Shown here: positions 1 through 64,000 of the stretch, in pieces | Position numbering within the stretch: the stretch's first letter is position 1 | How the letters are laid out: each line of letters begins with the position of its first letter | Source: Celeribacter litoreus | Lineage (GTDB): Bacteria; Pseudomonadota; Alphaproteobacteria; Rhodobacterales; Rhodobacteraceae | Assembly: GCF_020165855.1 (NCBI RefSeq) | Contig: NZ_JAIUFY010000005.1 | Span: 620,001 to 684,000 of the forward strand | Direction of reading: 5' to 3' | Length of the DNA stretch: 64,000 bases | Notes under the pieces: model-generated | The model's input: only the letters and a program-made list of their open reading frames with translations | What the model was told of the DNA's origin: nothing | Database searches by the model: none | Made by a program: the position numbers and the translations under genes

Positions 1-477
1 CTGGTCTTGCTTGCGAACGCCGTACTGGATCGCGTTGAACCATTTGCCGGACTGGTTCGGCTTGGCGCCGTGGGTGAGGTGACCACCGGCGTCGAGGGAC
101 ATGCCGAGGATGGTGTCACCCGGCTGCAGGAGCGCGGTGAAGACACCTTGGTTCGCCTGAGAGCCGGAGTTCGGCTGAACGTTGACGAATTCGCAGCCAA
201 AGAGTTCTTTCGCGCGGTCGCGGGCGAGGTTCTCGGCCACGTCAACGTATTCGCAACCACCGTAGTAACGGCGTCCCGGATAGCCCTCGGCGTATTTGTT
301 GGTCATGACGGAGCCTTGAGCTTCCATCACGGCCGAGGAGACGATGTTCTCCGAGGCGATGAGTTCGATCTCGTGACGCTGGCGGCCCAGCTCATCGGTG
401 ATCGAGGCAAACAATTCAGGGTCACGGGAGGAGAGGGACTCGGTGAAGAAACCGGCGTCGCGGACGTTGGTCGACAT
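1..477 (-). CDS. glyA: Serine hydroxymethyltransferase (partial, N-terminal 159 residues)
   Basis: PLP enzyme interconverting serine and glycine and loading tetrahydrofolate with a one-carbon unit. The window contains only the N-terminal 159 residues; the gene runs off the left edge. The protein begins [15 protein letters not shown] and carries the family hallmarks [10 protein letters not shown], the [15 protein letters not shown] substrate and folate region, and the QPNSGSQAN segment followed by GHLTHGA. The start is the ATG at 477-475, because the conserved IASEN block follows at the usual distance. It is transcribed divergently from nadK across about 290 bp. The identification is very sure; the remainder of the protein, including the PLP lysine, is not visible. 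Confidence 0.97.
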
Positions 478-770
478 GCTTTGCTCCTTGGCAGCGTGGG
501 AGTATTGCGCGCTTCTTACCTAGAATGTGACAGTTCGAAAACCCTCATCCGCTGCATAATCATGTTGAATCTGCCGTTGAAACCTGCGGTCAGAAGCGCA
601 AATGTTTCCGATGCGCGACCGTCTGATCCATTTGTGCACAGGAGTGGGGCGAGGAGGCCGCACTGAAAAGGCGTGAAATCCGCAGAAAGCTTTGCTAAGC
701 GTTGAGAAAATCGCGGTGTTTGGTCGAGAGACCATAATGAGGCGCCGAACGACAGGAAGAGGGACCCGGT

Positions 771-1529
771 ATGGTCAAAATTGCTTTTCTGGCCAGTGAT
801 GCCGAAATCGCCCAGTCATCTCTCGCAAGCCTCAAATCCCGCTATCGGTCTGTCCCCTTGTCCGAAGCAGAAGTGATCGTTGCGCTTGGTGGCGACGGGT
901 TCATGCTTCAGACCCTGCACGGCACGATGGCTCTCGACACGCCAGTCTACGGGATGAACTGCGGGACCATCGGGTTCCTGATGAACGAATTCCGTGAAGA
1001 GGACCTGATTGAGCGGCTCTCTGAGGCCGAAGAGGAAGTGATCAACCCGCTCTCGATGCAGGCCGCGAGCGAGACGGGTCGGATGCGTCACGCGCTCGCG
1101 ATCAACGAGGTGTCTCTGCTGCGCGCGGGGCCGCAGGCGGCAAAGCTGCGCGTGTCGATTGATGGCAAGGTCCGGATGGAGGAACTGGTTTGTGACGGTG
1201 TGCTCGTGTCCACGCCTGCTGGCTCCACCGCCTATAACTATTCCGCTCGCGGTCCGATCCTGCCGATCGGGTCCGATGTTCTGGCGCTGACAGCAATGGC
1301 CGCGTTCCGGCCCCGTCGCTGGCGTGGTGCACTGCTTCCGAGTGCGGCAAAGGTGCGTTTTGATGTGCTGGAGCCTGAAAAACGGCCGGTGATGGCCGAT
1401 GCGGATAGCCGCCACGCGGGCAATGTGCTCTGGGTGGAAATCGCCTCCGAGCCGGATGTGAAGCATCGTATTCTGTTTGATCCGGGGCATGGCCTCGAAG
1501 AAAGGCTGCTCAGAGAACAGTTCGTCTAA
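771..1529 (+). CDS. nadK: NAD kinase
   Basis: Cytoplasmic NAD kinase that phosphorylates NAD to NADP. The 252-residue protein has the diagnostic GGDG motif at residues 40-43, the INEV segment (NE at 112-113) and the CDGVLVSTPAGSTAYNYSA block at about 141-159, which form the NAD and ATP site. Length is at the short end, as is usual for alphaproteobacterial enzymes. The start is supported by a purine-rich GGAAGAGGGA sequence a few bases before the ATG. It stands alone between divergent glyA and convergent prpE, and ends in a perfect hairpin terminator shared with prpE. Confidence 0.96.
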   Translation: MVKIAFLASDAEIAQSSLASLKSRYRSVPLSEAEVIVALGGDGFMLQTLHGTMALDTPVYGMNCGTIGFLMNEFREEDLIERLSEAEEEVINPLSMQAASETGRMRHALAINEVSLLRAGPQAAKLRVSIDGKVRMEELVCDGVLVSTPAGSTAYNYSARGPILPIGSDVLALTAMAAFRPRRWRGALLPSAAKVRFDVLEPEKRPVMADADSRHAGNVLWVEIASEPDVKHRILFDPGHGLEERLLREQFV

Positions 1530-1532
1530 GAA

Positions 1533-1560
1533 AAAACGCGGCCCTCTCAGGCCGCGTTTT
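1533..1560. terminator. Bidirectional rho-independent terminator between nadK and prpE
   Basis: A perfect 11-bp inverted repeat, AAAACGCGGCC and GGCCGCGTTTT, with a 6-nt loop sits directly after the nadK stop and 25 bp after the prpE stop on the other strand. The A-tract and T-tract flanks suit termination in both directions. Confidence 0.9.
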
Positions 1561-1584
1561 CATTCTCTTAATGGCGAGGCCGGA

Positions 1585-3477
1585 TTAGCCCTTGGCGTAG
1601 CCGAGCCCCTGCAGGGCAACCTTGATCTCGTCGAGGATCGCCGGATCATCAATCGTTGCGGGCATCTTGTATTCCTGATTGTCCGCGATCTTCACCATCG
1701 TCCCACGCAGGATTTTGCCGGAGCGGGTTTTAGGAAGGCGATCAACGACACATGCCAGTTTGAAGGCCGCAACCGGGCCGATCTCGTTCCGGACGTCGCG
1801 TACGACTTCCTTGACGATCTCGGCGTGGTCACGCTCGCACCCTGCGTTGAGGCAGAGGAAACCGAGCGGGGATTGGCCTTTGAGCGCATCTGCGACACCA
1901 ATCACGGCGCATTCCGCGACGTCGGGGTGGGCGGAGAGGACTTCTTCCATTGCGCCGGTGGAGAGGCGGTGGCCCGCGACGTTAATCACGTCATCGGTGC
2001 GCGCCATGATGTAGACGTAGCCGTCCTCATCCTTGATGCCCGCGTCGCCTGTCTCGTAGTAGCCGGGGAAGGTGGTCAGATAGCTCTTCTTGTAGCGCTC
2101 TTCAGCGTTCCACAGCGTTTGCAAAGTGCCCGGGGGCAGCGGCAGCTTGATCGCAATGGCGCCCAGTTCGCCCGCTGGGACCGGATGGCCGGTCTCGTCG
2201 AGGATGTCGATGTCATAGCCGGGCATGGCGACTGAGGGCGAACCGATCTTGACCGGAAGCTCCTCGATGCCGAGCGGGTTGGCGGCAATTGCCCAACCGG
2301 TCTCTGTCTGCCACCAGTGGTCAATCACCGGCACGCCGAATTTTTCCTGAGCCCATTTGATCGTGTCAGGGTCCGCACGCTCACCGGCGAGGAAGATCGC
2401 CTGTAGGTCATGGAGTTTGTAGCGCTTGATCCACTCACCTGTCGGGTCCTCACGCTTGATCGCGCGAAGGGCGGTCGGGGCGGTGAAGAAGGATTTGACG
2501 CGCTGGTTCTGGATGATGCGCCAGAAGACACCTGCGTGCGGGGTGCCGACCGGCTTGCCCTCAAACACGATGGTCTGCGCGCCTTTGATCAGCGGGCCGT
2601 AGCAGATGTAGCTGTGACCCACGACCCAGCCCACGTCAGACGCAGCCCAGAAACGGTCGCCCACGTCGATGTTGTAGATGTTCTTCATGGTCCAGTGCAG
2701 AGCCACGAGATGCCCGCCCGTGGAGCGCACGACACCTTTCGGCGCACCGGTGGTGCCGGAGGTGTAGAGGATGTAGGCAGGATGGTTGCCCTCGACCGGC
2801 ACACATTCCGCCGGTTTCACACCGTACTGGAAGCCGTGCCAGCTAAAGTCGCGGCCTTCGATGAGTTTCGCGACTTCCTGCTCACGCTGGAAAATTACGC
2901 AGAACTCCGGCTTGTGGTCGGCGATTTCAATGGCTTCATCAAGAAGCGGTTTGTAGTGGACCACGCGGTTCGGCTCGAGACCACAGGACGCCGCGATGAT
3001 TGCTTTCGGGGTGCAGTCGTCGATGCGGACGGCCAATTCGTTGGCAGCAAAACCGCCGAAGACGACGGAGTGGACGGCGCCGATGCGGGCACAGGCGAGC
3101 ATGGCTTCGAGCGCTTCGGGGATCATCGGCATGTAGATGATGACGCGGTCGCCTTTTTCCACGCCGCGCATTTTGAGCGCGCCGGCGAGAGAGGACACGC
3201 GGTCCTGAAGCTCTTTGTAGGTGATGCCCTTGGTCGAGTGGGTGATCGGGCTTTCGTGCATGATGGCGATTTCATCGCCGCGACCGGCCTCAACGTGACG
3301 GTCCACCGCGTTGTAGCAGGTGTTCGTCAGCCCGTCGGAAAACCACTCGTAGATCGGTGCTTTCTCGTCAAACAGGGCTTTGGAAGGTTTCTTATACCAA
3401 TGCACCTCCTCGGCAGCTTGCATCCAGAAACCATCCGGGTCGGCTTTCCAGGCCTCATATACGTCTTTGTATGCCAC
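1585..3477 (-). CDS. prpE: Propionate-CoA ligase (propionyl-CoA synthetase)
   Basis: AMP-forming acyl-CoA synthetase that activates propionate to propionyl-CoA in the cytoplasm. The 630-residue protein carries the P-loop-like YTSGTTGAPKG at 238-248, the WWQTETGW adenylation motif near 390 and the C-terminal KTRSGKILRG, whose second lysine (residue 588) is the usual site of regulatory acetylation. The N-terminal block and the segment RSTGGHLVALHWTMKN fit PrpE better than acetyl-CoA synthetase Acs, but substrate preference cannot be proved from sequence. Upstream, about 160-220 bp before the start, lie TTTGCAAA-type elements like those bound by ScfR/PccR regulators of propionyl-CoA assimilation. 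It shares its terminator with nadK. Confidence 0.93.
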   Translation of the reverse strand: MAYKDVYEAWKADPDGFWMQAAEEVHWYKKPSKALFDEKAPIYEWFSDGLTNTCYNAVDRHVEAGRGDEIAIMHESPITHSTKGITYKELQDRVSSLAGALKMRGVEKGDRVIIYMPMIPEALEAMLACARIGAVHSVVFGGFAANELAVRIDDCTPKAIIAASCGLEPNRVVHYKPLLDEAIEIADHKPEFCVIFQREQEVAKLIEGRDFSWHGFQYGVKPAECVPVEGNHPAYILYTSGTTGAPKGVVRSTGGHLVALHWTMKNIYNIDVGDRFWAASDVGWVVGHSYICYGPLIKGAQTIVFEGKPVGTPHAGVFWRIIQNQRVKSFFTAPTALRAIKREDPTGEWIKRYKLHDLQAIFLAGERADPDTIKWAQEKFGVPVIDHWWQTETGWAIAANPLGIEELPVKIGSPSVAMPGYDIDILDETGHPVPAGELGAIAIKLPLPPGTLQTLWNAEERYKKSYLTTFPGYYETGDAGIKDEDGYVYIMARTDDVINVAGHRLSTGAMEEVLSAHPDVAECAVIGVADALKGQSPLGFLCLNAGCERDHAEIVKEVVRDVRNEIGPVAAFKLACVVDRLPKTRSGKILRGTMVKIADNQEYKMPATIDDPAILDEIKVALQGLGYAKG

Positions 3478-3636
3478 GCTTCGCGTCCTCCTCGCTAATC
3501 AATGCGTGATCGGCCGCGCGGGTGATTCCATCAAAGGCTGCTATACTGCGATGGAATGTCACGCGCCTAGTCACGCGGGCCAACGCCCTCTCCGGCATCT
3601 TTGTTATCAGGGTGCGTTCAAAAAGTTTATAAAAAA

Positions 3637-3697
3637 TTCGCAAACACATGCAGAAAAGCAGTTTGCAAACTCTTGTTTTTGCAGCCTGTATTGCAAA
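3637..3697 (-). promoter_or_regulatory. TTTGCAAA-type elements upstream of prpE (candidate ScfR/PccR-family operator)
   Basis: In the prpE-maeB gap there is a perfect TTTGCAAA at 3662-3669 and a paired element, TTTGCAGC (3678-3685), four bases, then ATTGCAAA (3690-3697). The pair matches the TTTGCAAA-N4-TTTGCAAA pattern I recall for the PccR regulator of Rhodobacter sphaeroides at 13 of 16 positions. A further TTCGCAAA lies at 3637-3644. Assignment to prpE rather than to the end of maeB is inference from position and function. Confidence 0.5.
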
Positions 3698-3700
3698 CAA

Positions 3701-3727
3701 AAGCGCCCCCGCGAGGCGAGGGCGCTT
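3701..3727 (-). terminator. Rho-independent terminator of maeB
   Basis: AAGCGCCC (3701-3708) pairs with GGGCGCTT (3720-3727). Read on the minus strand the stem follows the maeB stop by about 35 bp and is followed by a T-rich stretch (TTTTGTTTG). Confidence 0.75.
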
Positions 3728-3761
3728 GGAGTTTCTGGCGATGCGTGGGGCTTTGAGGGCC

Positions 3762-6044
3762 TCAGCCGTAGTGGGCGACCGGTGTGCCCGCGATTGCAGA
3801 CATGTTGAGAAGGCCGCGCGACGTGATCGACGGGGTCACGATATGCGCGCGGTTGGCCATGCCCATCAGGATCGGCCCGACTTCGAGGCCGCCACCTTTC
3901 GTCTTGAGAATGTTCCGGACACCGGAGGCCGCATCTGCAATTGCAAAGACCAAGGCATTTGCGGGGCCTTCAAGGCGCGAGTGCGGGAAGTTCCGGTTGC
4001 GTAGGTCTGGGGTGAGTGCGCTGTCGATGTGCATCTCGCCCTCGTAGCAGAAATCACGCGGCTCCGAGTCGAGGATCTCAATTGCGGCCCGCATCTTGCG
4101 ACCCGTCAGGCAGTTCAGGTTGCCGAACTCGCTGTGCGAACAGAGCGCGATGTTCGGCTCAATGCCAAATCGACGGACGTGACGCGCGGTTGCGATGACA
4201 GTGTTTGCAATCTGCTCCGGCGTGGGCTCCGTGTGAACGTGCGTGTCCGCAATGAAGAGCGGGCCGTCCTCTTGGATCATCAGGGACAGGGCGCCGACAG
4301 GCTGGTGCTCTTTTGTGCCGAGGATCTGGGTGATGTAGTTGAGGTGCCAGAGATACTGCCCGAACGTGCCGCAGATCATGCTGTCTGCGTGGTCCTGTTG
4401 AACCATGATCGCGCCAATGGCGGTGGTGTTCGTGCGCATGATCGCTTTTGCGAGGTCAGGCGTCACGCCCTTGCGCTCCATCAAGCTATGATACGCCTGC
4501 CAGTATTGTTTGTAGCGGCTGTCGTTTTCCGGGTTCACAACTTCGAAATCGATGCCCGGACGGATTTTGACGCCGGCGCGATCGGCACGCATTGCGATGA
4601 CTTCGGGGCGGCCGATGAGGATCGGTTTGTCGGTCGTTTCTTCGATCATCGCTTGAGCGGCGCGTAGAACGCGTTCGTCCTCACCTTCTGCGAAGGCGAT
4701 GCGGCGCTCGGCCTGACTCGCAGCGGCAAAGACCGGACGCATGATAAGCGCGGATTTGAAGACAGAGTGATCGAGCGCGTCTTTGTACGCCTTCATATCA
4801 GTGAGCGGCTTCGTCGCCACGCCGCTCTCCATCGCGGCTTTCGCCACGGCGGAGGCCACGACACCCATCAGGCGCGGGTCGAACGGTTTCGGGATGAGGT
4901 ATTCCGGTCCGAACTCCATGCGCTCGTCCTGATAGGCGGCCGCGGCTTCGGCGCTCGTGGTGGCGCGGGCGAGGGCGGCAATTCCTTCGATACAGCCGAG
5001 CTGCATCTCGTCGTTGATCTCGGTCGCGCCAACGTCGAGCGCGCCGCGGAAGATGAACGGGAAGCAGAGCACGTTGTTCACCTGGTTCGGGTAATCCGAA
5101 CGGCCGGTCGCGATGATAGCGTCCGGCGCGACCTTCTTGACCTCATCCGGCATGATCTCCGGCGTCGGGTTGGCGAGGGCGAAGATGATCGGTTGCTTCT
5201 TCATTTTCTTGATCATATCGGGCTTGAGGACGCCCGGACCGGAGAGGCCGAGGAACATGTCGGCGCCGTCGATCACCTCAGACAGTTCGCGAAGATCGGA
5301 CGCCTGAGCATAGGCGGCCTTTTGCGGATTCATGTCCTCTTCGCGGCCCTCATAGACGAGGCCGTGAATGTCGCAGAGCCAGACGTTCTCGCGCTTCACG
5401 CCGAGTTTCAGCAGCATGTTGAGGCAGGCAATGCCAGCTGCGCCGCCGCCGGTGGAGACGACTTTGATGTCTTCGAAAGATTTGCCCGTGACGCGCATCG
5501 CGTTGGTCGCGGCGGCGCCCACAACGATGGCTGTGCCGTGCTGGTCGTCGTGGAAGACGGGGATGTTCATCTTCTCGCGGCACATTTGTTCAACGATGAA
5601 GCAATCCGGTGCCTTGATGTCCTCGAGGTTGATCGCGCCGAACGTCGGCTCCAGCGCGCAAACGATTTCAGCGAGCTTCGCTGGATCGCTCTCGTTCACC
5701 TCGATGTCGAAACAGTCGATGTTCGCGAATTTCTTGAACAGGACGGCTTTGCCTTCCATCACGGGTTTGGAGGCCGCTGCGCCGATGTTTCCGAGGCCGA
5801 GCACAGCCGAGCCGTTCGTGACAACGGCGACGAGGTTGCCACGCGCGGTGTAGCGGCTCGCAGTTGTGGGATCGTCTTTGATCTCAAGGCAGGCTTCAGC
5901 AACGCCCGGGCTGTAGGCGCGCGCGAGGTCGCGGCCGTTTGCCATTGGCTTGGTTGCTCTGATCTCAAGCTTACCGGGTTTCGGGAACTCATGATAATCG
6001 AGAGCGGCTTGTCTCAGGCTCTCATTGCGCTTGTCCGTTGCCAT
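3762..6044 (-). CDS. maeB: NADP-dependent malic enzyme with C-terminal phosphotransacetylase-like domain
   Basis: Decarboxylates malate to pyruvate, yielding NADPH. The 760-residue protein has the MaeB two-part build: an N-terminal malic domain plus NAD(P)-binding domain (about 1-430; [12 protein letters not shown], the HDDQHGTA metal and substrate site, the [15 protein letters not shown] Rossmann loop and [10 protein letters not shown]), then a phosphate acetyltransferase-like domain (about 430-760; [16 protein letters not shown] at its start). In such fusions the C-terminal domain normally lacks transacetylase activity and serves acetyl-CoA regulation; that is family knowledge. It is monocistronic, with a terminator downstream and a perfect AGTTTA-GTGT-TAAACT dyad about 47 bp upstream of the ATG. 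Confidence 0.95.
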
Positions 6045-6347
6045 TTCTGGCCTCCCTGTGTGAGTCAGTCTCGTGAGGCGATTCTGAATAAGTTTAGTGT
6101 TAAACTATTTTTTCTCAGAGTTCACGTCGTGCATTTGCTTGTGGCTCTACGCCTCTCTGCGGGCGGGGTGCAAGGGGGCAGGGCGGTCGGTGTCTCAGAG
6201 ATTTGTGATGTTAGCGCAATCATTGCGCGAAATTTTTCAGGATGCAAATTTAGGGCGTTGAACCGCGCGGAAGGCATGCATCCTGCTTGCATATTCGGGA
6301 TGTGCGGCGCAGACTCGACCAGATAGTCAAAAATGAGGTTTCTCCAC
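6045..6347. promoter_or_regulatory. Divergent maeB-cdd intergenic region with dyads
   Basis: This roughly 300-bp gap holds no convincing gene. It contains a perfect 16-bp dyad AGTTTA-GTGT-TAAACT at 6091-6106, close to the maeB start, and a widely spaced inverted pair AGGATGCA (6239-6246) and TGCATCCT (6277-6284) on the cdd side. The regulators are not identifiable from the window. Confidence 0.4.
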
Positions 6348-6734
6348 ATGTCTCTGCTCGATGAAGCCGCGAAGGCTCAGGTCAAAGCCTATGCTCCTTA
6401 TTCCAATTTTCGGGTTGGTGCGGCGATCCGGACCGAGAAGGGCGATATTTACACGGGGGTGAATGTCGAGAACGCCGCCTATCCAGAGGGCACCTGCGCA
6501 GAGGCGGGGGCAATTGCGGCAATGGTTTTGGGTGGAGAGACCAAAATTGCAGAGGTCGCCGTGATTGGCGACAGCGATGATCCGGTCCCGCCATGTGGCG
6601 GATGCCGCCAGAAACTTCGCGAGTTCGCGTCCCCCGAGGTCAAAGTGTCCATGATGTCTCGCACAGGTAAAGTTTTGACAATGACCGTTGGCGAGCTGCT
6701 GCCTGGCGCGTTCACGACCGAGCATATGGACTAA
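6348..6734 (+). CDS. cdd: Cytidine deaminase
   Basis: Zinc hydrolase that converts cytidine and deoxycytidine to uridine and deoxyuridine, the first gene of a nucleoside-salvage operon. The zinc motifs are present: TCAEAGA (Cys50, Glu52) and PCGGCRQ (Cys83, Cys86). Length, 128 residues, matches the small homotetrameric class. I prefer the ATG at 6348 because ATGAGG nine bases before it supplies a ribosome site; an in-frame ATG at 6333 would add five residues and overlap that site. deoA starts 25 bp downstream. Confidence 0.94.
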   Translation: MSLLDEAAKAQVKAYAPYSNFRVGAAIRTEKGDIYTGVNVENAAYPEGTCAEAGAIAAMVLGGETKIAEVAVIGDSDDPVPPCGGCRQKLREFASPEVKVSMMSRTGKVLTMTVGELLPGAFTTEHMD

Positions 6735-6759
6735 CTGGCAGACGGGTAGGGGCCTGATC

Positions 6760-8067
6760 ATGGATGTCCGGCAGATCATCGAAAAGCTAAGAGACAAACG
6801 CACGCTAAGCGAGGACGAGATCATGCTCTTTGCGCAGGGTCTCGCGACGGGGGCAGTGACGGACGCGCAGGCGGGGGCCTTTGCGATGGCTGCGCTATTG
6901 AATGGGATGTCCGATCCGGAACGTGTGGCCCTCACGCTCGCCATGCGCGACAGTGGCGACGTGATGCAATGGGATCTTCCAGCGCCTGCGATTGATAAAC
7001 ATTCGACGGGTGGTGTCGGGGATTGCGTGTCGCTCCTGCTTGCACCCGCTTTGGCCGCGCTTGGGGCCTATGTGCCGATGGTGTCCGGTCGGGGGCTCGG
7101 GCATACGGGCGGGACGCTCGACAAGCTCGAAGCCATTCCGGGCCTCAAAACCGAAGTCTCTGACGCCCGTTTTCACCAGATCGTTGAGCAAGTGGGCTGC
7201 GCGATTGTCTCGGCCACTGGCTCAATCGCGCCTGCAGATAAACGGCTCTATGCGATCCGTGATGTGACAGGCACGGTGGAGAGCATCGACCTGATCACTG
7301 CATCGATCCTCTCAAAAAAACTCGCGGCGGGGTTGGAGGCGTTGGTTCTCGACGTCAAATGCGGGTCTGGGGCGTTTATGACTACGCCTGAGGAGGCAAA
7401 AGCCTTGGCTCAGAGCCTCGTGACGACGGCGAACGGTGCGGGATGCAAAACCTCCGCGCTCATTACCGACATGAACCAACCGCTATGCCCGTCGATCGGA
7501 AACGCGCTGGAGATCATGAGTGTCATGGAGGCCCTCACGACGGGCGAGGTGGATAATATCCTCTGCGATGTCACCTGTGCTTTGGGAGGCGAATTGATGG
7601 TGCTCGCGGGCCTCTCCGATGATCTCGATCAGGCGACATGGGCTGTGCGGGATACGCTGACCGATGGGTCTGCCGCTGAGCGGCTCGGCAAGATGATTTA
7701 TGAACTGGGCGGTCCGGCCGATTTCGTCGATTACTGGCGGGATCGTTTGCCCTCTGCGCCGGTGGTGCGCGATGTGTCCGCAGATCAGGCGGGCTACGTC
7801 TCCGCGATGGACGGGCATGCGCTCGGGATGGCTGTTGTGCATCTTGGCGGCGGTCGTTTGAAGGGCGGCGAAAAGATTGATCCGGCTGTCGGGATTTCGA
7901 ATTGTTGCATGATCGGCGAATATCTCGATGCTGATAGCCTCATGGCGACGATCCACGCGAGTTCGCCGGAGGAGGCAGATCGGGCAGAAGCCGCGTTCAG
8001 AGCAGCCGTGCAAGTTGCTGATCACGCGCCAGTCGAGACGCCGCTGATTTTTGAGAAGGTGCAATAA
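6760..8067 (+). CDS. deoA: Thymidine phosphorylase
   Basis: Phosphorolysis of thymidine and deoxyuridine to the base and deoxyribose 1-phosphate. The 435-residue protein has the KHSTGGVGD phosphate and ribose motif at 80-88 and the DVKCGSGAFM segment of pyrimidine phosphorylases. The start at 6760 is chosen for the AGGGG ribosome site about eight bases upstream and because the earlier open frame reads into cdd without family similarity. The stop overlaps the deoB start (TAATG), indicating translational coupling. Its product is the substrate of deoB. Confidence 0.95.
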   Translation: MDVRQIIEKLRDKRTLSEDEIMLFAQGLATGAVTDAQAGAFAMAALLNGMSDPERVALTLAMRDSGDVMQWDLPAPAIDKHSTGGVGDCVSLLLAPALAALGAYVPMVSGRGLGHTGGTLDKLEAIPGLKTEVSDARFHQIVEQVGCAIVSATGSIAPADKRLYAIRDVTGTVESIDLITASILSKKLAAGLEALVLDVKCGSGAFMTTPEEAKALAQSLVTTANGAGCKTSALITDMNQPLCPSIGNALEIMSVMEALTTGEVDNILCDVTCALGGELMVLAGLSDDLDQATWAVRDTLTDGSAAERLGKMIYELGGPADFVDYWRDRLPSAPVVRDVSADQAGYVSAMDGHALGMAVVHLGGGRLKGGEKIDPAVGISNCCMIGEYLDADSLMATIHASSPEEADRAEAAFRAAVQVADHAPVETPLIFEKVQ

Positions 8068-9278
8068 TGCCGAGAGCATTCTTGATCGTTATGGACTCTG
8101 TTGGCCTCGGCGGCGCGCCGGATGCGGACGAGTTTTTTAACGAGGACAAGCCGGATACGGGCGCGAACACCATCGCGCACATTGCGCAGGCCTGTGCAAA
8201 TGGAGAGGCTGAGAACGGGCGGTCCGGCCCGCTCAACTTGCCGCATCTTGATGCTTTGGGCCTCGGGGCGGCTATGGGACATGCTACGTCCGATCCTGCG
8301 CCGGGGCTAACGGCTGAGCCGATGGGGCTTTACGGGGTCGCGGCTGAAGTCAGCCGGGGCAAGGATACGCCGTCAGGCCATTGGGAACTCGCCGGAGTGC
8401 CGGTTCCTTGGGAGTGGGGGTATTTCCCGAAAGAGACGCCGGCCTTTCCAGAAGAGTTGATGAGGCAAGTTGCCGATACCTGCGGTGCGGGCGGTACGCT
8501 CGCCAATTGCCACGCCTCGGGCACAACGGTCATCGCAGAATGGGGAGCCAAGCACATCGAGACCGGCTGGCCGATCTGCTACACCTCCGCCGACAGCGTT
8601 TTTCAGATTGCCGCGCATGAAGAGCATTTCGGTCTCGAGCGGCTTTTGAAGCTCTGCGAAGACATTGCGCCGACGCTTCACGAGATGAAAATCGGGCGCG
8701 TGATCGCGCGGCCGTTTGTTGGCTCACCCGAAGAAGGCTTTACGCGCACAGGCAACCGCCACGATTACGCCATCGCCCCGCCCGCGCCGACGATCTGTGA
8801 TTGGGCGAAGGCCGGTGGGCGCGCCGTCTATGCGGTTGGCAAAATTGGTGACATTTTCTCGATGCAGGGGATTGATGAGGTGCGCAAGGGAACGGACGCT
8901 GTCCTTTTCGACCATCTCTGCGACGTGATGGACGAAGCGCCTGATGGGTCCTTCGTTTTCGCCAACTTTGTGGAATTCGATAGCCTCTATGGCCATCGCC
9001 GCGATGTCTCCGGTTATGCGCGGCACCTCGAATGGTTCGATGCACAGATTGCCCGCCTTTATGAGCGCGTCAAAGAGGGTGACCTTTTGATTTTTACCGC
9101 CGACCACGGCAATGACCCGACGTGGACGGGAACGGATCACACCCGTGAAATGGTGCCGGTGCTCGGGTATGGTCTCGGGCCGAAGCCCATCGGACGCGTC
9201 GCGTTTGCCGATGTGGCTGCGTCTATTGCCGAACACCTTGGTCTTGAGGCACAAGGCCCCGGAAGGAGTTTTCTTTGA
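8067..9278 (+). CDS. deoB: Phosphopentomutase
   Basis: Metal-dependent mutase moving phosphate between C1 and C5 of ribose or deoxyribose, so that the sugar from nucleoside phosphorolysis can enter central metabolism. The 403-residue protein starts MPRAFLIVMDSVGLGG with the metal-binding aspartate, has SGHWELAG in the substrate region and ends with FTADHGNDPTWTGTDHTRE, the alkaline-phosphatase-superfamily metal site. It sits between deoA (1-base overlap) and add (4-base overlap). No deoC aldolase is seen in the window, so the pathway would be finished elsewhere. Confidence 0.96.
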   Translation: MPRAFLIVMDSVGLGGAPDADEFFNEDKPDTGANTIAHIAQACANGEAENGRSGPLNLPHLDALGLGAAMGHATSDPAPGLTAEPMGLYGVAAEVSRGKDTPSGHWELAGVPVPWEWGYFPKETPAFPEELMRQVADTCGAGGTLANCHASGTTVIAEWGAKHIETGWPICYTSADSVFQIAAHEEHFGLERLLKLCEDIAPTLHEMKIGRVIARPFVGSPEEGFTRTGNRHDYAIAPPAPTICDWAKAGGRAVYAVGKIGDIFSMQGIDEVRKGTDAVLFDHLCDVMDEAPDGSFVFANFVEFDSLYGHRRDVSGYARHLEWFDAQIARLYERVKEGDLLIFTADHGNDPTWTGTDHTREMVPVLGYGLGPKPIGRVAFADVAASIAEHLGLEAQGPGRSFL

Positions 9279-10267
9279 GCATCACCGACCTCCCCAAAAT
9301 CGAACTACACATGCACCTCGAAGGCGCTGCGCCGCCGTCCTTCATTCGTGGGCTCGCTGCCGAGAAGAAAGTCGATCTGACGGGCATCTTCGATGAGCGT
9401 GGAGCTTACAAATACAAAGATTTCTGGGATTTTCTGAAGGTCTATGAGGCCGCAACCTCCGTTCTCAAGACGCCGCAGGACTATTATCGCCTGACGCGGG
9501 CTGTGTTGGAGGAAAGTGTTTCGTCCAATGTCGTCTACACAGAGAGCTTTCTCGCCCCCGATTTTTGCGGAGGTGGCGATGTGTCGGCGTGGCGCGACTA
9601 CCTTGCTGCGATCAAGCAGGCGGCGGATGAGATGGAGGCGGAAGAAGGCATCGTTATGCGCGCAATCCCGACCTGTGTGCGCCATTTTGGACCGGATCAG
9701 GCGAAGAAAACCGCACGGTGCGCTGCCGAGACGGCTGGTGCGTTTGTCACCGGTTTCGGCATGGGTGGCGATGAAGCTATGGGGAAACAGGGCGATTTTG
9801 CCTACGCTTTTGATATGGCGCGGGAGGCCGAGTTGCGTCTGACCTCTCACGCGGGCGAATGGGGCGGGCCGGAGAGCGTCCGTGACGCCATTCGCGATTT
9901 GAAAGTAGAGCGGATCGGTCATGGCGTGCGCGCAATCGAAGATCTTGCCCTCGTCGATGAGATTGCGGAGGCAGGTATCGTTCTCGAAGTCTGCCCCGGC
10001 TCGAACATCGCGCTTCAGGTCTATCCGAAGTGGTCCGACCATCCGATTGCCAAGCTGCGCGAACGCGGTGTGAAAGTGACCGTGTCGACCGACGACCCGC
10101 CGTTTTTCCATTCCACGATGCGACAAGAGTTTGACCGCCTCGCGGAAACCTTTGGCTGGGAGGTCGAAGACTTTATGGAGTTGAATAAGACCGCACTTGA
10201 TGCGGCCTTTTGTGATGAGGCGACCCGTGGGGAGGTCGCGAAGAAACTGGAGCCTGCCGATGCTTGA
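9275..10267 (+). CDS. add: Adenosine deaminase
   Basis: Zinc amidohydrolase deaminating adenosine (and probably deoxyadenosine) to inosine. Visible active-site blocks are LHMHLEG (His12, His14), [10 protein letters not shown] near 189 and STDDPPFF near 272, the zinc-binding Asp pair. Length is 330 residues. The start is a TTG at 9275 overlapping the deoB stop by four bases: a GGAAGGAG ribosome site lies just upstream, and the first in-frame ATG falls inside the HMHLEG motif, so it cannot be the start. A closely related adenine deaminase function cannot be fully excluded. Confidence 0.9.
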
Positions 10268-10892
10268 TCATCTGACCGTTGTTAAACACCCGCTTGTCCA
10301 ACACAAGCTGACCATTATGCGTGACAAGGAGACCTCTACGGCGGGGTTCCGTCAGTTGCTGCGCGAGATTTCTCTGCTGCTGGCCTACGAGGTTACACGT
10401 GATCTCGACATGACGTTAAAAACCGTCGAGACGCCGCTGCAAACAATGGAGGCGCCGACCCTCGACGGGAAGAAACTCGCGCTGATTTCTATTCTGCGGG
10501 CAGGGAACGGTTTCCTCGACGGTATCCTCGAACTGGTGCCATCCGCGCGCGTAGGCTTTGTTGGACTCTATCGCGACGAGGAGACGCTCCAGCCGGTCGA
10601 ATACTACTTCAAGGTTCCCGAAGATCTCGGAGATCGTCTCGTCATCGCCGTTGATCCGATGCTTGCAACCGGCAACTCTTCTGTTGCGGCTATCGATAAA
10701 CTCAAAGAGGCCGGCGCGACTAACATCCGGTTCCTCTGCCTTCTGGCGGCGCCCGAAGGGGTCAAGCGGATGGAAGAAGCGCATCCTGACGTGCCGATCG
10801 TGACGGCAGCGCTGGATGAGCGCCTGAATGAGAAGGGCTACATTGTTCCTGGCCTTGGTGATGCAGGCGATCGTCTGTTCGGGACAAAATAA
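10260..10892 (+). CDS. upp: Uracil phosphoribosyltransferase
   Basis: Converts uracil and PRPP to UMP, capturing the uracil released by deoA. The 210-residue protein has the type I PRPP-binding loop [14 protein letters not shown] at 128-141 and the C-terminal [16 protein letters not shown] uracil-recognition segment. The start overlaps the end of add by eight bases and matches the family N-terminus ([13 protein letters not shown]). It is the last gene of the cdd-deoA-deoB-add-upp unit; no strong terminator follows immediately. Confidence 0.96.
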
Positions 10893-10961
10893 GTTAAAAT
10901 TTCTCTTAACACCGATTCGGTTCTGAGCTAGGCTCGATACAATATCTTGTGTCGGGCCGCT

Positions 10962-11036
10962 TTATTTCGTGTTCGGAAAGAGTTTCGGGTCGTAGTTCGG
11001 CGCCCCCACAGGATGGCTGTCTTTCGGCTCACGCAT
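10962..11036 (-). CDS. Possible 24-residue peptide or gene remnant
   Basis: A short minus-strand frame starting ATG at 11036 would encode a peptide containing REPKDSHPVGAPNYDPKLF, with a composition typical of a real protein tail rather than of a random frame. The open frame extends 11 more codons upstream, reading PARTFLNAFRI before the ATG, then meets a stop. No good ribosome site is seen. It could be a genuine tiny protein or the C-terminus of a decayed gene. I do not recognise it. Confidence 0.25.
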   Translation of the reverse strand: MREPKDSHPVGAPNYDPKLFPNTK

Positions 11037-11182
11037 GATCCGAAAGGCGTTGAGAAAGGTTCTGGCCGGTCACATGCTCGGCCCGGGCAGGCAGCGCCCG
11101 TTTAGACCTCTTTTTTGGGGTTTGTGTTGGACGCATCCGCACGCTTAGTCGCGTTGAGTTACCGAGGCAGAACAATAAAAAA

Positions 11183-11206
11183 GAACCCCCGCAGTCGGCG
11201 GGGGTC
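11183..11206 (-). terminator. Rho-independent terminator of the 341-residue unknown gene
   Basis: ACCCCCGC (11185-11192) pairs with GCGGGGGT (11198-11205). Read on the minus strand it lies about 25 bp after the stop of the gene at 11230 and is followed by CTTCTTTTTTA-like T-rich sequence. Confidence 0.75.
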
Positions 11207-11229
11207 TTCTTTTGTGGCCCGTCGCGCGG

Positions 11230-12255
11230 TCATGCGCCGCAGACGCCCTGAAGTGCGACCCAGTCTCCGTCCTGAAGCACGGGGCGAGTCTCCGGAATTT
11301 GCACGCCGTCTGCCTCGATCAGCGGGAGCACCGTTTCGCCAGTGATGTCCAATGCGAGCGCGTAGGGCGTGCTCGGGACTTGTGCGTTTGCGAAACGTTG
11401 GATCAGGGCCTCTGTCTCCACCTCGGCCTGTGGGGCCGTCAGAAGGCTCTCTGCATAATCGTCGAGAATATCTGCAGGCACATGTCCAGTCGTCAAAAGG
11501 CGGATCGATGTCATGAGGCCCGCAGACCGAAGCAAGCGTTCGAGCGGATCTTCCTCTTGAGCGCGTTCAAGTTCCGCGAGGACATATCCGGCAACAACGG
11601 CGGGGTCCTCATGGTCTTCAACAAGACTTCGGTTCAATAGGACGATCTTGCCCGGAAGGTTCTCAGAGATATTCACGCCGCTCGCCAGAACGATGATTTG
11701 GCCCCCGCCCTCGGGAAAGAGGCGTGTTTTCAGACGTTCTAGCGCACGGGCGCCGTGAACGGTGTCACAGGGGAGGCCCGACAGGCGGCGGATACGCCCG
11801 AGCAATTCCTGACCGATTTCCGCGCGCGTCACGGTTGGAACAATATGCACCGCTTGCCGGATCAGAGCGCCAGGAAGCCAGAACACGCCCAAGCCGATTG
11901 CACATGCTGCGCCGACGCCGTAGATCGCACTCCGTAGACGCCCGGGGCGCGGTCGGCGCTTGTCGATGGCACGTCGGATTTTTGAGATGGCATCAACGAT
12001 AATGTCGTCATCGAGTTCGAGCTCTTCGGTGGCGTCCGGACCCGGACGGAAGCGTGCCGGCAATTCGCCCTCAGGAGTGATCAACTCAATGGCCGGCAGC
12101 GACCAATGCGCGAGGGCATGTCCGTCTTCGCGTGTCTCCGAAAGTGTCAGAGTCGCTTCACCAATAGAGACAACGACAGAGCGTCTTTGACTTTCCCCCT
12201 CGGGGAGCCAAAGGCCGGTAGCTTCGATCCGGTCGTAATTGGTCAGCGCGATCAT
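11230..12255 (-). CDS. Membrane-anchored protein of unknown function
   Basis: A 341-residue protein I do not recognise. Residues 1-108 are a soluble N-terminal part with an acidic run (EELELDDDIIVD, 77-88) and a basic run (RRAIDKRRPRPGRLR). One strong transmembrane segment follows at about 109-131, then a soluble C-terminal part of about 210 residues. The C-terminal part contains VLASGVNISENLPGKIVLLNR followed by AGYVLAELERAQEEDPLERLL. That layout is faintly reminiscent of M48-type membrane proteases, but there is no HExxH, so a catalytically dead relative is only a guess. The start at 12255 (MIALTNYDR) is preferred over a longer frame that would overlap the divergent sulfotransferase. Confidence 0.7.
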   Translation of the reverse strand: MIALTNYDRIEATGLWLPEGESQRRSVVVSIGEATLTLSETREDGHALAHWSLPAIELITPEGELPARFRPGPDATEELELDDDIIVDAISKIRRAIDKRRPRPGRLRSAIYGVGAACAIGLGVFWLPGALIRQAVHIVPTVTRAEIGQELLGRIRRLSGLPCDTVHGARALERLKTRLFPEGGGQIIVLASGVNISENLPGKIVLLNRSLVEDHEDPAVVAGYVLAELERAQEEDPLERLLRSAGLMTSIRLLTTGHVPADILDDYAESLLTAPQAEVETEALIQRFANAQVPSTPYALALDITGETVLPLIEADGVQIPETRPVLQDGDWVALQGVCGA

Positions 12256-12347
12256 GCGCGGTCTGCTCGTTTGTGGTTGTGTTTGCGACAACTTACCCTG
12301 AAATGGCGGGGGCGACAATCAGTGCGACAGGGGCTAATCTGCGAGAT

Positions 12348-13016
12348 ATGATTATTTCTTCGGGTCGTCGTTACATTTTCGTCCACATTCCTAAGACGGG
12401 CGGAACCGCGCTTTCGGCGGCACTGGAAACCCGTGCGAAAGCAGATGACATCCTGATTGGTGACACGCCCAAGGCAATCCGCAGGCGTGAACGGGTGAAG
12501 TCCCTCTCCGCTGCTGGACGCCTGTGGAAGCACTCCACTCTGCGCGACATCGAAGGTCTCGTGCCGCGTGAGGATTTCGACGACTTCTTCATCTTTACAC
12601 TCGTTCGTAATCCGTGGGATCGGGCCGTGTCTTATTATCATTGGCTTCGTGATCAGACGTGGGACCACGATGCCGTGCGATTGGCGAAGGTGCATACATT
12701 TTCCGATTTCCTGAATGCACCGGAGACGAGGGAAGCGCTCGGGGTGCCCTATGGGTCCTATCTCCGGGATGGGGAAGGGCAGGAGCGCGGAACGCATTTT
12801 GCGAGAATTGAAGCGCTGGAAACTGACCTCGTGCCTCTATGGGAGCATCTGGGCTTCGATCTGTCACCGATCCCTCAAGCGAACGCCTCAGTACGGGATA
12901 GCGACTATCGCGGCTACTACTCGGCAGCAGATGCAGAGCTCATTGCGCGCATTTGCGCGACTGACATTGCGCGGTTCGGGTACGGGTTTGATGATCCCAT
13001 AGCGCCCAAGAAATAA
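12348..13016 (+). CDS. Sulfotransferase family protein
   Basis: Probable PAPS-dependent sulfotransferase. The 222-residue protein begins with the 5'-phosphosulfate loop VHIPKTGGTAL (HIPKTGG at 13-19) and has the 3'-phosphate motif RNPWDRAVSYYHW at 87-99, the two signatures of the Sulfotransfer_2-like family. The acceptor is unknown. The start at 12348 gives the usual short lead before the loop and clears the divergent neighbour; earlier in-frame ATGs at 12273 and 12309 exist but lack a ribosome site. A hairpin follows the gene. No PAPS synthesis genes are nearby. Confidence 0.8.
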   Translation: MIISSGRRYIFVHIPKTGGTALSAALETRAKADDILIGDTPKAIRRRERVKSLSAAGRLWKHSTLRDIEGLVPREDFDDFFIFTLVRNPWDRAVSYYHWLRDQTWDHDAVRLAKVHTFSDFLNAPETREALGVPYGSYLRDGEGQERGTHFARIEALETDLVPLWEHLGFDLSPIPQANASVRDSDYRGYYSAADAELIARICATDIARFGYGFDDPIAPKK

Positions 13017-13030
13017 TCAAAAGCTATAAA

Positions 13031-13052
13031 TGTGGCGAAGGTTTTCGCCACA
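13031..13052 (+). terminator. Hairpin after the sulfotransferase gene
   Basis: TGTGGCGAA and TTCGCCACA form a perfect 9-bp stem with a 4-nt loop 15 bp after the stop codon. The T-run is poor, so termination is likely but not certain. Confidence 0.55.
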
Positions 13053-13173
13053 ATTCGGACTCAATTGCTGCGCTGCAGCGAGAGTTTTGGATGTGGGAGG
13101 CTGCGGCGTGTAGTGTCGATGCATCCTCGTGTTGGGAGGCGCGAAGGCCAAGTTGAACCAAACGGAGCCCATT

Positions 13174-13371
13174 ATGTGTATCTCTGCAGAGGCGCTTGCC
13201 CTCTTCCTAAATATGATCGTCGCCCCCGTCACCACCGAGCCGGGGCGGATCATCGTCCACGCCGAAGAAATGGACGCACACTATGTGCAGGTCGAAGACC
13301 GCTGGTGCACCATGGCGCCGCAAATTCAGGGTCAGCAGATGTTTGCTGAACTCGCGAAAAAGGACGCCTGA
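13174..13371 (+). CDS. Small orphan protein, 65 residues
   Basis: A short protein starting MCISAEALALFLNMIV, not recognised. The ATG at 13174 is preceded by a GGAG ribosome site at a proper distance, and a strong terminator follows directly, which together support a real gene. It contains a hydrophobic N-terminal stretch and a mixed polar C-terminal half (RIIVHAEEMDAHYVQVEDRW), too short for a known domain. It lies between the sulfotransferase gene and the convergent fadB-type gene. Confidence 0.6.
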   Translation: MCISAEALALFLNMIVAPVTTEPGRIIVHAEEMDAHYVQVEDRWCTMAPQIQGQQMFAELAKKDA

Positions 13372-13377
13372 GAAAAA

Positions 13378-13398
13378 GCCCTCCCGCGAGGGGAGGGC
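13378..13398. terminator. Bidirectional terminator between the orphan and the fadB-type gene
   Basis: GCCCTCCC (13378-13385) and GGGAGGGC (13391-13398) form a perfect 8-bp stem with a 5-nt loop between two convergent genes, with A-rich sequence on the left flank. Confidence 0.8.
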
Positions 13399-13420
13399 CT
13401 GATTTCTATCGGCGCATAGG

Positions 13421-15628
13421 TTAGGCCGCCTTGCTATCCACGCCTGTGCCAAACCGACCGTAGAACGTCTCGCCCGAGGCCGCCATCTCACGTAGGAGCT
13501 TCGGCGTCTCGAAGCGCGGGCCATGCGTTGCGGTGAGGTTGTCGCAAATTTCGACCGCTTTCGCGGCACCGATGATGTCGAGCCAGCTGAACGGACCGCC
13601 GGACCACGGGGCAAAGCCCCAGCCGAGGATTGCGCCGACATCTCCCTCGCGGATGTCTTCGAGCACACCTTCTTCGAGCGCGCGGACGGCCTCGAGAACC
13701 TGTGCCATCATCAGGCGGTGCTGGACCTCATCGAGATCGGGCTGGGCGTCGGCTGTCGGGAACTCGGCGTTGAAGCCCTCCCAAAGCAACCCGCGCTTGC
13801 CCTTTTCATCATAGTCATAGAAGCCCGCGTTTGCTTTTTTCCCAAGACGCCCCTGATCGAACATCCAGAACACAACCTCATCCACGGCTTCGTCCGGATA
13901 GGCGTCGCCCATGGCGGCCTTCGTTGCCTTTGCGATCTTTACGCCGAGATCGATGGAAGTCTCGTCAATGAGCTGAAGCGGCCCGAGCGGGAAGCCCAGA
14001 AGCTTCGCAGCATTCTCGATCAGCGGCAGATCCACGCCCTCGGCCGCCATACGCACACCCTCGTTGATGTAGGGGATGATGCAGCGGTTGGCGTAGAAGA
14101 AGCGCGCGTCATTCACGACGATCGGCGTCTTGCGGATCTGGCGTACGTAGTCGAGCGCTTTGGCTACGGCCACATCACCGGTTTCCTTGCCCTTGATGAT
14201 CTCCACGAGGAGCATCTTGTCCACTGGACTAAAGTAGTGGATGCCGATGAACTGTTCCGGACGCACGGACGCCTTCGCGAGTTGCGTGATCGGCAGGGTC
14301 GAGGTGTTTGAGGCAAAGATGCAGTCTTCGCCGACGATGGCCTCAACCTTCTTCGTCATTTCCGCTTTCACGCTGATATCTTCAAACACAGCCTCAACGA
14401 TCAGGTCGCATCCTTTCAAAGCCTCCAGATCGGTCGTCGCGTTGATGCGGGCGAGAACCTGTTCTTTTTTCTCCGGCGTCACCTTTTTGCGGCTGATGCC
14501 CTTGTCGAGGATGGTTTCAGAATAGGCTTTGCCTTTGTCCGCGGCCTCTTGCTTCATGTCGATCAACACGACCTCGATGCCCGCATTGGCCGACACATAG
14601 GCGATGCCTGCGCCCATCATCCCTGCGCCAAGGACGCCGACTTTCTTGACGGTCTGGTCCGCGACCGCAGGACGGTTCGCGCCTTTCTCGAGCGCTTCCT
14701 TGTTGATGAAAAGGGACCTGATCATCGCAGAGGACGACGGGTTCATCAGCACGTTGGTGAACCAGCGCGCTTCGATTTTGAGCGCAGTATCAAACGGCAC
14801 CATCGCGCCTTCGTAGACCGCGGACAGAAGTGCTTTCGCCGCCGGATACACGCCCATCGTGTTGCCGTTGACCATGGCGGACGCCCCGACAAAGGTCATG
14901 AAGCCAGCCGGATGATACGGCGCGCCGCCGGGCATTTTCCAGCCCTTCGCATCCCATGGTTTCACGATGTCCGCGTCTGTTGCGGAGAGCACCCATTCCT
15001 TCGCTTTGGCGAGCAACTCTTCCGGTGCGACGACCTCTTGGATGATGCCCGATCCTTTGGCCTGCTTCGGGTTGAGCATCTTGCCTTCGAGCAGGACCGG
15101 AGCCGCGGCCATCGCGCCAACCATGCGGGACACGCGGGTCGTGCCGCCCATGCCGGGGAAAATGCCGACCTTGATCTCCGGCAGGCCGATCTTGGCCTTC
15201 GGATTGTCCGCCGCGAAGATGCGGTGACAGGCGAGGGGGAGTTCGAGCCCGATGCCAAGCGCCGTGCCGGGCAGGGCGGCCGCAACTGGTTTGCCGCCTT
15301 TGTTGGTCTTCGGGTCCATGCCAGCGCGTTCGAGTTTGCGCAAGATGCCGTGCATGTTCATCAGCCCGTCAAAGAGACCCTGCGCAGGGTTGTCGCCCGC
15401 CGCGTCCTTCATCTTGGCGATGATGTTAAGGTCCATCCCGCCCGCAAAAGTGTCTTTGCCGGAGGTGATGATTACGCCTTTGACAGCCTCGTCGCCGAGC
15501 GCCTTGTCGATGCAGGCGTCGAGTTCCGCGATGCCCTCCATCGAGAGCACGTTCATGGACTTGTTCGGGATGTCCCAAGTGATGAAGGCGACGCCATCCG
15601 CGTCTACGGAGTAATGAAAATCAGTCAT
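13421..15628 (-). CDS. fadB: Bifunctional enoyl-CoA hydratase / 3-hydroxyacyl-CoA dehydrogenase
   Basis: Beta-oxidation multifunctional enzyme alpha subunit. The 735-residue protein has an N-terminal crotonase domain (about 1-190) with the two expected glutamates, in GIGLELPLACH (Glu129) and GLPEIKVGIFPGMGGT (Glu151). A 3-hydroxyacyl-CoA dehydrogenase NAD domain begins at KKVGVLGAGMMGAGIA (about 328-343), with the catalytic histidine in IGIHYFSPVDKM. The start at 15628 is supported by a GGGAGGG ribosome site; the longer frame upstream reads through the thiolase. It is 13 bp downstream of the thiolase gene, so the two form an operon. fadJ would be an equally valid name. Confidence 0.95.
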   Translation of the reverse strand: MTDFHYSVDADGVAFITWDIPNKSMNVLSMEGIAELDACIDKALGDEAVKGVIITSGKDTFAGGMDLNIIAKMKDAAGDNPAQGLFDGLMNMHGILRKLERAGMDPKTNKGGKPVAAALPGTALGIGLELPLACHRIFAADNPKAKIGLPEIKVGIFPGMGGTTRVSRMVGAMAAAPVLLEGKMLNPKQAKGSGIIQEVVAPEELLAKAKEWVLSATDADIVKPWDAKGWKMPGGAPYHPAGFMTFVGASAMVNGNTMGVYPAAKALLSAVYEGAMVPFDTALKIEARWFTNVLMNPSSSAMIRSLFINKEALEKGANRPAVADQTVKKVGVLGAGMMGAGIAYVSANAGIEVVLIDMKQEAADKGKAYSETILDKGISRKKVTPEKKEQVLARINATTDLEALKGCDLIVEAVFEDISVKAEMTKKVEAIVGEDCIFASNTSTLPITQLAKASVRPEQFIGIHYFSPVDKMLLVEIIKGKETGDVAVAKALDYVRQIRKTPIVVNDARFFYANRCIIPYINEGVRMAAEGVDLPLIENAAKLLGFPLGPLQLIDETSIDLGVKIAKATKAAMGDAYPDEAVDEVVFWMFDQGRLGKKANAGFYDYDEKGKRGLLWEGFNAEFPTADAQPDLDEVQHRLMMAQVLEAVRALEEGVLEDIREGDVGAILGWGFAPWSGGPFSWLDIIGAAKAVEICDNLTATHGPRFETPKLLREMAASGETFYGRFGTGVDSKAA

Positions 15629-15641
15629 AGCGTTCCCTCCC

Positions 15642-16853
15642 TTACACGCGTTCGATGATGGTGGCGGCACCCATGCCGGAAGCGATGCAGAGCGTGGCGA
15701 GGCCGACGCCTTTGCCGCTGCGCTCCAACTCGTCCAGAAGCGTGCCGATGATGATCGCGCCCGTTGCGCCGAGGGGGTGCCCCATGGCGATGGAGCCGCC
15801 GTTGACGTTGACTTTGGAGCTATCGACGTCGAACGCCTGCATGAAGCGCATGACGACGGAGGCAAAGGCCTCGTTCACCTCAAAGAGGTCGATGTCGTTG
15901 ATCGACATGCCACTGTCTGCGAGGATTTTCTGGGTCACGGGCACTGGACCGGTAAGCATGATGGTCGGGTCCGTGCCGATCTTTGCAGTGGCGCGAATGC
16001 GGGCGCGGGGTTTGAGGCCGTATTTCTCGCCGAATTCCTTGTTGCCAATGAGGACGGCCGCAGCGCCATCTACAATGCCGGACGAGTTGCCCGCGTGGTG
16101 GATGTGTTCGATCCGCTCCAGATGCGGGTATTTCATCAGGGCGATTTTATCAAATCCGGGCATGACTTCGCCCATGTCTTTGAAGGACGCCTTGAGTTGG
16201 CCGAGCGCGTCCACGGTCGTGCCCGGACGCATGTATTCGTCACGGTCGAGAATGGTCAGCCCGTTGATGTCTTTCACCGGCACGATGGACTTCGCAAATC
16301 GGTTGTCCTGCCACGCGGCAGCGGCGCGGTTCTGGCTCTCGACGGCGAGTGCGTCGGCCTCCTCGCGGGTGAACCCGTATTCGGTCGCAATGATGTCAGC
16401 GGAGATGCCCTGCGGCACGAAGTAGGTCTTCATGGCAATCGACGGATCCACGGCAATTGCCGCCCCGTCAGAGCCCATAGCGACACGACCCATCATCTCC
16501 ACGCCGCCTGCGATATAAGCCATGCCTGCGCCACCTTTGACTTGGTTGGCAGCGAGGTTCACGGCTTCCATACCGGAGGCGCAGAAGCGGTTGATCGCGA
16601 GGCCGGGAATGGATTGATCCAGCTCCGACGCGAGCACGGCGGTGCGTGCGAGACAGCCGCCTTGTTCCCCGACTTGGGTCACGTTGCCCCAGATCACATC
16701 CTCAACTGCGTGCCCTTCGAGGCCATTGCGGTCTTTGACAGCATTGAGCATCTGCGCAGAGAGCGCGGCGGAGGTCACCTCATGCAGGCTCCCGTCCTTG
16801 CGGCCCTTGCCGCGCGGGCTGCGCAGGGCGTCGTAAATATAAGCTTCGGTCAT
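15642..16853 (-). CDS. fadA: Acetyl-CoA C-acyltransferase (3-ketoacyl-CoA thiolase)
   Basis: Thiolytic cleavage of 3-ketoacyl-CoA, the last step of beta-oxidation. The 403-residue protein has the nucleophile in RFCASGMEAV (Cys91), the GHPLGATGA histidine motif (His359) and the second catalytic cysteine in CIASGMGAA (Cys389). Its place directly before fadB makes it the beta subunit of the multienzyme complex. A biosynthetic acetoacetyl-CoA thiolase is less likely given the neighbours. It heads the fadAB pair; about 250 bp separate it from the acyl-CoA dehydrogenase upstream. Confidence 0.93.
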   Translation of the reverse strand: MTEAYIYDALRSPRGKGRKDGSLHEVTSAALSAQMLNAVKDRNGLEGHAVEDVIWGNVTQVGEQGGCLARTAVLASELDQSIPGLAINRFCASGMEAVNLAANQVKGGAGMAYIAGGVEMMGRVAMGSDGAAIAVDPSIAMKTYFVPQGISADIIATEYGFTREEADALAVESQNRAAAAWQDNRFAKSIVPVKDINGLTILDRDEYMRPGTTVDALGQLKASFKDMGEVMPGFDKIALMKYPHLERIEHIHHAGNSSGIVDGAAAVLIGNKEFGEKYGLKPRARIRATAKIGTDPTIMLTGPVPVTQKILADSGMSINDIDLFEVNEAFASVVMRFMQAFDVDSSKVNVNGGSIAMGHPLGATGAIIIGTLLDELERSGKGVGLATLCIASGMGAATIIERV

Positions 16854-17052
16854 TCAATCCTCCTCAGGTCCGCGACGGATGGGGCGTGTCCCTCTAGTGA
16901 GAGGTCTGTGTGCGGCCCGTGTCATCCGTGCGTGACGTTCGAGTCTAAGATACCTGTCTTCTCACAATGAAACAGTAGAACGCCGCGTCATTCCAGAGCA
17001 GGTGCATTCTGTGACGTCCCGTCAGTTTATTCTGTGTATATGACAGGTTGGC

Positions 17053-17084
17053 GATAGGCCCCGTGTTCGTGATTGGGGCCTATC
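17053..17084 (-). terminator. Hairpin after the acyl-CoA dehydrogenase gene
   Basis: GATAGGCCCC (17053-17062) and GGGGCCTATC (17075-17084) form a perfect 10-bp stem with a 12-nt loop, 20 bp past the stop of the minus-strand dehydrogenase gene. The following sequence is not T-rich. Confidence 0.6.
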
Positions 17085-17103
17085 AAGTGTTTTGGAATGC
17101 GCC

Positions 17104-18876
17104 TTAGAACGCGTCTGCGGGCAGGGTCATCACCGGATCGGCACCGGACTCGATGCGTTTCAGGAGCGTACCCGTCATCGGAAGCTGACGCGCCATAAAA
17201 TAGCGGGCCGTCGTGAGCTTGTTCTGGTGGAATTCCGGATCGGCGGTGCCATTCGCAAGCGCCTCAAGCGAGACTTTTGCCATCCGCGCCCACATCAGGC
17301 CGAGGCAGACGTAGCCGAACAGATGCATGAAGTCATACGAACCTGACAGCGCCGCGTTCGGGTTCTTCATTCCGTTCTGCATGAAGAACATGCCTGCGCC
17401 CTGAAGGTCTTTGGAGGCTTGTTTCAGCGGACCGGTGAACTCGGCCATATCCCCGTCGCCGTTTTCTTTGCAGAAGCCTTTGACCAGTTCAAAGAACGCC
17501 ATGACGTGCTTGCCGCCATCGGTCGCGAGTTTGCGGCCCACGAGATCGAGCGCCTGCACGCCGTTTGCACCCTCATAGATCATCGCAATACGTGCGTCGC
17601 GGGTGAATTGGGACATGCCCCATTCTTCGATATAGCCATGGCCGCCATAGACCTGTTGCGCATTCACTGTGGCCTCATAGCCTTTGTCGGTCAGGAAGCC
17701 TTTGAGCACGGGAGTCATAAGTGAGATGAGACCATCGGCGTCCGCATCTTTGGAGCGGTGCGACTGATCGATGAGCTGCGCCCCCCAGAGCATGAAGGCG
17801 CGCGCGCCTTCGATAAAACTCTTCTGATCCATCAAATTGCGGCGGATGTCGGGATGCACGATCAGCGGGTCGGCGGGGCCGTCGGGGTTTTCGGCACCCG
17901 TCACCGCACGGCCTTGCAAACGGTCCTTGGCGTAGATCACCGCGTTCTGATAGGCGGCTTCGGCCTGTGCGAGACCCTGCATGCCGACGCCGAGACGGGC
18001 CTCGTTCATCATGGTGAACATCGCGCGCATGCCCTTGTGTTCCGTGCCCAAGAGGTAGCCGGTCGCATCGTCGTAGTTCATCACGCAGGTGGAGTTGCCG
18101 TGGATGCCCATCTTTTCTTCGATGGAGCCTACGGAGACACCGTTGCGGGCGCCAACGCTGCCGTCTTCTTTCACGAGGAACTTCGGCACGATGAAGAGGG
18201 AGACGCCTTTGATCCCCTCGGGGCCGCCTGCGATTTTGGCGAGGACGAGGTGGATGACGTTCGACGAAAGATCGTGATCGCCTGCGGAGATAAAGATCTT
18301 CTGGCCGGTGATCTTGTAGCTGCCGTCTGCTTGCGGCTCGGCTTTCGTGCGCATGAGGCCCAGATCGGTGCCGCAATGCGGTTCTGTGAGGTTCATGGTG
18401 CCCGTCCATTCGCAGGACGTCATTTTGGGCAAGTAGGTCGACTTTTGCTCATCGGTGCCGTGCGCGAGGATCGCAGAGGCCGCACCGTGGGTCAGGCCCT
18501 GATACATGGTGAACGCTTGGTTCGCGCCGGAGAGCATTTCGCCAACGGCGGTGCCCATCAGGTAGGGCATGCCTTGGCCGCCATATTCCGCGGGCAAGTC
18601 GAGACCGGTCCAGCCGCCCTCTTTAACCTCTTCGAAGGCTTCTTTGAAACCGGTCGGTGTGGTGATGACACCGTTTTCGAAGGTGCAACCCTCTTTGTCG
18701 CCGACGGTGTTCAGAGGGGCGACAACTTCCGAGGCGAGTTGCCCTGCAGCCTCGAGGATCGCCTCGGTAAATTCGGGCTCAAGGTCGGCGTAACCGGGGA
18801 TGTCGCTCTGCGAGACCTTCAGCAGATCGTGCAGAACATATTGGATATCTTTCACAGGAGCCGTGTAACTCGGCAT
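17104..18876 (-). CDS. Acyl-CoA dehydrogenase, long form with C-terminal extension (DmdC-like)
   Basis: FAD-dependent acyl-CoA dehydrogenase, first step of beta-oxidation. At 590 residues it is of the long class with an extra C-terminal domain. The start [21 protein letters not shown], the [14 protein letters not shown] flavin-binding block and the [18 protein letters not shown] segment (catalytic glutamate near 436) resemble DmdC, the 3-methylmercaptopropionyl-CoA dehydrogenase of dimethylsulfoniopropionate demethylation, and its general fatty-acid paralogues. Roseobacters carry several such paralogues. With fadAB next door and no dmdB or dmdD in the window, a general fatty acyl-CoA substrate is more likely. 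It lies 40 bp after the MerR gene, possibly in one transcript. Confidence 0.88.
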
Positions 18877-18916
18877 GGCGTTTCTCCCTTTGCAGTGCGC
18901 GGGGAGAAAGGACTGC

Positions 18917-19309
18917 TTAGTCCCCGCGCGTCACTTCAGCGATTTGTTCATCGACAAACCGGATTTCGTCCTCCAACTCGGCCATGACCCTGGCGCGTTC
19001 GGCTTGTTCCGCCTGCATCTCTGCGAGTTTGTCCTGATAAGCCTTCAAAGTTGCACGCATCTGCTCTTCGCCGCGGTCCTTTTCGGTATAGAGATTGAGG
19101 ACTTGTCGGATTTCCTCCAGAGCGAACCCGTATCTCTTGCCCTTCAGGATCAGCGTGAGCCGCGCTCTGTCACGACGCGTGAAGAGCCGCTTCTGCCCCT
19201 GACGTTGGGGGTTAAGCAGTTCTTTAGCTTCGTAAAAGCGCAGTGTGCGTGGTGTTACCTCGAAGGTATCGCACATTTCGCGGATGGTCATCACCTCATT
19301 GGTTGTCAC
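18917..19309 (-). CDS. MerR-family transcriptional regulator 1
   Basis: A 130-residue DNA-binding regulator. The N-terminal winged helix reads [28 protein letters not shown] (7-34), followed by the second wing ([24 protein letters not shown]) and a long coiled coil with a charged tail. There are no cysteines in the effector region, so it is not a metal or thiol sensor of the classical type. MerR proteins beside acyl-CoA genes often sense acyl-CoAs (LiuR-type); that is inference here. The start is a GTG at 19309 with GGAAG seven bases upstream; an ATG six codons later is possible. It is co-directional with the acyl-CoA dehydrogenase. Confidence 0.9.
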
Positions 19310-19745
19310 TTCGACACTTCCTCTTAACCTTCAAGACGGCCTGCTTTATCGGAGCAGGTGTCGCTATCCAAGGGGTGCGGAGGTCGCGCCTTCCCAATCA
19401 CCCTAATCAGAACGCAGGAAACAGTTCATTCAAAACGTGGCGTCACGATGTGTCGCGCAGTTTGTCCCGAAAAATGTTAATTATTACCTTACGGATTTAG
19501 GTGGATATTTGCCGACGGCAAGATGCGCAAGCGTTGAGGCGTGAAAAAACAGAGTTTCACGTCAGAAGAGGTGATTTGTACCATTAGTTGCTGATTTTTA
19601 TGACTTTATGTCGGATCTGATGCTGCTTTAAAGGCATCATTTTAGACGAGCGTTGCACTTGAATGTGAACGCGGGGCGTCACGCCACGCCGGTTCTCCGA
19701 AGGGATTAGCGGCGCGGCGCAAAGAGAATGGGGGGGCGCGTGACG
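19310..19745. promoter_or_regulatory. Region between the two merR genes, with dyads
   Basis: This 436-bp stretch contains no credible gene; AT-rich parts suggest promoters. It holds a perfect dyad CGTGAAA (19540-19546) and TTTCACG (19555-19561) with 8 bases between. It also holds a small hairpin TGATGC (19618-19623) and GCATCA (19634-19639) followed by four T residues. Either could serve as operator or attenuator for the merR1-dehydrogenase unit; this is unproven. Confidence 0.4.
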
Positions 19746-20150
19746 TTACGACGTTTCCCGAAGCGCTGGCTGTGCTTCGCCAGACTCGATGTTGCGAACT
19801 GTCTGTTCGCGCAGTTCCTGAAGTTCGGCAATTGCTTTTTCAAGCTCGACCTTTTGTGCTTCGAGCGCGACGAGTTGGCGGTCTGCAAGTTTCACGAAGG
19901 CTTCGGCCTGGGCTTTGGTGCCCTCTTCCTCGTAGATCAGGAGCCACTGGCGCATCTCTTCGAGAGAAAACCCGTATTTCCGACCGCGCAATATGAGCGT
20001 CATGCGTGCCACTTCGCGTGGCGTGTAGAACCGCGAACGGCCTTCCTTTTCAGGGGCCAGCAATTCGATATATTCGTAGTACCTGAGCGTGCGCGGGGTC
20101 ACATCGAACTCTGCGCACATCTCCTTAAACGTGAGACGTTGATCGGGCAT
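19746..20150 (-). CDS. MerR-family transcriptional regulator 2
   Basis: A second MerR-type regulator of 134 residues, clearly paralogous to the one 440 bp away (LTFKEMCAEFDVTPRTLRYYEYIELLAPEKEG, then RGRKYGFSLEEMRQWLLIYEEEG), with a coiled-coil C-terminus. It lacks cysteines. The start at 20150 is preceded by GAGGAGAGA, a strong ribosome site; a longer frame to 20174 is less likely. It is divergent from the thioesterase-MATE genes, and a dyad AAACTG-N7-CAGTTT lies about 30 bp upstream of its start. An autoregulatory role and control of fatty-acid or thioesterase genes are plausible inferences. Confidence 0.9.
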   Translation of the reverse strand: MPDQRLTFKEMCAEFDVTPRTLRYYEYIELLAPEKEGRSRFYTPREVARMTLILRGRKYGFSLEEMRQWLLIYEEEGTKAQAEAFVKLADRQLVALEAQKVELEKAIAELQELREQTVRNIESGEAQPALRETS

Positions 20151-20176
20151 GTATTCTCTCTCCTCGCGCCTCATCT

Positions 20177-20195
20177 AAACTGTTTGGTTCAGTTT
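20177..20195. promoter_or_regulatory. Candidate MerR operator in the merR2-thioesterase divergent promoter
   Basis: AAACTG (20177-20182) and CAGTTT (20190-20195) form a perfect inverted repeat separated by 7 bases, the spacing range used by MerR dimers. It is 27 bp from the merR2 start and about 180 bp before the thioesterase gene. Confidence 0.45.
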
Positions 20196-20376
20196 GGCAA
20201 ATGGCCTTCCCTGTATGCGCGAACCTTAGTCAACTCCGCGGCGCCTGATCAAGGAAACAAAACCTTGGCGTGCCGTCGCGTAACTTTTGGGAGGGCCGCC
20301 AATTCAAGATTTTGCCCTTGCCGCTCGCGTGGCGCGCTGCGAAATATAGGGCGCTGCCACCCCAGAGAGGCCCTGT

Positions 20377-20814
20377 ATGACCGCGGACTTGGAAAATAAA
20401 ACCGAACGCGCCCGCACCTTTGTCGAGACTTTGCCACATTGTCAGGCTTTGGGAATGGCCCTTCAGAGCATCGGGCAAGGCGAAGCGGAGATCGCGATGC
20501 CATATGCGGAAAAGCTGATTGGCGATCCCGATACGGGCGTGATCCATGGAGGGGCCGTGTCTGCACTCATGGACACCTGCGCCGGTGCGGCGGTGATGAG
20601 CCATCCTGAAGCGGGCTACGCGACCGCGACGCTCGATCTGCGGATAGATTACATGCGCGCGGCCAAACCGGGCGCGACGATTACGGCCCATGCGATTTGT
20701 TATCATATGACCCGTTCCGTTGCCTTCGTGCGGGTGTCGGCGCATGACGGGTCGTCTGACGTGCCCGTTGCTGCGGCGTCAGGGGCGTTTGCTGTTGAGA
20801 GAGGCTCGAAATGA
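20377..20814 (+). CDS. PaaI-type hotdog thioesterase 1
   Basis: Predicted acyl-CoA thioesterase of 145 residues. The hotdog signature GVIHGGAVSALMDTCAGAAV (about 54-73) includes the HGG nucleotide turn and the aspartate used as general base in PaaI-like enzymes, followed by ATLDLRIDYMRAAKPGATI. It overlaps the next thioesterase gene by four bases (ATGA), so the two are translationally coupled and may form a hetero-oligomer. The substrate is not known; the fatty-acid genes across the divergent promoter suggest acyl-CoAs. Confidence 0.85.
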   Translation: MTADLENKTERARTFVETLPHCQALGMALQSIGQGEAEIAMPYAEKLIGDPDTGVIHGGAVSALMDTCAGAAVMSHPEAGYATATLDLRIDYMRAAKPGATITAHAICYHMTRSVAFVRVSAHDGSSDVPVAAASGAFAVERGSK

Positions 20815-21308
20815 ACCGTCGTGCACCTGAGCCTGTCCAAGTCGTCAAAGAACGCCGTGATGCTGCGCTTTCCGAACTGGTCGCGCGTGTTCCCTACATC
20901 TCTTTCATGGGGTTTGAATTCGAACGTCGAGGTGACGAACTGACGGCTGTGATGCCTTACCGCCCCGACCTTATCGGAAACCCCGCATTGCCCGCACTTC
21001 ACGGCGGGGCGCTCGCTGCGTTTTTGGAAGTGACGGCGTTGATTTCCCTGTCATGGACGCTGGTGTGGCCAAAGATCGAGTCCGGTGAGACCACGGGCGT
21101 TCTGCCGAAGTTCCCGAAAACCATTGATCTGACGATCGACTATCTTCGGTCCGGCCTGCCGCGCGACGCCTATGCGCGTGCCGAGATTACCCGCGCCGGT
21201 CGCCGTTATGCATCCGTCCAGGTCGAGGCATGGCAAGACAACCGCGCGCGGCCGATCGTGCAGGCGACCGGCCATTTCTTGATGCCGGACGGGGCCTCGG
21301 ACACCTGA
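20811..21308 (+). CDS. PaaI-type hotdog thioesterase 2
   Basis: A second hotdog-fold protein of 165 residues, only moderately similar to its coupled neighbour. It has the segment ALHGGALAAFLEVTALISLSW in the HGG helix, with glutamate in place of the usual catalytic aspartate, and TIDLTIDYLRSGLPRDAYARAE as the following strands. The start overlaps the upstream stop. The paralogous pair may assemble as one enzyme with one active and one modified site, which is inference. The MATE gene starts two bases after its stop. Confidence 0.82.
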   Translation: MNRRAPEPVQVVKERRDAALSELVARVPYISFMGFEFERRGDELTAVMPYRPDLIGNPALPALHGGALAAFLEVTALISLSWTLVWPKIESGETTGVLPKFPKTIDLTIDYLRSGLPRDAYARAEITRAGRRYASVQVEAWQDNRARPIVQATGHFLMPDGASDT

Positions 21309-21309
21309 G

Positions 21310-22632
21310 ATGGAGACGCTTCCCGTCGCTCTGAGCCATCGGCGCGTGCTCAAAATCGCGCTTCCGATTGTCCTGTCCAATGCGACCGTTCCGATTTTGG
21401 GTGCGGTCGATACGGGCGTTGTCGGGCAAATGGGAGCCGCTGCGCCGATCGGAGCCGTCGGGATTGGGGCTATTATCCTCGCCTCGTTTTATTGGGTTTT
21501 CAGCTTTTTGCGGATGGGAACAACTGGCCTCGTGTCACAGGCGCGCGGGGCACGAGATGACGGCGAGGTCGCCGCGCTCTTGACCCGAGCCTTAATGATC
21601 GGGCTCACCAGCGGCGTGATCCTCATCATGTTGCAAATGCCGCTCTTGTGGGCCGCGTTTCAAATTTCTCCGGCCACGCAGGAAGTTGAAAGCCTCGCCC
21701 GTGGCTACATCGCAATCCGGATTTGGTCAGCTCCCTTCGCGATTGCACTCTTTGGCATCACGGGATGGCTCATCGCACAGGAGCGCACGCGCGGCGTTCT
21801 GGTGCTTCAACTCTGGATGAACGGGCTGAACATTCTCCTCGATCTCTGGTTTGTCATCGGACTTGGTTGGGGTGTTCAGGGCGTTGCTCTCGCGACCGTT
21901 CTTGCAGAGACGAGTGGTGCTGCGCTGGGCTTTTGGCTTTGTCGCGACATCCTCCGGACACCGGAGTGGCGCGCATGGCACTGCGTTTTTGATCGGGTGC
22001 GTCTCATCCATATGGCGAAGGTCAACACAGATATCCTGATCCGTTCGGTCCTGCTCTTGGTGATTATTGTGTCATTTACTTTCCTGAGTGCGGGATTTGA
22101 CGATTTGACACTCGCGGCGAACCAGATCCTTATGCAGTTTGTCGAGATCACGGCCTATGCGTTGGACGGGTTCGCCTTTGCTGCTGAGGCCATCGTCGGA
22201 CACGCTCTCGGTGCACGGTCTCGTAGCGCGTTCCGTCGGGGGGCTCTTTTGGCATCTCTCTGGGGGGGCATCGCCGCCGTGTTCATGACGCTTGTCTTCG
22301 CAGCTTTCGGTGGGTGGGGCATCGATGTGATGACGACCGCTGTCGATGTGCGTGCTGAGGCGCGAAGCTACCTGCCGTGGATGGCCGTGACCCCGCTCAT
22401 GGCTTTCGGAGCCTATATGCTCGACGGCATCTTCATCGGTGCGACGCGGACGCGAGACATGCGCAACATGATGTTCGTCACGGTCGCCGTCTACAGTGTT
22501 GCGGTGCTCACACTGATCCCGATCTTCGGCAACCATGGCCTCTGGGCCGCGATGTTGATCAGCTACGTCGCGCGCTGCGCCAGCCTCTTGTGGAAATACC
22601 CGGCGTTGGAGGCGTCTGTCGAGACGACCTGA
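21310..22632 (+). CDS. MATE-family multidrug efflux transporter
   Basis: A 440-residue inner-membrane protein with about twelve hydrophobic segments in two homologous halves, typical of DinF/NorM-like MATE exporters that extrude drugs or metabolites in exchange for Na+ or H+. The N-terminal ALPIVLSNATVPILGAVDTGVVG and the mid-protein LDGFAFAAEAIVGHALGARS segment are characteristic of the DinF subgroup. It is the third gene of the thioesterase unit. It converges on pyrD with only four bases between the stop codons. The substrate is unknown. Confidence 0.9.
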   Translation: METLPVALSHRRVLKIALPIVLSNATVPILGAVDTGVVGQMGAAAPIGAVGIGAIILASFYWVFSFLRMGTTGLVSQARGARDDGEVAALLTRALMIGLTSGVILIMLQMPLLWAAFQISPATQEVESLARGYIAIRIWSAPFAIALFGITGWLIAQERTRGVLVLQLWMNGLNILLDLWFVIGLGWGVQGVALATVLAETSGAALGFWLCRDILRTPEWRAWHCVFDRVRLIHMAKVNTDILIRSVLLLVIIVSFTFLSAGFDDLTLAANQILMQFVEITAYALDGFAFAAEAIVGHALGARSRSAFRRGALLASLWGGIAAVFMTLVFAAFGGWGIDVMTTAVDVRAEARSYLPWMAVTPLMAFGAYMLDGIFIGATRTRDMRNMMFVTVAVYSVAVLTLIPIFGNHGLWAAMLISYVARCASLLWKYPALEASVETT

Positions 22633-22636
22633 GACC

Positions 22637-23710
22637 TTAGAGCCAGTCGCTGCGCTTTGTCCCGACAGCTTCCGAGACGCTCTCAAACCCGTCCTTTTCG
22701 AGCAAGTCATCGAGGCCGCGCGCGATGCGCGGGGCGAGTGAAAGGCCCTGATACACCATCGCGGAATAGATTTGCACAATCGACGCACCGGCGCAGATTT
22801 TCGTGTAGGCGTCGAGCGCGGAGGAAATTCCGCCAACGCCCACCAGAGGCACTTCGTCGCCCAAACCGCGTGACAGTTGCGCGAGCACGCGAGTGGACTT
22901 TTCGAACAACGGGCGCCCTGATAGGCCGCCAGCCTCCGCTTTATGTGAAGATTTCAAACCATCACGCGACAGGGTGGTGTTGGTGGCGATGACGCCGTCA
23001 ATGCCGGATTTGCGCGCGACTTCTGCAATCTCTTGGATCTCGGTCTCCGACAAATCGGGCGCGATTTTCAAGAGGACAGGTACATTGTGATCCAGACCCT
23101 TGCGTGCATCGAGCACACCTGCGAGCAGCGCCTCGAGCGCTTCCGGCCCCTGCAGGTCGCGGAGCTTTTCGGTGTTCGGGCTAGAGACGTTCACGGTGGC
23201 GAAATCAATGAAATTGCCGCAGTGCGCCAAGACCTTCGCGAAGTCAGCCGCACGATCTTCGCTATCTTTATTCGCGCCTAGGTTCAGACCGATCGGAATT
23301 TCGGTGCGGTGGTTCGAGTGTCGGCAGCGCGCGAGGCGGTTGCAGGCCTCTTCCATCCCGTCATTGTTGAAGCCAAAGCGGTTGATCACCGCACGATCTT
23401 CGGTGAGGCGGAAGAGACGCGGTTTCGGGTTGCCCGGCTGCGGGCGCGGGGTCACGGCACCGACTTCGATGAAGCCGAAGCCCGCGCGCGAGAGCTGCGG
23501 GATGGCTTCCGCGTTTTTGTCGAACCCTGCTGCGAGGCCGACGGGGTTGGGCATATCGATGCCGGCAAAGGTCGTTTTCAGACGCGGTGAGGTGACAGGC
23601 CCCGGCAGGCTTGCGAGACCGGCGCGCAATGCCGTCAGGGCAAGGTGGTGGGATTTCTCCGGATCGAACCGACGCAGGGCGATCATGCCGAGCTGTTCAA
23701 AAAGCGACAT
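22637..23710 (-). CDS. pyrD: Dihydroorotate dehydrogenase (quinone), class 2
   Basis: Membrane-associated FMN enzyme of de novo pyrimidine synthesis that passes electrons from dihydroorotate to quinone. The 357-residue protein has an N-terminal helical membrane-binding extension (about 1-40), [13 protein letters not shown] at 58-70, the catalytic serine in [14 protein letters not shown] (serine near 177) and [20 protein letters not shown] for phosphate binding of FMN. Class 2 follows from the extension and from serine instead of cysteine as base. It overlaps the upstream DUF952 gene by one base, so the two are cotranscribed. Confidence 0.95.
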
Positions 23711-24045
23711 CAGAGGTCCTCCGGAAATTCATGGCCGTTCGGGCCGAGGGGAAGCGGTTTGGCCCACTCGATGTCGTCCATCGTCAGGGTGCGGTAGAGA
23801 TGGGGGAAGAGTTGTCCGCCGCGCGACGGCTCCCATTTCAGCTCCGGGCCGAGTGTCTCGCTCTCCAGAGCGAGCAGATAGAGACCATCCTCCTGCGCGA
23901 ACCATTTCGCCGCCGTTTCAGCGGCCTGCTCACCGGTCGAGAAATGGATGTAACCGTCGGCCAGATCGACGGGAGCCCCGTCAGTTTGACCTGCTTCTTG
24001 CAGTGCAGCCCATTCAGGCGCGCGGAAAATCTTGTAAATCAGCAT
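23710..24045 (-). CDS. DUF952 family protein
   Basis: A 111-residue soluble protein with the DUF952 pattern: [17 protein letters not shown] at the start, [20 protein letters not shown] in the middle and [18 protein letters not shown] near the end. The family resembles glutathione S-transferase-related or ADP-ribosyl-type folds in some analyses, but no activity is established, so none is claimed. It precedes pyrD with a one-base overlap, a pairing that suggests only shared transcription. Confidence 0.85.
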
Positions 24046-24098
24046 GTAGCTGAGATGCCCCTATTCCGATGCGGGGTCAATGGGGCAGTTTTACGCGC

Positions 24099-24317
24099 TC
24101 AAAGCCAGCGGTGGCAGCGTTTGTGGATCGTCGGGATAATCAGAAAAACCATCGACAGGACGATCATCGGAACGATGACGAGGTTTCTCTGCCAAATCGG
24201 CCAGTCCGGTGTGAGCGGAAGGGACAGGTAGAGGAGGGCGGTCACAAGCGGGTAGACAGCGAGAAAGACGAAGACAGACAGTCTAATCCGGCTCGGTTTG
24301 CGGGGTGTGGCAGTCAT
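24099..24317 (-). CDS. Small two-helix membrane protein
   Basis: A 72-residue protein with two predicted membrane spans, FVFLAVYPLVTALLYLSLP (about 13-31) and LVIVPMIVLSMVFLIIPTI (about 46-64), and a basic N-terminus (MTATPRKPSRIR) and tail (HKRCHRW). Similar short proteins are common in Rhodobacteraceae genomes without assigned function. The start at 24317 has an AAGGA ribosome site; a longer frame upstream has no family-like content. It is probably in the same transcript as the DUF952 gene and pyrD. Confidence 0.65.
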   Translation of the reverse strand: MTATPRKPSRIRLSVFVFLAVYPLVTALLYLSLPLTPDWPIWQRNLVIVPMIVLSMVFLIIPTIHKRCHRWL

Positions 24318-24630
24318 GCGGGGTGTCCTTGAAGACGGTGTGCTTTTTCGAAAGTATGAGGAAAAATGCGGTTCTGTGGAAGGTTCAAGTCTGTGTCCGC
24401 TTGTGCAAGGTGATGTGCATTTCAGGGTGAAAGCAGGCACGTGACCAAGTGAGAGAACATGCGTTTTGAAGCGCGGTGATGCCCGAAATTCATCGAATTC
24501 GCCTGCCTGTGATTTCAGCGACGCAAAAACTTTACGCTACGGATGTAGCGCCTATCCGCTGACAGGCTTTGACTCATTGATCAAGAAACGTCAGGCTCAG
24601 GTCAGTAAATGTTTCAACAGGGGGCACTTC
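24318..24630. promoter_or_regulatory. Intergenic region before the 5'-nucleotidase gene
   Basis: This is 313 bp between divergent genes. I see no gene. A perfect dyad CGCTAC-GGAT-GTAGCG at 24535-24550 lies 81 bp before the nucleotidase start and could be an operator. No clear PhoB box was found. Confidence 0.35.
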
Positions 24631-26193
24631 ATGCTCAGAAAAGTTCTTTCCACGTCCGCCGCTATGGCTCTTCTGGCTGGCGCGGCCCATGCCGAATACA
24701 CTCTGCATATTATTCACATAAATGATCTGCACAGCCGGATCGAACCGATTAGCAAGTACGACTCCACCTGCGGCGAAGAGGACAATGCCGAGGGCAAATG
24801 CTTCGGTGGGGTCGCACGCGTTGCAACCATGATTAATCAGTTGCGTGGGGAACTTGATGGCGAAAACGTCATTGTGCTCGACGCTGGCGACCAGTATCAG
24901 GGCTCTCTTATGTACACGACCTACAAGGGTGACGTGGAAATCGAGTTCATGAACAAGATCGGCTTTGACGCCATGGCCGTTGGGAACCACGAGTTCGACG
25001 ATGGTGATGAAGGTCTTCTGAAACTGCTCGATGGTGCCAAGTTCCCGGTCCTTTCCGGCAACCTCGATGTGTCCCAGTCCAACATTCTGGCTGGTAAGCT
25101 TCAGGATCACGTCATCCTCGAAGTGGGCGGCGAAAAAATCGGCATCGTTTCTGCCCTGGCGACGGACACCGTCGAAACGTCCAGCCCGTCTGCTGCGGTG
25201 ATCTTTTCTGACGAGATCGAAAACCTGCAACACGATGTGGATATGCTGACCGAGGCAGGCGTGACGAAAATTATCGCACTGAACCACGTTGGTGTCACCA
25301 AAGACATGGATATCGCTGAGAAGGTGTCCGGTCTCGATGCGGTCGTGGGCGGTCACTCCCATACGAAGTTCTCGAACACCGAAGAAGGCGCCTATGCCTA
25401 CCCGACTATGGTGGGGGGTGTTCCGGTGGTTCAGGCCTATGCGTATTCAAAATATGTCGGTCATCTTGAGCTGACCTTTGACGACGAGGGCAATGTGACG
25501 GCCGCCACCGGCGATACCATCCTGCTCGACGCGTCTGTCGAAGAAGATGCCGAAATCAAAGCGCGCGTGGCCGAGCTCGCTGGGCCGATTGCGGAGATGA
25601 AGGCGAAAATCGTCGCTGAAACCGCGGCTGATATTGACGGCTCCCGTGACACCTGCCGCGCTGTGGAATGTCAGATGGGCACTCTCGTGGCTGACGCAAT
25701 GCTCGACCGTGTGAAGGATCAAGGCGTAGAGATCGCTATCCAGAACGGTGGCGGTGTGCGCGCGTCCATCCCGGGCGGCATGGTGACTATGGGCGACGTT
25801 CTCACGGTTCTGCCGTTCCAGAACACGCTCGCAACCTTTGAAGTGACCGGCGAAACCATGGTGTCCGCGCTTGAAAACGGTGTGTCCCAGATGGAAGAGG
25901 GCGCAGGCCGCTTCCCGCAGGTGGCTGGTATGTCCTTCACCGTCGATCCGTCCGCAGAGGCCGGATCCCGCATCTCCGACGTGATGGTCGGCGGCGCACC
26001 GATCGAGATGGACAAGGTCTACGGCGTTGTGTCCAACAACTACGTCCGCAACGGCGGCGACGGTTACAAAATGTTCGTCGATGCGATGAACGTGTATGAC
26101 TTCGGTCCGGACCTCGCAGACGTGCTCGCAGAGTACATGATCGAGAACGCGCCTTATCAGCCTTACACCGATGGCCGTATCACCGTGAAATAA
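24631..26193 (+). CDS. Periplasmic 5'-nucleotidase / UshA-family metallophosphatase
   Basis: Secreted phosphoesterase likely to dephosphorylate nucleotides so the nucleosides can be taken up, which would feed the nucleoside-salvage operon at 6-11 kb (inference). Of 520 residues, about 21 form a Sec signal peptide ending AHA. The calcineurin-like domain has HINDLHSR (Asp32, His34), LDAGDQYQG (84-91), GNHEFD (119-124) and GGHSHTK. The C-terminal 5'-nucleotidase domain has AIQNGGGVRASIPGG and NNYVRNGGDGYKMF. The start at 24631 gives a proper signal peptide and has a GGGGG sequence upstream. It ends in a strong terminator. Confidence 0.9.
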   Translation: MLRKVLSTSAAMALLAGAAHAEYTLHIIHINDLHSRIEPISKYDSTCGEEDNAEGKCFGGVARVATMINQLRGELDGENVIVLDAGDQYQGSLMYTTYKGDVEIEFMNKIGFDAMAVGNHEFDDGDEGLLKLLDGAKFPVLSGNLDVSQSNILAGKLQDHVILEVGGEKIGIVSALATDTVETSSPSAAVIFSDEIENLQHDVDMLTEAGVTKIIALNHVGVTKDMDIAEKVSGLDAVVGGHSHTKFSNTEEGAYAYPTMVGGVPVVQAYAYSKYVGHLELTFDDEGNVTAATGDTILLDASVEEDAEIKARVAELAGPIAEMKAKIVAETAADIDGSRDTCRAVECQMGTLVADAMLDRVKDQGVEIAIQNGGGVRASIPGGMVTMGDVLTVLPFQNTLATFEVTGETMVSALENGVSQMEEGAGRFPQVAGMSFTVDPSAEAGSRISDVMVGGAPIEMDKVYGVVSNNYVRNGGDGYKMFVDAMNVYDFGPDLADVLAEYMIENAPYQPYTDGRITVK

Positions 26194-26216
26194 GCGGTAG
26201 GATATAGACAAATTGG

Positions 26217-26248
26217 AAAGCCCTCGCGATCATGCGGGGGCTTTTTGC
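26217..26248 (+). terminator. Rho-independent terminator of the 5'-nucleotidase gene
   Basis: AAAGCCCTCGC (26217-26227) and GCGGGGGCTTT (26234-26244) form an 11-bp stem with one wobble pair and a 6-nt loop, followed by TTTTTG, 24 bp after the stop. Confidence 0.9.
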
Positions 26249-26264
26249 TTGGGAGGGCAGAGAA

Positions 26265-26729
26265 ATGATCCACGGACGCTGCACATGTTCAGAGGTGGAA
26301 TTCGAGGTCACGGCCGATCCGATGATCGTGCACTGCTGTCACTGCACCTGGTGTCAGCGGGAAACGGGCTCTGCCTTTGCGCTCAACGCCTATGTGGAGA
26401 CCTCGGTCGTTAAGGTCACGAAGGGGGAGCCGGAAATGGTGGTGACGCCTTCCAACTCGGGCCACGGTCAAACGATTGCCAGATGTCCGTCGTGTAAGGT
26501 TGCGCTCTGGTCGCATTATGCGGGGTCTGGGGATGCGTTTGCTTTCGTGCGTTGCGGGACTTTGGAAGAACGCGCAGAGATCGTGCCCGATGTCCACATT
26601 TTCACGACGACCAAACTGCCGTGGGTCGTATTGCCGGAAGGCGCGCAAGTGTTCGAGGCGTTTTACAAGCCGAAAGAGGTTTGGTCCGAGCAGAGCCTTG
26701 CACGGTTCAAAGCAGCAAGGGGCGCGTAA
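26265..26729 (+). CDS. GFA (glutathione-dependent formaldehyde-activating enzyme-like) family protein
   Basis: A zinc-binding protein of the Mss4/GFA fold, 154 residues. The cysteine pattern is clear: GRCTCSEVEF (Cys6, Cys8), CCHCTWCQRETGS (Cys24-Cys30) and the later ARCPSCK pair. The CHCxxCQ motif defines the family, but most members are not true formaldehyde-activating enzymes, so no reaction is asserted. The start at 26265 has a GGAGG ribosome site about eight bases upstream. The DUF1992 gene begins at the next base after its stop codon. Confidence 0.87.
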   Translation: MIHGRCTCSEVEFEVTADPMIVHCCHCTWCQRETGSAFALNAYVETSVVKVTKGEPEMVVTPSNSGHGQTIARCPSCKVALWSHYAGSGDAFAFVRCGTLEERAEIVPDVHIFTTTKLPWVVLPEGAQVFEAFYKPKEVWSEQSLARFKAARGA

Positions 26730-27035
26730 ATGGACCACCCCCTCATTGACCTGATCAACCAGAAGATCGCGGAAGCCGAGCGCAACGGGGAGTTCGAAAA
26801 CCTGTCCGGCGCAGGCAAACCGCTCCCGCACGAGAACGATCCGGAAAATGCGCTGCTCAATCGGGTGATTAAGGAAAACGGCGGTGTGCCGGAATTCGTC
26901 TCCCTGACACGTGAGCTAGAAAAGCTCCGCGCGGAGCTGCGCGATACTGGTGATAGGACCGAGCGCCACAAGATCATGAAAGAAATGTCGATGATGGAAG
27001 CAAAGATCGACATCGCGCGAAAAGCGCATCGCTAA
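26730..27035 (+). CDS. DUF1992 (DnaJ-homologue C28-like) protein
   Basis: A 101-residue protein with the complete DUF1992 domain: HPLIDLINQKIAEAERNGEFENLSGAGKPL at 3-32 and ALLNRVIKENGGVPEFV at 41-57, followed by a helical charged tail. In animals this domain occurs in DNAJC28 and is linked to trafficking; the bacterial role is not known. No J-domain is present. It directly abuts the GFA-family gene and is presumably cotranscribed. Confidence 0.88.
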   Translation: MDHPLIDLINQKIAEAERNGEFENLSGAGKPLPHENDPENALLNRVIKENGGVPEFVSLTRELEKLRAELRDTGDRTERHKIMKEMSMMEAKIDIARKAHR

Positions 27036-27193
27036 CCCCGTCCGTCACCCTCATCGTGCCACGTCGGAAGAGTTGAGCCAGAATGTGCGCACCAGAAATG
27101 GTCGGCGCAAGCGATGCAATGACGCAGGTCATGGCCCCTCCTGTTTTTCAATCTTTAACATAATAAGACCGTTTCTGGGGAGGAGGGGTTATC

Positions 27194-27595
27194 ATGGAAC
27201 TGATGAAATTTGTGGGTCGCGTGGCGCCGCTTTTGTTTGTGGTCACTGCATGTGTGTCCAACGAACCCGTGGGGCAGCCGACGCCGCTTGATGGCGAATG
27301 GCTCGGGTCCTATCACTCACGAAATGTCGATGGTCCAGTTGGCCAGGAGTGTTCTGACGGCTACGGCGGGTTGGTGATCATGAACGGCGTCGTTTCCGGA
27401 GAAGCCAGCAATCCTTACGGCGCGTCCTATCAGGTCTCAGGACGTGTTTTCGACGACCTCTTTTTGCAAGCTGAATTCATTTATCAGCAGCAGCCACAGG
27501 GACATCTCACGGGGCGACTGGTCGGGGATCGTCTCGAGGGGAGCTTTGACGGAATCAATAATTGCGAGGGAAACTGGGTGGCGATCCGCAAGTAA
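27194..27595 (+). CDS. Putative lipoprotein, unknown function
   Basis: A 133-residue secreted protein with a short hydrophobic signal and a lipobox LFVVTAC (cysteine near residue 20), so it is probably lipid-anchored. The mature part is a small glycine-rich beta domain (DGEWLGSYHSRN, LTGRLVGDRLEGSFDGINNCEGNW) with repeating G-x-x-xG strands that suggest a lipocalin-like or beta-sandwich fold. Two mature cysteines could form a disulfide. The start has a GGGGAGGAGGGG ribosome site. I do not recognise a family. Confidence 0.7.
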   Translation: MELMKFVGRVAPLLFVVTACVSNEPVGQPTPLDGEWLGSYHSRNVDGPVGQECSDGYGGLVIMNGVVSGEASNPYGASYQVSGRVFDDLFLQAEFIYQQQPQGHLTGRLVGDRLEGSFDGINNCEGNWVAIRK

Positions 27596-27726
27596 CGATG
27601 TGAGGAGACAAGGACGCAAAGCCATTCCGCCGGTGTATCGCGAGTGCGACCTGTCATCCCCTCGTGAATGGCCCACACGCACGATCAGCGCTGGTCCCCG
27701 CTGTCTGAGCGTTTAAACTGTGTGCC

Positions 27727-28389
27727 ATGTGTGGACGATTTGCGATAACTCACGCCTCGGATGCGATGGCGCGCCTTTTTGAGGCCGCGCCAGCCAACAA
27801 TTTACCTGATATCCCGAATTACAACGTCTGCCCGACGACGCAAATACATGTGGTCTTTCGGGAAGACAATGGCCGCAGGCTTGTGCCAATGCGCTGGGGC
27901 TTTGTGCCTCGTTGGTACAAGACACCGACGGACGGGCCGCTCCTGATTAATGCACGCGCGGAGACGATCGCCGAAAAGCCGGCTTTCCGTGAGGCTTGCC
28001 GTCAGCGACGCTGTCTCATACCCGCAGACGGGTTCTATGAATGGTTTCGGCCCGAGGGTGGGGATAAACTCCCGTGGTTCATTCAGCCCGCTGACGAGGG
28101 CCCGATGGTCTTTGCAGGCATTTGGCAAGAGTGGGGGGCTAGTGAGGACAGGATTTCGAGCTGTGCCATTGTCACGACCGAGGCAACGGGGCATATGGCG
28201 GAAATCCATCACCGGATTCCGGTGATCCTACAGGCCGAGAACTGGGCAAAATGGCTCGGTGAAGAAGGTCGCGGAGCCGCGCGCCTGATGACGGCAGCGG
28301 CAGATGAGACATTGACGTTTCACAGGGTCGGAACCGCTGTGAACTCCAATCGGGCGCAAGGCCCCGATCTGATCGAGGAGATCGACTGA
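27727..28389 (+). CDS. SOS-response-associated peptidase / abasic-site shield (SRAP, HMCES/YedK family)
   Basis: Binds abasic sites in single-stranded DNA and forms a protective covalent crosslink through its N-terminal cysteine. The 220-residue protein starts MCGRFAI, leaving Cys2 at the N-terminus after methionine removal. It also has the conserved LINARAETI, CLIPADGFYEW and the catalytic MAEIHHRIPVIL histidine segment. No LexA box of the alphaproteobacterial GTTC-N7-GTTC type was found upstream. The stop overlaps the next gene's ATG by one base. Confidence 0.93.
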   Translation: MCGRFAITHASDAMARLFEAAPANNLPDIPNYNVCPTTQIHVVFREDNGRRLVPMRWGFVPRWYKTPTDGPLLINARAETIAEKPAFREACRQRRCLIPADGFYEWFRPEGGDKLPWFIQPADEGPMVFAGIWQEWGASEDRISSCAIVTTEATGHMAEIHHRIPVILQAENWAKWLGEEGRGAARLMTAAADETLTFHRVGTAVNSNRAQGPDLIEEID

Positions 28390-28799
28390 TGACCGCGGAT
28401 TTGAACGCGCACACGTGGGAGAAAATGGCGGGGGCCTCCGAGCATATCGGCCTCATTTTTACGTATTGGGTCGAGGGCGAAGCGCGTTTGGAGTTGCCTA
28501 TCGGACCACAGCACCTCAACCGGCACGGCATTCCGCATGGCGGCATTTATGCGATGCTTCTCGATACGGCGATGGGGTATTCGGGGGCCTTTACGGGGGA
28601 TCCCGAGGTCCGGCAAAACAACCTGACTTTGACCCTGACGGTGAACTATCTCTCTCGTCCAAAAGGAAAAACTCTGATCGCGGAAGGAAAGCGGGTCGGC
28701 GGCGGGGCCAAGACCTTTTTTGCCGAAGGTAAAATTACGGACGAGACGGGCGAACTCATCGCCACCGCGTCAGGCGCGTTCAAAATGCGGTCTCGATAA
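28389..28799 (+). CDS. PaaI-type hotdog thioesterase 3
   Basis: Predicted acyl-CoA thioesterase of 136 residues, with HLNRHGIPHGGIYAMLLDTAMGYS carrying the HGG turn and the aspartate position of the PaaI family, and LTLTVNYLSRPKGKTLIAEG as the core strands. It is translationally coupled to the SRAP gene by a one-base overlap, a chance pairing in function as far as can be seen. It is distinct from the two paralogues at 20.4-21.3 kb. Confidence 0.85.
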   Translation: MTADLNAHTWEKMAGASEHIGLIFTYWVEGEARLELPIGPQHLNRHGIPHGGIYAMLLDTAMGYSGAFTGDPEVRQNNLTLTLTVNYLSRPKGKTLIAEGKRVGGGAKTFFAEGKITDETGELIATASGAFKMRSR

Positions 28800-28815
28800 T
28801 TCGACAAACAAACAT

Positions 28816-28831
28816 ATTCATTATCTTGAAT
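28816..28831 (+). promoter_or_regulatory. ATTC-N8-GAAT element before the DUF2892 gene (candidate SqrR/BigR operator)
   Basis: ATTC (28816-28819), eight bases, GAAT (28828-28831), embedded in an AT-rich patch 53 bp upstream of the DUF2892 start. I recall ATTC-N8-GAAT as the recognition pattern of SqrR, the persulfide-sensing ArsR-family repressor of Rhodobacter. The match is exact, but the pattern is short and could arise by chance. Confidence 0.5.
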
Positions 28832-28883
28832 GAGGCGGAGAGGTTTGATATATGTCTGTCAAACACATCTCTTGGAGTCCACC

Positions 28884-29090
28884 ATGACACTTGACCGCGC
28901 TATGTTCCGCTTCGCAGGCACGATGGTTCTCATCAGCGTGCTGCTCACCCAATTCGTTCACCCCGCCTTCATGTGGTTCACCGTGTTCATCGGTGCCAAC
29001 ATGATCCAGTCGTCTTTCACCGGCTGGTGTCCGGCTGCAAAGGTCATGGCCAAACTCGGCGTTCCGGCCGGCTGTGCATTTGAGAAGTGA
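28884..29090 (+). CDS. DUF2892 (YgaP-type) small membrane protein
   Basis: A 68-residue inner-membrane protein with two membrane spans and the DUF2892 pattern: LDRAMFRFAGTMVLISVLL, then FMWFTVFIGANMIQSSFTGWCPAAKVMAKLGV, with a conserved cysteine in the GWCP turn and another in the tail. In YgaP this domain is fused to a rhodanese, linking it to sulfur handling; here it stands alone. The start has a GGAG site. Together with the upstream ATTC-N8-GAAT site, a role in reactive sulfur response or sulfide or thiosulfate transport is a reasonable inference. Confidence 0.82.
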   Translation: MTLDRAMFRFAGTMVLISVLLTQFVHPAFMWFTVFIGANMIQSSFTGWCPAAKVMAKLGVPAGCAFEK

Positions 29091-29114
29091 GCGCAGGCGA
29101 AAGCTTGAGTGATG

Positions 29115-29138
29115 CGGGGTCCTTCGGGGCCCCGTTTT
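29115..29138 (+). terminator. Rho-independent terminator of the DUF2892 gene
   Basis: CGGGGTCC and GGGCCCCG form an 8-bp stem (one wobble) around a TTCG tetraloop, followed by TTTTCG, 25 bp after the stop codon. Confidence 0.85.
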
Positions 29139-29215
29139 CGTCTTGATGACCGAAAATCGACTAAGCGCGCCACAAGAGAGGCGTTCGATCAAAAATCTCT
29201 GATGTCAGAAAGATT

Positions 29216-29289
29216 TGGAGCGGGCGGCGGGAATCGAACCCGCGTCATTAGCTTGGAAGGCTAAGGTCTTACCACTACACAACGCCCGC
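29216..29289 (-). tRNA. tRNA-Gly (anticodon TCC)
   Basis: On the minus strand the sequence folds into a full cloverleaf. The acceptor stem is GCGGGCG with CGCCCGC, the D arm contains TAGTGGTAAGA, and the anticodon stem-loop is CTTAGC-CTTCCAA-GCTAAT with TCC in the loop. The T arm is GCGGG-TTCGATT-CCCGC, and TCCA follows the acceptor. CCA is therefore encoded. The adjacent UbiA-type gene and DUF2892 gene show no sign of an integrated element at this tRNA. Confidence 0.95.
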
Positions 29290-29492
29290 GCTCGTGAGCA
29301 CCGTATGTAGGCGATGCTCTGGGGGGCGTCAAGACGCCGAAGCACATCTTAGTGGCGGATTTGCCCCGTCTTTTTCATGCGCACCTGCTTTGCTCCCATA
29401 GGTCTTGCGCTTTCTGTTCTTCAAAGCGAGTTTGTGACCCATATGCAGAGTGAGCCCGACAGGCTTTCCAAACACAGGTGAAGGGACGCGAC

Positions 29493-30929
29493 GTGAGCGA
29501 ACCTGAGAAAACTTCCGCGATTCTGGCCGTTGACCTCGACGGTACGCTTTTGAAGTCTGACATGTTGTATGAAAGCTTCTGGAGCGCGGCCTCCCAGAAT
29601 TGGCGCTCGGCTCTGCGGGCTGTAACGGCGCTTGCTGACGGAAAAGCCGCCCTCAAACGCGCTCTGGCCCAGAGCGCGCCGGTCGATGTGGAGACGCTTC
29701 CCTATAATGCGGAGGTTCTCGCCTACATCGCCAACCATCGTGCGGAGGGCGGGCAAGTCGCGCTCGTTACGGCAACGGATCAGGACATCGCGGACAGGAT
29801 CGCCGCGCATCTCGGTGTGTTCGACGCGGTCTATGGATCGGATGGGCAGCGCAACCTCAAAGGCGACAAAAAGGCCGCTTTCCTCGTGGAGACCTACGGG
29901 GAGGGAGGGTTCGTCTACATGGGCGACCATGAAGCCGATCTCGCGGTTTGGCCGAGAGGTTTGAGCGCCGTCACGGTGAATGCGCCCGAGGCCCTTCGGG
30001 AAAAAGCCGCGACGCTTGGTGTGCCGGTCGAGCACCTCGGCTCCTCACAACGTGAGTATGCGCCATATTTGAAGGCTCTGCGCCCGCATCAGTGGCTGAA
30101 GAATATTCTGGTGTTTCTGCCGATGATGCTCGCCCAACAATTCACCTTGGCGACCGTCGCGGTGTCACTGCTGGCTTTTGTTGCGTTCTCGCTTGTCGCC
30201 TCGTCGGTCTATGTTCTTAACGATCTACTCGACCTGTCAGCCGACCGTGCACACCCGCGCAAGTGCAAGCGCCCCTTCGCCGCGGGTAGTCTGCCAATTG
30301 CGCACGGGTCATTCCTCGCGGCCGGGTTGTTCGGGGGCGGTTTGATACTGTCACTGCTGGCAGGACCGGCCTTTCTCTTCGTCCTTCTGAGCTACTACGC
30401 CATGACGACTGCGTATTCCTTTTATTTCAAGCGCCGCATGGTGATCGACATCTGCGTTCTCGCAGGGCTCTACACGATGCGGATTGTCGCTGGCGGGGTC
30501 GCCGCGGCAATCCCTCTGTCGATGTGGCTATTGGCTTTCTCGATCTTCCTGTTCTTTGCGCTCGCGGCCGTGAAACGTCAGGCGGAGCTTGTGGACAACA
30601 TGAAAGAGGGCAAATTGGGACCAACGGGGCGCGGGTATCACGTCGAAGACCTCGCGATCATTTCGCAAATGGCGATTGGAGCCGGCTATATTTCTGTTCT
30701 CGTGCTCGCGCTCTACATGAACTCCGATCAGGTCGTTCTGATGTATCCGAACCCCGAAATCCTCTGGGGGATTTGCCTCGTCCTGTTGTTCTGGGTGAGT
30801 TGGATCGTGATGAAGACCCACCGTGGCGAAATGCATGACGATCCGATCATCTTTGCGGTGAAAGACAGGATTTCGCGTATCTGTGGTCTCTTGGTGGTCG
30901 GCTTTATTCTCGGTGGGGTGCTGATTTAA
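29493..30929 (+). CDS. HAD phosphatase - UbiA prenyltransferase fusion
   Basis: A two-domain membrane protein of 478 residues. Residues 1-190 form a HAD hydrolase (AVDLDGTLL with Asp14 and Asp16, VTATDQDIAD, KGDKKAAFL and YMGDHEADL). Residues about 200-478 form a UbiA-type prenyltransferase with about nine spans (LRPHQWLKNILVF and the NDLLDLSADRAHPRKCKRPFA motif). Family members transfer PRPP-derived ribose phosphate to polyprenyl phosphate, as in decaprenylphosphoryl-ribose formation; the HAD domain would then remove the phosphate. That reaction is inference. The start is a GTG at 29493 with AAGGG upstream; a GTG at 29478 is less well placed. Confidence 0.85.
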   Translation: MSEPEKTSAILAVDLDGTLLKSDMLYESFWSAASQNWRSALRAVTALADGKAALKRALAQSAPVDVETLPYNAEVLAYIANHRAEGGQVALVTATDQDIADRIAAHLGVFDAVYGSDGQRNLKGDKKAAFLVETYGEGGFVYMGDHEADLAVWPRGLSAVTVNAPEALREKAATLGVPVEHLGSSQREYAPYLKALRPHQWLKNILVFLPMMLAQQFTLATVAVSLLAFVAFSLVASSVYVLNDLLDLSADRAHPRKCKRPFAAGSLPIAHGSFLAAGLFGGGLILSLLAGPAFLFVLLSYYAMTTAYSFYFKRRMVIDICVLAGLYTMRIVAGGVAAAIPLSMWLLAFSIFLFFALAAVKRQAELVDNMKEGKLGPTGRGYHVEDLAIISQMAIGAGYISVLVLALYMNSDQVVLMYPNPEILWGICLVLLFWVSWIVMKTHRGEMHDDPIIFAVKDRISRICGLLVVGFILGGVLI

Positions 30930-30961
30930 GCGCGCCGTGGTCGCAGCAGTGTGCGCCCGAC

Positions 30962-30975
30962 TTGACACGGGTCAA
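30962..30975 (+). promoter_or_regulatory. FnrL-type box upstream of the cytochrome c peroxidase gene
   Basis: A perfect TTGAC-N4-GTCAA dyad 82 bp before the start codon, the consensus of Fnr/FnrL anaerobic regulators in Rhodobacteraceae. It suggests induction at low oxygen. Confidence 0.75.
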
Positions 30976-31057
30976 TTTTCTGAGTGAAAAGCTCGGATAA
31001 ATGTCGCCCTGCCGTGGAGAAACCCCGAGCAGAGACACCGAAAGATCGAAAGCCATC

Positions 31058-32176
31058 ATGCCGTTCAAAGCTCTTAGCCTCGCTCTCGCCGCCACGCTGC
31101 TTGCTGCGCCGCTCGCAGCCGATGAGATTACGTCACTCGAAGCCCTAGGCGAGGCCCTGTTTTTCGACACCAACCTGTCGAAGAACCGCACGCAGGCCTG
31201 CGCGACCTGCCATGATCCGGAGCGCGCGTTTACGGATGCTCGCGGTGGCTTTGCGTCCATCGGGGACGACGGGGAGTCAATTGGCGACCGCAACGCGCCG
31301 ACGGCGATGTATGCGATGTTCTCGCCAGAATTCAGCGAGATCGCGGAAGGCGTCTTTGCCGGTGGTCAGTTCCACGATGGCCGCGCTGCGACGCTCGAAG
31401 AACAGGCAGGTGGTCCTCCGCTTAACCCCATTGAAATGGCAATGCCCGACGCCGCCGCGGTTGTGGCGCGTCTGGAGGAAAATCCGGATTACGTCGCGGC
31501 GATGACGTCCCTGTTCGGAGCGGACGTGTTTGACGACACGGACGCAGCCTATTCCGCGATGACGCGTGCCATTGCAGCGTTTGAGCGCACCGATGAGTTT
31601 GCGCCGTTCGACAGCAAATATGATCGTTACTTGCGGGGTGAGGCGGAACTCTCGCGCGAGGAAATGCTCGGAGAGACGCTGTTCTTTTCGCAGCAGTTCA
31701 CCAACTGCAACATCTGCCACCAACTGAATCCGCGCCCGGCGTCAGAGGGCGAGGTGTTTACGAACTATGAATTCCACAATATCGGCGTGCCGGAAAATAC
31801 GGACCTTCGGGCGCTGAATGGCGTTTTGGAGAAAGACCGCGGACTCGGCGGGGTCAACAAACAGCCGCACCTGTCTGGACGTCACAAGGTGCCCACGCTT
31901 CGCAACATCGCCGTGACCGGTCCCTATATGCACAACGGTGTGTTTGAGGATCTGCGGACCGTTGTGCTCTTCTACAACACCTACAACACGAAATCCGAGG
32001 CGCGGAAGATCAACCCTGAAACGGAAGAGCCTTTTGCCGCGCCGGAAGTGCCGGAAAACTTGTCGATGGAAGAATTGACGACCGGTCCCGCGTTGGAAGA
32101 CCGCGAAGTTGATGCGCTCGTCGCGTTCATGAAAACGCTGACAGACGCGCGCTACGAGCATCTGCTCGAGGAATAA
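31058..32176 (+). CDS. Di-heme cytochrome c peroxidase (MauG/CcpA family)
   Basis: Periplasmic enzyme that reduces hydrogen peroxide with electrons from cytochrome c. The 372-residue precursor has a Sec signal peptide (about 1-21, cleavage after AAPLAA), two heme c motifs CATCH (48-52) and CNICH (217-221), the conserved FDGRA-like FHDGRA at 105-110 and TLRNIAVTGPYMHNG near 283. It is shorter than MauG relatives involved in cofactor formation and matches classical CCPs. The start at 31058 is the only one giving a signal peptide. An FnrL-type box lies upstream, fitting microaerobic induction. Confidence 0.9.
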   Translation: MPFKALSLALAATLLAAPLAADEITSLEALGEALFFDTNLSKNRTQACATCHDPERAFTDARGGFASIGDDGESIGDRNAPTAMYAMFSPEFSEIAEGVFAGGQFHDGRAATLEEQAGGPPLNPIEMAMPDAAAVVARLEENPDYVAAMTSLFGADVFDDTDAAYSAMTRAIAAFERTDEFAPFDSKYDRYLRGEAELSREEMLGETLFFSQQFTNCNICHQLNPRPASEGEVFTNYEFHNIGVPENTDLRALNGVLEKDRGLGGVNKQPHLSGRHKVPTLRNIAVTGPYMHNGVFEDLRTVVLFYNTYNTKSEARKINPETEEPFAAPEVPENLSMEELTTGPALEDREVDALVAFMKTLTDARYEHLLEE

Positions 32177-32177
32177 T

Positions 32178-32202
32178 CCCGCCGCGCCGATGGCGCGGGG
32201 GA
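32178..32202. terminator. Hairpin between convergent ccp and gentisate-operon ends
   Basis: CCGCGCC (32182-32188) and GGCGCGG (32192-32198) with a 3-nt loop and further flanking CCC/GGG pairing lie between the stops of two convergent units. Confidence 0.6.
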
Positions 32203-32206
32203 GGGT

Positions 32207-32761
32207 TTAGTGACGCAGGCTTGGCGGCAGATCGGCCATCCGTGCGCCGCAGCCTAGATCGAGTGCACCTTGCCAGATGCCTTTCGCACGCATCATGGGA
32301 AGCGCGCGTGGCGTGGTTTTCGTGCCGTCCACGAGGGTGATCTCCGCGTCCCACTTTTCCTCAGAGAGATCGCGCCAACAGACGTTCAGGTGCACTTCGG
32401 AATGCTGGAAAAGGGATCGCAGTGCCCGCGCCGGAAGGGTTGCCGCCAGTTCCAGAGACGGGAGTTCCTCCGGAATTTCGAGCGTTTCGCCCTTATCCAA
32501 AGCCTCGAGCGCGAGCGCCTGATACCGTGCTTCGTAGCACACCCGTGCGAGAATATGCGCGCGGGTTAGACCGGTGATGGCAGACGGTTCAAAGAGCGCC
32601 TCATCCGACAGCTCCATGAGCTTTCGCGCAAAAAAGGCCGTGCCCCGCCGCGCGAGGAGCAGGTCCTCAGCAGGCGCGTTGGGGGCGTCGAACCGCGCCC
32701 CCTTGCCTAGACGGGCCTTGAGCGCCTCTTGGGCGGCAATATCCGTCTCTGTGAGGGACAT
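32207..32761 (-). CDS. MDMPI-fold (DinB-like) putative maleylpyruvate isomerase, short form
   Basis: A 184-residue protein whose N-terminal half matches the mycothiol-dependent maleylpyruvate isomerase N-domain: RRGTAFFARKLMELSDEAL, then ITGLTRAHILARVCYEAR with the metal histidine (His69). A second cluster QHSEVHLNV (His120, Glu122, His124) fits the other metal ligands. Family members are usually about 240 residues with a C-terminal SCP2-like part, mostly missing here. It overlaps the gentisate dioxygenase stop by one base (TAATG), so it belongs to the operon. Proteobacteria do not make mycothiol and a GST-type isomerase is also present, so its job and thiol cofactor are open. The start at 32761 is fixed by the overlap. 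Confidence 0.75.
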   Translation of the reverse strand: MSLTETDIAAQEALKARLGKGARFDAPNAPAEDLLLARRGTAFFARKLMELSDEALFEPSAITGLTRAHILARVCYEARYQALALEALDKGETLEIPEELPSLELAATLPARALRSLFQHSEVHLNVCWRDLSEEKWDAEITLVDGTKTTPRALPMMRAKGIWQGALDLGCGARMADLPPSLRH

Positions 32762-33867
32762 TACTCCTGCCCCTCGATCATCGTGCGCATAAAGCCCAGA
32801 CGTTCCATGATCGGCGCGTCCGAGAAGCGGAACAGATCGAACTGTGTCTCGGCTTGCAGGGACCACGGGACCCAGCTCGGCACGACGAACATGTCGCCTT
32901 TTTCGAGCTTGTGCTCGACGCCGTTCAACACAACCGCGCCTTTGCCCTCGAACACTTGGAACACAGTGGAGCCGACCTCATTGCGGGTCGCGGTTTGGGT
33001 GCCTGCACGCAGGCGGTGGAATTCGCAGCGGATTGTGGGCATCACGTCGCCGCCGGTGGTCGGGTTCACATAGCGGATGGCGGCGTGGCCCTGTTCGACG
33101 GTTGCGGGCTGGCCCTCGTCCTCGAGCAAAAGCTGCTCGGTCAATGCGCGGTCTGTGAATTCCCAACGGTAGGCCCCGATGGGCGAGGAGACCGTGTTCT
33201 GGAGCTGCGACAGGGGACGCAGACCCGGATGGCACCAGAGCCGCTCACCACGGGAATAGTCCGGCGTTGCGTTGTCGGTCACGCGGTCTGCACCGAACTC
33301 GAAGAAGCCCACATCCATCTGCTGGCTGAACGGAATGTCGAGACCGTCGATCCATGCCATCGGCTCGTTCGCGATGTTGTGGTGACCGTGGAAGTTCCAA
33401 CCCGGCGTGAGCAAGAGATCCCCGCGCGACATGCGGACGGGATCACCGTTCACAACGGTCCAGACGCCTTCGCCCTCAACCACAAAACGGAACGCGTTTT
33501 GAGAGTGACGGTGTTCCGGTGCGTTCTCACCCGGGCAGAGATATTGGATGGCGGCCCAGAGCGTCGGGGTGACATAGGCGTTGCCGCCGAGGCCCGGGTT
33601 CGCGAGGCCGATCGCGCGGCGTTCCCCGCCACGACCGACAGGCACCAGCTCACCCGATTTTTCCGCGAGCGGCAGCAGATCGGACCAGCGCCAAACGTGC
33701 GGCACGGCTTTCGATTTCGGCGTCATCGGCATCAGATCGCCAAGCTGCGTCCAGAGCGGCAGCAGGTTGTTCTCTTCGAACCCTTTATAGAGCTCGCGCA
33801 GTTCCGGGGTGTCCTCGGGCTGCATGCCGTGTTCCACGCTCTCGTGGCTACGCTCGTCGGTCAACAT
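32761..33867 (-). CDS. Gentisate 1,2-dioxygenase
   Basis: Fe(II) bicupin ring-cleavage enzyme that opens gentisate to maleylpyruvate. The 368-residue protein has the N-terminal cupin with PEHRHSQNAFRFVVEG (His119, His121) and the third iron ligand in WNFHGHHN (His160); the 41-residue spacing equals that of the known enzyme from E. coli. The C-terminal cupin (NEVGSTVFQVFEGKGAVVLNG) lacks a metal site, as expected. A possible 1-hydroxy-2-naphthoate or salicylate dioxygenase activity is less likely given the operon. It is followed directly by the MDMPI-fold gene. Confidence 0.93.
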   Translation of the reverse strand: MLTDERSHESVEHGMQPEDTPELRELYKGFEENNLLPLWTQLGDLMPMTPKSKAVPHVWRWSDLLPLAEKSGELVPVGRGGERRAIGLANPGLGGNAYVTPTLWAAIQYLCPGENAPEHRHSQNAFRFVVEGEGVWTVVNGDPVRMSRGDLLLTPGWNFHGHHNIANEPMAWIDGLDIPFSQQMDVGFFEFGADRVTDNATPDYSRGERLWCHPGLRPLSQLQNTVSSPIGAYRWEFTDRALTEQLLLEDEGQPATVEQGHAAIRYVNPTTGGDVMPTIRCEFHRLRAGTQTATRNEVGSTVFQVFEGKGAVVLNGVEHKLEKGDMFVVPSWVPWSLQAETQFDLFRFSDAPIMERLGFMRTMIEGQE

Positions 33868-33926
33868 CGGTATTCTCCTCCGTAAAGTCGGGGCGCGTCA
33901 CGCTGCGCCCGTCTGGATTGGACGCG

Positions 33927-34574
33927 TCAGGCTGCGTCGGGCTGATTGGGCGGGGCCGCTTTGGTGAAGGCGGGCAATTTGTCGAGTTCCGCGTAGATGC
34001 GCGAAATCGTGGGCCATGCGTCGAGGGCAACGGCAAAGCGTTTGTTGTTCCACACCTGCGCATAGAGACAGCAGTCGGCCATGGTCGGCGTGTCGCCGTG
34101 ACAGTAGATGCCGGTGTCTTTCGACGTGGAAAGCTCCGCTTCTAGGGCGTCGAAGGTGATTGTGACCCAATGGGTGAACCACTCTTTTTGCGCCTCTTCG
34201 TCCGCGCCGAACTGATCGCGAATGCGGAACAAAACGCGCAGGTTGTTGAGCGGATGGATTTCGCAGGCGATCATGTAGGACAGCCCACGCACGCGGGCGC
34301 GGCCATCGGGATCCGCAGGCAAGAGGGCCGGTTCCGGATGGGTCTCCTCCAGCCATTCCATGATGGCGAGAGATTGCGTCAGAAAGCTTCCGTCTTCTTT
34401 CTCAAGCGTGGGAACGAGGCCCTGCGGGTTCTTCGCGAGATACTCCGGCGTCCGAGTTTCCCCATCACGTAGAACGTAAGGCACGTAGTCGTAGTCCAAC
34501 CCCTTGAGGTTCAACGCGGCACGCAGCCGCGTTGAGGTCGAGGACCGGAAGAAGTTGTGCAACTTCATGGTCAT
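33927..34574 (-). CDS. Maleylpyruvate isomerase, glutathione S-transferase zeta type
   Basis: Glutathione-dependent cis-trans isomerase converting maleylpyruvate to fumarylpyruvate. The 215-residue protein has the zeta-class SSTSTRLRAALNLKGLDY signature with its active-site serine, NPQGLVPTLE for glutathione contact and SLAIMEWLEETHPEP. The annotation as maleylpyruvate rather than maleylacetoacetate isomerase is based on the gentisate neighbours. The first ATG at 34574 is used; an ATG two codons later (34568, MKLHNFF) is equally possible. It lies three bases after the fumarylpyruvate hydrolase stop. Confidence 0.9.
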   Translation of the reverse strand: MTMKLHNFFRSSTSTRLRAALNLKGLDYDYVPYVLRDGETRTPEYLAKNPQGLVPTLEKEDGSFLTQSLAIMEWLEETHPEPALLPADPDGRARVRGLSYMIACEIHPLNNLRVLFRIRDQFGADEEAQKEWFTHWVTITFDALEAELSTSKDTGIYCHGDTPTMADCCLYAQVWNNKRFAVALDAWPTISRIYAELDKLPAFTKAAPPNQPDAA

Positions 34575-34577
34575 GGA

Positions 34578-35276
34578 TCAGGCCTCACGCGGACCGATCG
34601 GGGTCTCGATGGAGCCGAGACCTTCGATGGACACGACGCAGACATCGCCCGGCACCATCGCACCAACGCCAGCAGGCGTGCCGGTCATGATCAGGTCGCC
34701 CGGTTCGAGCGCGATGGAGTGGGACAGGATCGAGATGACTTCCGGCACGGACCAGATGAGTTCCGCCAGATCAGCGTCCTGTTTCACTTCACCATTCACG
34801 GTGAGTTTGATGGAGCCTTTGTCCGGATGGCCGACTTTCTCGACGGGGAACACCGGACCGATCACGGCGGAGCGGTCGAATGCCTTGCCCCAGTCCCACG
34901 GACGGCCCTGTTCGCGGGCAACGAGCTGCAGATCGCGGCGGGTGAGGTCATTGCCGACGGCGTAGCCCCACACGTGGGAGAGGCTGTCCTCTTCCGCGAT
35001 GTTCTTACCCGCTTTGCCGATTACGGCGACGAGTTCGGCCTCGTAGTGGAAGTTTTCGGTCTGCGGCGGGTAGGCGACGGTTTCACCGGTTTCGACCACG
35101 GCATCTGCCGGTTTGGTGAAGAAGAACGGCGGATCACGATCCGGATCCTTGCCCATTTCACGGGCGTGAGCGGCGTAGTTGCGACCGACACAGAAGATGC
35201 GGCGCACCGGGAGGCGATCATCCGTGCCATCGACGGCGACAGTGGCCTGCGGAGCAGGGGGGAAGACATATGCCAT
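34578..35276 (-). CDS. Fumarylpyruvate hydrolase (FAH family)
   Basis: Hydrolyses fumarylpyruvate to fumarate and pyruvate, the last step of the glutathione-dependent gentisate route. The 232-residue protein has the FAH core: CVGRNYAAHAREMG, FFFTKPADAVVETGETVAYP, YEAELVAVIGKAGKN with the metal glutamates, and GDLIMTGTPAGVGAMVPGD. It is shorter than fumarylacetoacetate hydrolases, as usual for this subfamily. It lies between the hydroxylase and isomerase genes with short spacers. Confidence 0.92.
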   Translation of the reverse strand: MAYVFPPAPQATVAVDGTDDRLPVRRIFCVGRNYAAHAREMGKDPDRDPPFFFTKPADAVVETGETVAYPPQTENFHYEAELVAVIGKAGKNIAEEDSLSHVWGYAVGNDLTRRDLQLVAREQGRPWDWGKAFDRSAVIGPVFPVEKVGHPDKGSIKLTVNGEVKQDADLAELIWSVPEVISILSHSIALEPGDLIMTGTPAGVGAMVPGDVCVVSIEGLGSIETPIGPREA

Positions 35277-35311
35277 AGGGTTTGTCCTTTTTTGCGTTTC
35301 TTGAGGAGGAG

Positions 35312-36532
35312 TTATTCAGCGGCGGTTTTGAGCGCGGCATTCACGGTCGTGTCGTCGAGACCTGTGGAGCCGTAGAGCCAGGACAGTTGGTCGTACCATT
35401 CGTCCTGAGACATGTTGGACATCACGTGGTTGCGCACAGCGGCTTTCGCGTCGTCCGGGTGGTAGATGTATTCGCCGATGAGCCGGGAGTTCATCTGAAC
35501 GCGGGCGGTGCGGACCTTGCGCATTTCCTGATAGATTTGTAGCGCGCGCTCGACATTCTCGCCGTAGTGTTCGATGCAGTGCGACAGGGCGACGGCGTCT
35601 TCCATGGCCATACACGCACCCTGCGCAAAGTATTGCAGCATCGGGTGGGCGGCATCGCCCAAAAGCGCCACGCGGTTGTCGACCCAGTTGGAGATCGGAT
35701 CACGGTCGCAGAGCACCCAGAGTTTCCAGTCAGAGCCATGTTCGATGACCTGACGGGCTTTCGGGTGGATGTGCTCGAAGCCTTGCGCGACTTCCTCTTT
35801 GGACACTGGACGACCGGCAATCGCTTCCTTCACGTCGCGGTGGTAGGTCACGACGAGGTTGAAGACCTTCCAGCCTTTGAGCGGGTAGTGGACGATGTGA
35901 CACTTCGGGCCGGCCCAGAGCGTCGCCGCGTTCCAGCGGAGGTCTTCCGGCATTTGCTCGGTCGGGATGACGGAGCGGTAGGTGGTGTGGCCGGAAATGC
36001 GCGGCTCGCCGTCGCCAATCATCTGGCCACGGATCGGGGAACGCAGGCCCTCGGCGCCAATCAGGAAGGAGCCTTTGATCGGATCGCGGTCTTTAACCTT
36101 GAGCGTCACGGATGTGCCGTCCTGCTCATAGCCTTCCACAACATGGGAGGTGCGGATATCGACGAGCGGGCTGTCCTCGCAGTACTTCAGCAGAACACCA
36201 TGCAGATCGGCGCGGTGCACAACTGCGTACGGGTTCTTGAAACGCTCACGGAACGGTTCATCGAGCGGGATGGAGGTGATGTCCTCGGCGGTTTGCGCAT
36301 CCATGAGACGCAGCTTGTCGATGTAGACAGCTTTCTCGCGGGCTTCGTCGCCGACGCCCAGATAGTCGAAGCAGTGAAAGGCGTTCGGGCCGATCTGGAT
36401 GCCTGCGCCGATTTCACCGAGGGCCGGGGCCTGTTCGACGACGATGGAGCGATGACCTTTGCGGGCGAGGCCACAGGCTGCGGCGAGGCCGCCAATGCCG
36501 CCACCGGCGATGATGATGGGAAGATCAGACAT
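35312..36532 (-). CDS. FAD-dependent monooxygenase, 3-hydroxybenzoate 6-hydroxylase-like
   Basis: Class A flavin monooxygenase of 406 residues. It has the FAD-binding IIIAGGGIGGLAAACGLARKG (GGGIGG at 10-15), the ADP-ribose glutamate (VVEQ), the DG region FLIGAEGLRSPIRGQ and the GD motif LLGDAAHPMLQYFAQGACMAMEDA. In this operon the expected reaction is 3-hydroxybenzoate plus NADH to gentisate (2,5-dihydroxybenzoate). Salicylate 5-hydroxylase is usually a multicomponent enzyme, so 3-hydroxybenzoate is preferred. The start at 36532 gives the standard N-terminus; the frame upstream reads out of the transporter gene. Confidence 0.88.
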   Translation of the reverse strand: MSDLPIIIAGGGIGGLAAACGLARKGHRSIVVEQAPALGEIGAGIQIGPNAFHCFDYLGVGDEAREKAVYIDKLRLMDAQTAEDITSIPLDEPFRERFKNPYAVVHRADLHGVLLKYCEDSPLVDIRTSHVVEGYEQDGTSVTLKVKDRDPIKGSFLIGAEGLRSPIRGQMIGDGEPRISGHTTYRSVIPTEQMPEDLRWNAATLWAGPKCHIVHYPLKGWKVFNLVVTYHRDVKEAIAGRPVSKEEVAQGFEHIHPKARQVIEHGSDWKLWVLCDRDPISNWVDNRVALLGDAAHPMLQYFAQGACMAMEDAVALSHCIEHYGENVERALQIYQEMRKVRTARVQMNSRLIGEYIYHPDDAKAAVRNHVMSNMSQDEWYDQLSWLYGSTGLDDTTVNAALKTAAE

Positions 36533-36552
36533 GGTAGTCTCCTTTTTCAGTC

Positions 36553-37944
36553 TCAGCCGCCAATGAGGCGTGGAATGGTGAGTGTGAGTGCGGGGATCAT
36601 GAGGATGAGGCCCACACGGATGACCTCGGAGCCGAGGAAGGGCATGACACCGCGAAAGACCGTCGACATGGGCGTGTCTTTGGCGAGCGAGGAAATGATG
36701 AACACGTTGAGGCCAACGGGCGGTGTAATCAGCCCGAGTTCGACCACGATCAGCGCGAGAATGCCGAACCAGATTTTCAGGTCTTCGTTGTTCATCCCGA
36801 AGGCTGCGGCGTCTGCCGTCACGTAGTCGCCGCCATTGAGCGCGATCAGCGTCGGCCAGAAGAACGGCACCACAACAAGGATCATCGCGAGGCTCTCCAT
36901 GAAACAGCCGAGGATCACGAAGGCGATGAGCATGATAATCAGGACGAGCATCGGATCCATGCCGGAGGTCGCGGCCCACTCAGAGAGGGCCTGCGGGAGA
37001 CCGGAGCGGGTGAAGAAGCCCTTGAGCACCTCTGCGCCGAACAGGATCAGGTAGATCATACCGGAGGTGATCGCAGTCGCCTGCAACGCACGGCGCAAGC
37101 CGGCCATGTTGAGACCTTCGCCGGTCATGGCGCGCAGCGCGAAACCGTAGGCACCGATGAGGAACACGCCGATGGACGCGGCAGGGGTCGGCGTGAAGAG
37201 ACCGAAGCCAAGGCCGAGGATGATCGCGCCGAAGATCACGATCACCGGGAATAGACGTTTGAGCGCGATGTTGCGTTCTTCACGCGGCATCGGACGCGGT
37301 TCCGGGGCGAGGCTCGGGTTGATGCGCACCAGAACGGCAATCACGAGGATGAAGGACAAGACGGCGAGCAGGCCGGGGATCACAGCGGCCTGGAACATCT
37401 TGAGGATCGAGCCCTCAACGATGATCGCGTAGATCACGAGCGCAACCGACGGCGGGATCAGGATGCCGAGCGTGCCACCTGCTGCGAGTGCACCTGCAGA
37501 GAGACGGTCTGCATAGCCGAGTTTTTTGAGTTCCGGCAGAGCCACTTTGCCCATGGTCGCTGCTGTCGCGAGGGACGAACCGCAGACCGCGCCGAAGCCG
37601 CCACAGGCCGCGATCGCTGCCATCGCCACCCCGCCGCGCAAGCGCGAGAGGAGGGCTTCAAGGCCTTTGAAGAGGTCCGACGACAGGCGGGCTTCGGCGG
37701 CGATGTAACCCATGAGAACGAAGAGCGGAACGACCGAGAGGTCATAGTTCGCGACGTTCTCCCAAAGGAGCGATTTGAACTGGCGCAGGTAGGGCACGAA
37801 CCGCACATAGGGCAGTGCCAAAGACAGAGCGTAGGTGCCGCCGATGCCGACGAGGATCATCGCGATGCCGACAGGCATGCGCAGCATTAGAAGCAGGAAG
37901 AGAACAACGAGGCCGATCACCCCGATTGTGATGGGATCAAGCAT
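36553..37944 (-). CDS. TRAP transporter large permease (DctM-type)
   Basis: Inner-membrane subunit of a tripartite ATP-independent periplasmic transporter, 463 residues with about twelve to thirteen spans. Family segments include LLLMLRMPVGIAMILVGIGG, CGGFGAVCGSSLATAATMGKVALPELKKLGY, GTLGILIPPSVALVIYAI and LITPPVGLNVFIISSLAKDTPM. The start at 37944 overlaps the small permease end by eight bases. With dctQ and dctP and its place before the hydroxylase, it most likely imports 3-hydroxybenzoate or gentisate; substrate is inference. Confidence 0.93.
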   Translation of the reverse strand: MLDPITIGVIGLVVLFLLLMLRMPVGIAMILVGIGGTYALSLALPYVRFVPYLRQFKSLLWENVANYDLSVVPLFVLMGYIAAEARLSSDLFKGLEALLSRLRGGVAMAAIAACGGFGAVCGSSLATAATMGKVALPELKKLGYADRLSAGALAAGGTLGILIPPSVALVIYAIIVEGSILKMFQAAVIPGLLAVLSFILVIAVLVRINPSLAPEPRPMPREERNIALKRLFPVIVIFGAIILGLGFGLFTPTPAASIGVFLIGAYGFALRAMTGEGLNMAGLRRALQATAITSGMIYLILFGAEVLKGFFTRSGLPQALSEWAATSGMDPMLVLIIMLIAFVILGCFMESLAMILVVVPFFWPTLIALNGGDYVTADAAAFGMNNEDLKIWFGILALIVVELGLITPPVGLNVFIISSLAKDTPMSTVFRGVMPFLGSEVIRVGLILMIPALTLTIPRLIGG

Positions 37945-38434
37945 AGCGCGTGTCTCCGAAAATCTGGCTGACGGAGACCACGGCCCAGAGGACCATGGAC
38001 GCGATGCCGGGGAGGTAGAAGGGCCAGATGGGCCAGCCGAGGACACCGGCTTCTGCGGCATCAGAACGGGACTCGAGCATTCCGTGGAACATCCAATAGG
38101 CGAGGAACAGGGCAATCGCCGCAGTCAGGGTCAGCCACATGTGATCAAGCACACGTTTGACCGGCATCGGTGCGTTTGCCACGAACAGATCGACGGCAAC
38201 GTGGCCGCGCGAGGCCTGCGTGTAAGGGAAGAACATGAGGGCCGCGCCGGAAATGGCGAGCTGAACGAAATCTTCATAGCCGGGGAGGCCAGAGACGTTG
38301 AGGCCGAACAGGCCAACAATACGATCGAGAATGAAAGCGCCGGTGTTGGTGGTGGTGACCATCACGATGACAAAGAGGATCGCGCCTCCAAGCATAGCGA
38401 ATACGTCTGCCAAGCGCGTCACATGAGCGTGCAT
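37937..38434 (-). CDS. TRAP transporter small permease (DctQ-type)
   Basis: The 165-residue small membrane subunit with four predicted spans and the DctQ signature LPGYEDFVQLAISGAALMFFPYTQASRGHVAVDLF (about 50-84). It bridges the large permease and the binding protein. It overlaps the large permease gene by eight bases. A strong intercistronic hairpin separates it from the upstream binding-protein gene. Confidence 0.92.
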   Translation of the reverse strand: MHAHVTRLADVFAMLGGAILFVIVMVTTTNTGAFILDRIVGLFGLNVSGLPGYEDFVQLAISGAALMFFPYTQASRGHVAVDLFVANAPMPVKRVLDHMWLTLTAAIALFLAYWMFHGMLESRSDAAEAGVLGWPIWPFYLPGIASMVLWAVVSVSQIFGDTRYA

Positions 38435-38477
38435 AGCATGCCTCCCGGTTTGGGTGCGTTAGGGGGTTCTTATATTT

Positions 38478-38503
38478 CGGTGGCGGAGCGGTCTCCGCCA
38501 CCG
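38478..38503 (-). other. Intercistronic hairpin between dctP and dctQ
   Basis: CGGTGGCGGAG (38478-38488) and CTCCGCCACCG (38493-38503) form a perfect 11-bp stem with a 4-nt loop in the 87-bp gap. There is no T-run on the minus strand, so it is more like an mRNA 3'-end stabiliser that leaves dctP more abundant than the permease than a full terminator. That role is inference. Confidence 0.65.
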
Positions 38504-38521
38504 TGGGAGTATCCTGTGAGA

Positions 38522-39571
38522 TTACCCGCCGTGTGCGGCGGCGACGGCCGCGCGGGCTTTCTCGACAAGGCCGGCACCATCGATGCCTTTTTCCGTCACC
38601 TCACCGACCCAGCGGGCGACAACTTCTTCGCTGACGGCCTCGAATTTCGCGGCTTCTTCGGCGGAGAAGACGTGACGCGTCACACCGGCGCCGTCGAGCG
38701 CGTTGATGCCGCCGTCTTCGAAGGCTTCCCACATGGCGCCGATTTCGGCGGACACATTAACGGTCGAGTTCGCGTCTATGACGGCTTTCAGGTCATCCGG
38801 CATGTCTTCGTAGACGTCTTTGTTCATGGCAAGCATGAAGACAGCGGTGCCGAAGCGGTCACCGTCCGGAAGTTCTGCGGTGAATTTGTCGAGTTCCTGA
38901 AGTTTGAGCGCGGGCACGATTTCGTAGGTGGTCATCGCGCCGTCGATCACGCCCTTGGCCATAGCTTCCGGAACGGCGGGAACAGGGAGGCTTACCGGCT
39001 CAGCGCCGAGGCTCTCGATGAGCCATGCGCCAGTGCGGGACGGTGTGCGGAGCTTCATGCCAGCTAGGTCTTCAAAGGTCGTGACCTCTTTGTTGCCGGA
39101 ATGGATCAGGTTGCCGTCATTGGAATGCAGAAAGAGGATGTGGATGTCCTTGAAATCTTCCGCGAGCATGTCGAGCGATGCGTTGAGAGCGATCGTTGTG
39201 TCCGTTGCGGAGCCTTTGTGGACGCTCGGCAGCTCAAAAACTTCGGTCCGCGGGAAAACGCCGGGGGTGTAGCCAAGCAGGGTCCACACGATGTCAGCGG
39301 TACCGTCGCGCGCTTGGCTGTAAAGCTCGCCGGGTTTGCCACCCATGGACATGGCCGGATAAATCTGGACGTCGATGCGGCCGTCGCTGTCGGCCATCAC
39401 TTTTTCGGCCCATGGCTCAAGCATCACTTTATGCGCGTTCGCGACCGGCGGCAGGAAGTGGTGCATGATCAGCGTGACGTCCTGAGCAAATGCGGATGTG
39501 GCGGAAACGATGGATGCGGCAGCAATGGTGCCGAGCAGCTTGGCGCGTGTGAAATTCGGTTTAAAGAACAT
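38522..39571 (-). CDS. TRAP transporter periplasmic solute-binding protein (DctP-type)
   Basis: Periplasmic binding protein of 349 residues. Residues 1-29 form a Sec signal peptide ending SAFA. The mature part has the DctP fold, with HHFLPPVANAHKVMLEPWAEKV, the signature arginine region LAGMKLRTPSRTGAWLIESLGAEPV (substrate carboxylate contact) and GVIDGAMTTYEIVPALKLQELD. It heads the minus-strand gentisate operon; its promoter faces the MarR gene and contains a large dyad. An aromatic-acid substrate is inferred from the operon. Confidence 0.92.
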   Translation of the reverse strand: MFFKPNFTRAKLLGTIAAASIVSATSAFAQDVTLIMHHFLPPVANAHKVMLEPWAEKVMADSDGRIDVQIYPAMSMGGKPGELYSQARDGTADIVWTLLGYTPGVFPRTEVFELPSVHKGSATDTTIALNASLDMLAEDFKDIHILFLHSNDGNLIHSGNKEVTTFEDLAGMKLRTPSRTGAWLIESLGAEPVSLPVPAVPEAMAKGVIDGAMTTYEIVPALKLQELDKFTAELPDGDRFGTAVFMLAMNKDVYEDMPDDLKAVIDANSTVNVSAEIGAMWEAFEDGGINALDGAGVTRHVFSAEEAAKFEAVSEEVVARWVGEVTEKGIDGAGLVEKARAAVAAAHGG

Positions 39572-39622
39572 GTGAGCTCCTCCTCTTATGTCATGGGCGC
39601 ACTCCCGTTGCGCCTCATAATG

Positions 39623-39664
39623 AGTATGCTTACTATTGATCTATGTCAATCTGGTAAGCATACT
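39623..39664. promoter_or_regulatory. 42-bp dyad in the dctP-marR divergent promoter (candidate MarR operator)
   Basis: AGTATGCTTAC (39623-39633) and GTAAGCATACT (39654-39664) are perfect inverted arms. Each arm contains GTATGCTTAC, itself nearly palindromic, and a second dyad ATTGA (39635-39639) and TCAAT (39646-39650) sits between them. The partial symmetry extends outward (ATAAT and ATTAT). This would place two regulator dimers over the operon promoter. Confidence 0.65.
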
Positions 39665-39743
39665 TATTATTGACGCACCTCATGAAACCTTGCCAATAGG
39701 GCAAAGTTTGCGCGCATGGTGGGAGCGTGCACGTGAGGGAAAA

Positions 39744-40211
39744 ATGGCGAAACTAGAAATACATAACATGGCCGGCCACCTGATCCGACGCCTCAACCAG
39801 ATTTCGCTGTCGGTCTTTCAGGAGCGCACGAAAGCGGCAGGCTATTCGATCACCTCAGTGCAATTTGCGGCCATGAATGCGATTCGAGCCAACCCCGGCA
39901 TCGATCAGGCGCGGTTGGCGGGAATGATCGCTTACGACCGCGCGACCATCGGCGGAGTGGTCGATCGTCTGGAAGGAAAAGGCTACGTCGAACGACGGGT
40001 CAGCGAACAGGATCGTCGCGCGAAGACGGTCACACTTACGGCGACGGGTGAAAGCGTGCTCGATGAACTCGCCCCGCTCGTGCGTCAGTTTCAGGGCGAA
40101 ATCCTGTCCGGCCTTGATTCTGACGAGCAGAAAGAATTCCTACGCCTCGCAGCGAAAGCTGCGGAAGTCGGAAATACGCTCTCGCGCGCACCGCTTATCC
40201 TGAAAGAGTGA
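39744..40211 (+). CDS. MarR-family transcriptional regulator
   Basis: A 155-residue winged-helix regulator, divergent from the gentisate operon. The MarR core is visible: RRLNQISLSVFQERTKAAGYSITSVQF, NPGIDQARLAGMIAYDRATIGGVVDRLEGKGYVERR and the wing EQDRRAKTVTLTATGE. MarR proteins of this kind commonly repress aromatic degradation genes and release DNA on binding the phenolic acid or its CoA ester. The start at 39744 is supported by GAGGGA eight bases upstream. The 42-bp dyad in the shared promoter is its probable target. Confidence 0.9.
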   Translation: MAKLEIHNMAGHLIRRLNQISLSVFQERTKAAGYSITSVQFAAMNAIRANPGIDQARLAGMIAYDRATIGGVVDRLEGKGYVERRVSEQDRRAKTVTLTATGESVLDELAPLVRQFQGEILSGLDSDEQKEFLRLAAKAAEVGNTLSRAPLILKE

Positions 40212-40272
40212 AGGCTGGCGGTCTCGCCTATTGATCCGCTTTCGGAGCTGATTTTCCCTAGCTTTCGCGCGA

Positions 40273-40308
40273 CTTGTCCGTATTGTGACGATTGTTCGAA
40301 TTGTGAGG
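40273..40308 (+). repeat. Four 9-bp iterons upstream of the IclR gene
   Basis: Four consecutive 9-mers, CTTGTCCGT, ATTGTGACG, ATTGTTCGA and ATTGTGAGG, share the core NTTGT at a strict 9-bp period and end at the ribosome site of the IclR gene. They may be a direct-repeat operator, since regulators of the PobR/PcaU branch use direct repeats, though usually with a period near 10 bp. Confidence 0.5.
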
Positions 40309-40317
40309 GGAAAGTTG

Positions 40318-41076
40318 ATGGTGGGCAGGTCGTCGGATGTCATGTCTTCGATGGTAAAGGGCCTTCGGGTTCTGGAATGTTTCGGTGCGGGCACTCCGAA
40401 ACTCACCATCACAGATGCGGCGCAGATGACTGGTCTGGATCGTGCGACCGCGCGGCGTTGCCTGCTCACGCTGCATCACGCCGGATACGCCGATTATGAC
40501 GGAAAGTTCTTTACGCTGACTCCTCGCGCGATGCGCCTCGGAATGGGGGCGATTGCCTCGTTGCCCCTGCCGCAGATTGTCCAGCCGTGGCTCGATCAAC
40601 TGACCGAGCAGATCGGACAGAGCTGTTCTGTCTCCATCCTTGACGGCACAGAGATCGTCTACCTCGCCCGCGCGGCGCAAAAGCGGGTGATGTCCATCGG
40701 CCTCATGCCTGGCTCGCGGCTACCCGCGCATTGCACGTCCATGGGGCGTGTCCTGCTCGGGGCGCTGGCTCCGGATGAGGCGCGCGCGATCTTGGAAGAG
40801 TCCGATCTCAGTCCGCGGACGAAATACAGCGTGACCGACCCGGACGCGATCATGCAGAAGGTCGAAGATGCGCGCACGAATGGCTATGCAATCATTGATC
40901 AAGAGGTTGAGATTGGACTGCGGTCGATTGCCGTGCCTCTCACCGACGGGCGCGGGAACATTGTTGCGGCGCTCAATACAGGCATGGCTGCCACTCAAGA
41001 TGATCCCGAGGCGCTCGTTCAGGCGTATCTGCCCAAGCTCCTCACCGTTCAATCCGGATTGAAGCGGATGCTTTAA
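40318..41076 (+). CDS. IclR-family transcriptional regulator (PcaU/PobR-like)
   Basis: A 252-residue regulator. An N-terminal helix-turn-helix covers about residues 9-70 (MVKGLRVLECFGAG, ITDAAQMTGLDRATARRCLLTLHHAGYA), followed by the IclR effector domain (TSMGRVLLGALAPDEARAIL, YAIIDQEVEIGLRSIAVPL). The sequence style fits the aromatic-acid branch that activates protocatechuate or hydroxybenzoate operons. The start at 40318 has GAGGGGAAAG upstream. It lies 106 bp after marR in the same direction and its end overlaps bioN by four bases on the opposite strand. Confidence 0.9.
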   Translation: MVGRSSDVMSSMVKGLRVLECFGAGTPKLTITDAAQMTGLDRATARRCLLTLHHAGYADYDGKFFTLTPRAMRLGMGAIASLPLPQIVQPWLDQLTEQIGQSCSVSILDGTEIVYLARAAQKRVMSIGLMPGSRLPAHCTSMGRVLLGALAPDEARAILEESDLSPRTKYSVTDPDAIMQKVEDARTNGYAIIDQEVEIGLRSIAVPLTDGRGNIVAALNTGMAATQDDPEALVQAYLPKLLTVQSGLKRML

Positions 41077-41666
41077 TCGAGCGAGCGGGCCTCGATCGCC
41101 TCTGCGATTTCGTCGGCGTTTTTGAGAATGCGGACGATGAGTGGCACGAGAAGGGCGACCATATTCCGGTCCAGCCCGCGCGCACGCTGGGCTTCTCTGA
41201 CCTCTTCGAACTGGCTCCGGATCATCGGAATGAACCGCCACACCAACGACATCGCGAGCGCGATTTTGTCGCGGGGCACCCACGCGGGGGCTTTCGAGAG
41301 TAGGGCAAGGATGCCGTCTGTGAAGGCGCTCGCTGTTGTGGTGTAGGTGACGAGACCCGCTGCTGCCAAAAGCGCGACAAAGCGCAGTGTGACGTAGGTC
41401 GCGGTCCCAAGATCCGCGAGCCAAATCTGAACGGCGAAAATGATCGCCAGCACGAAGAGCGCAGGGCGGATCGCTGCGAAGGCATGAGACGCGTTAAGCC
41501 CCGCCATCATGTATCCGACAGCAGCAAGTACCAAGGCGATGACGAGCGTGAGCGGGTGCGCGACAATAAAGACCGTGGAGCAAAAGGCGAAAAGTGCCGC
41601 AAGTTTCCAAGCGGGTCTCGCGCTATGGAGCGGGCTGTCTCCGGGGATGTAGAGTTCTGTCAGCAT
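41073..41666 (-). CDS. bioN: Biotin ECF transporter transmembrane subunit
   Basis: The T-component (EcfT-like) of the biotin energy-coupling-factor transporter, 197 residues with about five spans. The coupling-helix motifs are seen in the C-terminal half: REAQRARGLDRN (EAxxARG-type) and AEAIEARSLD at the end. It overlaps bioM by seven bases. The bioY-bioM-bioN order with all three genes tight together supports the biotin assignment over other ECF systems. Confidence 0.92.
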   Translation of the reverse strand: MLTELYIPGDSPLHSARPAWKLAALFAFCSTVFIVAHPLTLVIALVLAAVGYMMAGLNASHAFAAIRPALFVLAIIFAVQIWLADLGTATYVTLRFVALLAAAGLVTYTTTASAFTDGILALLSKAPAWVPRDKIALAMSLVWRFIPMIRSQFEEVREAQRARGLDRNMVALLVPLIVRILKNADEIAEAIEARSLD

Positions 41667-42325
41667 TCGCGCGCCGCGCGATAGGCCGGGATGACCATGT
41701 CCGGCGACCCGTCTTGGGAAATGCACCCGTCTTCAATCAGTAGAACGCGGTCAAATCCCATGAGCAAGTCAAGATCGTGGGATACGACAACAGCCGGTTG
41801 CGAGAGCGTTCCAAGGAGCCGCATAAAGCGGGTCTTGTTGCGCAGATCGAGAAGGGTGGTCGGTTCGTCGAACACAATCAACTCGGGCTGGGTCACGAGA
41901 ACGCCCGCGAGCGCGACAAGCTGTTTCTCGCCACCGGACAGCTCATGCGTCAAGCGTGTGCGCAGGTGGCCGATGCCCAGTTCTTCGAGAACGGCCTGAA
42001 TGCGCGCATCCGTATCGTCTTTCGACAGCTTTCTGGATTTGAGGCCGAAGGCGAGGTCTTCCTCGACCATCGGATAGACGATCTGATTGTCTGGATTTTG
42101 AAACACAAAGCCAACGTGGTGGCGCAGATCGTCGGTGTGATCTTTGAAACGAACGCTTCCGGTGTTCGGTTTTTGAAGGCCGTTAAAGAGGCGCAACAGG
42201 GTGCTTTTGCCGGACCCGTTGTCGCCAATGATGCCGATGCGATGCTCTGACAAGGTGAGGGAAATCTCGCGGAGGACATCTCGTCCCCCGCGCGTAACAC
42301 TTACCTTGTCAAAGATCATTGTCAT
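41660..42325 (-). CDS. bioM: Biotin ECF transporter ATPase subunit
   Basis: ABC ATPase powering biotin uptake. The 221-residue protein has Walker A GDNGSGKST at 34-42, the Q-loop region VGFVFQNPDNQIV typical of ECF ATPases, the signature LSGGEKQL near 138, Walker B LIVFDEPTTLLD and the switch histidine in VVVSHD. It lies five bases after bioY and overlaps bioN. A single ATPase, as here, is usual for BioMNY systems. Confidence 0.93.
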   Translation of the reverse strand: MTMIFDKVSVTRGGRDVLREISLTLSEHRIGIIGDNGSGKSTLLRLFNGLQKPNTGSVRFKDHTDDLRHHVGFVFQNPDNQIVYPMVEEDLAFGLKSRKLSKDDTDARIQAVLEELGIGHLRTRLTHELSGGEKQLVALAGVLVTQPELIVFDEPTTLLDLRNKTRFMRLLGTLSQPAVVVSHDLDLLMGFDRVLLIEDGCISQDGSPDMVIPAYRAAREC

Positions 42326-42330
42326 GGCGA

Positions 42331-42879
42331 TCAGGCAGCTTGGCCGATGATCGGGTAGGTGCGCTTCACCGTGACCATCACGCCTGCGGCGATCAGGGCC
42401 TTTACGATGTCACCCGGAATGTAGGTCACGGAACCGATGAAGGCTTTGCCGATCGGAACGCCTGCGGAGAAGGTGATCCACGGAATGCCGATGGCGTACA
42501 TGACCACAATGCCGCCTGCGACACAGATGAGAGTCGCGGAGACGAAGGACAGGCCGTTCCAGAATTTCTCGGTCATCCAGCCGATTGCGAATGCGGCGAT
42601 AACCCAACCGAACAGGAAGCCGGCCGTTGCGCCGAAGAAGACGGAGAAACCGCCACGACCACCGGCAAGAAGCGGCAGGCCGATTGCGACGAGGACGAGC
42701 AGGAGGATCAGAGACAGTGCGCCACGTTTCGCGCCGAGGATGCCACCAGCGAGCATAACGCCGAGGGATTGCGCCGTAATTGGCACGGGAAGGACCGGAA
42801 AAGTGATGGGCGGAACGACCGCCAAAACGGCAGTGAGTGCGGTAAATAGGGCAATGAGAACGATATCGCGCGTGGTCAT
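42331..42879 (-). CDS. bioY: Biotin ECF transporter substrate-binding subunit
   Basis: The S-component that binds biotin in the membrane, 182 residues and six spans. The family signature is clear: PVPITAQSLGVMLAGGILGAKRGALSLILLLVLVAIGLPLLAGGRGG (about 30-76), with the TAQ and GGRGG motifs. The start at 42879 follows a long 217-bp leader that holds TTTGCAAA-type elements. No canonical BioR box (TTATNNATAA) was found. It leads the bioYMN operon. Confidence 0.95.
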   Translation of the reverse strand: MTTRDIVLIALFTALTAVLAVVPPITFPVLPVPITAQSLGVMLAGGILGAKRGALSLILLLVLVAIGLPLLAGGRGGFSVFFGATAGFLFGWVIAAFAIGWMTEKFWNGLSFVSATLICVAGGIVVMYAIGIPWITFSAGVPIGKAFIGSVTYIPGDIVKALIAAGVMVTVKRTYPIIGQAA

Positions 42880-42999
42880 GAGTAGTCCCTCGAGTTGTGC
42901 GGCCCTTGTTGGGCTTTGGTTGTGAGGGGTTTGATAGACATGTGTTCCGCGTCTGGTAAAGCCCTTTTCCCGCAAAGTTTCGAGACTTTCGTACGGGTT

Positions 43000-43070
43000 T
43001 TTGCAAAACGGCACCGGAAAGTTTTCAAACCTCGGGGGCAACGGGCTCAGATTGCAAAGAAATTTGCGAA
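43000..43070 (-). promoter_or_regulatory. TTTGCAAA-type elements upstream of bioY (candidate ScfR/PccR-family operator)
   Basis: ATTGCAAA (43051-43058), four bases, TTTGCGAA (43063-43070) matches the TTTGCAAA-N4-TTTGCAAA pattern at 14 of 16 positions. A separate perfect TTTGCAAA is at 43000-43007. The arrangement (pair plus single copy nearer the gene) mirrors the region before prpE. Confidence 0.5.
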
Positions 43071-43096
43071 TTTCCCTTATTTTATAGACCTTTTGG

Positions 43097-44365
43097 TCAG
43101 GTTTGAAGTCTTCTGACTGAGAACAGGCTGAGACCCGCCATAACGCCTGCGGTGGCCAAACAGAGGCTCAATCCGCCAATTTGGTAGGACAGTCCGGAGA
43201 GCAAAGTCCCGAGCAATCTCCCCGCCGCATTGGCCATGTAGTAGAAGCCGACATCAAGCGTCACGCGCTCCGCGCCCGCGAAGGCGAGGATGAGATAGGA
43301 GTGCACGGAGGAGTTCACCGCAAACACAAATCCAAAGAGTAAGAGCCCCGCGACGAGCGACAGCGTGAGCCAAAGCGCAGGATCACCCGCGATGAGCGAC
43401 AGCGCGGCGAGGACGAAGGGGATTGGCGTGAGATATCCGGCCCAGCGGCTCGCGACACGGACGGTGGCGTGCTCGTCCGTAGTCTTCGATTTGAGGAGCT
43501 TCGGCGCGAGACCCTGCACCAATCCATAGGCCATGATCCAGAGCGCCATGAAGCCACCGGTCAAAAAGAACGCCTGACGCGCGCCCTCGGGTGTTCCGTC
43601 AGAGAGCACATGCTCGAAATAGATCGGGAGGCCGACGACGAACCAGACATCCCGTGCCCCGAAAAGGAACATGCGCGCGAGGCTCAGTTTGTTGATCCGC
43701 GGGTCTTTGGAGATGACGGCAGAGAACTTTGTGCCTTTTTTGCCGGTCGGCAGGCCTTTGGGCAGGAAGAGCGCGACTGCAATGAAGATCGCCGCGAGCA
43801 CAATGGCCATGCCCCAGACCGCCGCCTTGAACCCCGCGAGCGCGAGGAGCGCCGCACCGATGAAGAAGCCGAGGCCTTTGATTGCGTTCTTTGAACCTGT
43901 GAGCACTGCAACCCACTTGAACAAAGTCCCGTCGCCTTTCGGGGCGAGGAGTTTGACGGCGGACTTCGACGACATCTTCGCGAGGTCTTTGGCCACGCCG
44001 GACGCGCCTTGCACCGCCATGACGTAGACAACCGATGCCCCGACGGACCATGCGGGATCGAGTTGGGACAGGGCAATGAGCGCAACGATTTGTATCCCCA
44101 ACCCGCCAAAGAGCGTGGAGGCGAGACCGAACCGCGCTGCGAGCCATCCGGCCGAGAGGTTCGTCACGATGCCCGCAATCTCATAGAGCAGGAACAGCCA
44201 CGCCAGTTGCAACGGGGAAAACCCGAGGCCGTTGAAGTGCAGCAGCACCAACATCCGCAACGCGCCGTCCGAGAGCATGAAGGCCCAATAGGCGGCGGTC
44301 ACGGCCATATAGGCGCGGAGCGGGTTTCCGGCCGGTGCGTCTGGCGTAGCTGGCGAGGTCATCAC
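43097..44365 (-). CDS. arsJ: ArsJ-type MFS exporter of 1-arseno-3-phosphoglycerate
   Basis: A 422-residue major facilitator with about twelve spans, resembling Ars[27 protein letters not shown] at the start, [43 protein letters not shown], and [31 protein letters not shown] near the end. With the adjacent GAPDH it gives pentavalent arsenate resistance: GAPDH makes 1-arseno-3-phosphoglycerate and ArsJ exports it, where it decays to arsenate. It overlaps the GAPDH stop by four bases. Confidence 0.92.
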
Positions 44366-45372
44366 ATTTGCCCTGCGACCATGCGGGCGATGTCAGCGAA
44401 GCGGCAGGAGTAGCCCCACTCGTTGTCATACCATGCGTAGATTTTCACCTGCGTGTCGTTGATCACCATGGTGGATTGCGCGTCAATGATGGAGCTGCGT
44501 GGATCATTCACGTAGTCGGTGGAGACGAGCGGACGGGTCTCATAACCGAGGATGCCAGAAAGCTCGCCTTCGGACGCGGCTTTGAAGAGTGCGTTGACCT
44601 CTTCGGCGGTGGTCGGGCGCTCCACTTCGAACACGCAGTCGGTGATGGACGCGTTCAGGAGCGGCACGCGGACGGCATGACCGTTCAACCGGCCTTTGAG
44701 TTCCGGATAGATCAGCGTGATTGCCGTGGCCGAACCGGTCGTCGTCGGGATCAGGTTCATCGACGCGGCACGCGCGCGACGCATGTCTTTCGACGGGCGG
44801 TCCACAATGGTCTGGGTGTTGGTAATGTCGTGGATTGTCGTGATCGAGCCATGCTTGATCCCGAGGTTCTCGTGGATCACCTTCACCACAGGCGCGAGGC
44901 AGTTTGTGGTGCAGGACGCTGCCGTCACGAGATCATGTTCGGACGCATCATAGAGATCGTGGTTTACCCCGTAGACGAGGTTGAGCGCGCCGCCGTCTTT
45001 CACGGGGGCAGACACCACGACCTTTTTCACGCCTGCGGCATAATATGGGGCGATTTTTGCTTCGGTTTTGAAGACGCCCGTGCAGTCGATGACCATGTCG
45101 ACACCCATCTCGGCGAGGGGGAGGTCTTCGATCTTGGACTGACGGGTCAGGGCCATCTTGGTGCCGTTGACCGTCAGGCTGTCTGCGTCATGCGAAATAT
45201 CTGCCGCCCACTTGCCATGCACGGAGTCAAACTCAAGCAGGAGTGCATGCTGCTCCGCATCACCTGCGAGGTCGTTGATCAAGACGATCTGCTCGCCCAG
45301 TCCGCGGTCAAAGAGGTCGCGTAGCGCGAGTTTTCCGATGCGGCCGAGGCCGTTGAGGGCGATTTTAGGCAT
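44362..45372 (-). CDS. gap: ArsJ-associated glyceraldehyde-3-phosphate dehydrogenase
   Basis: GAPDH of 336 residues with NAD-binding [13 protein letters not shown], the catalytic SCTTNCLAP (Cys154), His181 in [10 protein letters not shown] and the C-terminal [15 protein letters not shown]. In the arsenic operon it forms 1-arseno-3-phosphoglycerate from arsenate and glyceraldehyde 3-phosphate. Its sequence differs in style from housekeeping GapA (shorter insert after the NAD site, [14 protein letters not shown]), consistent with the ars-linked clade. It lies 11 bp after the ArsR-ArsC fusion and overlaps arsJ. Confidence 0.93.
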
Positions 45373-45383
45373 GGGAGGTCCTT

Positions 45384-46214
45384 TTAGATCGTAGAGAGCG
45401 TGTCAATTTCGGTTTGAACCGCGAGACGGTCGAGTTGATCGACGGGCAGCGCGGTCAGGGTTTCGATCCGGCGGCGCAGGCCGTCATAGGTCTTGGCGAA
45501 GGCGAGCGCCTTTTCGGATTCGCTGCCTTCGACAGCGACGGGGTCGGGGAGGCCCCAATGCGCAGAGAAGGCAGGGCCAGCCCATGTCGCGCAGTCTTCC
45601 TGGGCTGCCGTGTCGCAGACCGTGAACACGAAATCGAAGCCGTTCGGGTGGAGGGCTTTGACCTGATCGATGTCTTTCGACCAGAGACCGAGCGTGTCGT
45701 GTCCTTCGCGTTCGAGCAGGCTGCGCGCGCGTGCATTCAGCTCGCCCGCCGGACGGGTGCCTGCCGACGCGGCGATGAATTTCTCGCCGCCAAGATCGCG
45801 CAGGAGGGCCTCTGCGATGATGGAGCGTGCGGAGTTGCCGGAGCAGAGGAAGAGCACGCGGTAGGGGCGGGTCGGTCCGTCGCCGCGTGCCGCGAGAGGC
45901 GCGCACACCTCTGGGCGACCACGGCAGCAGTCGTTGACGAGATACCCGACCAAGCCTTCAGCCGTGCGCAGTTCCACCTTGTAATAGAGCGAACGCCCGT
46001 CACGCGAGGCAGAGATGAGTCCCGCCGCGTTCAGGTCCGCGAGATAGCCCGAAAGGGTGTTCGGCTTTAGTCCGAGCGCATCCGCAATCTCGGAGGGCCG
46101 CACGGGGCGCGGGGCGAACCGCATCAGGAGCCGGAAGACCGAAAGGCGACCGGGGTGCCCGAGGGCGGCAAATGCCGTGGTGGCGATGTCTGAGTCGAAC
46201 TTATTTAATTCCAT
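45384..46214 (-). CDS. ArsR repressor - ArsC arsenate reductase fusion
   Basis: A 276-residue fusion. Residues 1-105 are an ArsR winged helix ([40 protein letters not shown]) ending in the As(III) site [11 protein letters not shown] (Cys96, Cys97, Cys104). Residues 118-260 are a low-molecular-weight phosphatase-type arsenate reductase with the loop CSGNSARS (Cys124, Arg130) and the redox cysteines in [13 protein letters not shown] (Cys200, Cys208). The product would sense As(III) it makes itself. The start ATG directly abuts an ATTCGCGAAT palindrome and has no ribosome site nearby, suggesting a leaderless or unusual start. It leads the arsRC-gap-arsJ operon. Confidence 0.92.
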
Positions 46215-46215
46215 A

Positions 46216-46225
46216 ATTCGCGAAT
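46216..46225 (-). promoter_or_regulatory. Palindrome at the arsRC start (candidate ArsR operator)
   Basis: ATTCGCGAAT, a perfect 10-bp palindrome, ends one base before the start codon of the ArsR-ArsC gene, and CTCGAAAT follows, giving the ATTCG-type half sites common in ArsR operators. The repressor would thus bind at the start of its own gene. Confidence 0.5.
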
Positions 46226-46408
46226 ACTCGAAATTTAATAGCGCGCCAAGAGAATGTTTTGCCTGCTCCGAATTCTTTCTGTTTGTTGAGGGGAGCTGCG
46301 CGACACCCCGACGCAGGGACGCACTCTTTGGGCGCCTTGGATTGAAAAGACGGGATCGGCATGCCAGCTAAACCCCAAGTTGGTAGATCACTGCCGGATA
46401 ACGCGCGT

Positions 46409-48076
46409 ATGACAAACAGGACGAAAAAAGAGCCATCGGCAGAGAAGCGGATGCTGGAGACGCTTTTGTCGCGGGAAAGGCGTGCTATTCGCTTGGCATC
46501 TTGGTTCTCTGCTTTGTCCGCGCTTTTGTGGGTGCCTCAGGCCGCCTGTGTCGCCGCTGGCTTTGCGCGCCTGCTCACCGGAGATGGGGCGTTTACCATC
46601 CCGCTCACGGCGCTGAGCTTTCTTGCCTTCGCGTTGCTGCGTATCGGTCTGAACACGATCTCCGAAGGACTTTTGTTCCGCGCGGGTCAGTCGATCATCA
46701 CGCAGACCCGCACAGACATTCTGGAACGGGAAGCTGTGGCGCTCGGCACGTCTGCCATAGGCGGACCCGGTGCACTCGCGGCGCTCGCGGGCGAAAAGCT
46801 TGATTCTCTTTTGCCGTATCTGACGCGCTATGCTCCCGCGATGATGCGGGTGAAAACGGTGCCGTTCGTGATCCTGTTTCTCGCGTTCTGGCACTCTTGG
46901 GCCGTCGGGGTGGTGTTTCTCATTGCAGGGCCGCTTATCCCGCTGTTCATGGCTTTGGTGGGCTTTGCCGCGAAAGACGCCTCGGAGCGCCAGATGAAAG
47001 AGATCGGTTCGCTTGGGGATTTGCTTGTGGACCGGCTTGCGGCACTTGCTGACATCAAGCTTCTCGGCGCGGCCCCACGCTTGGTCGCACAGTTTGAAAC
47101 GGCGGCGGATGACTTGAGCGCGCGCACCATGGCGGTCCTGAAAATTGCGTTCCTGTCCTCCACCGTGCTCGAACTCTTTGCCGCGCTTGGGGTGGCGATG
47201 GTCGCGGTCTGGGTCGGGTTCTCGCTTTTGGGTGAGCTGTCTTGGGGCGCCTATGGTGGCGCCATCACGCCGTGGGCAGGCATCTTTCTCCTTCTTCTTG
47301 CCCCCGACTATTTCCAACCGCTTCGGGATCTGTCGGCCGCGTGGCACGACAAGGCGTCGGCACTCGCAGTCGTCGGAGAGCTCGCAGACTGGGATGCCGA
47401 AGAACGGCAAACCATGCTGGGTTCTGGCGCGCCTGCGCCAGTTCTGCCTGGCGCGGCGACTTTCGCGTGGCAGGGATTGGCGGTGCAGCGGGGTATGCGC
47501 GAGATAGGCTACCCTGACGCACAGATTGATGCAGGTGCGAAGGTTGCGCTCGTCGGACCCTCCGGTGCTGGGAAGACGTCGTTGCTTCGACTTTTGGCAG
47601 GCTTGGATTTGCCTTCCTCCGGCACGATTCAGGTCGCTGGGCAGGGGCTCTCGGAGGACACGGCAGACGCGTGGCGCGCGCGGCTCGGTTGGATGCCGCA
47701 GGCTCCGATGTTTCTAGGGCGATCTCTTCGATACAATGTGGCGTTTGGCGAGGATCTGTCTTCGGATGTGATTGATGCCGCCGCACTTGGTCCCGTTCTG
47801 GAGGGATTGCCAAAAGGCGATCTCACCCTGCTCGGTGAAACGGGCGGCGGGATTTCCGGAGGGGAAGCGCGGCGTGTGATGCTCGCGCGCGCACTCGCGG
47901 CGCGGCCTGATGTCCTGCTCGCGGATGAGCCGACGGCGGACCTTGATCGGGAGACGGCACAGCTCGTCACTGACGGTCTGTTACAACTTTCGAACCAAGG
48001 CACGACACTTATCATCGCGACACATGATCCCGACCTGATCGCGCATATGGACCAAGTCATTGAGGTGAGCCCATGA
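46409..48076 (+). CDS. cydD: Thiol-reductant ABC exporter, CydD subunit
   Basis: Half of the heterodimeric CydDC exporter of glutathione and cysteine, needed for assembly of cytochrome bd and c-type cytochromes. The protein is about 555 residues: an N-terminal membrane domain of six spans (about 1-310), then an ATPase with Walker A GPSGAGKTSLL, signature ISGGEARRVMLARALA and Walker B VLLADEPTADLD, and the switch histidine in IIATHDP. The start is uncertain: ATGs at 46361, 46409 and 46451 are in frame, the last having AGAGAAG upstream. cydC begins four bases before its stop. Confidence 0.9.
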   Translation: MTNRTKKEPSAEKRMLETLLSRERRAIRLASWFSALSALLWVPQAACVAAGFARLLTGDGAFTIPLTALSFLAFALLRIGLNTISEGLLFRAGQSIITQTRTDILEREAVALGTSAIGGPGALAALAGEKLDSLLPYLTRYAPAMMRVKTVPFVILFLAFWHSWAVGVVFLIAGPLIPLFMALVGFAAKDASERQMKEIGSLGDLLVDRLAALADIKLLGAAPRLVAQFETAADDLSARTMAVLKIAFLSSTVLELFAALGVAMVAVWVGFSLLGELSWGAYGGAITPWAGIFLLLLAPDYFQPLRDLSAAWHDKASALAVVGELADWDAEERQTMLGSGAPAPVLPGAATFAWQGLAVQRGMREIGYPDAQIDAGAKVALVGPSGAGKTSLLRLLAGLDLPSSGTIQVAGQGLSEDTADAWRARLGWMPQAPMFLGRSLRYNVAFGEDLSSDVIDAAALGPVLEGLPKGDLTLLGETGGGISGGEARRVMLARALAARPDVLLADEPTADLDRETAQLVTDGLLQLSNQGTTLIIATHDPDLIAHMDQVIEVSP

Positions 48077-49710
48077 CGCGGCTCTGGCGAATATTCCGAA
48101 GGATGGTCGAGGGGGAGCGCGTGGCGCTGTTGCGAGGCTTGGGTCTCTCGATGTTCGTGCTGGCGATGGGAGCCGCTCTTTTGGGGCTGTCCGGCTGGTT
48201 CATCGTCGCGGCCTCTGCTGCCGGACTGGCGGGCGTCGGCGCCGTGTTCGACGTGTTTCGGCCCTCCGCGATGGTGCGGTTCCTCGCCATCGGGCGCACT
48301 GCAACGCGGTATGGTGAACGCCTTTTAACGCATGACGCGACTTTACGAGCGTTGACAAAACTGCGCGTCGGGTTGCTGTCCGGCCTGTCCGGACGCAGCC
48401 ATGATCGCCTTTTGCGACTGCGGGGCGCGCAGGCCCTAAACCGGATCATCGCCGATGTCGACGCGCTCGACGGAGTGCCCATCCGGCTGTTCATTCCTTT
48501 GATCGCGGGCCTTGCGACGCAAGTTTTGGCACTGATCTTCCTGTCTTGGCTGGTCGCGCCTGCCGTAGGTGTCGCAGTTTTCCTGATCTTTGTCGTGGGC
48601 GGCGGTGGTGTGTTTCTCTGGGGCGTACGGCGCGCGGCGGAAACGTCGCGGAAGACCGAGGCTGCGGGGCAGGCGTTCAAGAGCCGGTTCATCGATCTGG
48701 TGAGCGCGCGAGAGGATCTTTCCGTCTACGGTGTGCTCTCGACCCAAAAGGCCATGGTGGCCGAGGCGGAGGTCCGGCGGCAGGCGTTTGCGCGACTGAC
48801 GGATCGTATTGAGCGCGAAGTTGGTGCGTTGATGATGGCAGTCAGCGCGATCGCCGCGACGGCTGCCCTTTGGATCGGGGGCGCGATGGTGGAGTCTGGG
48901 TCGTTGACGCCTGCACGTGCAGCCATCGGGTTCTTTGCGGCTCTGGCATTGATGGAAACGCTCGCGCCCCTGCGGCGGGCCGTCTCCGAGATCGGTCGCA
49001 TGTCTGGCGCGGCACGGCGTGTGGAGGAGATGCTCGGAGATGAGGTTCCGCAGGAGGTAAGGCACAGTGCGTTGACGGAGCCTGCGCGGCTCTCCTTCGA
49101 TCAGGTTAGCTTTTCTCGGACCGGGCGGGCGCAGCCTGTGCTCAGCGCATTTGATCTGAACATCGAACAGGGCGAGTGGGTCGCTCTCAAGGGGCCGTCC
49201 GGCGTCGGCAAAAGTACAGTCCTTTTGCTCGCGACTGGGGCTTTGTTGCCCATCGAAGGAACCGTAAGGCTGAATGATCAGGACGTGACGTCTTACCCGC
49301 AAGGCACACTCGCACTCGTGAGCCAGCGCGCCTCTCTCATTCAGGGAACTGTCGCAGAGAACCTGCGTCTCGCCGCGCCGGAAGCCGAAGATGCCGCGCT
49401 TTGGGCGGCGCTGGAGGCTGTAAGTTTGCACGAGGTGCTTGAGGCAAAAGGCGGTCTCGCGGCAAAGCTCGGTCCACGCGGGGCAGGGCTCTCGGGTGGC
49501 GAGGCACGTCGACTGGTACTCGCACGGGCGATTCTGATGCAGCCAAAGGTTCTCTTGCTCGATGAGCCAACAGAGGGGCTGGATCACGGGACGGCGGCCA
49601 AGGTGTTGGCGGGACTGCGCTCTGCACTACCCTCAACCGCGGTGCTGATGGCCGCACATCGGGCGGAAGAACACGGCGCTGCGGACCGGATCGTGACGCT
49701 CGGCGCATAG
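48073..49710 (+). CDS. cydC: Thiol-reductant ABC exporter, CydC subunit
   Basis: The second half of the CydDC exporter, 545 residues. The membrane domain (about 1-310; VALLRGLGLSMFVLAMGAALLGLSGWFIVAAS at the first spans and TRYGERLLTHDATLRAL, the CydC-typical RY-ER motif) is followed by an ATPase domain with Walker A GPSGVGKSTVLL, signature LSGGEARRLVLARAIL and Walker B VLLLDEPTEGLD. The start overlaps cydD by four bases (ATGA). It is 179 bp ahead of cydA, with an FnrL-type box in between. Confidence 0.93.
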   Translation: MTRLWRIFRRMVEGERVALLRGLGLSMFVLAMGAALLGLSGWFIVAASAAGLAGVGAVFDVFRPSAMVRFLAIGRTATRYGERLLTHDATLRALTKLRVGLLSGLSGRSHDRLLRLRGAQALNRIIADVDALDGVPIRLFIPLIAGLATQVLALIFLSWLVAPAVGVAVFLIFVVGGGGVFLWGVRRAAETSRKTEAAGQAFKSRFIDLVSAREDLSVYGVLSTQKAMVAEAEVRRQAFARLTDRIEREVGALMMAVSAIAATAALWIGGAMVESGSLTPARAAIGFFAALALMETLAPLRRAVSEIGRMSGAARRVEEMLGDEVPQEVRHSALTEPARLSFDQVSFSRTGRAQPVLSAFDLNIEQGEWVALKGPSGVGKSTVLLLATGALLPIEGTVRLNDQDVTSYPQGTLALVSQRASLIQGTVAENLRLAAPEAEDAALWAALEAVSLHEVLEAKGGLAAKLGPRGAGLSGGEARRLVLARAILMQPKVLLLDEPTEGLDHGTAAKVLAGLRSALPSTAVLMAAHRAEEHGAADRIVTLGA

Positions 49711-49794
49711 CTATCACGGGCAAGTGATTGCTACGTCCTCGAAAGGGACGTCATGTCGCAATCCAAATAAGACTTATCTGAAATATATCTTTTA

Positions 49795-49808
49795 TTGATT
49801 TCGGTCAA
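49795..49808 (+). promoter_or_regulatory. FnrL-type box upstream of cydA
   Basis: TTGAT-N4-GTCAA, an Fnr/FnrL dyad, centred about 88 bp before the cydA start in an AT-rich promoter region. This fits expression of cytochrome bd at low oxygen, and makes cydABX a promoter unit separate from cydDC. Confidence 0.65.
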
Positions 49809-49889
49809 AGTGCGCGCGTTTCGCACGCGCTATCTGACCAAAACATACATTTGCGAAATATGTTTTCGCGCAACTGGAGCAAAAGGAAA

Positions 49890-51503
49890 ATGGAATTCGG
49901 AGTAGTCGAGCTGTCGCGTCTGCAATTCGCAATGACAGCCATGTACCATTTCCTCTTCGTGCCGCTGACGCTTGGTCTGTCGATCATCGTCGCGATCATG
50001 GAGACAGTCTATGTCATGACTGGCCGCCCGATCTGGCGGCAGATGACGAAATTCTGGGCCACCCTGTTCGGGATCAACTTTGTGCTCGGTGTCGCCACCG
50101 GGATCACGATGGAATTCCAGTTCGGGATGAACTGGTCCTACTATAGCCACTACGTCGGAGACATCTTCGGCGCGCCGCTCGCCATTGAGGGTTTGATGGC
50201 CTTCTTCATGGAGGCGACGTTCGTAGGCCTCATGTTCTTCGGGTGGGACAAACTCTCACGCGTCGCCCACCTAATCGTCACGTGGCTGGTCGCCATCGGA
50301 TCGAACTTTTCGGCGCTTTGGATTTTGATCGCGAACGGGTGGATGCAGAACCCTGTGGGGGCTGAATTCAATCCGGACACCATGCGTATGGAGATGACGA
50401 ACTTTTTTGAAGTGGTTTTCAACGAGGTCGCGCAGGCCAAATTCGTTCACACTGTGTCTGCCGGTTACGTGACGGCGTCTGTGTTCGTTCTGGGTGTCTC
50501 CGCTTGGTATCTCCTGAAAGGCCGACATATCGAGTTGGCGCGGCGCTCGATCGCGATTGCGTCGGCCTTCGGTCTCGCCTCCGCCCTCTCTGTTGTCATC
50601 CTCGGTGACGAAAGCGGCTACTCCGCCTCGCACACGCAGCGGATGAAACTCGCCGCCATCGAGGGCATGTGGGAAACGCACGAAGCACCTGCTTCGTTCA
50701 CGCTCGTCGGTATTCCAGACAAGGAAGCCCGCGAGACGCACTATGCCGTGCACATCCCTTATGTCATGGGGCTGATCGGCACGCGCTCTCTCACGCAGGA
50801 AATCCCCGGAATTGAGGATCTGGTTGCAGAGGCCGATGACCGTATACGGTCTGGCATCATCGCTTATGACGCGCTCATGACGATCCGCGAACAACGTGAT
50901 GCAACGTCTGCCGACGTGCGCGCGACGTTTGAGGATCACTCCGAAGATCTCGGTTTTGCCATGCTGCTCAAGCGCTATGTGGAAGATCCGCGTGACGCGA
51001 CCGAAGAGCAGATCGCAATGGCTGCCGAGGACACGATCCCGGGCGTCGGTCCGCTCTTCTGGGCATTCCGGATCATGGTCGGTCTCGGGTTCAGCTTTAT
51101 CGCGGTGATGGTCTACTTCTTCTACCGCGCCTCGTTCAAAGGAATGCAGTTCCCGCGCTGGGCATTGCGGGCGGCGGTGATCATCATTCCGGCCCCCTGG
51201 ATTGCCGCAGAACTCGGCTGGTTTGTCGCCGAATTCGGACGTCAGCCTTGGACAGTCGACGGCGTGCTTCCGACGGCGCTTTCGGCATCGCATCTCTCGA
51301 TCACCGATCTTCTGATCACGCTCGCGGGCTTCGTGATCTTCTACACCGTGCTCTTCATCGTCGAGATGGGTCTGATGATCAAATACATCAAAAAGGGCCC
51401 CTACATGGACGTCGAGGAAACGGACACATGGATGGAGCGCCATTCCCACCGCCTGCGCACCCATGACGGCAAAGGGCCCTTTGCGGCCGAACCTGCGGAG
51501 TAA
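49890..51503 (+). CDS. cydA: Cytochrome bd ubiquinol oxidase subunit I
   Basis: The heme-bearing subunit of a high-affinity quinol oxidase in the inner membrane. The 537-residue protein has nine spans, the heme b595 histidine in AMTAMYHFLF (His20), FGINFVLGVATGITMEFQFGMNWS in the second helix region, the heme b558 histidine in KFVHTVSAGY near 180, and a long Q-loop (about 250-380), so it is of the L type. The start at 49890 has AAAGGAAA upstream; a longer frame to 49851 is less likely. A bd oxidase resists sulfide, relevant to the SQR gene downstream. Confidence 0.95.
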   Translation: MEFGVVELSRLQFAMTAMYHFLFVPLTLGLSIIVAIMETVYVMTGRPIWRQMTKFWATLFGINFVLGVATGITMEFQFGMNWSYYSHYVGDIFGAPLAIEGLMAFFMEATFVGLMFFGWDKLSRVAHLIVTWLVAIGSNFSALWILIANGWMQNPVGAEFNPDTMRMEMTNFFEVVFNEVAQAKFVHTVSAGYVTASVFVLGVSAWYLLKGRHIELARRSIAIASAFGLASALSVVILGDESGYSASHTQRMKLAAIEGMWETHEAPASFTLVGIPDKEARETHYAVHIPYVMGLIGTRSLTQEIPGIEDLVAEADDRIRSGIIAYDALMTIREQRDATSADVRATFEDHSEDLGFAMLLKRYVEDPRDATEEQIAMAAEDTIPGVGPLFWAFRIMVGLGFSFIAVMVYFFYRASFKGMQFPRWALRAAVIIIPAPWIAAELGWFVAEFGRQPWTVDGVLPTALSASHLSITDLLITLAGFVIFYTVLFIVEMGLMIKYIKKGPYMDVEETDTWMERHSHRLRTHDGKGPFAAEPAE

Positions 51504-51508
51504 CTGAC

Positions 51509-52672
51509 ATGATCTTGCATGAACTTATCAGCTTCGAAATCCTGCGTGTGATCTGGTGGTTGCTCCTTGGTGTGCTGCTCATCGGGTTCGCCCTCACCGA
51601 CGGGTTTGACATGGGGGTAGGGGCGCTCCTTCCCTTTGTCGGAAAAACCGATACGGAGCGCCGCGTGGTGATCAACACCATTGGGCCGGTCTGGGAAGGG
51701 AACCAGGTGTGGTTCATTCTCGGGGGCGGCGCGATCTTTGCTGCGTGGCCACCACTTTACGCGGTGTCGTTCTCCGGCTTTTACCTCGCTATGTTCCTTG
51801 TGCTCGCCGCGCTGATCCTGCGTCCGGTCGGGTTCAAATACCGCTCCAAACGCGAAGGCGCGCGGTGGCGGCGGAACTGGGACTGGGCGCTCTTTGTGGG
51901 CGGTGCGGTTCCGGCGCTCGTCTTTGGTGTGGCTGTTGGCAACGTGCTCCAAGGCGTGCCATTCCACCTGACGCCGGACATGCTCATGCCGCGCTATGAT
52001 GGGAACGCGATCATGAAGCTTCTGCTTCTACTCAATCCCTTCGCTCTGCTCGCGGGTGTCGTATCACTCTCCATGCTCCTGATGCACGGTGCCGCGTGGC
52101 TCGGTCTGAAAACCGAGGGGGCGATTCAGGCACGTGCTCGTAAGATCGGCACGACCGCCGGTCTGGTGGCCGCAGGTGGCTATGCGCTCGCTGGTCTCTG
52201 GCTCGCGCTCGGGATCGACGGGTATCAGATCGTGGGCGAGATCGTGAAAGACGGACCGAGCAACCCGCTCTATTCCGACGTGATGCGCGGCGGCTCGTGG
52301 CTGTCGGCCTACGGCGACCGTCCTTGGATCGCAATCGCGCCGGTCATGGCATTTGTCGGGATCGCAATGGCTGTGAGAGGGCTGCGCGTAGGGCGTGAAG
52401 TTTCCACGCTCCTGTGGTCCAAACTCGGCATCACTGGGATCATCTCCTCGGTCGGCCTGACGATGTTCCCGTTCATCCTGCCGTCGACAGTCGATCCGAA
52501 TAGCTCGCTGACAGTTTGGGATAGCTCCAGCTCTCACCTGACGCTGTTCATTATGCTGGTCTGTGCCGTGATCTTCATGCCGCTCATCCTCGCCTACACC
52601 TCATGGGTCTACAAAGTGCTCTGGGGCAAGGTCACCGAGGACGACATCAGCAAGAACGCCAACAGCTACTAA
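51509..52672 (+). CDS. cydB: Cytochrome bd ubiquinol oxidase subunit II
   Basis: The second large subunit of cytochrome bd, 387 residues with about eight spans. Family segments are VIWWLLLGVLLIGFALTDGFDMGVGALLPFV (8-38), TIGPVWEGNQVWFILGGGAIFAAWPPLYAV and SSSHLTLFIMLVCAVIFMPLILAYTSWVY near the end. It lies five bases after cydA. The tiny cydX follows at 16 bp. Confidence 0.95.
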   Translation: MILHELISFEILRVIWWLLLGVLLIGFALTDGFDMGVGALLPFVGKTDTERRVVINTIGPVWEGNQVWFILGGGAIFAAWPPLYAVSFSGFYLAMFLVLAALILRPVGFKYRSKREGARWRRNWDWALFVGGAVPALVFGVAVGNVLQGVPFHLTPDMLMPRYDGNAIMKLLLLLNPFALLAGVVSLSMLLMHGAAWLGLKTEGAIQARARKIGTTAGLVAAGGYALAGLWLALGIDGYQIVGEIVKDGPSNPLYSDVMRGGSWLSAYGDRPWIAIAPVMAFVGIAMAVRGLRVGREVSTLLWSKLGITGIISSVGLTMFPFILPSTVDPNSSLTVWDSSSSHLTLFIMLVCAVIFMPLILAYTSWVYKVLWGKVTEDDISKNANSY

Positions 52673-52687
52673 AGAAAGGAGGTCACA

Positions 52688-52810
52688 ATGTGGTATTTTG
52701 CCTGGCTTCTCGGCCTTCCACTCGCGGCCATGTTCGCCGTTCTGAACGCCATGTGGCTCGAGATGCGTGAGGACGCGCGTCTCACGGATGAGCACGACGA
52801 CACCGCCTGA
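52688..52810 (+). CDS. cydX: Cytochrome bd small subunit CydX
   Basis: A 40-residue single-span protein, MWYFAWLLGLPLAAMFA at its start, followed by LNAMWLEMREDARLTDEHDD. The MWYFAWxLG motif, a glutamate after the span and an acidic tail are diagnostic of CydX, which stabilises the heme-binding site of CydAB. AAAGGAGG supplies a strong ribosome site just ahead. It completes the cydABX operon; a hairpin terminator follows. It is shorter than most gene-calling cut-offs and is easily missed. Confidence 0.93.
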   Translation: MWYFAWLLGLPLAAMFAVLNAMWLEMREDARLTDEHDDTA

Positions 52811-52878
52811 TCACTCCGGTTTGCGGCACCATTCGACCACGTGCGCCGTAAACCTGCTCTGAGTCCCTTCAGGTGCTC

Positions 52879-52920
52879 GGGCTTCGGGGAGACAGTTCCG
52901 CATCTCCGAAGCCCTCATTT
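52879..52920 (+). terminator. Terminator of cydABX
   Basis: GGGCTTC (52879-52885) pairs with GAAGCCC (52908-52914), extended inward by GGAGA/TCTCC after a small bulge, with a 10-nt loop and TCATTT after the stem. It lies 68 bp past cydX. Confidence 0.7.
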
Positions 52921-52963
52921 CCAACCTTTGTCCGCCGGTATTCGCGCGGGTAAATCTACCTAA

Positions 52964-52984
52964 ATATATGCAAAAATATGCATA
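52964..52984 (+). promoter_or_regulatory. AT-rich promoter with TATGCA repeats before the SQR gene
   Basis: TATGCA occurs at 52967-52972 and again at 52977-52982, exactly 10 bp apart, and the second copy belongs to the palindrome TATGCATA (52977-52984). The run is very AT-rich and ends 20 bp from the start codon, so it probably holds the -10 region and an overlapping operator. No FnrL box or exact ATTC-N8-GAAT site is present. Confidence 0.45.
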
Positions 52985-53003
52985 ATAATATATGGAGGAA
53001 GAC

Positions 53004-54320
53004 ATGAATTCACCCAATCCCCCGACCATCGGTCGCCGCGGATTTCTCGGCCTCGCAGCGGGTGCAACGGCGCTTGCGGCGACGTCCAGCGCGGTTCAGG
53101 CAGCGGGCCTCAAGACCAACGCGAAGATTGTTATCATCGGCGCGGGCGCAGGGGGGACGGCCCTCGCGAACCGGTTGATGGATCGCCTCGAAGGTGCGCA
53201 GATCACGCTCATTGATCCGCGAAAAGAGCATCTCTACCAACCAGGGCTGACCTTGGTCGCTGCTGGTCTGAAGCCCGCTGACTATGTGCTGTCCGCCACG
53301 ACTGACTGGCTGCCGAAAGGCGTTGCGCTCATTCAGGAGAAGGCCGCTGCCATCGACCCCGTCGCGAAAACCGTAGCGACAGAGAGTGGCCAGACGCTCT
53401 CCTACGATTTCCTCGTCGTGGCCCCGGGGCTGGTTCTGGACCATGATGCGATTGACGGTTTCTCACTCGATATGGTCGGCAACAATGGGATCGGAGCGCT
53501 CTACGCCGGACCGCAATATGCCGCCGCGACTTGGAAAGCCGCGTCGAAATTTATTGAGGAGGGCGGTCACGGCGTGTTCACCCGTCCGGCGACCGAAATG
53601 AAGTGCGCCGGCGCGCCACTCAAACACACCTTTCTGATTGATGATCGCCTGCGGCGTGCAGGCACCCGCGGCAAAGCGGAAATCAGCTATGTCGCACCGC
53701 AGACCTCGCTTTTCGGCGTGCCGATTGTCTCTGAGAAGGTGCGCATGCTCTTCGGGGATCGCGGCATTGATCCGATCTACTGTCAGACAGTGAAATCCAT
53801 TGACGCGGGCGCGAAACGTGTGACCTTCGCGTCGCCTGACGGCGATCAGGAAATGGACTATGATTACATCCACCTCATCCCGCCCCAACGTGCGCCCGAG
53901 GTGATCCGTCAGTCGGGTCTCTCCTGGGCGGATAAGTGGACGGATCAGGGATGGGTCGAATGCGACATGTCCACGCTACAGCACCTCCGCTATCCGGAGG
54001 TTTGGGCGCTTGGCGATGTGGCAGGGGTTCCAAAGGGGAAAACGGCGGCCTCTGTGAAATGGCAGGTGCCCGTGGTCGAAGACCAGATCGTTTCCGCCAT
54101 CGCGGGCAAGTCGCCTTCGGAAACCTACAACGGCTACACCTCCTGTCCGATGATCACAAAGATCGGCCGCGCGATGCTCGTCGAGTTTGATTATCAGAAC
54201 AACCTGACCCCCTCCTTCCCCGGCATCATACCGCCACTCGAAGAGTTGTGGATTTCTTGGCTGATGAAAGAGGTCGCTCTCAAGGCGACGTATAACGCCA
54301 TGTTGCGTGGCAAGGCTTGA
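53004..54320 (+). CDS. sqr: Sulfide:quinone oxidoreductase, type II, Tat-exported
   Basis: FAD enzyme that oxidises sulfide to sulfane sulfur and reduces quinone. The 438-residue protein has a twin-arginine signal (GRRGFLGLAAGATALAA, 10-26), implying periplasmic location. It also has the FAD motif VIIGAGAGGTAL (44-55) and two redox cysteines in the type II contexts TEMKCAGAPLK (Cys201) and NGYTSCPMITK (Cys381), as in mitochondrial SQRDL. The third cysteine of type I enzymes is absent. The start at 53004 has GGAGGAAG ahead; an ATG at 52992 overlaps that site. It sits after cydABX, so electrons could go from sulfide via quinol to the sulfide-tolerant bd oxidase (inference). Confidence 0.9.
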   Translation: MNSPNPPTIGRRGFLGLAAGATALAATSSAVQAAGLKTNAKIVIIGAGAGGTALANRLMDRLEGAQITLIDPRKEHLYQPGLTLVAAGLKPADYVLSATTDWLPKGVALIQEKAAAIDPVAKTVATESGQTLSYDFLVVAPGLVLDHDAIDGFSLDMVGNNGIGALYAGPQYAAATWKAASKFIEEGGHGVFTRPATEMKCAGAPLKHTFLIDDRLRRAGTRGKAEISYVAPQTSLFGVPIVSEKVRMLFGDRGIDPIYCQTVKSIDAGAKRVTFASPDGDQEMDYDYIHLIPPQRAPEVIRQSGLSWADKWTDQGWVECDMSTLQHLRYPEVWALGDVAGVPKGKTAASVKWQVPVVEDQIVSAIAGKSPSETYNGYTSCPMITKIGRAMLVEFDYQNNLTPSFPGIIPPLEELWISWLMKEVALKATYNAMLRGKA

Positions 54321-54332
54321 GGAGGAACACCG

Positions 54333-54695
54333 ATGAAAGACATGACATTTGAAACATTGATCGCTGTTTTCGAGGAAATCTTCGGGCGAGGTCTCTTCTG
54401 GGCGATGGTCGTGGTGGCGGCGCTTGTGACGCTCGCCTACGCCTTTGTGCTGATCCGAGATCGTTCTGTGAGTTGGCGCAAATTCCTTTGGGCGCAAGTC
54501 TCCATGCCTGTCGGTGCGGTTCTCGCCGTGTGGTTCGTGATGACCATGACGCATTCCGGCATTTCCGACATCGGCGGAGCCGTGGACCTCATCGTGTTCC
54601 TTGGTGTTGCGACTATGGGCGCAATCGGCATGGCGATTCTGGTCTACACCCTCGAATCCCTCGTCAAACCGCCTCGCGAGGACACGCATTCCTGA
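54333..54695 (+). CDS. Small membrane protein following SQR (DUF5368-like)
   Basis: A 120-residue protein with three hydrophobic segments, about 20-40, 55-75 and 80-105 (WAMVVVAALVTLAYAFVLI, WAQVSMPVGAVLAVWFVM, VDLIVFLGVATMGAIGMAIL). I believe it is of the family known as DUF5368, frequent in Rhodobacteraceae, but this is from memory. It lies 12 bp after sqr with a GGAGG ribosome site, so it is cotranscribed and may be a membrane partner of SQR or help quinone access. A terminator follows. Confidence 0.75.
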   Translation: MKDMTFETLIAVFEEIFGRGLFWAMVVVAALVTLAYAFVLIRDRSVSWRKFLWAQVSMPVGAVLAVWFVMTMTHSGISDIGGAVDLIVFLGVATMGAIGMAILVYTLESLVKPPREDTHS

Positions 54696-54727
54696 CGGTC
54701 GTTGCGTTCCCATGCGACTGAATGGAG

Positions 54728-54761
54728 AAACGCCCCCAGTGTGCGGACTGGGGACGTTTTT
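54728..54761 (+). terminator. Terminator of the sqr unit
   Basis: AAACG-C-CCCCAGT (54728-54740) pairs with ACTGGGG-A-CGTTT (54747-54759) with one mismatch and a 6-nt loop, then further T residues, 33 bp after the stop. Confidence 0.8.
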
Positions 54762-54799
54762 GTATCTGGTTTGGCGCTGCTTTCAGCAGTCGCGGGGGC

Positions 54800-55483
54800 T
54801 CAGTGGCCGTTCGGTTTTACGACGACCCAGACGGTTTGGAAAATGAGTGTGAAGTCTGCCCAGAGGCCCATCTTGTGGTAATACTCGTTGTCAAAGTTCA
54901 CACGCTCGACAAAGCTTGTCTCACCACGTCCGGAGACCTGCCAGGGACCGGTCAGGCCCGGGCGCATTTCGAAATATGCGGACCCATTGGCGGTTTCATA
55001 CAGCAACTGTTGGCTCGGGAGAAACGGGCGGGGGCCGACAATGCTCATCTGACCACGGAAGACATTCAGAAGTTGAGGAAGTTCGTCAATCGATGTCTTG
55101 CGGATGAAGTTGCCGACTTTCGTAATCCGCGGGTCGTTGCGGAGCTTTTGATAGGTCGTCCATTCATGGGCAATCTCAGGATCTTCCTGACACATTTTGA
55201 TCAAGATCGCGTCTGCGTTCACATGCATCGACCGCAGTTTGTAGAACTCAAAGCTCTCACCGTTTTTGCCGATACGGCGCTGTGAATAGAAAGCGGGACC
55301 GCCATCCATTTTGACCAACAAAGCGACGATGGCGATGACGGGCAATGTGATGGGGAGAGAAGCAATCACGAGAAGGATGTCTAAGATACGCTTCCCAAAA
55401 TCGCGATACAGTCCGGACTTTTTCGTAACAGGCGCTGAAATCCGCTTAGAATCCGTGGGGAAAGATCTCGATGTGTACGTCAT
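54800..55483 (-). CDS. Undecaprenyl-phosphate sugar phosphotransferase (ExoY/WcaJ-type)
   Basis: Bacterial sugar transferase of 227 residues that loads a hexose 1-phosphate onto the lipid carrier to begin exopolysaccharide synthesis. It has one N-terminal membrane segment (ILDILLVIASLPITLPVIAIVALLV, about 33-57) and the catalytic block QRRIGKNGESFEFYKLRSM, KTSIDELPQLLNVFRGQMSIVGPRPFLPSQ and RPGLTGPWQVSGR. It lacks the four extra N-terminal spans of WcaJ-like enzymes, so it is of the short ExoY/PglC-like form. No other polysaccharide gene is nearby; it stands alone. Confidence 0.92.
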   Translation of the reverse strand: MTYTSRSFPTDSKRISAPVTKKSGLYRDFGKRILDILLVIASLPITLPVIAIVALLVKMDGGPAFYSQRRIGKNGESFEFYKLRSMHVNADAILIKMCQEDPEIAHEWTTYQKLRNDPRITKVGNFIRKTSIDELPQLLNVFRGQMSIVGPRPFLPSQQLLYETANGSAYFEMRPGLTGPWQVSGRGETSFVERVNFDNEYYHKMGLWADFTLIFQTVWVVVKPNGH

Positions 55484-55635
55484 ATAATTAGGTCTCCAAA
55501 CCCGGATTTACTCTCAACACGAGGCTCCTGATTGAACCCCTACCACTCAAAACCAGACGCGAGCAAAGCGAAACATTGCCTTCGTTCTCAACTGTGCACT
55601 TGCCGCAACGTAACCTGATTACACGAGGAATTCAC

Positions 55636-55803
55636 ATGAAGATTTTATGGATGTCGGGGGTGTGTGGCGCTAACGCGCTTATTTTCTGGGCGATAACGTC
55701 CGCTTTGTCTACTTTTCTGACATGCGAATTGCTGCAATGCAGAGGTGGAAGGTTTTTGTCGGGTTTTGAGACGATGACGATTCGAGCGTTTGCGGTGTCG
55801 TGA
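55636..55803 (+). CDS. Possible 55-residue small membrane protein
   Basis: A short frame starting MKILWMSGVCGANALIFWAI with one hydrophobic segment (about 8-28) and three cysteines (VCGAN, LTCELLQCRG). The ATG is preceded by GAGGAATTCAC, a fair ribosome site. No family is recognised, and there is no other evidence such as a neighbour coupling, so it may be spurious. Confidence 0.35.
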   Translation: MKILWMSGVCGANALIFWAITSALSTFLTCELLQCRGGRFLSGFETMTIRAFAVS

Positions 55804-55893
55804 TTTGTGCCTTTCGGAGGCAGCGCAGCTCTTGTTATGTTCGCGCAAAGCATTCTTAATTTTCGATTACTTCATCCGCGAAGAGACAATCCT

Positions 55894-56727
55894 ATGGGCC
55901 TAACTGAAGCGATTGCAGCTATGCGAGGCGTGTTCACGCAAGCCAGACGCGTGGCGTCTGTGTCTATCGTGTTCCTTACGATCACGCCCTCGACCACTTC
56001 GGCGGCGAATGCCGGTGGCGAAGGAGCGGTCATTTTCGCGGCGGCGAGTTTGAAATCCGCACTTGATGAGATTGAAGTTCTCTATGAAGACCGGACCTCT
56101 ACCGACGTGGTGCTGAGTTATGCGGGATCTTCGGCGCTCGCTCGGCAGATCGAACAGGGGGCTCCGGCAGATGTGTTTATCTCGGCCAATATGACATGGA
56201 TGGATCGTCTGGAGGACAAGGGGCTCATCGTTGAGGGCACGCGCCGCGCGCTTCTTGGCAACCGACTCGTTCTCATCGGAAATGCGCAGATGGCGGGCGC
56301 CAACGGTGGAGTGCCAGCGAAAGACCCCGACTTTGAACGCCTTCTCGGGGGAGGACGGATCGCAATGGCGCTTGTCGATGCGGTGCCCGCCGGGGTTTAT
56401 GGAAAAGAAGCGCTCACGTCTTTAGGTCTATGGGAAACAGCATCCCAGCGCGTGGTGCAGACGGACAATGTACGGGCGGCGCTGGCACTGGTGGCATTGG
56501 GGGCTGCCCCGCTCGGCGTCACTTACGCGAGCGATGCCGTCGCTGATCCGCGCGTGTCCGTCCTTGCGACCTTTCCCGAGGAGACCCACACGCCAATTGA
56601 ATATCCAGCGGCAGTCCTGAGCGCGGGCAAGGGCGACGCAGCCGACGATTTTCTAAGCTTCCTATCAGAGCCGGAGGCGCTTAACGTCTTTGAAGCAAAC
56701 GGTTTCACCGTTCTGGGGGAGGAATGA
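55894..56727 (+). CDS. modA: Molybdate ABC transporter, periplasmic binding protein
   Basis: Captures molybdate (or tungstate) in the periplasm. The protein, about 277 residues, has an N-terminal signal (about 10-40, TSAANA) and the ModA oxyanion-binding segments VIFAAASLKSALDEIEVLYE, YAGSSALARQIEQGAPADVFISAN and NVRAALALVALGAAPLGVTYASDA. The start is not certain: ATGs at 55894 and 55921 both give a signal peptide, the second the more typical one; an ATG at 55807 is too long. The stop overlaps modB by four bases. No ModE-type site was identified upstream. Confidence 0.9.
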   Translation: MGLTEAIAAMRGVFTQARRVASVSIVFLTITPSTTSAANAGGEGAVIFAAASLKSALDEIEVLYEDRTSTDVVLSYAGSSALARQIEQGAPADVFISANMTWMDRLEDKGLIVEGTRRALLGNRLVLIGNAQMAGANGGVPAKDPDFERLLGGGRIAMALVDAVPAGVYGKEALTSLGLWETASQRVVQTDNVRAALALVALGAAPLGVTYASDAVADPRVSVLATFPEETHTPIEYPAAVLSAGKGDAADDFLSFLSEPEALNVFEANGFTVLGEE

Positions 56728-57455
56728 GCGTCACGGACTGGATTTCGCAGGTGATTGGCCTCGGTCCGCAAGAGGCCTTGGCAGTAAGCCTGTCGCTCAA
56801 GGTGGCGTTCTGGGCAGCGCTCTGTAGCTTGCCTGCTGCGATCCTGACCGCTTATGCGTTGGCGCGTTGGACGTTTCCGGGACGCGGATTGCTCAACGGT
56901 TTGGTCCACCTGCCTCTTATCCTGCCGCCTGTTGTAACCGGCTATCTTCTACTGCTCCTCTTGGGCCCGCAGGCGCCGGTCGGGGCCTTAATGAATTCTA
57001 TCGGCATCACATTCGCATTCCGCTGGACGGGTGCGGCATTGGCAGCGGCAATCATGGGGTTTCCGTTGATGGTGCGCGCGATCCGTCTCTCGATCGAAGG
57101 CGTGGATCAACGTTTCGAAGAAGCGGGCGCCGCGTTAGGGGCGTCACCGATTGGCGTTTTCTGGCGCGTCACGTTGCCTTTAGCTTTGCCTGGCATCTTG
57201 GCTGGTGCGGTCCTCGCATTTGCCAAAGCGTTGGGAGAATTCGGTGCGACCATCACTTTCGTGTCGAACATCCCCGGTGAAACGCAAACGCTTCCGTCTG
57301 CGATCTATGCTTTCCTGCAAGTGCCGGACGGGGAGGGGGCTGCGATCCGCCTTGTGATCGTGTCGATCATTCTCGCGATGTCTGCGCTCGCGGTGTCTGA
57401 GGTTCTCGCGCGTCGTGTCGGTGCGCGACGAAGCGGGCGGGAGGGCATCCGATGA
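56724..57455 (+). CDS. modB: Molybdate ABC transporter permease
   Basis: A 243-residue inner-membrane subunit with about five spans. It carries the ABC permease coupling loop EEAGAALGASPIGVFWRVTLPLALPGILAGAVLAFAKALGEFGA (about 132-175; EAA-type motif) and VHLPLILPPVVTGYLLLLLLG, both typical of ModB. It is coupled to modA and modC by four-base overlaps on each side. Confidence 0.95.
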   Translation: MSVTDWISQVIGLGPQEALAVSLSLKVAFWAALCSLPAAILTAYALARWTFPGRGLLNGLVHLPLILPPVVTGYLLLLLLGPQAPVGALMNSIGITFAFRWTGAALAAAIMGFPLMVRAIRLSIEGVDQRFEEAGAALGASPIGVFWRVTLPLALPGILAGAVLAFAKALGEFGATITFVSNIPGETQTLPSAIYAFLQVPDGEGAAIRLVIVSIILAMSALAVSEVLARRVGARRSGREGIR

Positions 57456-58576
57456 GTCTGTCCGTTCAACTGCGCCACCACTTTGCCGACTTCGAGGTCG
57501 ATCTCGCCTTTCAGGTGCCGAGTGGCATTTCCGTGATGTTCGGGCCGTCGGGGTCCGGGAAATCCACAGCCATCCGCGCGATTGCTGGTCTCATGCGGCC
57601 GACCGAGGCGCAGGTCGTGCTCGGTGATCGCATACTCAATGACACCGCGTCGCGCAGGTTTATCGCCCCGCACAAACGACGGATCGGCACGATCTTTCAA
57701 GACGCGCGTCTGTTCCCGCATCTCTCGGTGCAACAGAACCTCGATTTCGGAAAGCGGTATGCGCCGACGACTGTGTCCTTAGCCGAAGAGAAGCGCGTCA
57801 TTGAGATGCTCGGGATTGAACACTTGCTGTCGCGACGGCCCTCCGGCCTCTCGGGGGGAGAGGCACAGCGGGTTGCAATTGGCCGCACCTTGATCGCGCA
57901 GCCAGAGATTATCTTGGCGGACGAACCCCTTTCTGCGCTCGACGCAGCGCGGAAAGCAGAAATCCTTCCCTATTTCGAACGACTGCGGGACGAGGCGGAT
58001 ATCCCAATTCTCTACGTGACGCATAACCCGCTCGAAATGGCGCGGTTGGCAGATCGTGTCATCGTGCTTGAGAACGGTCGCGTGTCAGGCGAGGGGGCTG
58101 CGGTCGACATTTTGAGTGATCCTTCGGTCCTTCCTGCCGCAGCAGGTGGGGCCTTGATCGAAGCCGAAGTTGTCGAATGCCACGCCGACGGTCTCGTGGA
58201 GCTCCGCGCAGGGAGCGAGCGGTTGTTTGTGCCCGGATCGAACTGTGCAGAGGGACGCAAGCTTCGCCTGAGGGTGCCACCGCACGAAGTCATGCTTGCG
58301 ACAAAGCGTCCGGAAGGGTTCTCCGCACTTAACGTGGTGGAAGGGCGCATCAAGGCGATGCACGACGTGAACGACGCGGCGGTGATGGTGTCTCTCGACA
58401 CGGGCGCAGGCGCGCTATTGGCGCAGATCACGCGGAGGTCTGTGGCGGGCCTGGGACTCACGCTTGGCGCGACTTGTTACGCGGTGATCAAAACCGTCGC
58501 CATCGCGCACGACAACATGGGATTTTCCGGCCCGAACGCTGTCAAGGGCGGCCCAGTTACAACAAAAATCACATAA
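57452..58576 (+). CDS. modC: Molybdate ABC transporter ATPase
   Basis: A 374-residue ABC ATPase powering molybdate uptake. It has Walker A GPSGSGKST, Q-loop IGTIFQDARLFPHLS, the signature LSGGEAQRVAIGRTLI, Walker B ILADEPLSALDAARK and the switch histidine in YVTHNP. A C-terminal TOBE domain (about 290-350) of the molybdate-binding kind may sense the substrate and inhibit transport. It is the last gene of modABC. Confidence 0.95.
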   Translation: MSLSVQLRHHFADFEVDLAFQVPSGISVMFGPSGSGKSTAIRAIAGLMRPTEAQVVLGDRILNDTASRRFIAPHKRRIGTIFQDARLFPHLSVQQNLDFGKRYAPTTVSLAEEKRVIEMLGIEHLLSRRPSGLSGGEAQRVAIGRTLIAQPEIILADEPLSALDAARKAEILPYFERLRDEADIPILYVTHNPLEMARLADRVIVLENGRVSGEGAAVDILSDPSVLPAAAGGALIEAEVVECHADGLVELRAGSERLFVPGSNCAEGRKLRLRVPPHEVMLATKRPEGFSALNVVEGRIKAMHDVNDAAVMVSLDTGAGALLAQITRRSVAGLGLTLGATCYAVIKTVAIAHDNMGFSGPNAVKGGPVTTKIT

Positions 58577-58665
58577 CCGCGACAGAATAGGGAATTCCTG
58601 TGAATTTATAATGAGCTTATACTTGTGTTTATAGCGAAAGTTGCTACATATGCAAAAAAATGAAT

Positions 58666-58683
58666 ATTAGGCAGCCGCCTAAT
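58666..58683 (+). promoter_or_regulatory. Dyad upstream of the RND efflux operon
   Basis: ATTAGGC (58666-58672) and GCCTAAT (58677-58683) form a perfect 7-bp inverted repeat with 4 bases between, ending 21 bp before the adaptor start. It is well placed for a repressor; no regulator gene is adjacent. Confidence 0.5.
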
Positions 58684-58704
58684 CGCTAGACATACGAGGT
58701 CCTT

Positions 58705-59691
58705 ATGCGCCGCGCCCATCTGCTCTCATGCCTGCTTTTGCCCGGAACTGTGATGGCGGCTTTGCCCGCAGTTTCCGAAGAATTGACCATCACCACACAG
58801 ACCGTGACCGAATGGAAGCCGGTCTACGCGGAGGTCGAAACCCGTGATCAGGTGCCCGCGCGCGCGCGGATCGGCGGGACGATCACGACGCTCGACGTGA
58901 GTGAAGGGGACATTGTTGAAGCGGGCCAACGTGTCGCGCTGATTGAAGATACCAAACTTCTCTTCCAGATCGAGGGCATCGACGCGCAACTCGACGCCTA
59001 CAACTCGCAGCTTGAAAAAGCACGGGATGATCTGACGCGCGGCGAGTCTCTCGCTGACCGCGGCGTGATCTCCACCTCAAGCCTGCAGGCGCTCCAAACC
59101 AACGTGACTGTTCTCGAAGGGCAGATCACTGCGCTTCAATCCAACCGTCAGGTCGTCGCACGCCAGATCGAAGAGGGGCAAGTTCTCGCACCCGAAGCCG
59201 GTGTTGTGATTGATGTGCCGGTCGCTAAGGGTGCGGTCATCATGGCCGGTGAAAATGTCGCGACGGTCGCCTCCGGTGGCGCCTATCTGCGTCTCGGCGT
59301 ATCCGAACGCTATGCCCGCGATCTCGCGGAAGGCGACAAGATCGAGATTTCCGAGGATGGCGAGACCCGTGAAGGCACCCTCGCGAAAATCTATCCGCTG
59401 ATCCAGAGCGGCCGCGTCGAAGCAGACGTCGAAGTCGAAGGCATCGACGCGAGCTTTGTCGGTCGCCGTGTGCAGGTCCGCCTGCCGGTCGGGACACGTG
59501 ACGCGCTCCTCGTGCCGGAAACTGCGTTGAGCAAATCCGGCGGGCTCGATTTCGTCACCATCGTGAGCCACGGACACGAAGCAGAACATGTGGTCGTGCC
59601 CGGCAATACGGTGATTATGGACGGCGAAGCCTATGTTGAAATCCTGAGCGGCCTGTCCGCCGGCGATGTGGTGGTGACATCTCATGAATAA
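58705..59691 (+). CDS. RND efflux periplasmic adaptor (membrane fusion protein)
   Basis: A 328-residue secreted adaptor linking the RND pump to an outer-membrane channel. It has a signal peptide (about 1-25, LPAVSEE after cleavage), a lipoyl half-motif ARIGGTITTLDVSEGDIVEAGQRVALIED (about 52-80), a coiled-coil hairpin (about 95-155, IDAQLDAYNSQLEKARDDL) and the second lipoyl part APEAGVVIDVPVAKGAVIMAGENV. The start at 58705 has ACGAGGTCC ahead. It overlaps the pump gene by eight bases. No outer-membrane factor gene is present. Confidence 0.9.
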   Translation: MRRAHLLSCLLLPGTVMAALPAVSEELTITTQTVTEWKPVYAEVETRDQVPARARIGGTITTLDVSEGDIVEAGQRVALIEDTKLLFQIEGIDAQLDAYNSQLEKARDDLTRGESLADRGVISTSSLQALQTNVTVLEGQITALQSNRQVVARQIEEGQVLAPEAGVVIDVPVAKGAVIMAGENVATVASGGAYLRLGVSERYARDLAEGDKIEISEDGETREGTLAKIYPLIQSGRVEADVEVEGIDASFVGRRVQVRLPVGTRDALLVPETALSKSGGLDFVTIVSHGHEAEHVVVPGNTVIMDGEAYVEILSGLSAGDVVVTSHE

Positions 59692-62600
59692 TCCACATGG
59701 ACCAACGGGCGCGCTCGGCATTGCCGGACGTCTGACCCGCGCATTCATCCTCTCCCCTCTCACCCCGCTGTTCCTGATGGCCTCGCTTGCCGTGGGCCTC
59801 ATCGCGCTCGGCGCTCTGCCGCGCGAGGAAGAGCCGCAAATCTCAGTTCCTCTCGTGGATATCCACGTGGAGACACCGGGTCTGAAGGCTCAGGACGGAT
59901 TGAAGCTCGTTACAGAACCCCTTGAAACCATTGTGAAGGGCATCGACGAGGTTGAGCACGTCTATTCCGACAGCCGCGATGATCACGTCATGGTCACCGC
60001 GCGTTTCGAAGTCGGCGTTCCGTCAGAAACCGCCATCGTCCGCGTTCGCGACCGGATCATGGCCAACCTCGACCGTCTGCCGGTCGGCATTGCCGAACCG
60101 CTCGTGGTCGGGCGCGGGATCAACGACGTGGCGATTGTCGCGCTGACATTTAGCCCGTCCGAGGATCACCCCGAAATGACCGCCGCCGACCTGACGCGGA
60201 TCGTCAAAGAAGTGGAGGTGCGTCTCGCGCAGATCGAAAACGTCGGTTTGACCTACGTCATCGGTGGCACCGAAGAGGCGCTCCGCGTGGCGCCCGATCC
60301 GGAAAAACTCGCGCTCTATGGCATCACGCTGCAGCAGCTCGCTGGGAAAGTGCAGGGTGCAAACTCCGCGAGCCCCGCTGGCCTTCTGCGTGACGGGGGT
60401 GAACAGATCGGCCTGATCGTGGGTGAAACCCTCACGACGCCGGAAGAAATCGGCAATCTCGAACTCATCGCGCGCGATGGTCGTACTGTCTATGTGCGCG
60501 ACGTAGCTGATGTCGACTTTGTGCAAGACCTTGATGAGCACCACGTTGCGACCTTGACCCGCGCAGGTGCGCATGATGCCGCTGAGGGGGAACATGGTGA
60601 GGTTGATCTCGACGCCGAAGTTATCCGTCGCCCCGCCGTGACCCTCGCCATCGCCAAGCGCGCAGGCGCGAACGCGGTGATCGTGGCCGAGGAAATTCTC
60701 AGCCGTGTCGAAGGCATGGAAGGCTCGATCATTCCCGAGAGCGTCGACATCGAAATCACCCGTGACTACGGTGAGACTGCGAACGAGAAAGCGAACGAGC
60801 TACTCTTCCACCTTGGCCTTGCAACGGTGTCCATCGTGATCCTCGTTCTGCTGGCCATTGGTTGGCGTGAGGCGGTCGTTGTGGCTATCGTCATTCCGGT
60901 AACGATCCTGCTGACCCTCTTCGCGTCTTATATCATGGGCTACACGCTCAACCGTGTGTCGCTCTTCGCGTTGATCTTCTCCATCGGTATTCTCGTCGAT
61001 GACGCCATCGTGGTGATCGAGAATATCGCGCGCCATTGGGGTATGAAGAAGCCCGGTCAGAACCGGTTTGGTGCGGCTGTGGCGGCTGTGGCAGAGGTCG
61101 GGAATCCGACGATTGTCGCAACGCTCACGGTTGTGGTGGCCCTTCTGCCAATGCTCTTCGTGTCCGGCTTGATGGGGCCCTACATGTCGCCCATTCCGGC
61201 GAACGCGTCTGCTGCGATGATCTTCTCCTTCTTCGTGGCTGTGATGATAACCCCGTGGCTGATGCTCAAGATCGCGGGCCGTGCGGAGCTTCATCACGAC
61301 GATGATCATGACGGTATGCCCGGTGGCAAGCTTGGTAAATTCTACGCCAAGGTTGCGGCTCCGATCCTGAAATCGAAACGCATTGCGTGGATGTTCCTGA
61401 TCGCAGTGATCGTGCTCTCTTTTGGGTCCCTCGGTGCGCTTTACACGAAGGACGTGACCGTCAAGCTGCTGCCGTTCGACAACAAATCTGAACTGGCCGT
61501 CATGCTTGACCTGCCGGAGGGCTCTTCGGTCGAGGCGACAGACGCGATAGCCCAAGCAGCTGCGCGCATTGCTATGACCATGCCGGAGGTCGTATCCGCA
61601 CAGACCCATGCGGGCACCCCTGCAGCCTTCAACTTCAACGGTCTGGTGCGCCACTACTACCTGCGCCAGAATCCGGAGATGGGCGAGGTTCAACTCAAGC
61701 TGCTGCCGAAACACAGCCGTGAGCGCACGTCGCATGACATCGCCCTCGAACTGCGCGAGATGCTGAGCGAAGGCATTGATGTGCCGCCAGGGACCTCGAT
61801 GAAAGTGGTCGAACCGCCGCCCGGTCCGCCGGTGATTGCGACACTGCTCGCCGAGATTTACGGTCCTGACGGAGAAACCCGTCGCGCCGTGGCCGGTAAA
61901 GTCCGCGAAGCCTTCGAGAACGTCGACTACATCGTCGATACGGACGACAACTTCGGGGTGCAGGCACGTCGAGTGCGCGCTGAGATGAAGCCGTCAGATC
62001 TGAACTTCTATCAGGTCTCTGAATCTGACGCCGCCCAAACCCTGCAACTGCTGAACAGCTATAGCACGGTTGGGTATTCGCACCGCGGCGAAGGCCGTCG
62101 TCCGATCCCGATTGTGATCGGTCGCGACAAATCCGACCGCGTTCTGGACGCGACGGCTATGTCGACGCCTGTGCCGGCCAACGCCTTGCCTGGTGGTCGG
62201 GGTGTGGTTGAGCTCGGCGATGTGGTTGAGCTGACTGAAGAGCAGACCTCTTTCCCGATCTTCCGTCACAACGGCTATGACGTCGTGATGGTGCAGGCGG
62301 AACTCGCCGGTCGGTTCGAAGCGCCGCTCTATGGGATGCTGGCCGTCGCCGACGAACTCGACGCCATGGATTGGCCGGAAGGCATGAAGCCGGAGATTTC
62401 GCTCCATGGTCAACCGCTTGAGACAGACACGCCTGTTCTCTTGTGGGATGGCGAGTGGGAGGTCACGTGGGTGACGTTCCGTGATATGGGGGCCGCCTTC
62501 GGTGTTGCCCTGCTCGGGATCTACATCCTCGTGGTGGCGCAGTTCGGGTCCTTCCGTCTGCCGCTCGTGATCCTGACGCCGGTTCCGCTCACCTTCCTCG

Positions 62601-62947
62601 GGATCATGATTGGTCACTGGCTGTTTGGCGCGCCGTTCTCGGCCACGTCGATGATCGGGTTTATCGCGCTCGCAGGTATCATCGTGCGGAACTCGATCCT
62701 GCTCGTAGACTTCATTCGTAATGCGGATGACGAGGGCAAGGTGACGACCGAGATATTGTTGGAGGCCGGTGCAACACGTTTCAAACCGATCCTGCTCACT
62801 GCGATCGCGGCGATGATTGGGGCGGCTGTGATCCTGGCTGACCCGATCTTCCAGGGTCTGGCGATCTCGCTCCTGTTCGGTCTGCTGTCTTCGACGGCTC
62901 TGACCGTGCTGGTGATCCCCGCCATCTACCGCATCTTCAAGATGTGA
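59684..62947 (+). CDS. RND-superfamily efflux permease (AcrB-like, HAE1 type)
   Basis: A 1087-residue inner-membrane pump with twelve spans and two large periplasmic loops. The proton-relay aspartate pair is in ILVDDAIVVIENIARHWG near residue 443, and the second repeat shows FIALAGIIVRNSILLVDFIRNADD near 1005. The Asp-Asp pair fits drug-type HAE1 rather than metal-type HME pumps. A His/Asp-rich cytoplasmic loop (ELHHDDDHDGMPGG, near 537) and an acidic His-containing periplasmic loop (AHDAAEGEHGEVDLD, near 300) are unusual extras that might bind metal. Substrate unknown. It ends at a strong terminator. Confidence 0.92.
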   Translation: MNNPHGPTGALGIAGRLTRAFILSPLTPLFLMASLAVGLIALGALPREEEPQISVPLVDIHVETPGLKAQDGLKLVTEPLETIVKGIDEVEHVYSDSRDDHVMVTARFEVGVPSETAIVRVRDRIMANLDRLPVGIAEPLVVGRGINDVAIVALTFSPSEDHPEMTAADLTRIVKEVEVRLAQIENVGLTYVIGGTEEALRVAPDPEKLALYGITLQQLAGKVQGANSASPAGLLRDGGEQIGLIVGETLTTPEEIGNLELIARDGRTVYVRDVADVDFVQDLDEHHVATLTRAGAHDAAEGEHGEVDLDAEVIRRPAVTLAIAKRAGANAVIVAEEILSRVEGMEGSIIPESVDIEITRDYGETANEKANELLFHLGLATVSIVILVLLAIGWREAVVVAIVIPVTILLTLFASYIMGYTLNRVSLFALIFSIGILVDDAIVVIENIARHWGMKKPGQNRFGAAVAAVAEVGNPTIVATLTVVVALLPMLFVSGLMGPYMSPIPANASAAMIFSFFVAVMITPWLMLKIAGRAELHHDDDHDGMPGGKLGKFYAKVAAPILKSKRIAWMFLIAVIVLSFGSLGALYTKDVTVKLLPFDNKSELAVMLDLPEGSSVEATDAIAQAAARIAMTMPEVVSAQTHAGTPAAFNFNGLVRHYYLRQNPEMGEVQLKLLPKHSRERTSHDIALELREMLSEGIDVPPGTSMKVVEPPPGPPVIATLLAEIYGPDGETRRAVAGKVREAFENVDYIVDTDDNFGVQARRVRAEMKPSDLNFYQVSESDAAQTLQLLNSYSTVGYSHRGEGRRPIPIVIGRDKSDRVLDATAMSTPVPANALPGGRGVVELGDVVELTEEQTSFPIFRHNGYDVVMVQAELAGRFEAPLYGMLAVADELDAMDWPEGMKPEISLHGQPLETDTPVLLWDGEWEVTWVTFRDMGAAFGVALLGIYILVVAQFGSFRLPLVILTPVPLTFLGIMIGHWLFGAPFSATSMIGFIALAGIIVRNSILLVDFIRNADDEGKVTTEILLEAGATRFKPILLTAIAAMIGAAVILADPIFQGLAISLLFGLLSSTALTVLVIPAIYRIFKM

Positions 62948-62971
62948 GTTTTGGGGGACATAAAAGCAGAG

Positions 62972-62997
62972 AAGGGGGCGGTGACGCCCCCTTTTTA
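62972..62997. terminator. Bidirectional terminator after the RND operon
   Basis: AAGGGGGCG (62972-62980) and CGCCCCCTT (62985-62993) form a perfect 9-bp stem with a GTGA loop, followed by TTTT, between convergent RND and chemoreceptor genes. Confidence 0.9.
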
Positions 62998-63003
62998 TTG
63001 AGC

Positions 63004-64000
63004 TTACGCACTGCGGAGCGTGCGTTGCGGTGTCGCGGCCGTTCGCGCGGTCGGCTCTGTCAGCGCAAAGAAGGCCAACTCCTGCTCCATGGCGAGGATG
63101 TTGCTCCTCAGGTTGACCGTTGCGGCGTTGGTTTCCTCGGACATGGCCGCATTCTGTTGGGTCGTTTGGTCGAGTTGGTTGACCGCCGTGCTCAACTCAC
63201 CGAGGCCCGTTGCCTGCTCTGTCGTAGAGGTTGCGACCTGCGCGACGCCCTCATGAATCCGCTCCATCACCGTCTGGATTCGTGCAAGCGCTGTGCCAGC
63301 CTCCCGCACCAGAGCCACGCCGCCGGACACTTGCTGGTTGGAGGTGCTGATTAGCGTGGCGATCTCGCGGGCGGCCTCGGAGGACCGTTGCGCGAGGGCC
63401 CGCACCTCGGAGGCGACGACGGCAAACCCGCGCCCGGCTTCCCCCGCCCGCGCGGCTTCGACACCCGCATTGAGGGCGAGAAGGTTGGTCTGGAACGCGA
63501 TGTCGTCGATGACGCTTGTGATGGAGGCAACCTGTTTCGAGGATGTTTCGATCTCGTCCATGGCGTTCACTGCGCGCTCCACGACGTCTCCGGCCTGCAC
63601 CGTGTGGTCCTTCGCTTCGTTCGAGCGGCGCTGAACTTCGCCTGCGGTATTCGCGACGCCCTTCACCGAGGCGACCAACTCATCAAGCGCCGCAGCACTT
63701 TCTTCGAGCGTCGCGGCCTGTTGCTCCGTCCGACGCGCCAGATCGTTTGTGGCCTGCTCAATCGCCTCGGATTCGCCGCGCAGGATACCAGCGCCATCGG
63801 TGATCCCACCAAGCGTTTCCTTGAGCTTTTGTTGCGCACTGTTGAAGTCGAGTCGCAGCGTGTCGAATTCGTCGAGATGTGTGGTGATGTCTTGCGAGAG
63901 GTCGCCGCGCGTTAAGGCCTCCAGCCCCATTTTCAGCGTATCCACCGTGACACGATAGATCGTTGTATCCACAGCAAATTTGACGATCTTGACCACATCG
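63004..64000 (-). CDS. Methyl-accepting chemotaxis protein (partial, C-terminal part)
   Basis: Signal-output part of a chemoreceptor, continuing past the right edge; about 332 residues are visible. The first visible residues, [16 protein letters not shown], look like the end of a PAS domain, followed by a HAMP-like segment ([22 protein letters not shown]) and then the long coiled-coil signalling domain. The CheA/CheW hairpin tip [42 protein letters not shown] lies about residues 164-205. No membrane span is visible, so it may be a soluble PAS-MCP. A GTG at 63996 could start a frame, but the PAS-like tail argues that the true start lies outside the window. Confidence 0.92.

Follow-up and report, generated by a model that had tools for sequence, protein, structure and literature searches.

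Conserved octamers upstream of bioYMN in Celeribacter suggest a place for biotin uptake in a PccR (ScfR family) regulon

The window is a stretch of 64,000 nucleotides of DNA from Celeribacter litoreus. On its minus strand lie three adjacent genes predicted from their Pfam domains to encode a bioYMN-type ECF biotin transporter. These are bioY, the S component (42331..42879; Pfam BioY, 5.2e-35), a bioM-like ECF ATPase gene (41660..42325; Pfam ABC_tran, with ECF ATPase models as the best NCBIfam matches, below their cut-offs) and a bioN-like T component gene (41073..41726; Pfam CbiQ, 1e-14). The gene upstream of bioY is arsJ (NCBIfam MFS_ArsJ, above cut-off). A promoter-like sequence on the minus strand, TTTACC-N18-TATCAA, precedes the start of bioY, with the predicted -35 hexamer TTTACC at 42955..42960 and the predicted -10 hexamer TATCAA at 42931..42936. 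Directly upstream of bioYMN and on the same strand, positions 43097-46214 hold arsJ, a glyceraldehyde-3-phosphate dehydrogenase gene and a fused HTH/low-molecular-weight phosphatase gene. Transcription from this arsenic-type set could possibly read through into bioY.

Between arsJ and the promoter, 71 bp of the bioY leader contain four octamers resembling TTTGCAAA, of which one is exact and the others each carry a single mismatch. The proximal half-site (43000..43007) is the exact and palindromic TTTGCAAA, which ends 39 bp before the -35 hexamer. The middle half-site (43022..43029), 22 bp from the proximal one, reads TTTTCAAA on the plus strand and TTTGAAAA on the minus strand (7/8). The distal half-site (43051..43058) is ATTGCAAA and the outermost (43063..43070) is TTTGCGAA, both on the plus strand and each with one mismatch. 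Together they form an N4-spaced (X4) pair, ATTGCAAA-GAAA-TTTGCGAA, which matches at 14/16 positions (43051-43070). This pair and the single perfect octamer had both been pointed out in a preliminary description of the sequence, and each is present. With at least two neighbouring TTTGCAAA-like octamers, the pattern by which a PccR/ScfR site is recognized here, the leader would count as a putative site of this type.

The same description considered the arrangement to be that of the prpE leader. The gene for propionate-CoA ligase, prpE, lies on the minus strand at 1585..3477 (best NCBIfam match propionate--CoA ligase, 6.8e-216, below cut-off). Its half-site cluster at 3637..3697 comprises TTCGCAAA at 3637, TTTGCAAA at 3662 and ATTGCAAA at 3690, and a 13/16 X4 pair is found at 3678-3697. 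The order is broadly alike in both leaders, with the exact octamer proximal to the gene and the pair farther away, but the spacings are not the same. Judged by eye, half-site spacing differs among genes from about 9 to 27 bp.

Set against chance, the counts in the window are by themselves only suggestive. The X4 pattern with at most three mismatches was found twice where 0.21 was expected, a number reached by 2/100 shuffles. The bare octamer was found three times where 0.96 was expected (reached by 6/100 shuffles), and one of the three falls within the prpE gene (2118). Clusters were scored from octamers with at most one mismatch inside 80 bp, an exact octamer counting 2 and one with a mismatch 1. 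Throughout the 864 kb scored (40 stretches of 20 kb and the window), a score of 4 or higher occurred only at bioY (5) and prpE (4). None of the 2640 background 300-bp windows from the 40 same-genome stretches of 20 kb reached a score of 3. Clustering relative to this background, together with conservation in relatives, indicates that the octamer sites are more than chance. A chance origin of the bioY octamers was ruled out by shuffled leaders and by the genome background.

Conservation was followed in 20 genomes filed under one genus, of which 14 have bioY of the window's type. The promoter hexamers are retained in all 14 leaders with a spacer of 18 throughout, the -10 hexamer of the relatives being TATCAC (10) or TAACAC (3). 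Loss of the motif before bioY in relatives would have spoken against the preliminary description; the exact octamer TTTGCAAA is present in 12/14 of these leaders, where it is the top 8-mer (1000 shuffles: mean 0.27, maximum 3), and the 12 leaders are not independent because close relatives are among them. The gap between octamer and -35 is 27-28, 39 or 45-46 bp. A second core (TTTGCA, TTTGAA or GTTGCA), 12-13 or 21-22 bp upstream of the octamer, and a third core (TTTGCA), 49-52 bp upstream, each occur in 12/12 octamer-bearing leaders, both having been picked after inspection of those leaders. A core at the distance of the outermost half-site (43063..43070) is found among these leaders in the own genome only. 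The 14/16 X4 pair belongs to the own genome, and relatives instead have cores at 12-22 and 49-52 bp. The best conserved element of the bioY leaders is the exact octamer with two cores, not the X4 pair.

The two exceptions were inspected by eye. In G005 the upstream gene ends right before the bioY promoter, so that the boxed stretch is absent, and in G008 other DNA lies upstream of bioY. PccR is present in both. Boxes are found at prpE, pyruvate carboxylase and CoA-transferase genes in G005, and at prpE and CoA-transferase genes in G008.

The genome holds 48 exact octamers, and the sequence around each was examined; clusters lacking an exact octamer were sought in the stretches that were read. 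Clusters with a score of at least 3 lie before a CoA-transferase gene (6), bioY (5), prpE (4), pccR, pccB and a pyruvate carboxylase gene (3 each), and at L236 and L255. The densest has three exact octamers within 59 bp (L268:1986-2068), before a gene for a CoA-transferase of the succinyl-CoA:acetate type, which is likely to be a further PccR target. The cluster at pyruvate carboxylase implies a gene set wider than propionate. No evident tie to propionate or biotin was seen for the L236 cluster, which falls within the beginning of a called CBS/DUF294 gene, or for the L255 cluster, near a DsbA-like gene. The remaining exact octamers fall within called genes or stand alone ahead of unrelated genes such as dnaA. 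Many pyruvate carboxylase leaders, the own one included (L243:1795-2040), also share CTGCA-NN-GCAGAA close to the gene, as seen by eye. This resembles a PhaR box, CTGC-N3-GCAG.

In 400-bp leaders of the same genus, scores of at least 3 were found before prpE in 19/19 genomes with a match (a paralogue in G013 scored 0), of at least 4 before the CoA-transferase gene in 14/14, and of at least 3 before the pyruvate carboxylase gene in 13/20. An exact octamer precedes pccR in 19/19 genomes. The pccB leaders score at least 2 in 19/20, G006 scoring 1, and the best cluster of G003 consists of two one-mismatch octamers. In six genomes without bioY of the window's type (G002, G006, G009, G010, G011, G017), no CoA-transferase match was found and no pyruvate carboxylase leader scores above 2.

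The candidate regulator is encoded about 70 kb from bioY, near the propionyl-CoA carboxylase genes. The gene order is pccR (L074:9770-11167), an MFS gene (L074:11246-12466), pccB (L074:12698-14230) and pccA (L074:16548-18545). The protein contains HTH, IrrE-like and C-terminal ScfR domains, the composition of an ScfR regulator, and was named PccR because of its gene neighbourhood and its family. It matches the solved structures of M. tuberculosis PrpR (phmmer, 1.2e-89) and, below cut-off, the NCBIfam RamB model. PccR matches were obtained in 19/20 same-genus genomes. Outside the genus, 20 hand-picked genomes from 20 genera of the same family were compared, and the exact octamer occurs before pccR in 20/20 and before pccB in 16/17 found. 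When no motif was chosen beforehand, TTTGCAAA was the top 8-mer in the 37 pccR and pccB leaders of these genera (36/37). As the commonest octamer before pccR and pccB in 20 other genera, it is very likely to be the site of PccR (ScfR family).

The family-wide picture at bioY is a narrower one. A cluster scoring at least 3 within 300 bp was found at 21/150 bioY loci, which are those of the 12 same-genus genomes and nine Celeribacter records matching nine of them. The family survey took in 70 of the 93 bioY places found (hand count). For bioMNY operons the 300-bp test at bioY is weak, because those 300 bp fall inside the gene preceding bioY. The octamer was found within 300 bp of bioM in 0/16 leaders of bioMNY-type operons of relatives. 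The same-genus genome G002, of the bioMNY type, has a score-3 cluster upstream of bioM, some 340 bp from the first start codon in that frame. By eye, its octamer pair (L365:1902-1950) sits between a divergent photolyase-like gene and bioM and may be an independent site. In seven family genomes (G110, G130, G123, G053, G070, G154, G140), bioMNY and pccR were found by hand to share a contig at a distance of about 15-22 kb; four of these loci were read in sequence, and the proximity is given no weight in the argument. The putative link between octamer and bioY has been seen only in Celeribacter genomes whose genes run in the order bioYMN, and not elsewhere in Rhodobacteraceae. Of the co-occurrence across the family that the preliminary description proposed to check, the part concerning pccB holds in the genera sampled. 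The part concerning bioY holds in Celeribacter and was not seen in other genera, for which the test has little power at bioMNY operons.

A match to bioB (BATS domain, as in BioB) was not found in 18/20 same-genus genomes, the own included, with completeness at 99.63% for the own genome and 85% for G006. The two matches, in G008 (bioY unboxed) and G007 (bioY boxed), look by eye like biotin synthases. The contrast in G008 is a hint only, because G007 combines bioB with boxes. For C. indicus, bioB alone of the last four biotin genes is reported in the available part of one paper (PMC9561691). Since no bioB was found, import is the one source of biotin that can be seen, and the own organism probably relies on it.

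The consensus of the BioR box is TTATMKATAA. The best match to it in the own bioY leader has 3/10 mismatches, so the preliminary description was correct that no such box precedes bioY, there being none within two mismatches. BioR control of this leader was rejected on a palindrome with at least three mismatches. A second, distant bioY in G001 (L072, G001:C6:46900-48500) is preceded by a palindrome that by eye resembles a BioR box, and this genome may use the two kinds of control side by side.

The sites, their clustering and conservation, the promoter motif, the regulator gene and the lack of a bioB match in the own genome are computed features. From these we infer binding and activation by PccR at bioY, its ligand there and the physiological purpose. 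It is probable that the bioYMN promoter of Celeribacter belongs to the PccR regulon, with PccR sensing acyl-CoA and activating biotin import alongside the propionate genes. PccR, an XRE-type ScfR protein, would bind the array of TTTGCAAA-like octamers in the bioY leader, whose centres are estimated to precede the transcription start (assumed to lie 7 bp after the -10 hexamer) by about 79, 101 and 130 bp. On sensing acyl-CoA, most likely propionyl-CoA, it would activate transcription of bioYMN. Biotin import would then rise with propionyl-CoA carboxylase, pyruvate carboxylase, propionate-CoA ligase and the CoA-transferase, as a feed-forward supply of cofactor. An activating role is favoured because the octamers lie upstream of the -35 hexamer, PccR is described as an activator of the propionyl-CoA carboxylase pathway, and the sites are shared by propionate genes and the genes of two biotin carboxylases. 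The preliminary proposal that a propionate regulator acts on biotin uptake gains support from the conserved octamer, which also precedes pccR, pccB, prpE and the CoA-transferase gene, and from the regulator gene near pccB, which point to such control. A broader reading, in which demand-driven import under PccR, matched to the two biotin carboxylases, replaces biotin sensing in the absence of bioB and was recruited within one genus, we judge evenly poised between right and wrong.

PccR might also bind the bioY sites as a repressor or through another acyl-CoA of acetate metabolism or the ethylmalonyl-CoA pathway, so that bioY would track acetate or central carbon and not propionate. Clusters common to pyruvate carboxylase and the succinyl-CoA:acetate-type transferase agree with another acyl-CoA, as does the response of Paracoccus RamB to esters of the ethylmalonyl-CoA pathway, described in the available part of PMC10370305. 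Repression fits poorly with boxes that leave the promoter uncovered, and the same text describes R. sphaeroides PccR as an activator; this reading is on the whole unlikely. Less probable still is control of bioY by another regulator of the same octamer. The own genome does encode a second ScfR-domain protein (L075:6383-7723), and some relatives have extra ScfR paralogues at about 43-44% identity. This second protein, however, is a far weaker match (41 bits vs 234 for PccR) with a histidine kinase gene nearby, and the octamer accompanies pccR and pccB in 20 other genera.

It is hard to credit that biotin itself controls bioY through BioR or another biotin sensor, the octamers being incidental. 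The bioYB operon of Paracoccus denitrificans is under BioR, but according to the available part of the same report bioMNY lacks a preceding BioR site in both P. denitrificans and A. tumefaciens (PMC4554459). The mismatches in the own leader and an octamer conservation at bioY far above that of shuffles also argue against it, and activation by PccR remains the preferred reading.

Vitamin transporters are normally understood as responding to their vitamin. In Celeribacter a carbon-source regulator seems to govern the import of a cofactor needed by the enzymes of its own pathway, in bacteria that probably depend on biotin made by others. If true, marine bacteria would have their dependence on a vitamin tied to the use of propionate and acetate, and Celeribacter would offer a directly testable example of a regulon that has expanded within a single genus.

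Similar to BioR control in alphaproteobacteria, where BioR governs the bioY operon in Paracoccus (PMC4554459, in part available), the proposed system would regulate biotin uptake. BioR is, in contrast, a GntR repressor with another palindrome, which was not found in the own bioY leader. RamB of Paracoccus denitrificans is also of the ScfR family, with a site of two boxes ahead of the operon that it targets, but it controls the glyoxylate cycle and its boxes are 18 bp apart (PMC10370305, in part available). The comparison concerns family and layout, and the octamer TTTGCAAA is absent from the main text of that paper. M. tuberculosis PrpR, another ScfR protein, has a footprint containing TTTGCAAA and TTTGCgAA (PMC3420887). 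It differs in activating methylcitrate-cycle genes and icl1 and in having octamers one base apart, and a biotin target is not mentioned in the available part of that report. A close parallel is the PccR regulon of Rhodobacter (Cereibacter) sphaeroides, whose regulator belongs to the same family and is likewise encoded near pccB. That regulon reportedly has TTTGCAAA-type sites with an X4 motif before pccB. PccR of R. sphaeroides is described, in the available parts of two papers, as an activator of the propionyl-CoA carboxylase pathway (PMC10370305, PMC12632250). Unlike the regulon as reported there, bioYMN, pyruvate carboxylase, prpE and CoA-transferase genes appear to share the sites in Celeribacter. 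A link between PccR or ScfR and bioY was not met in the literature searched, the founding PccR paper lying outside that scope, and to this extent the preliminary view that the link is undescribed holds. The regulator family and the type of site are already known, and biotin uptake as their target is, provisionally, new.
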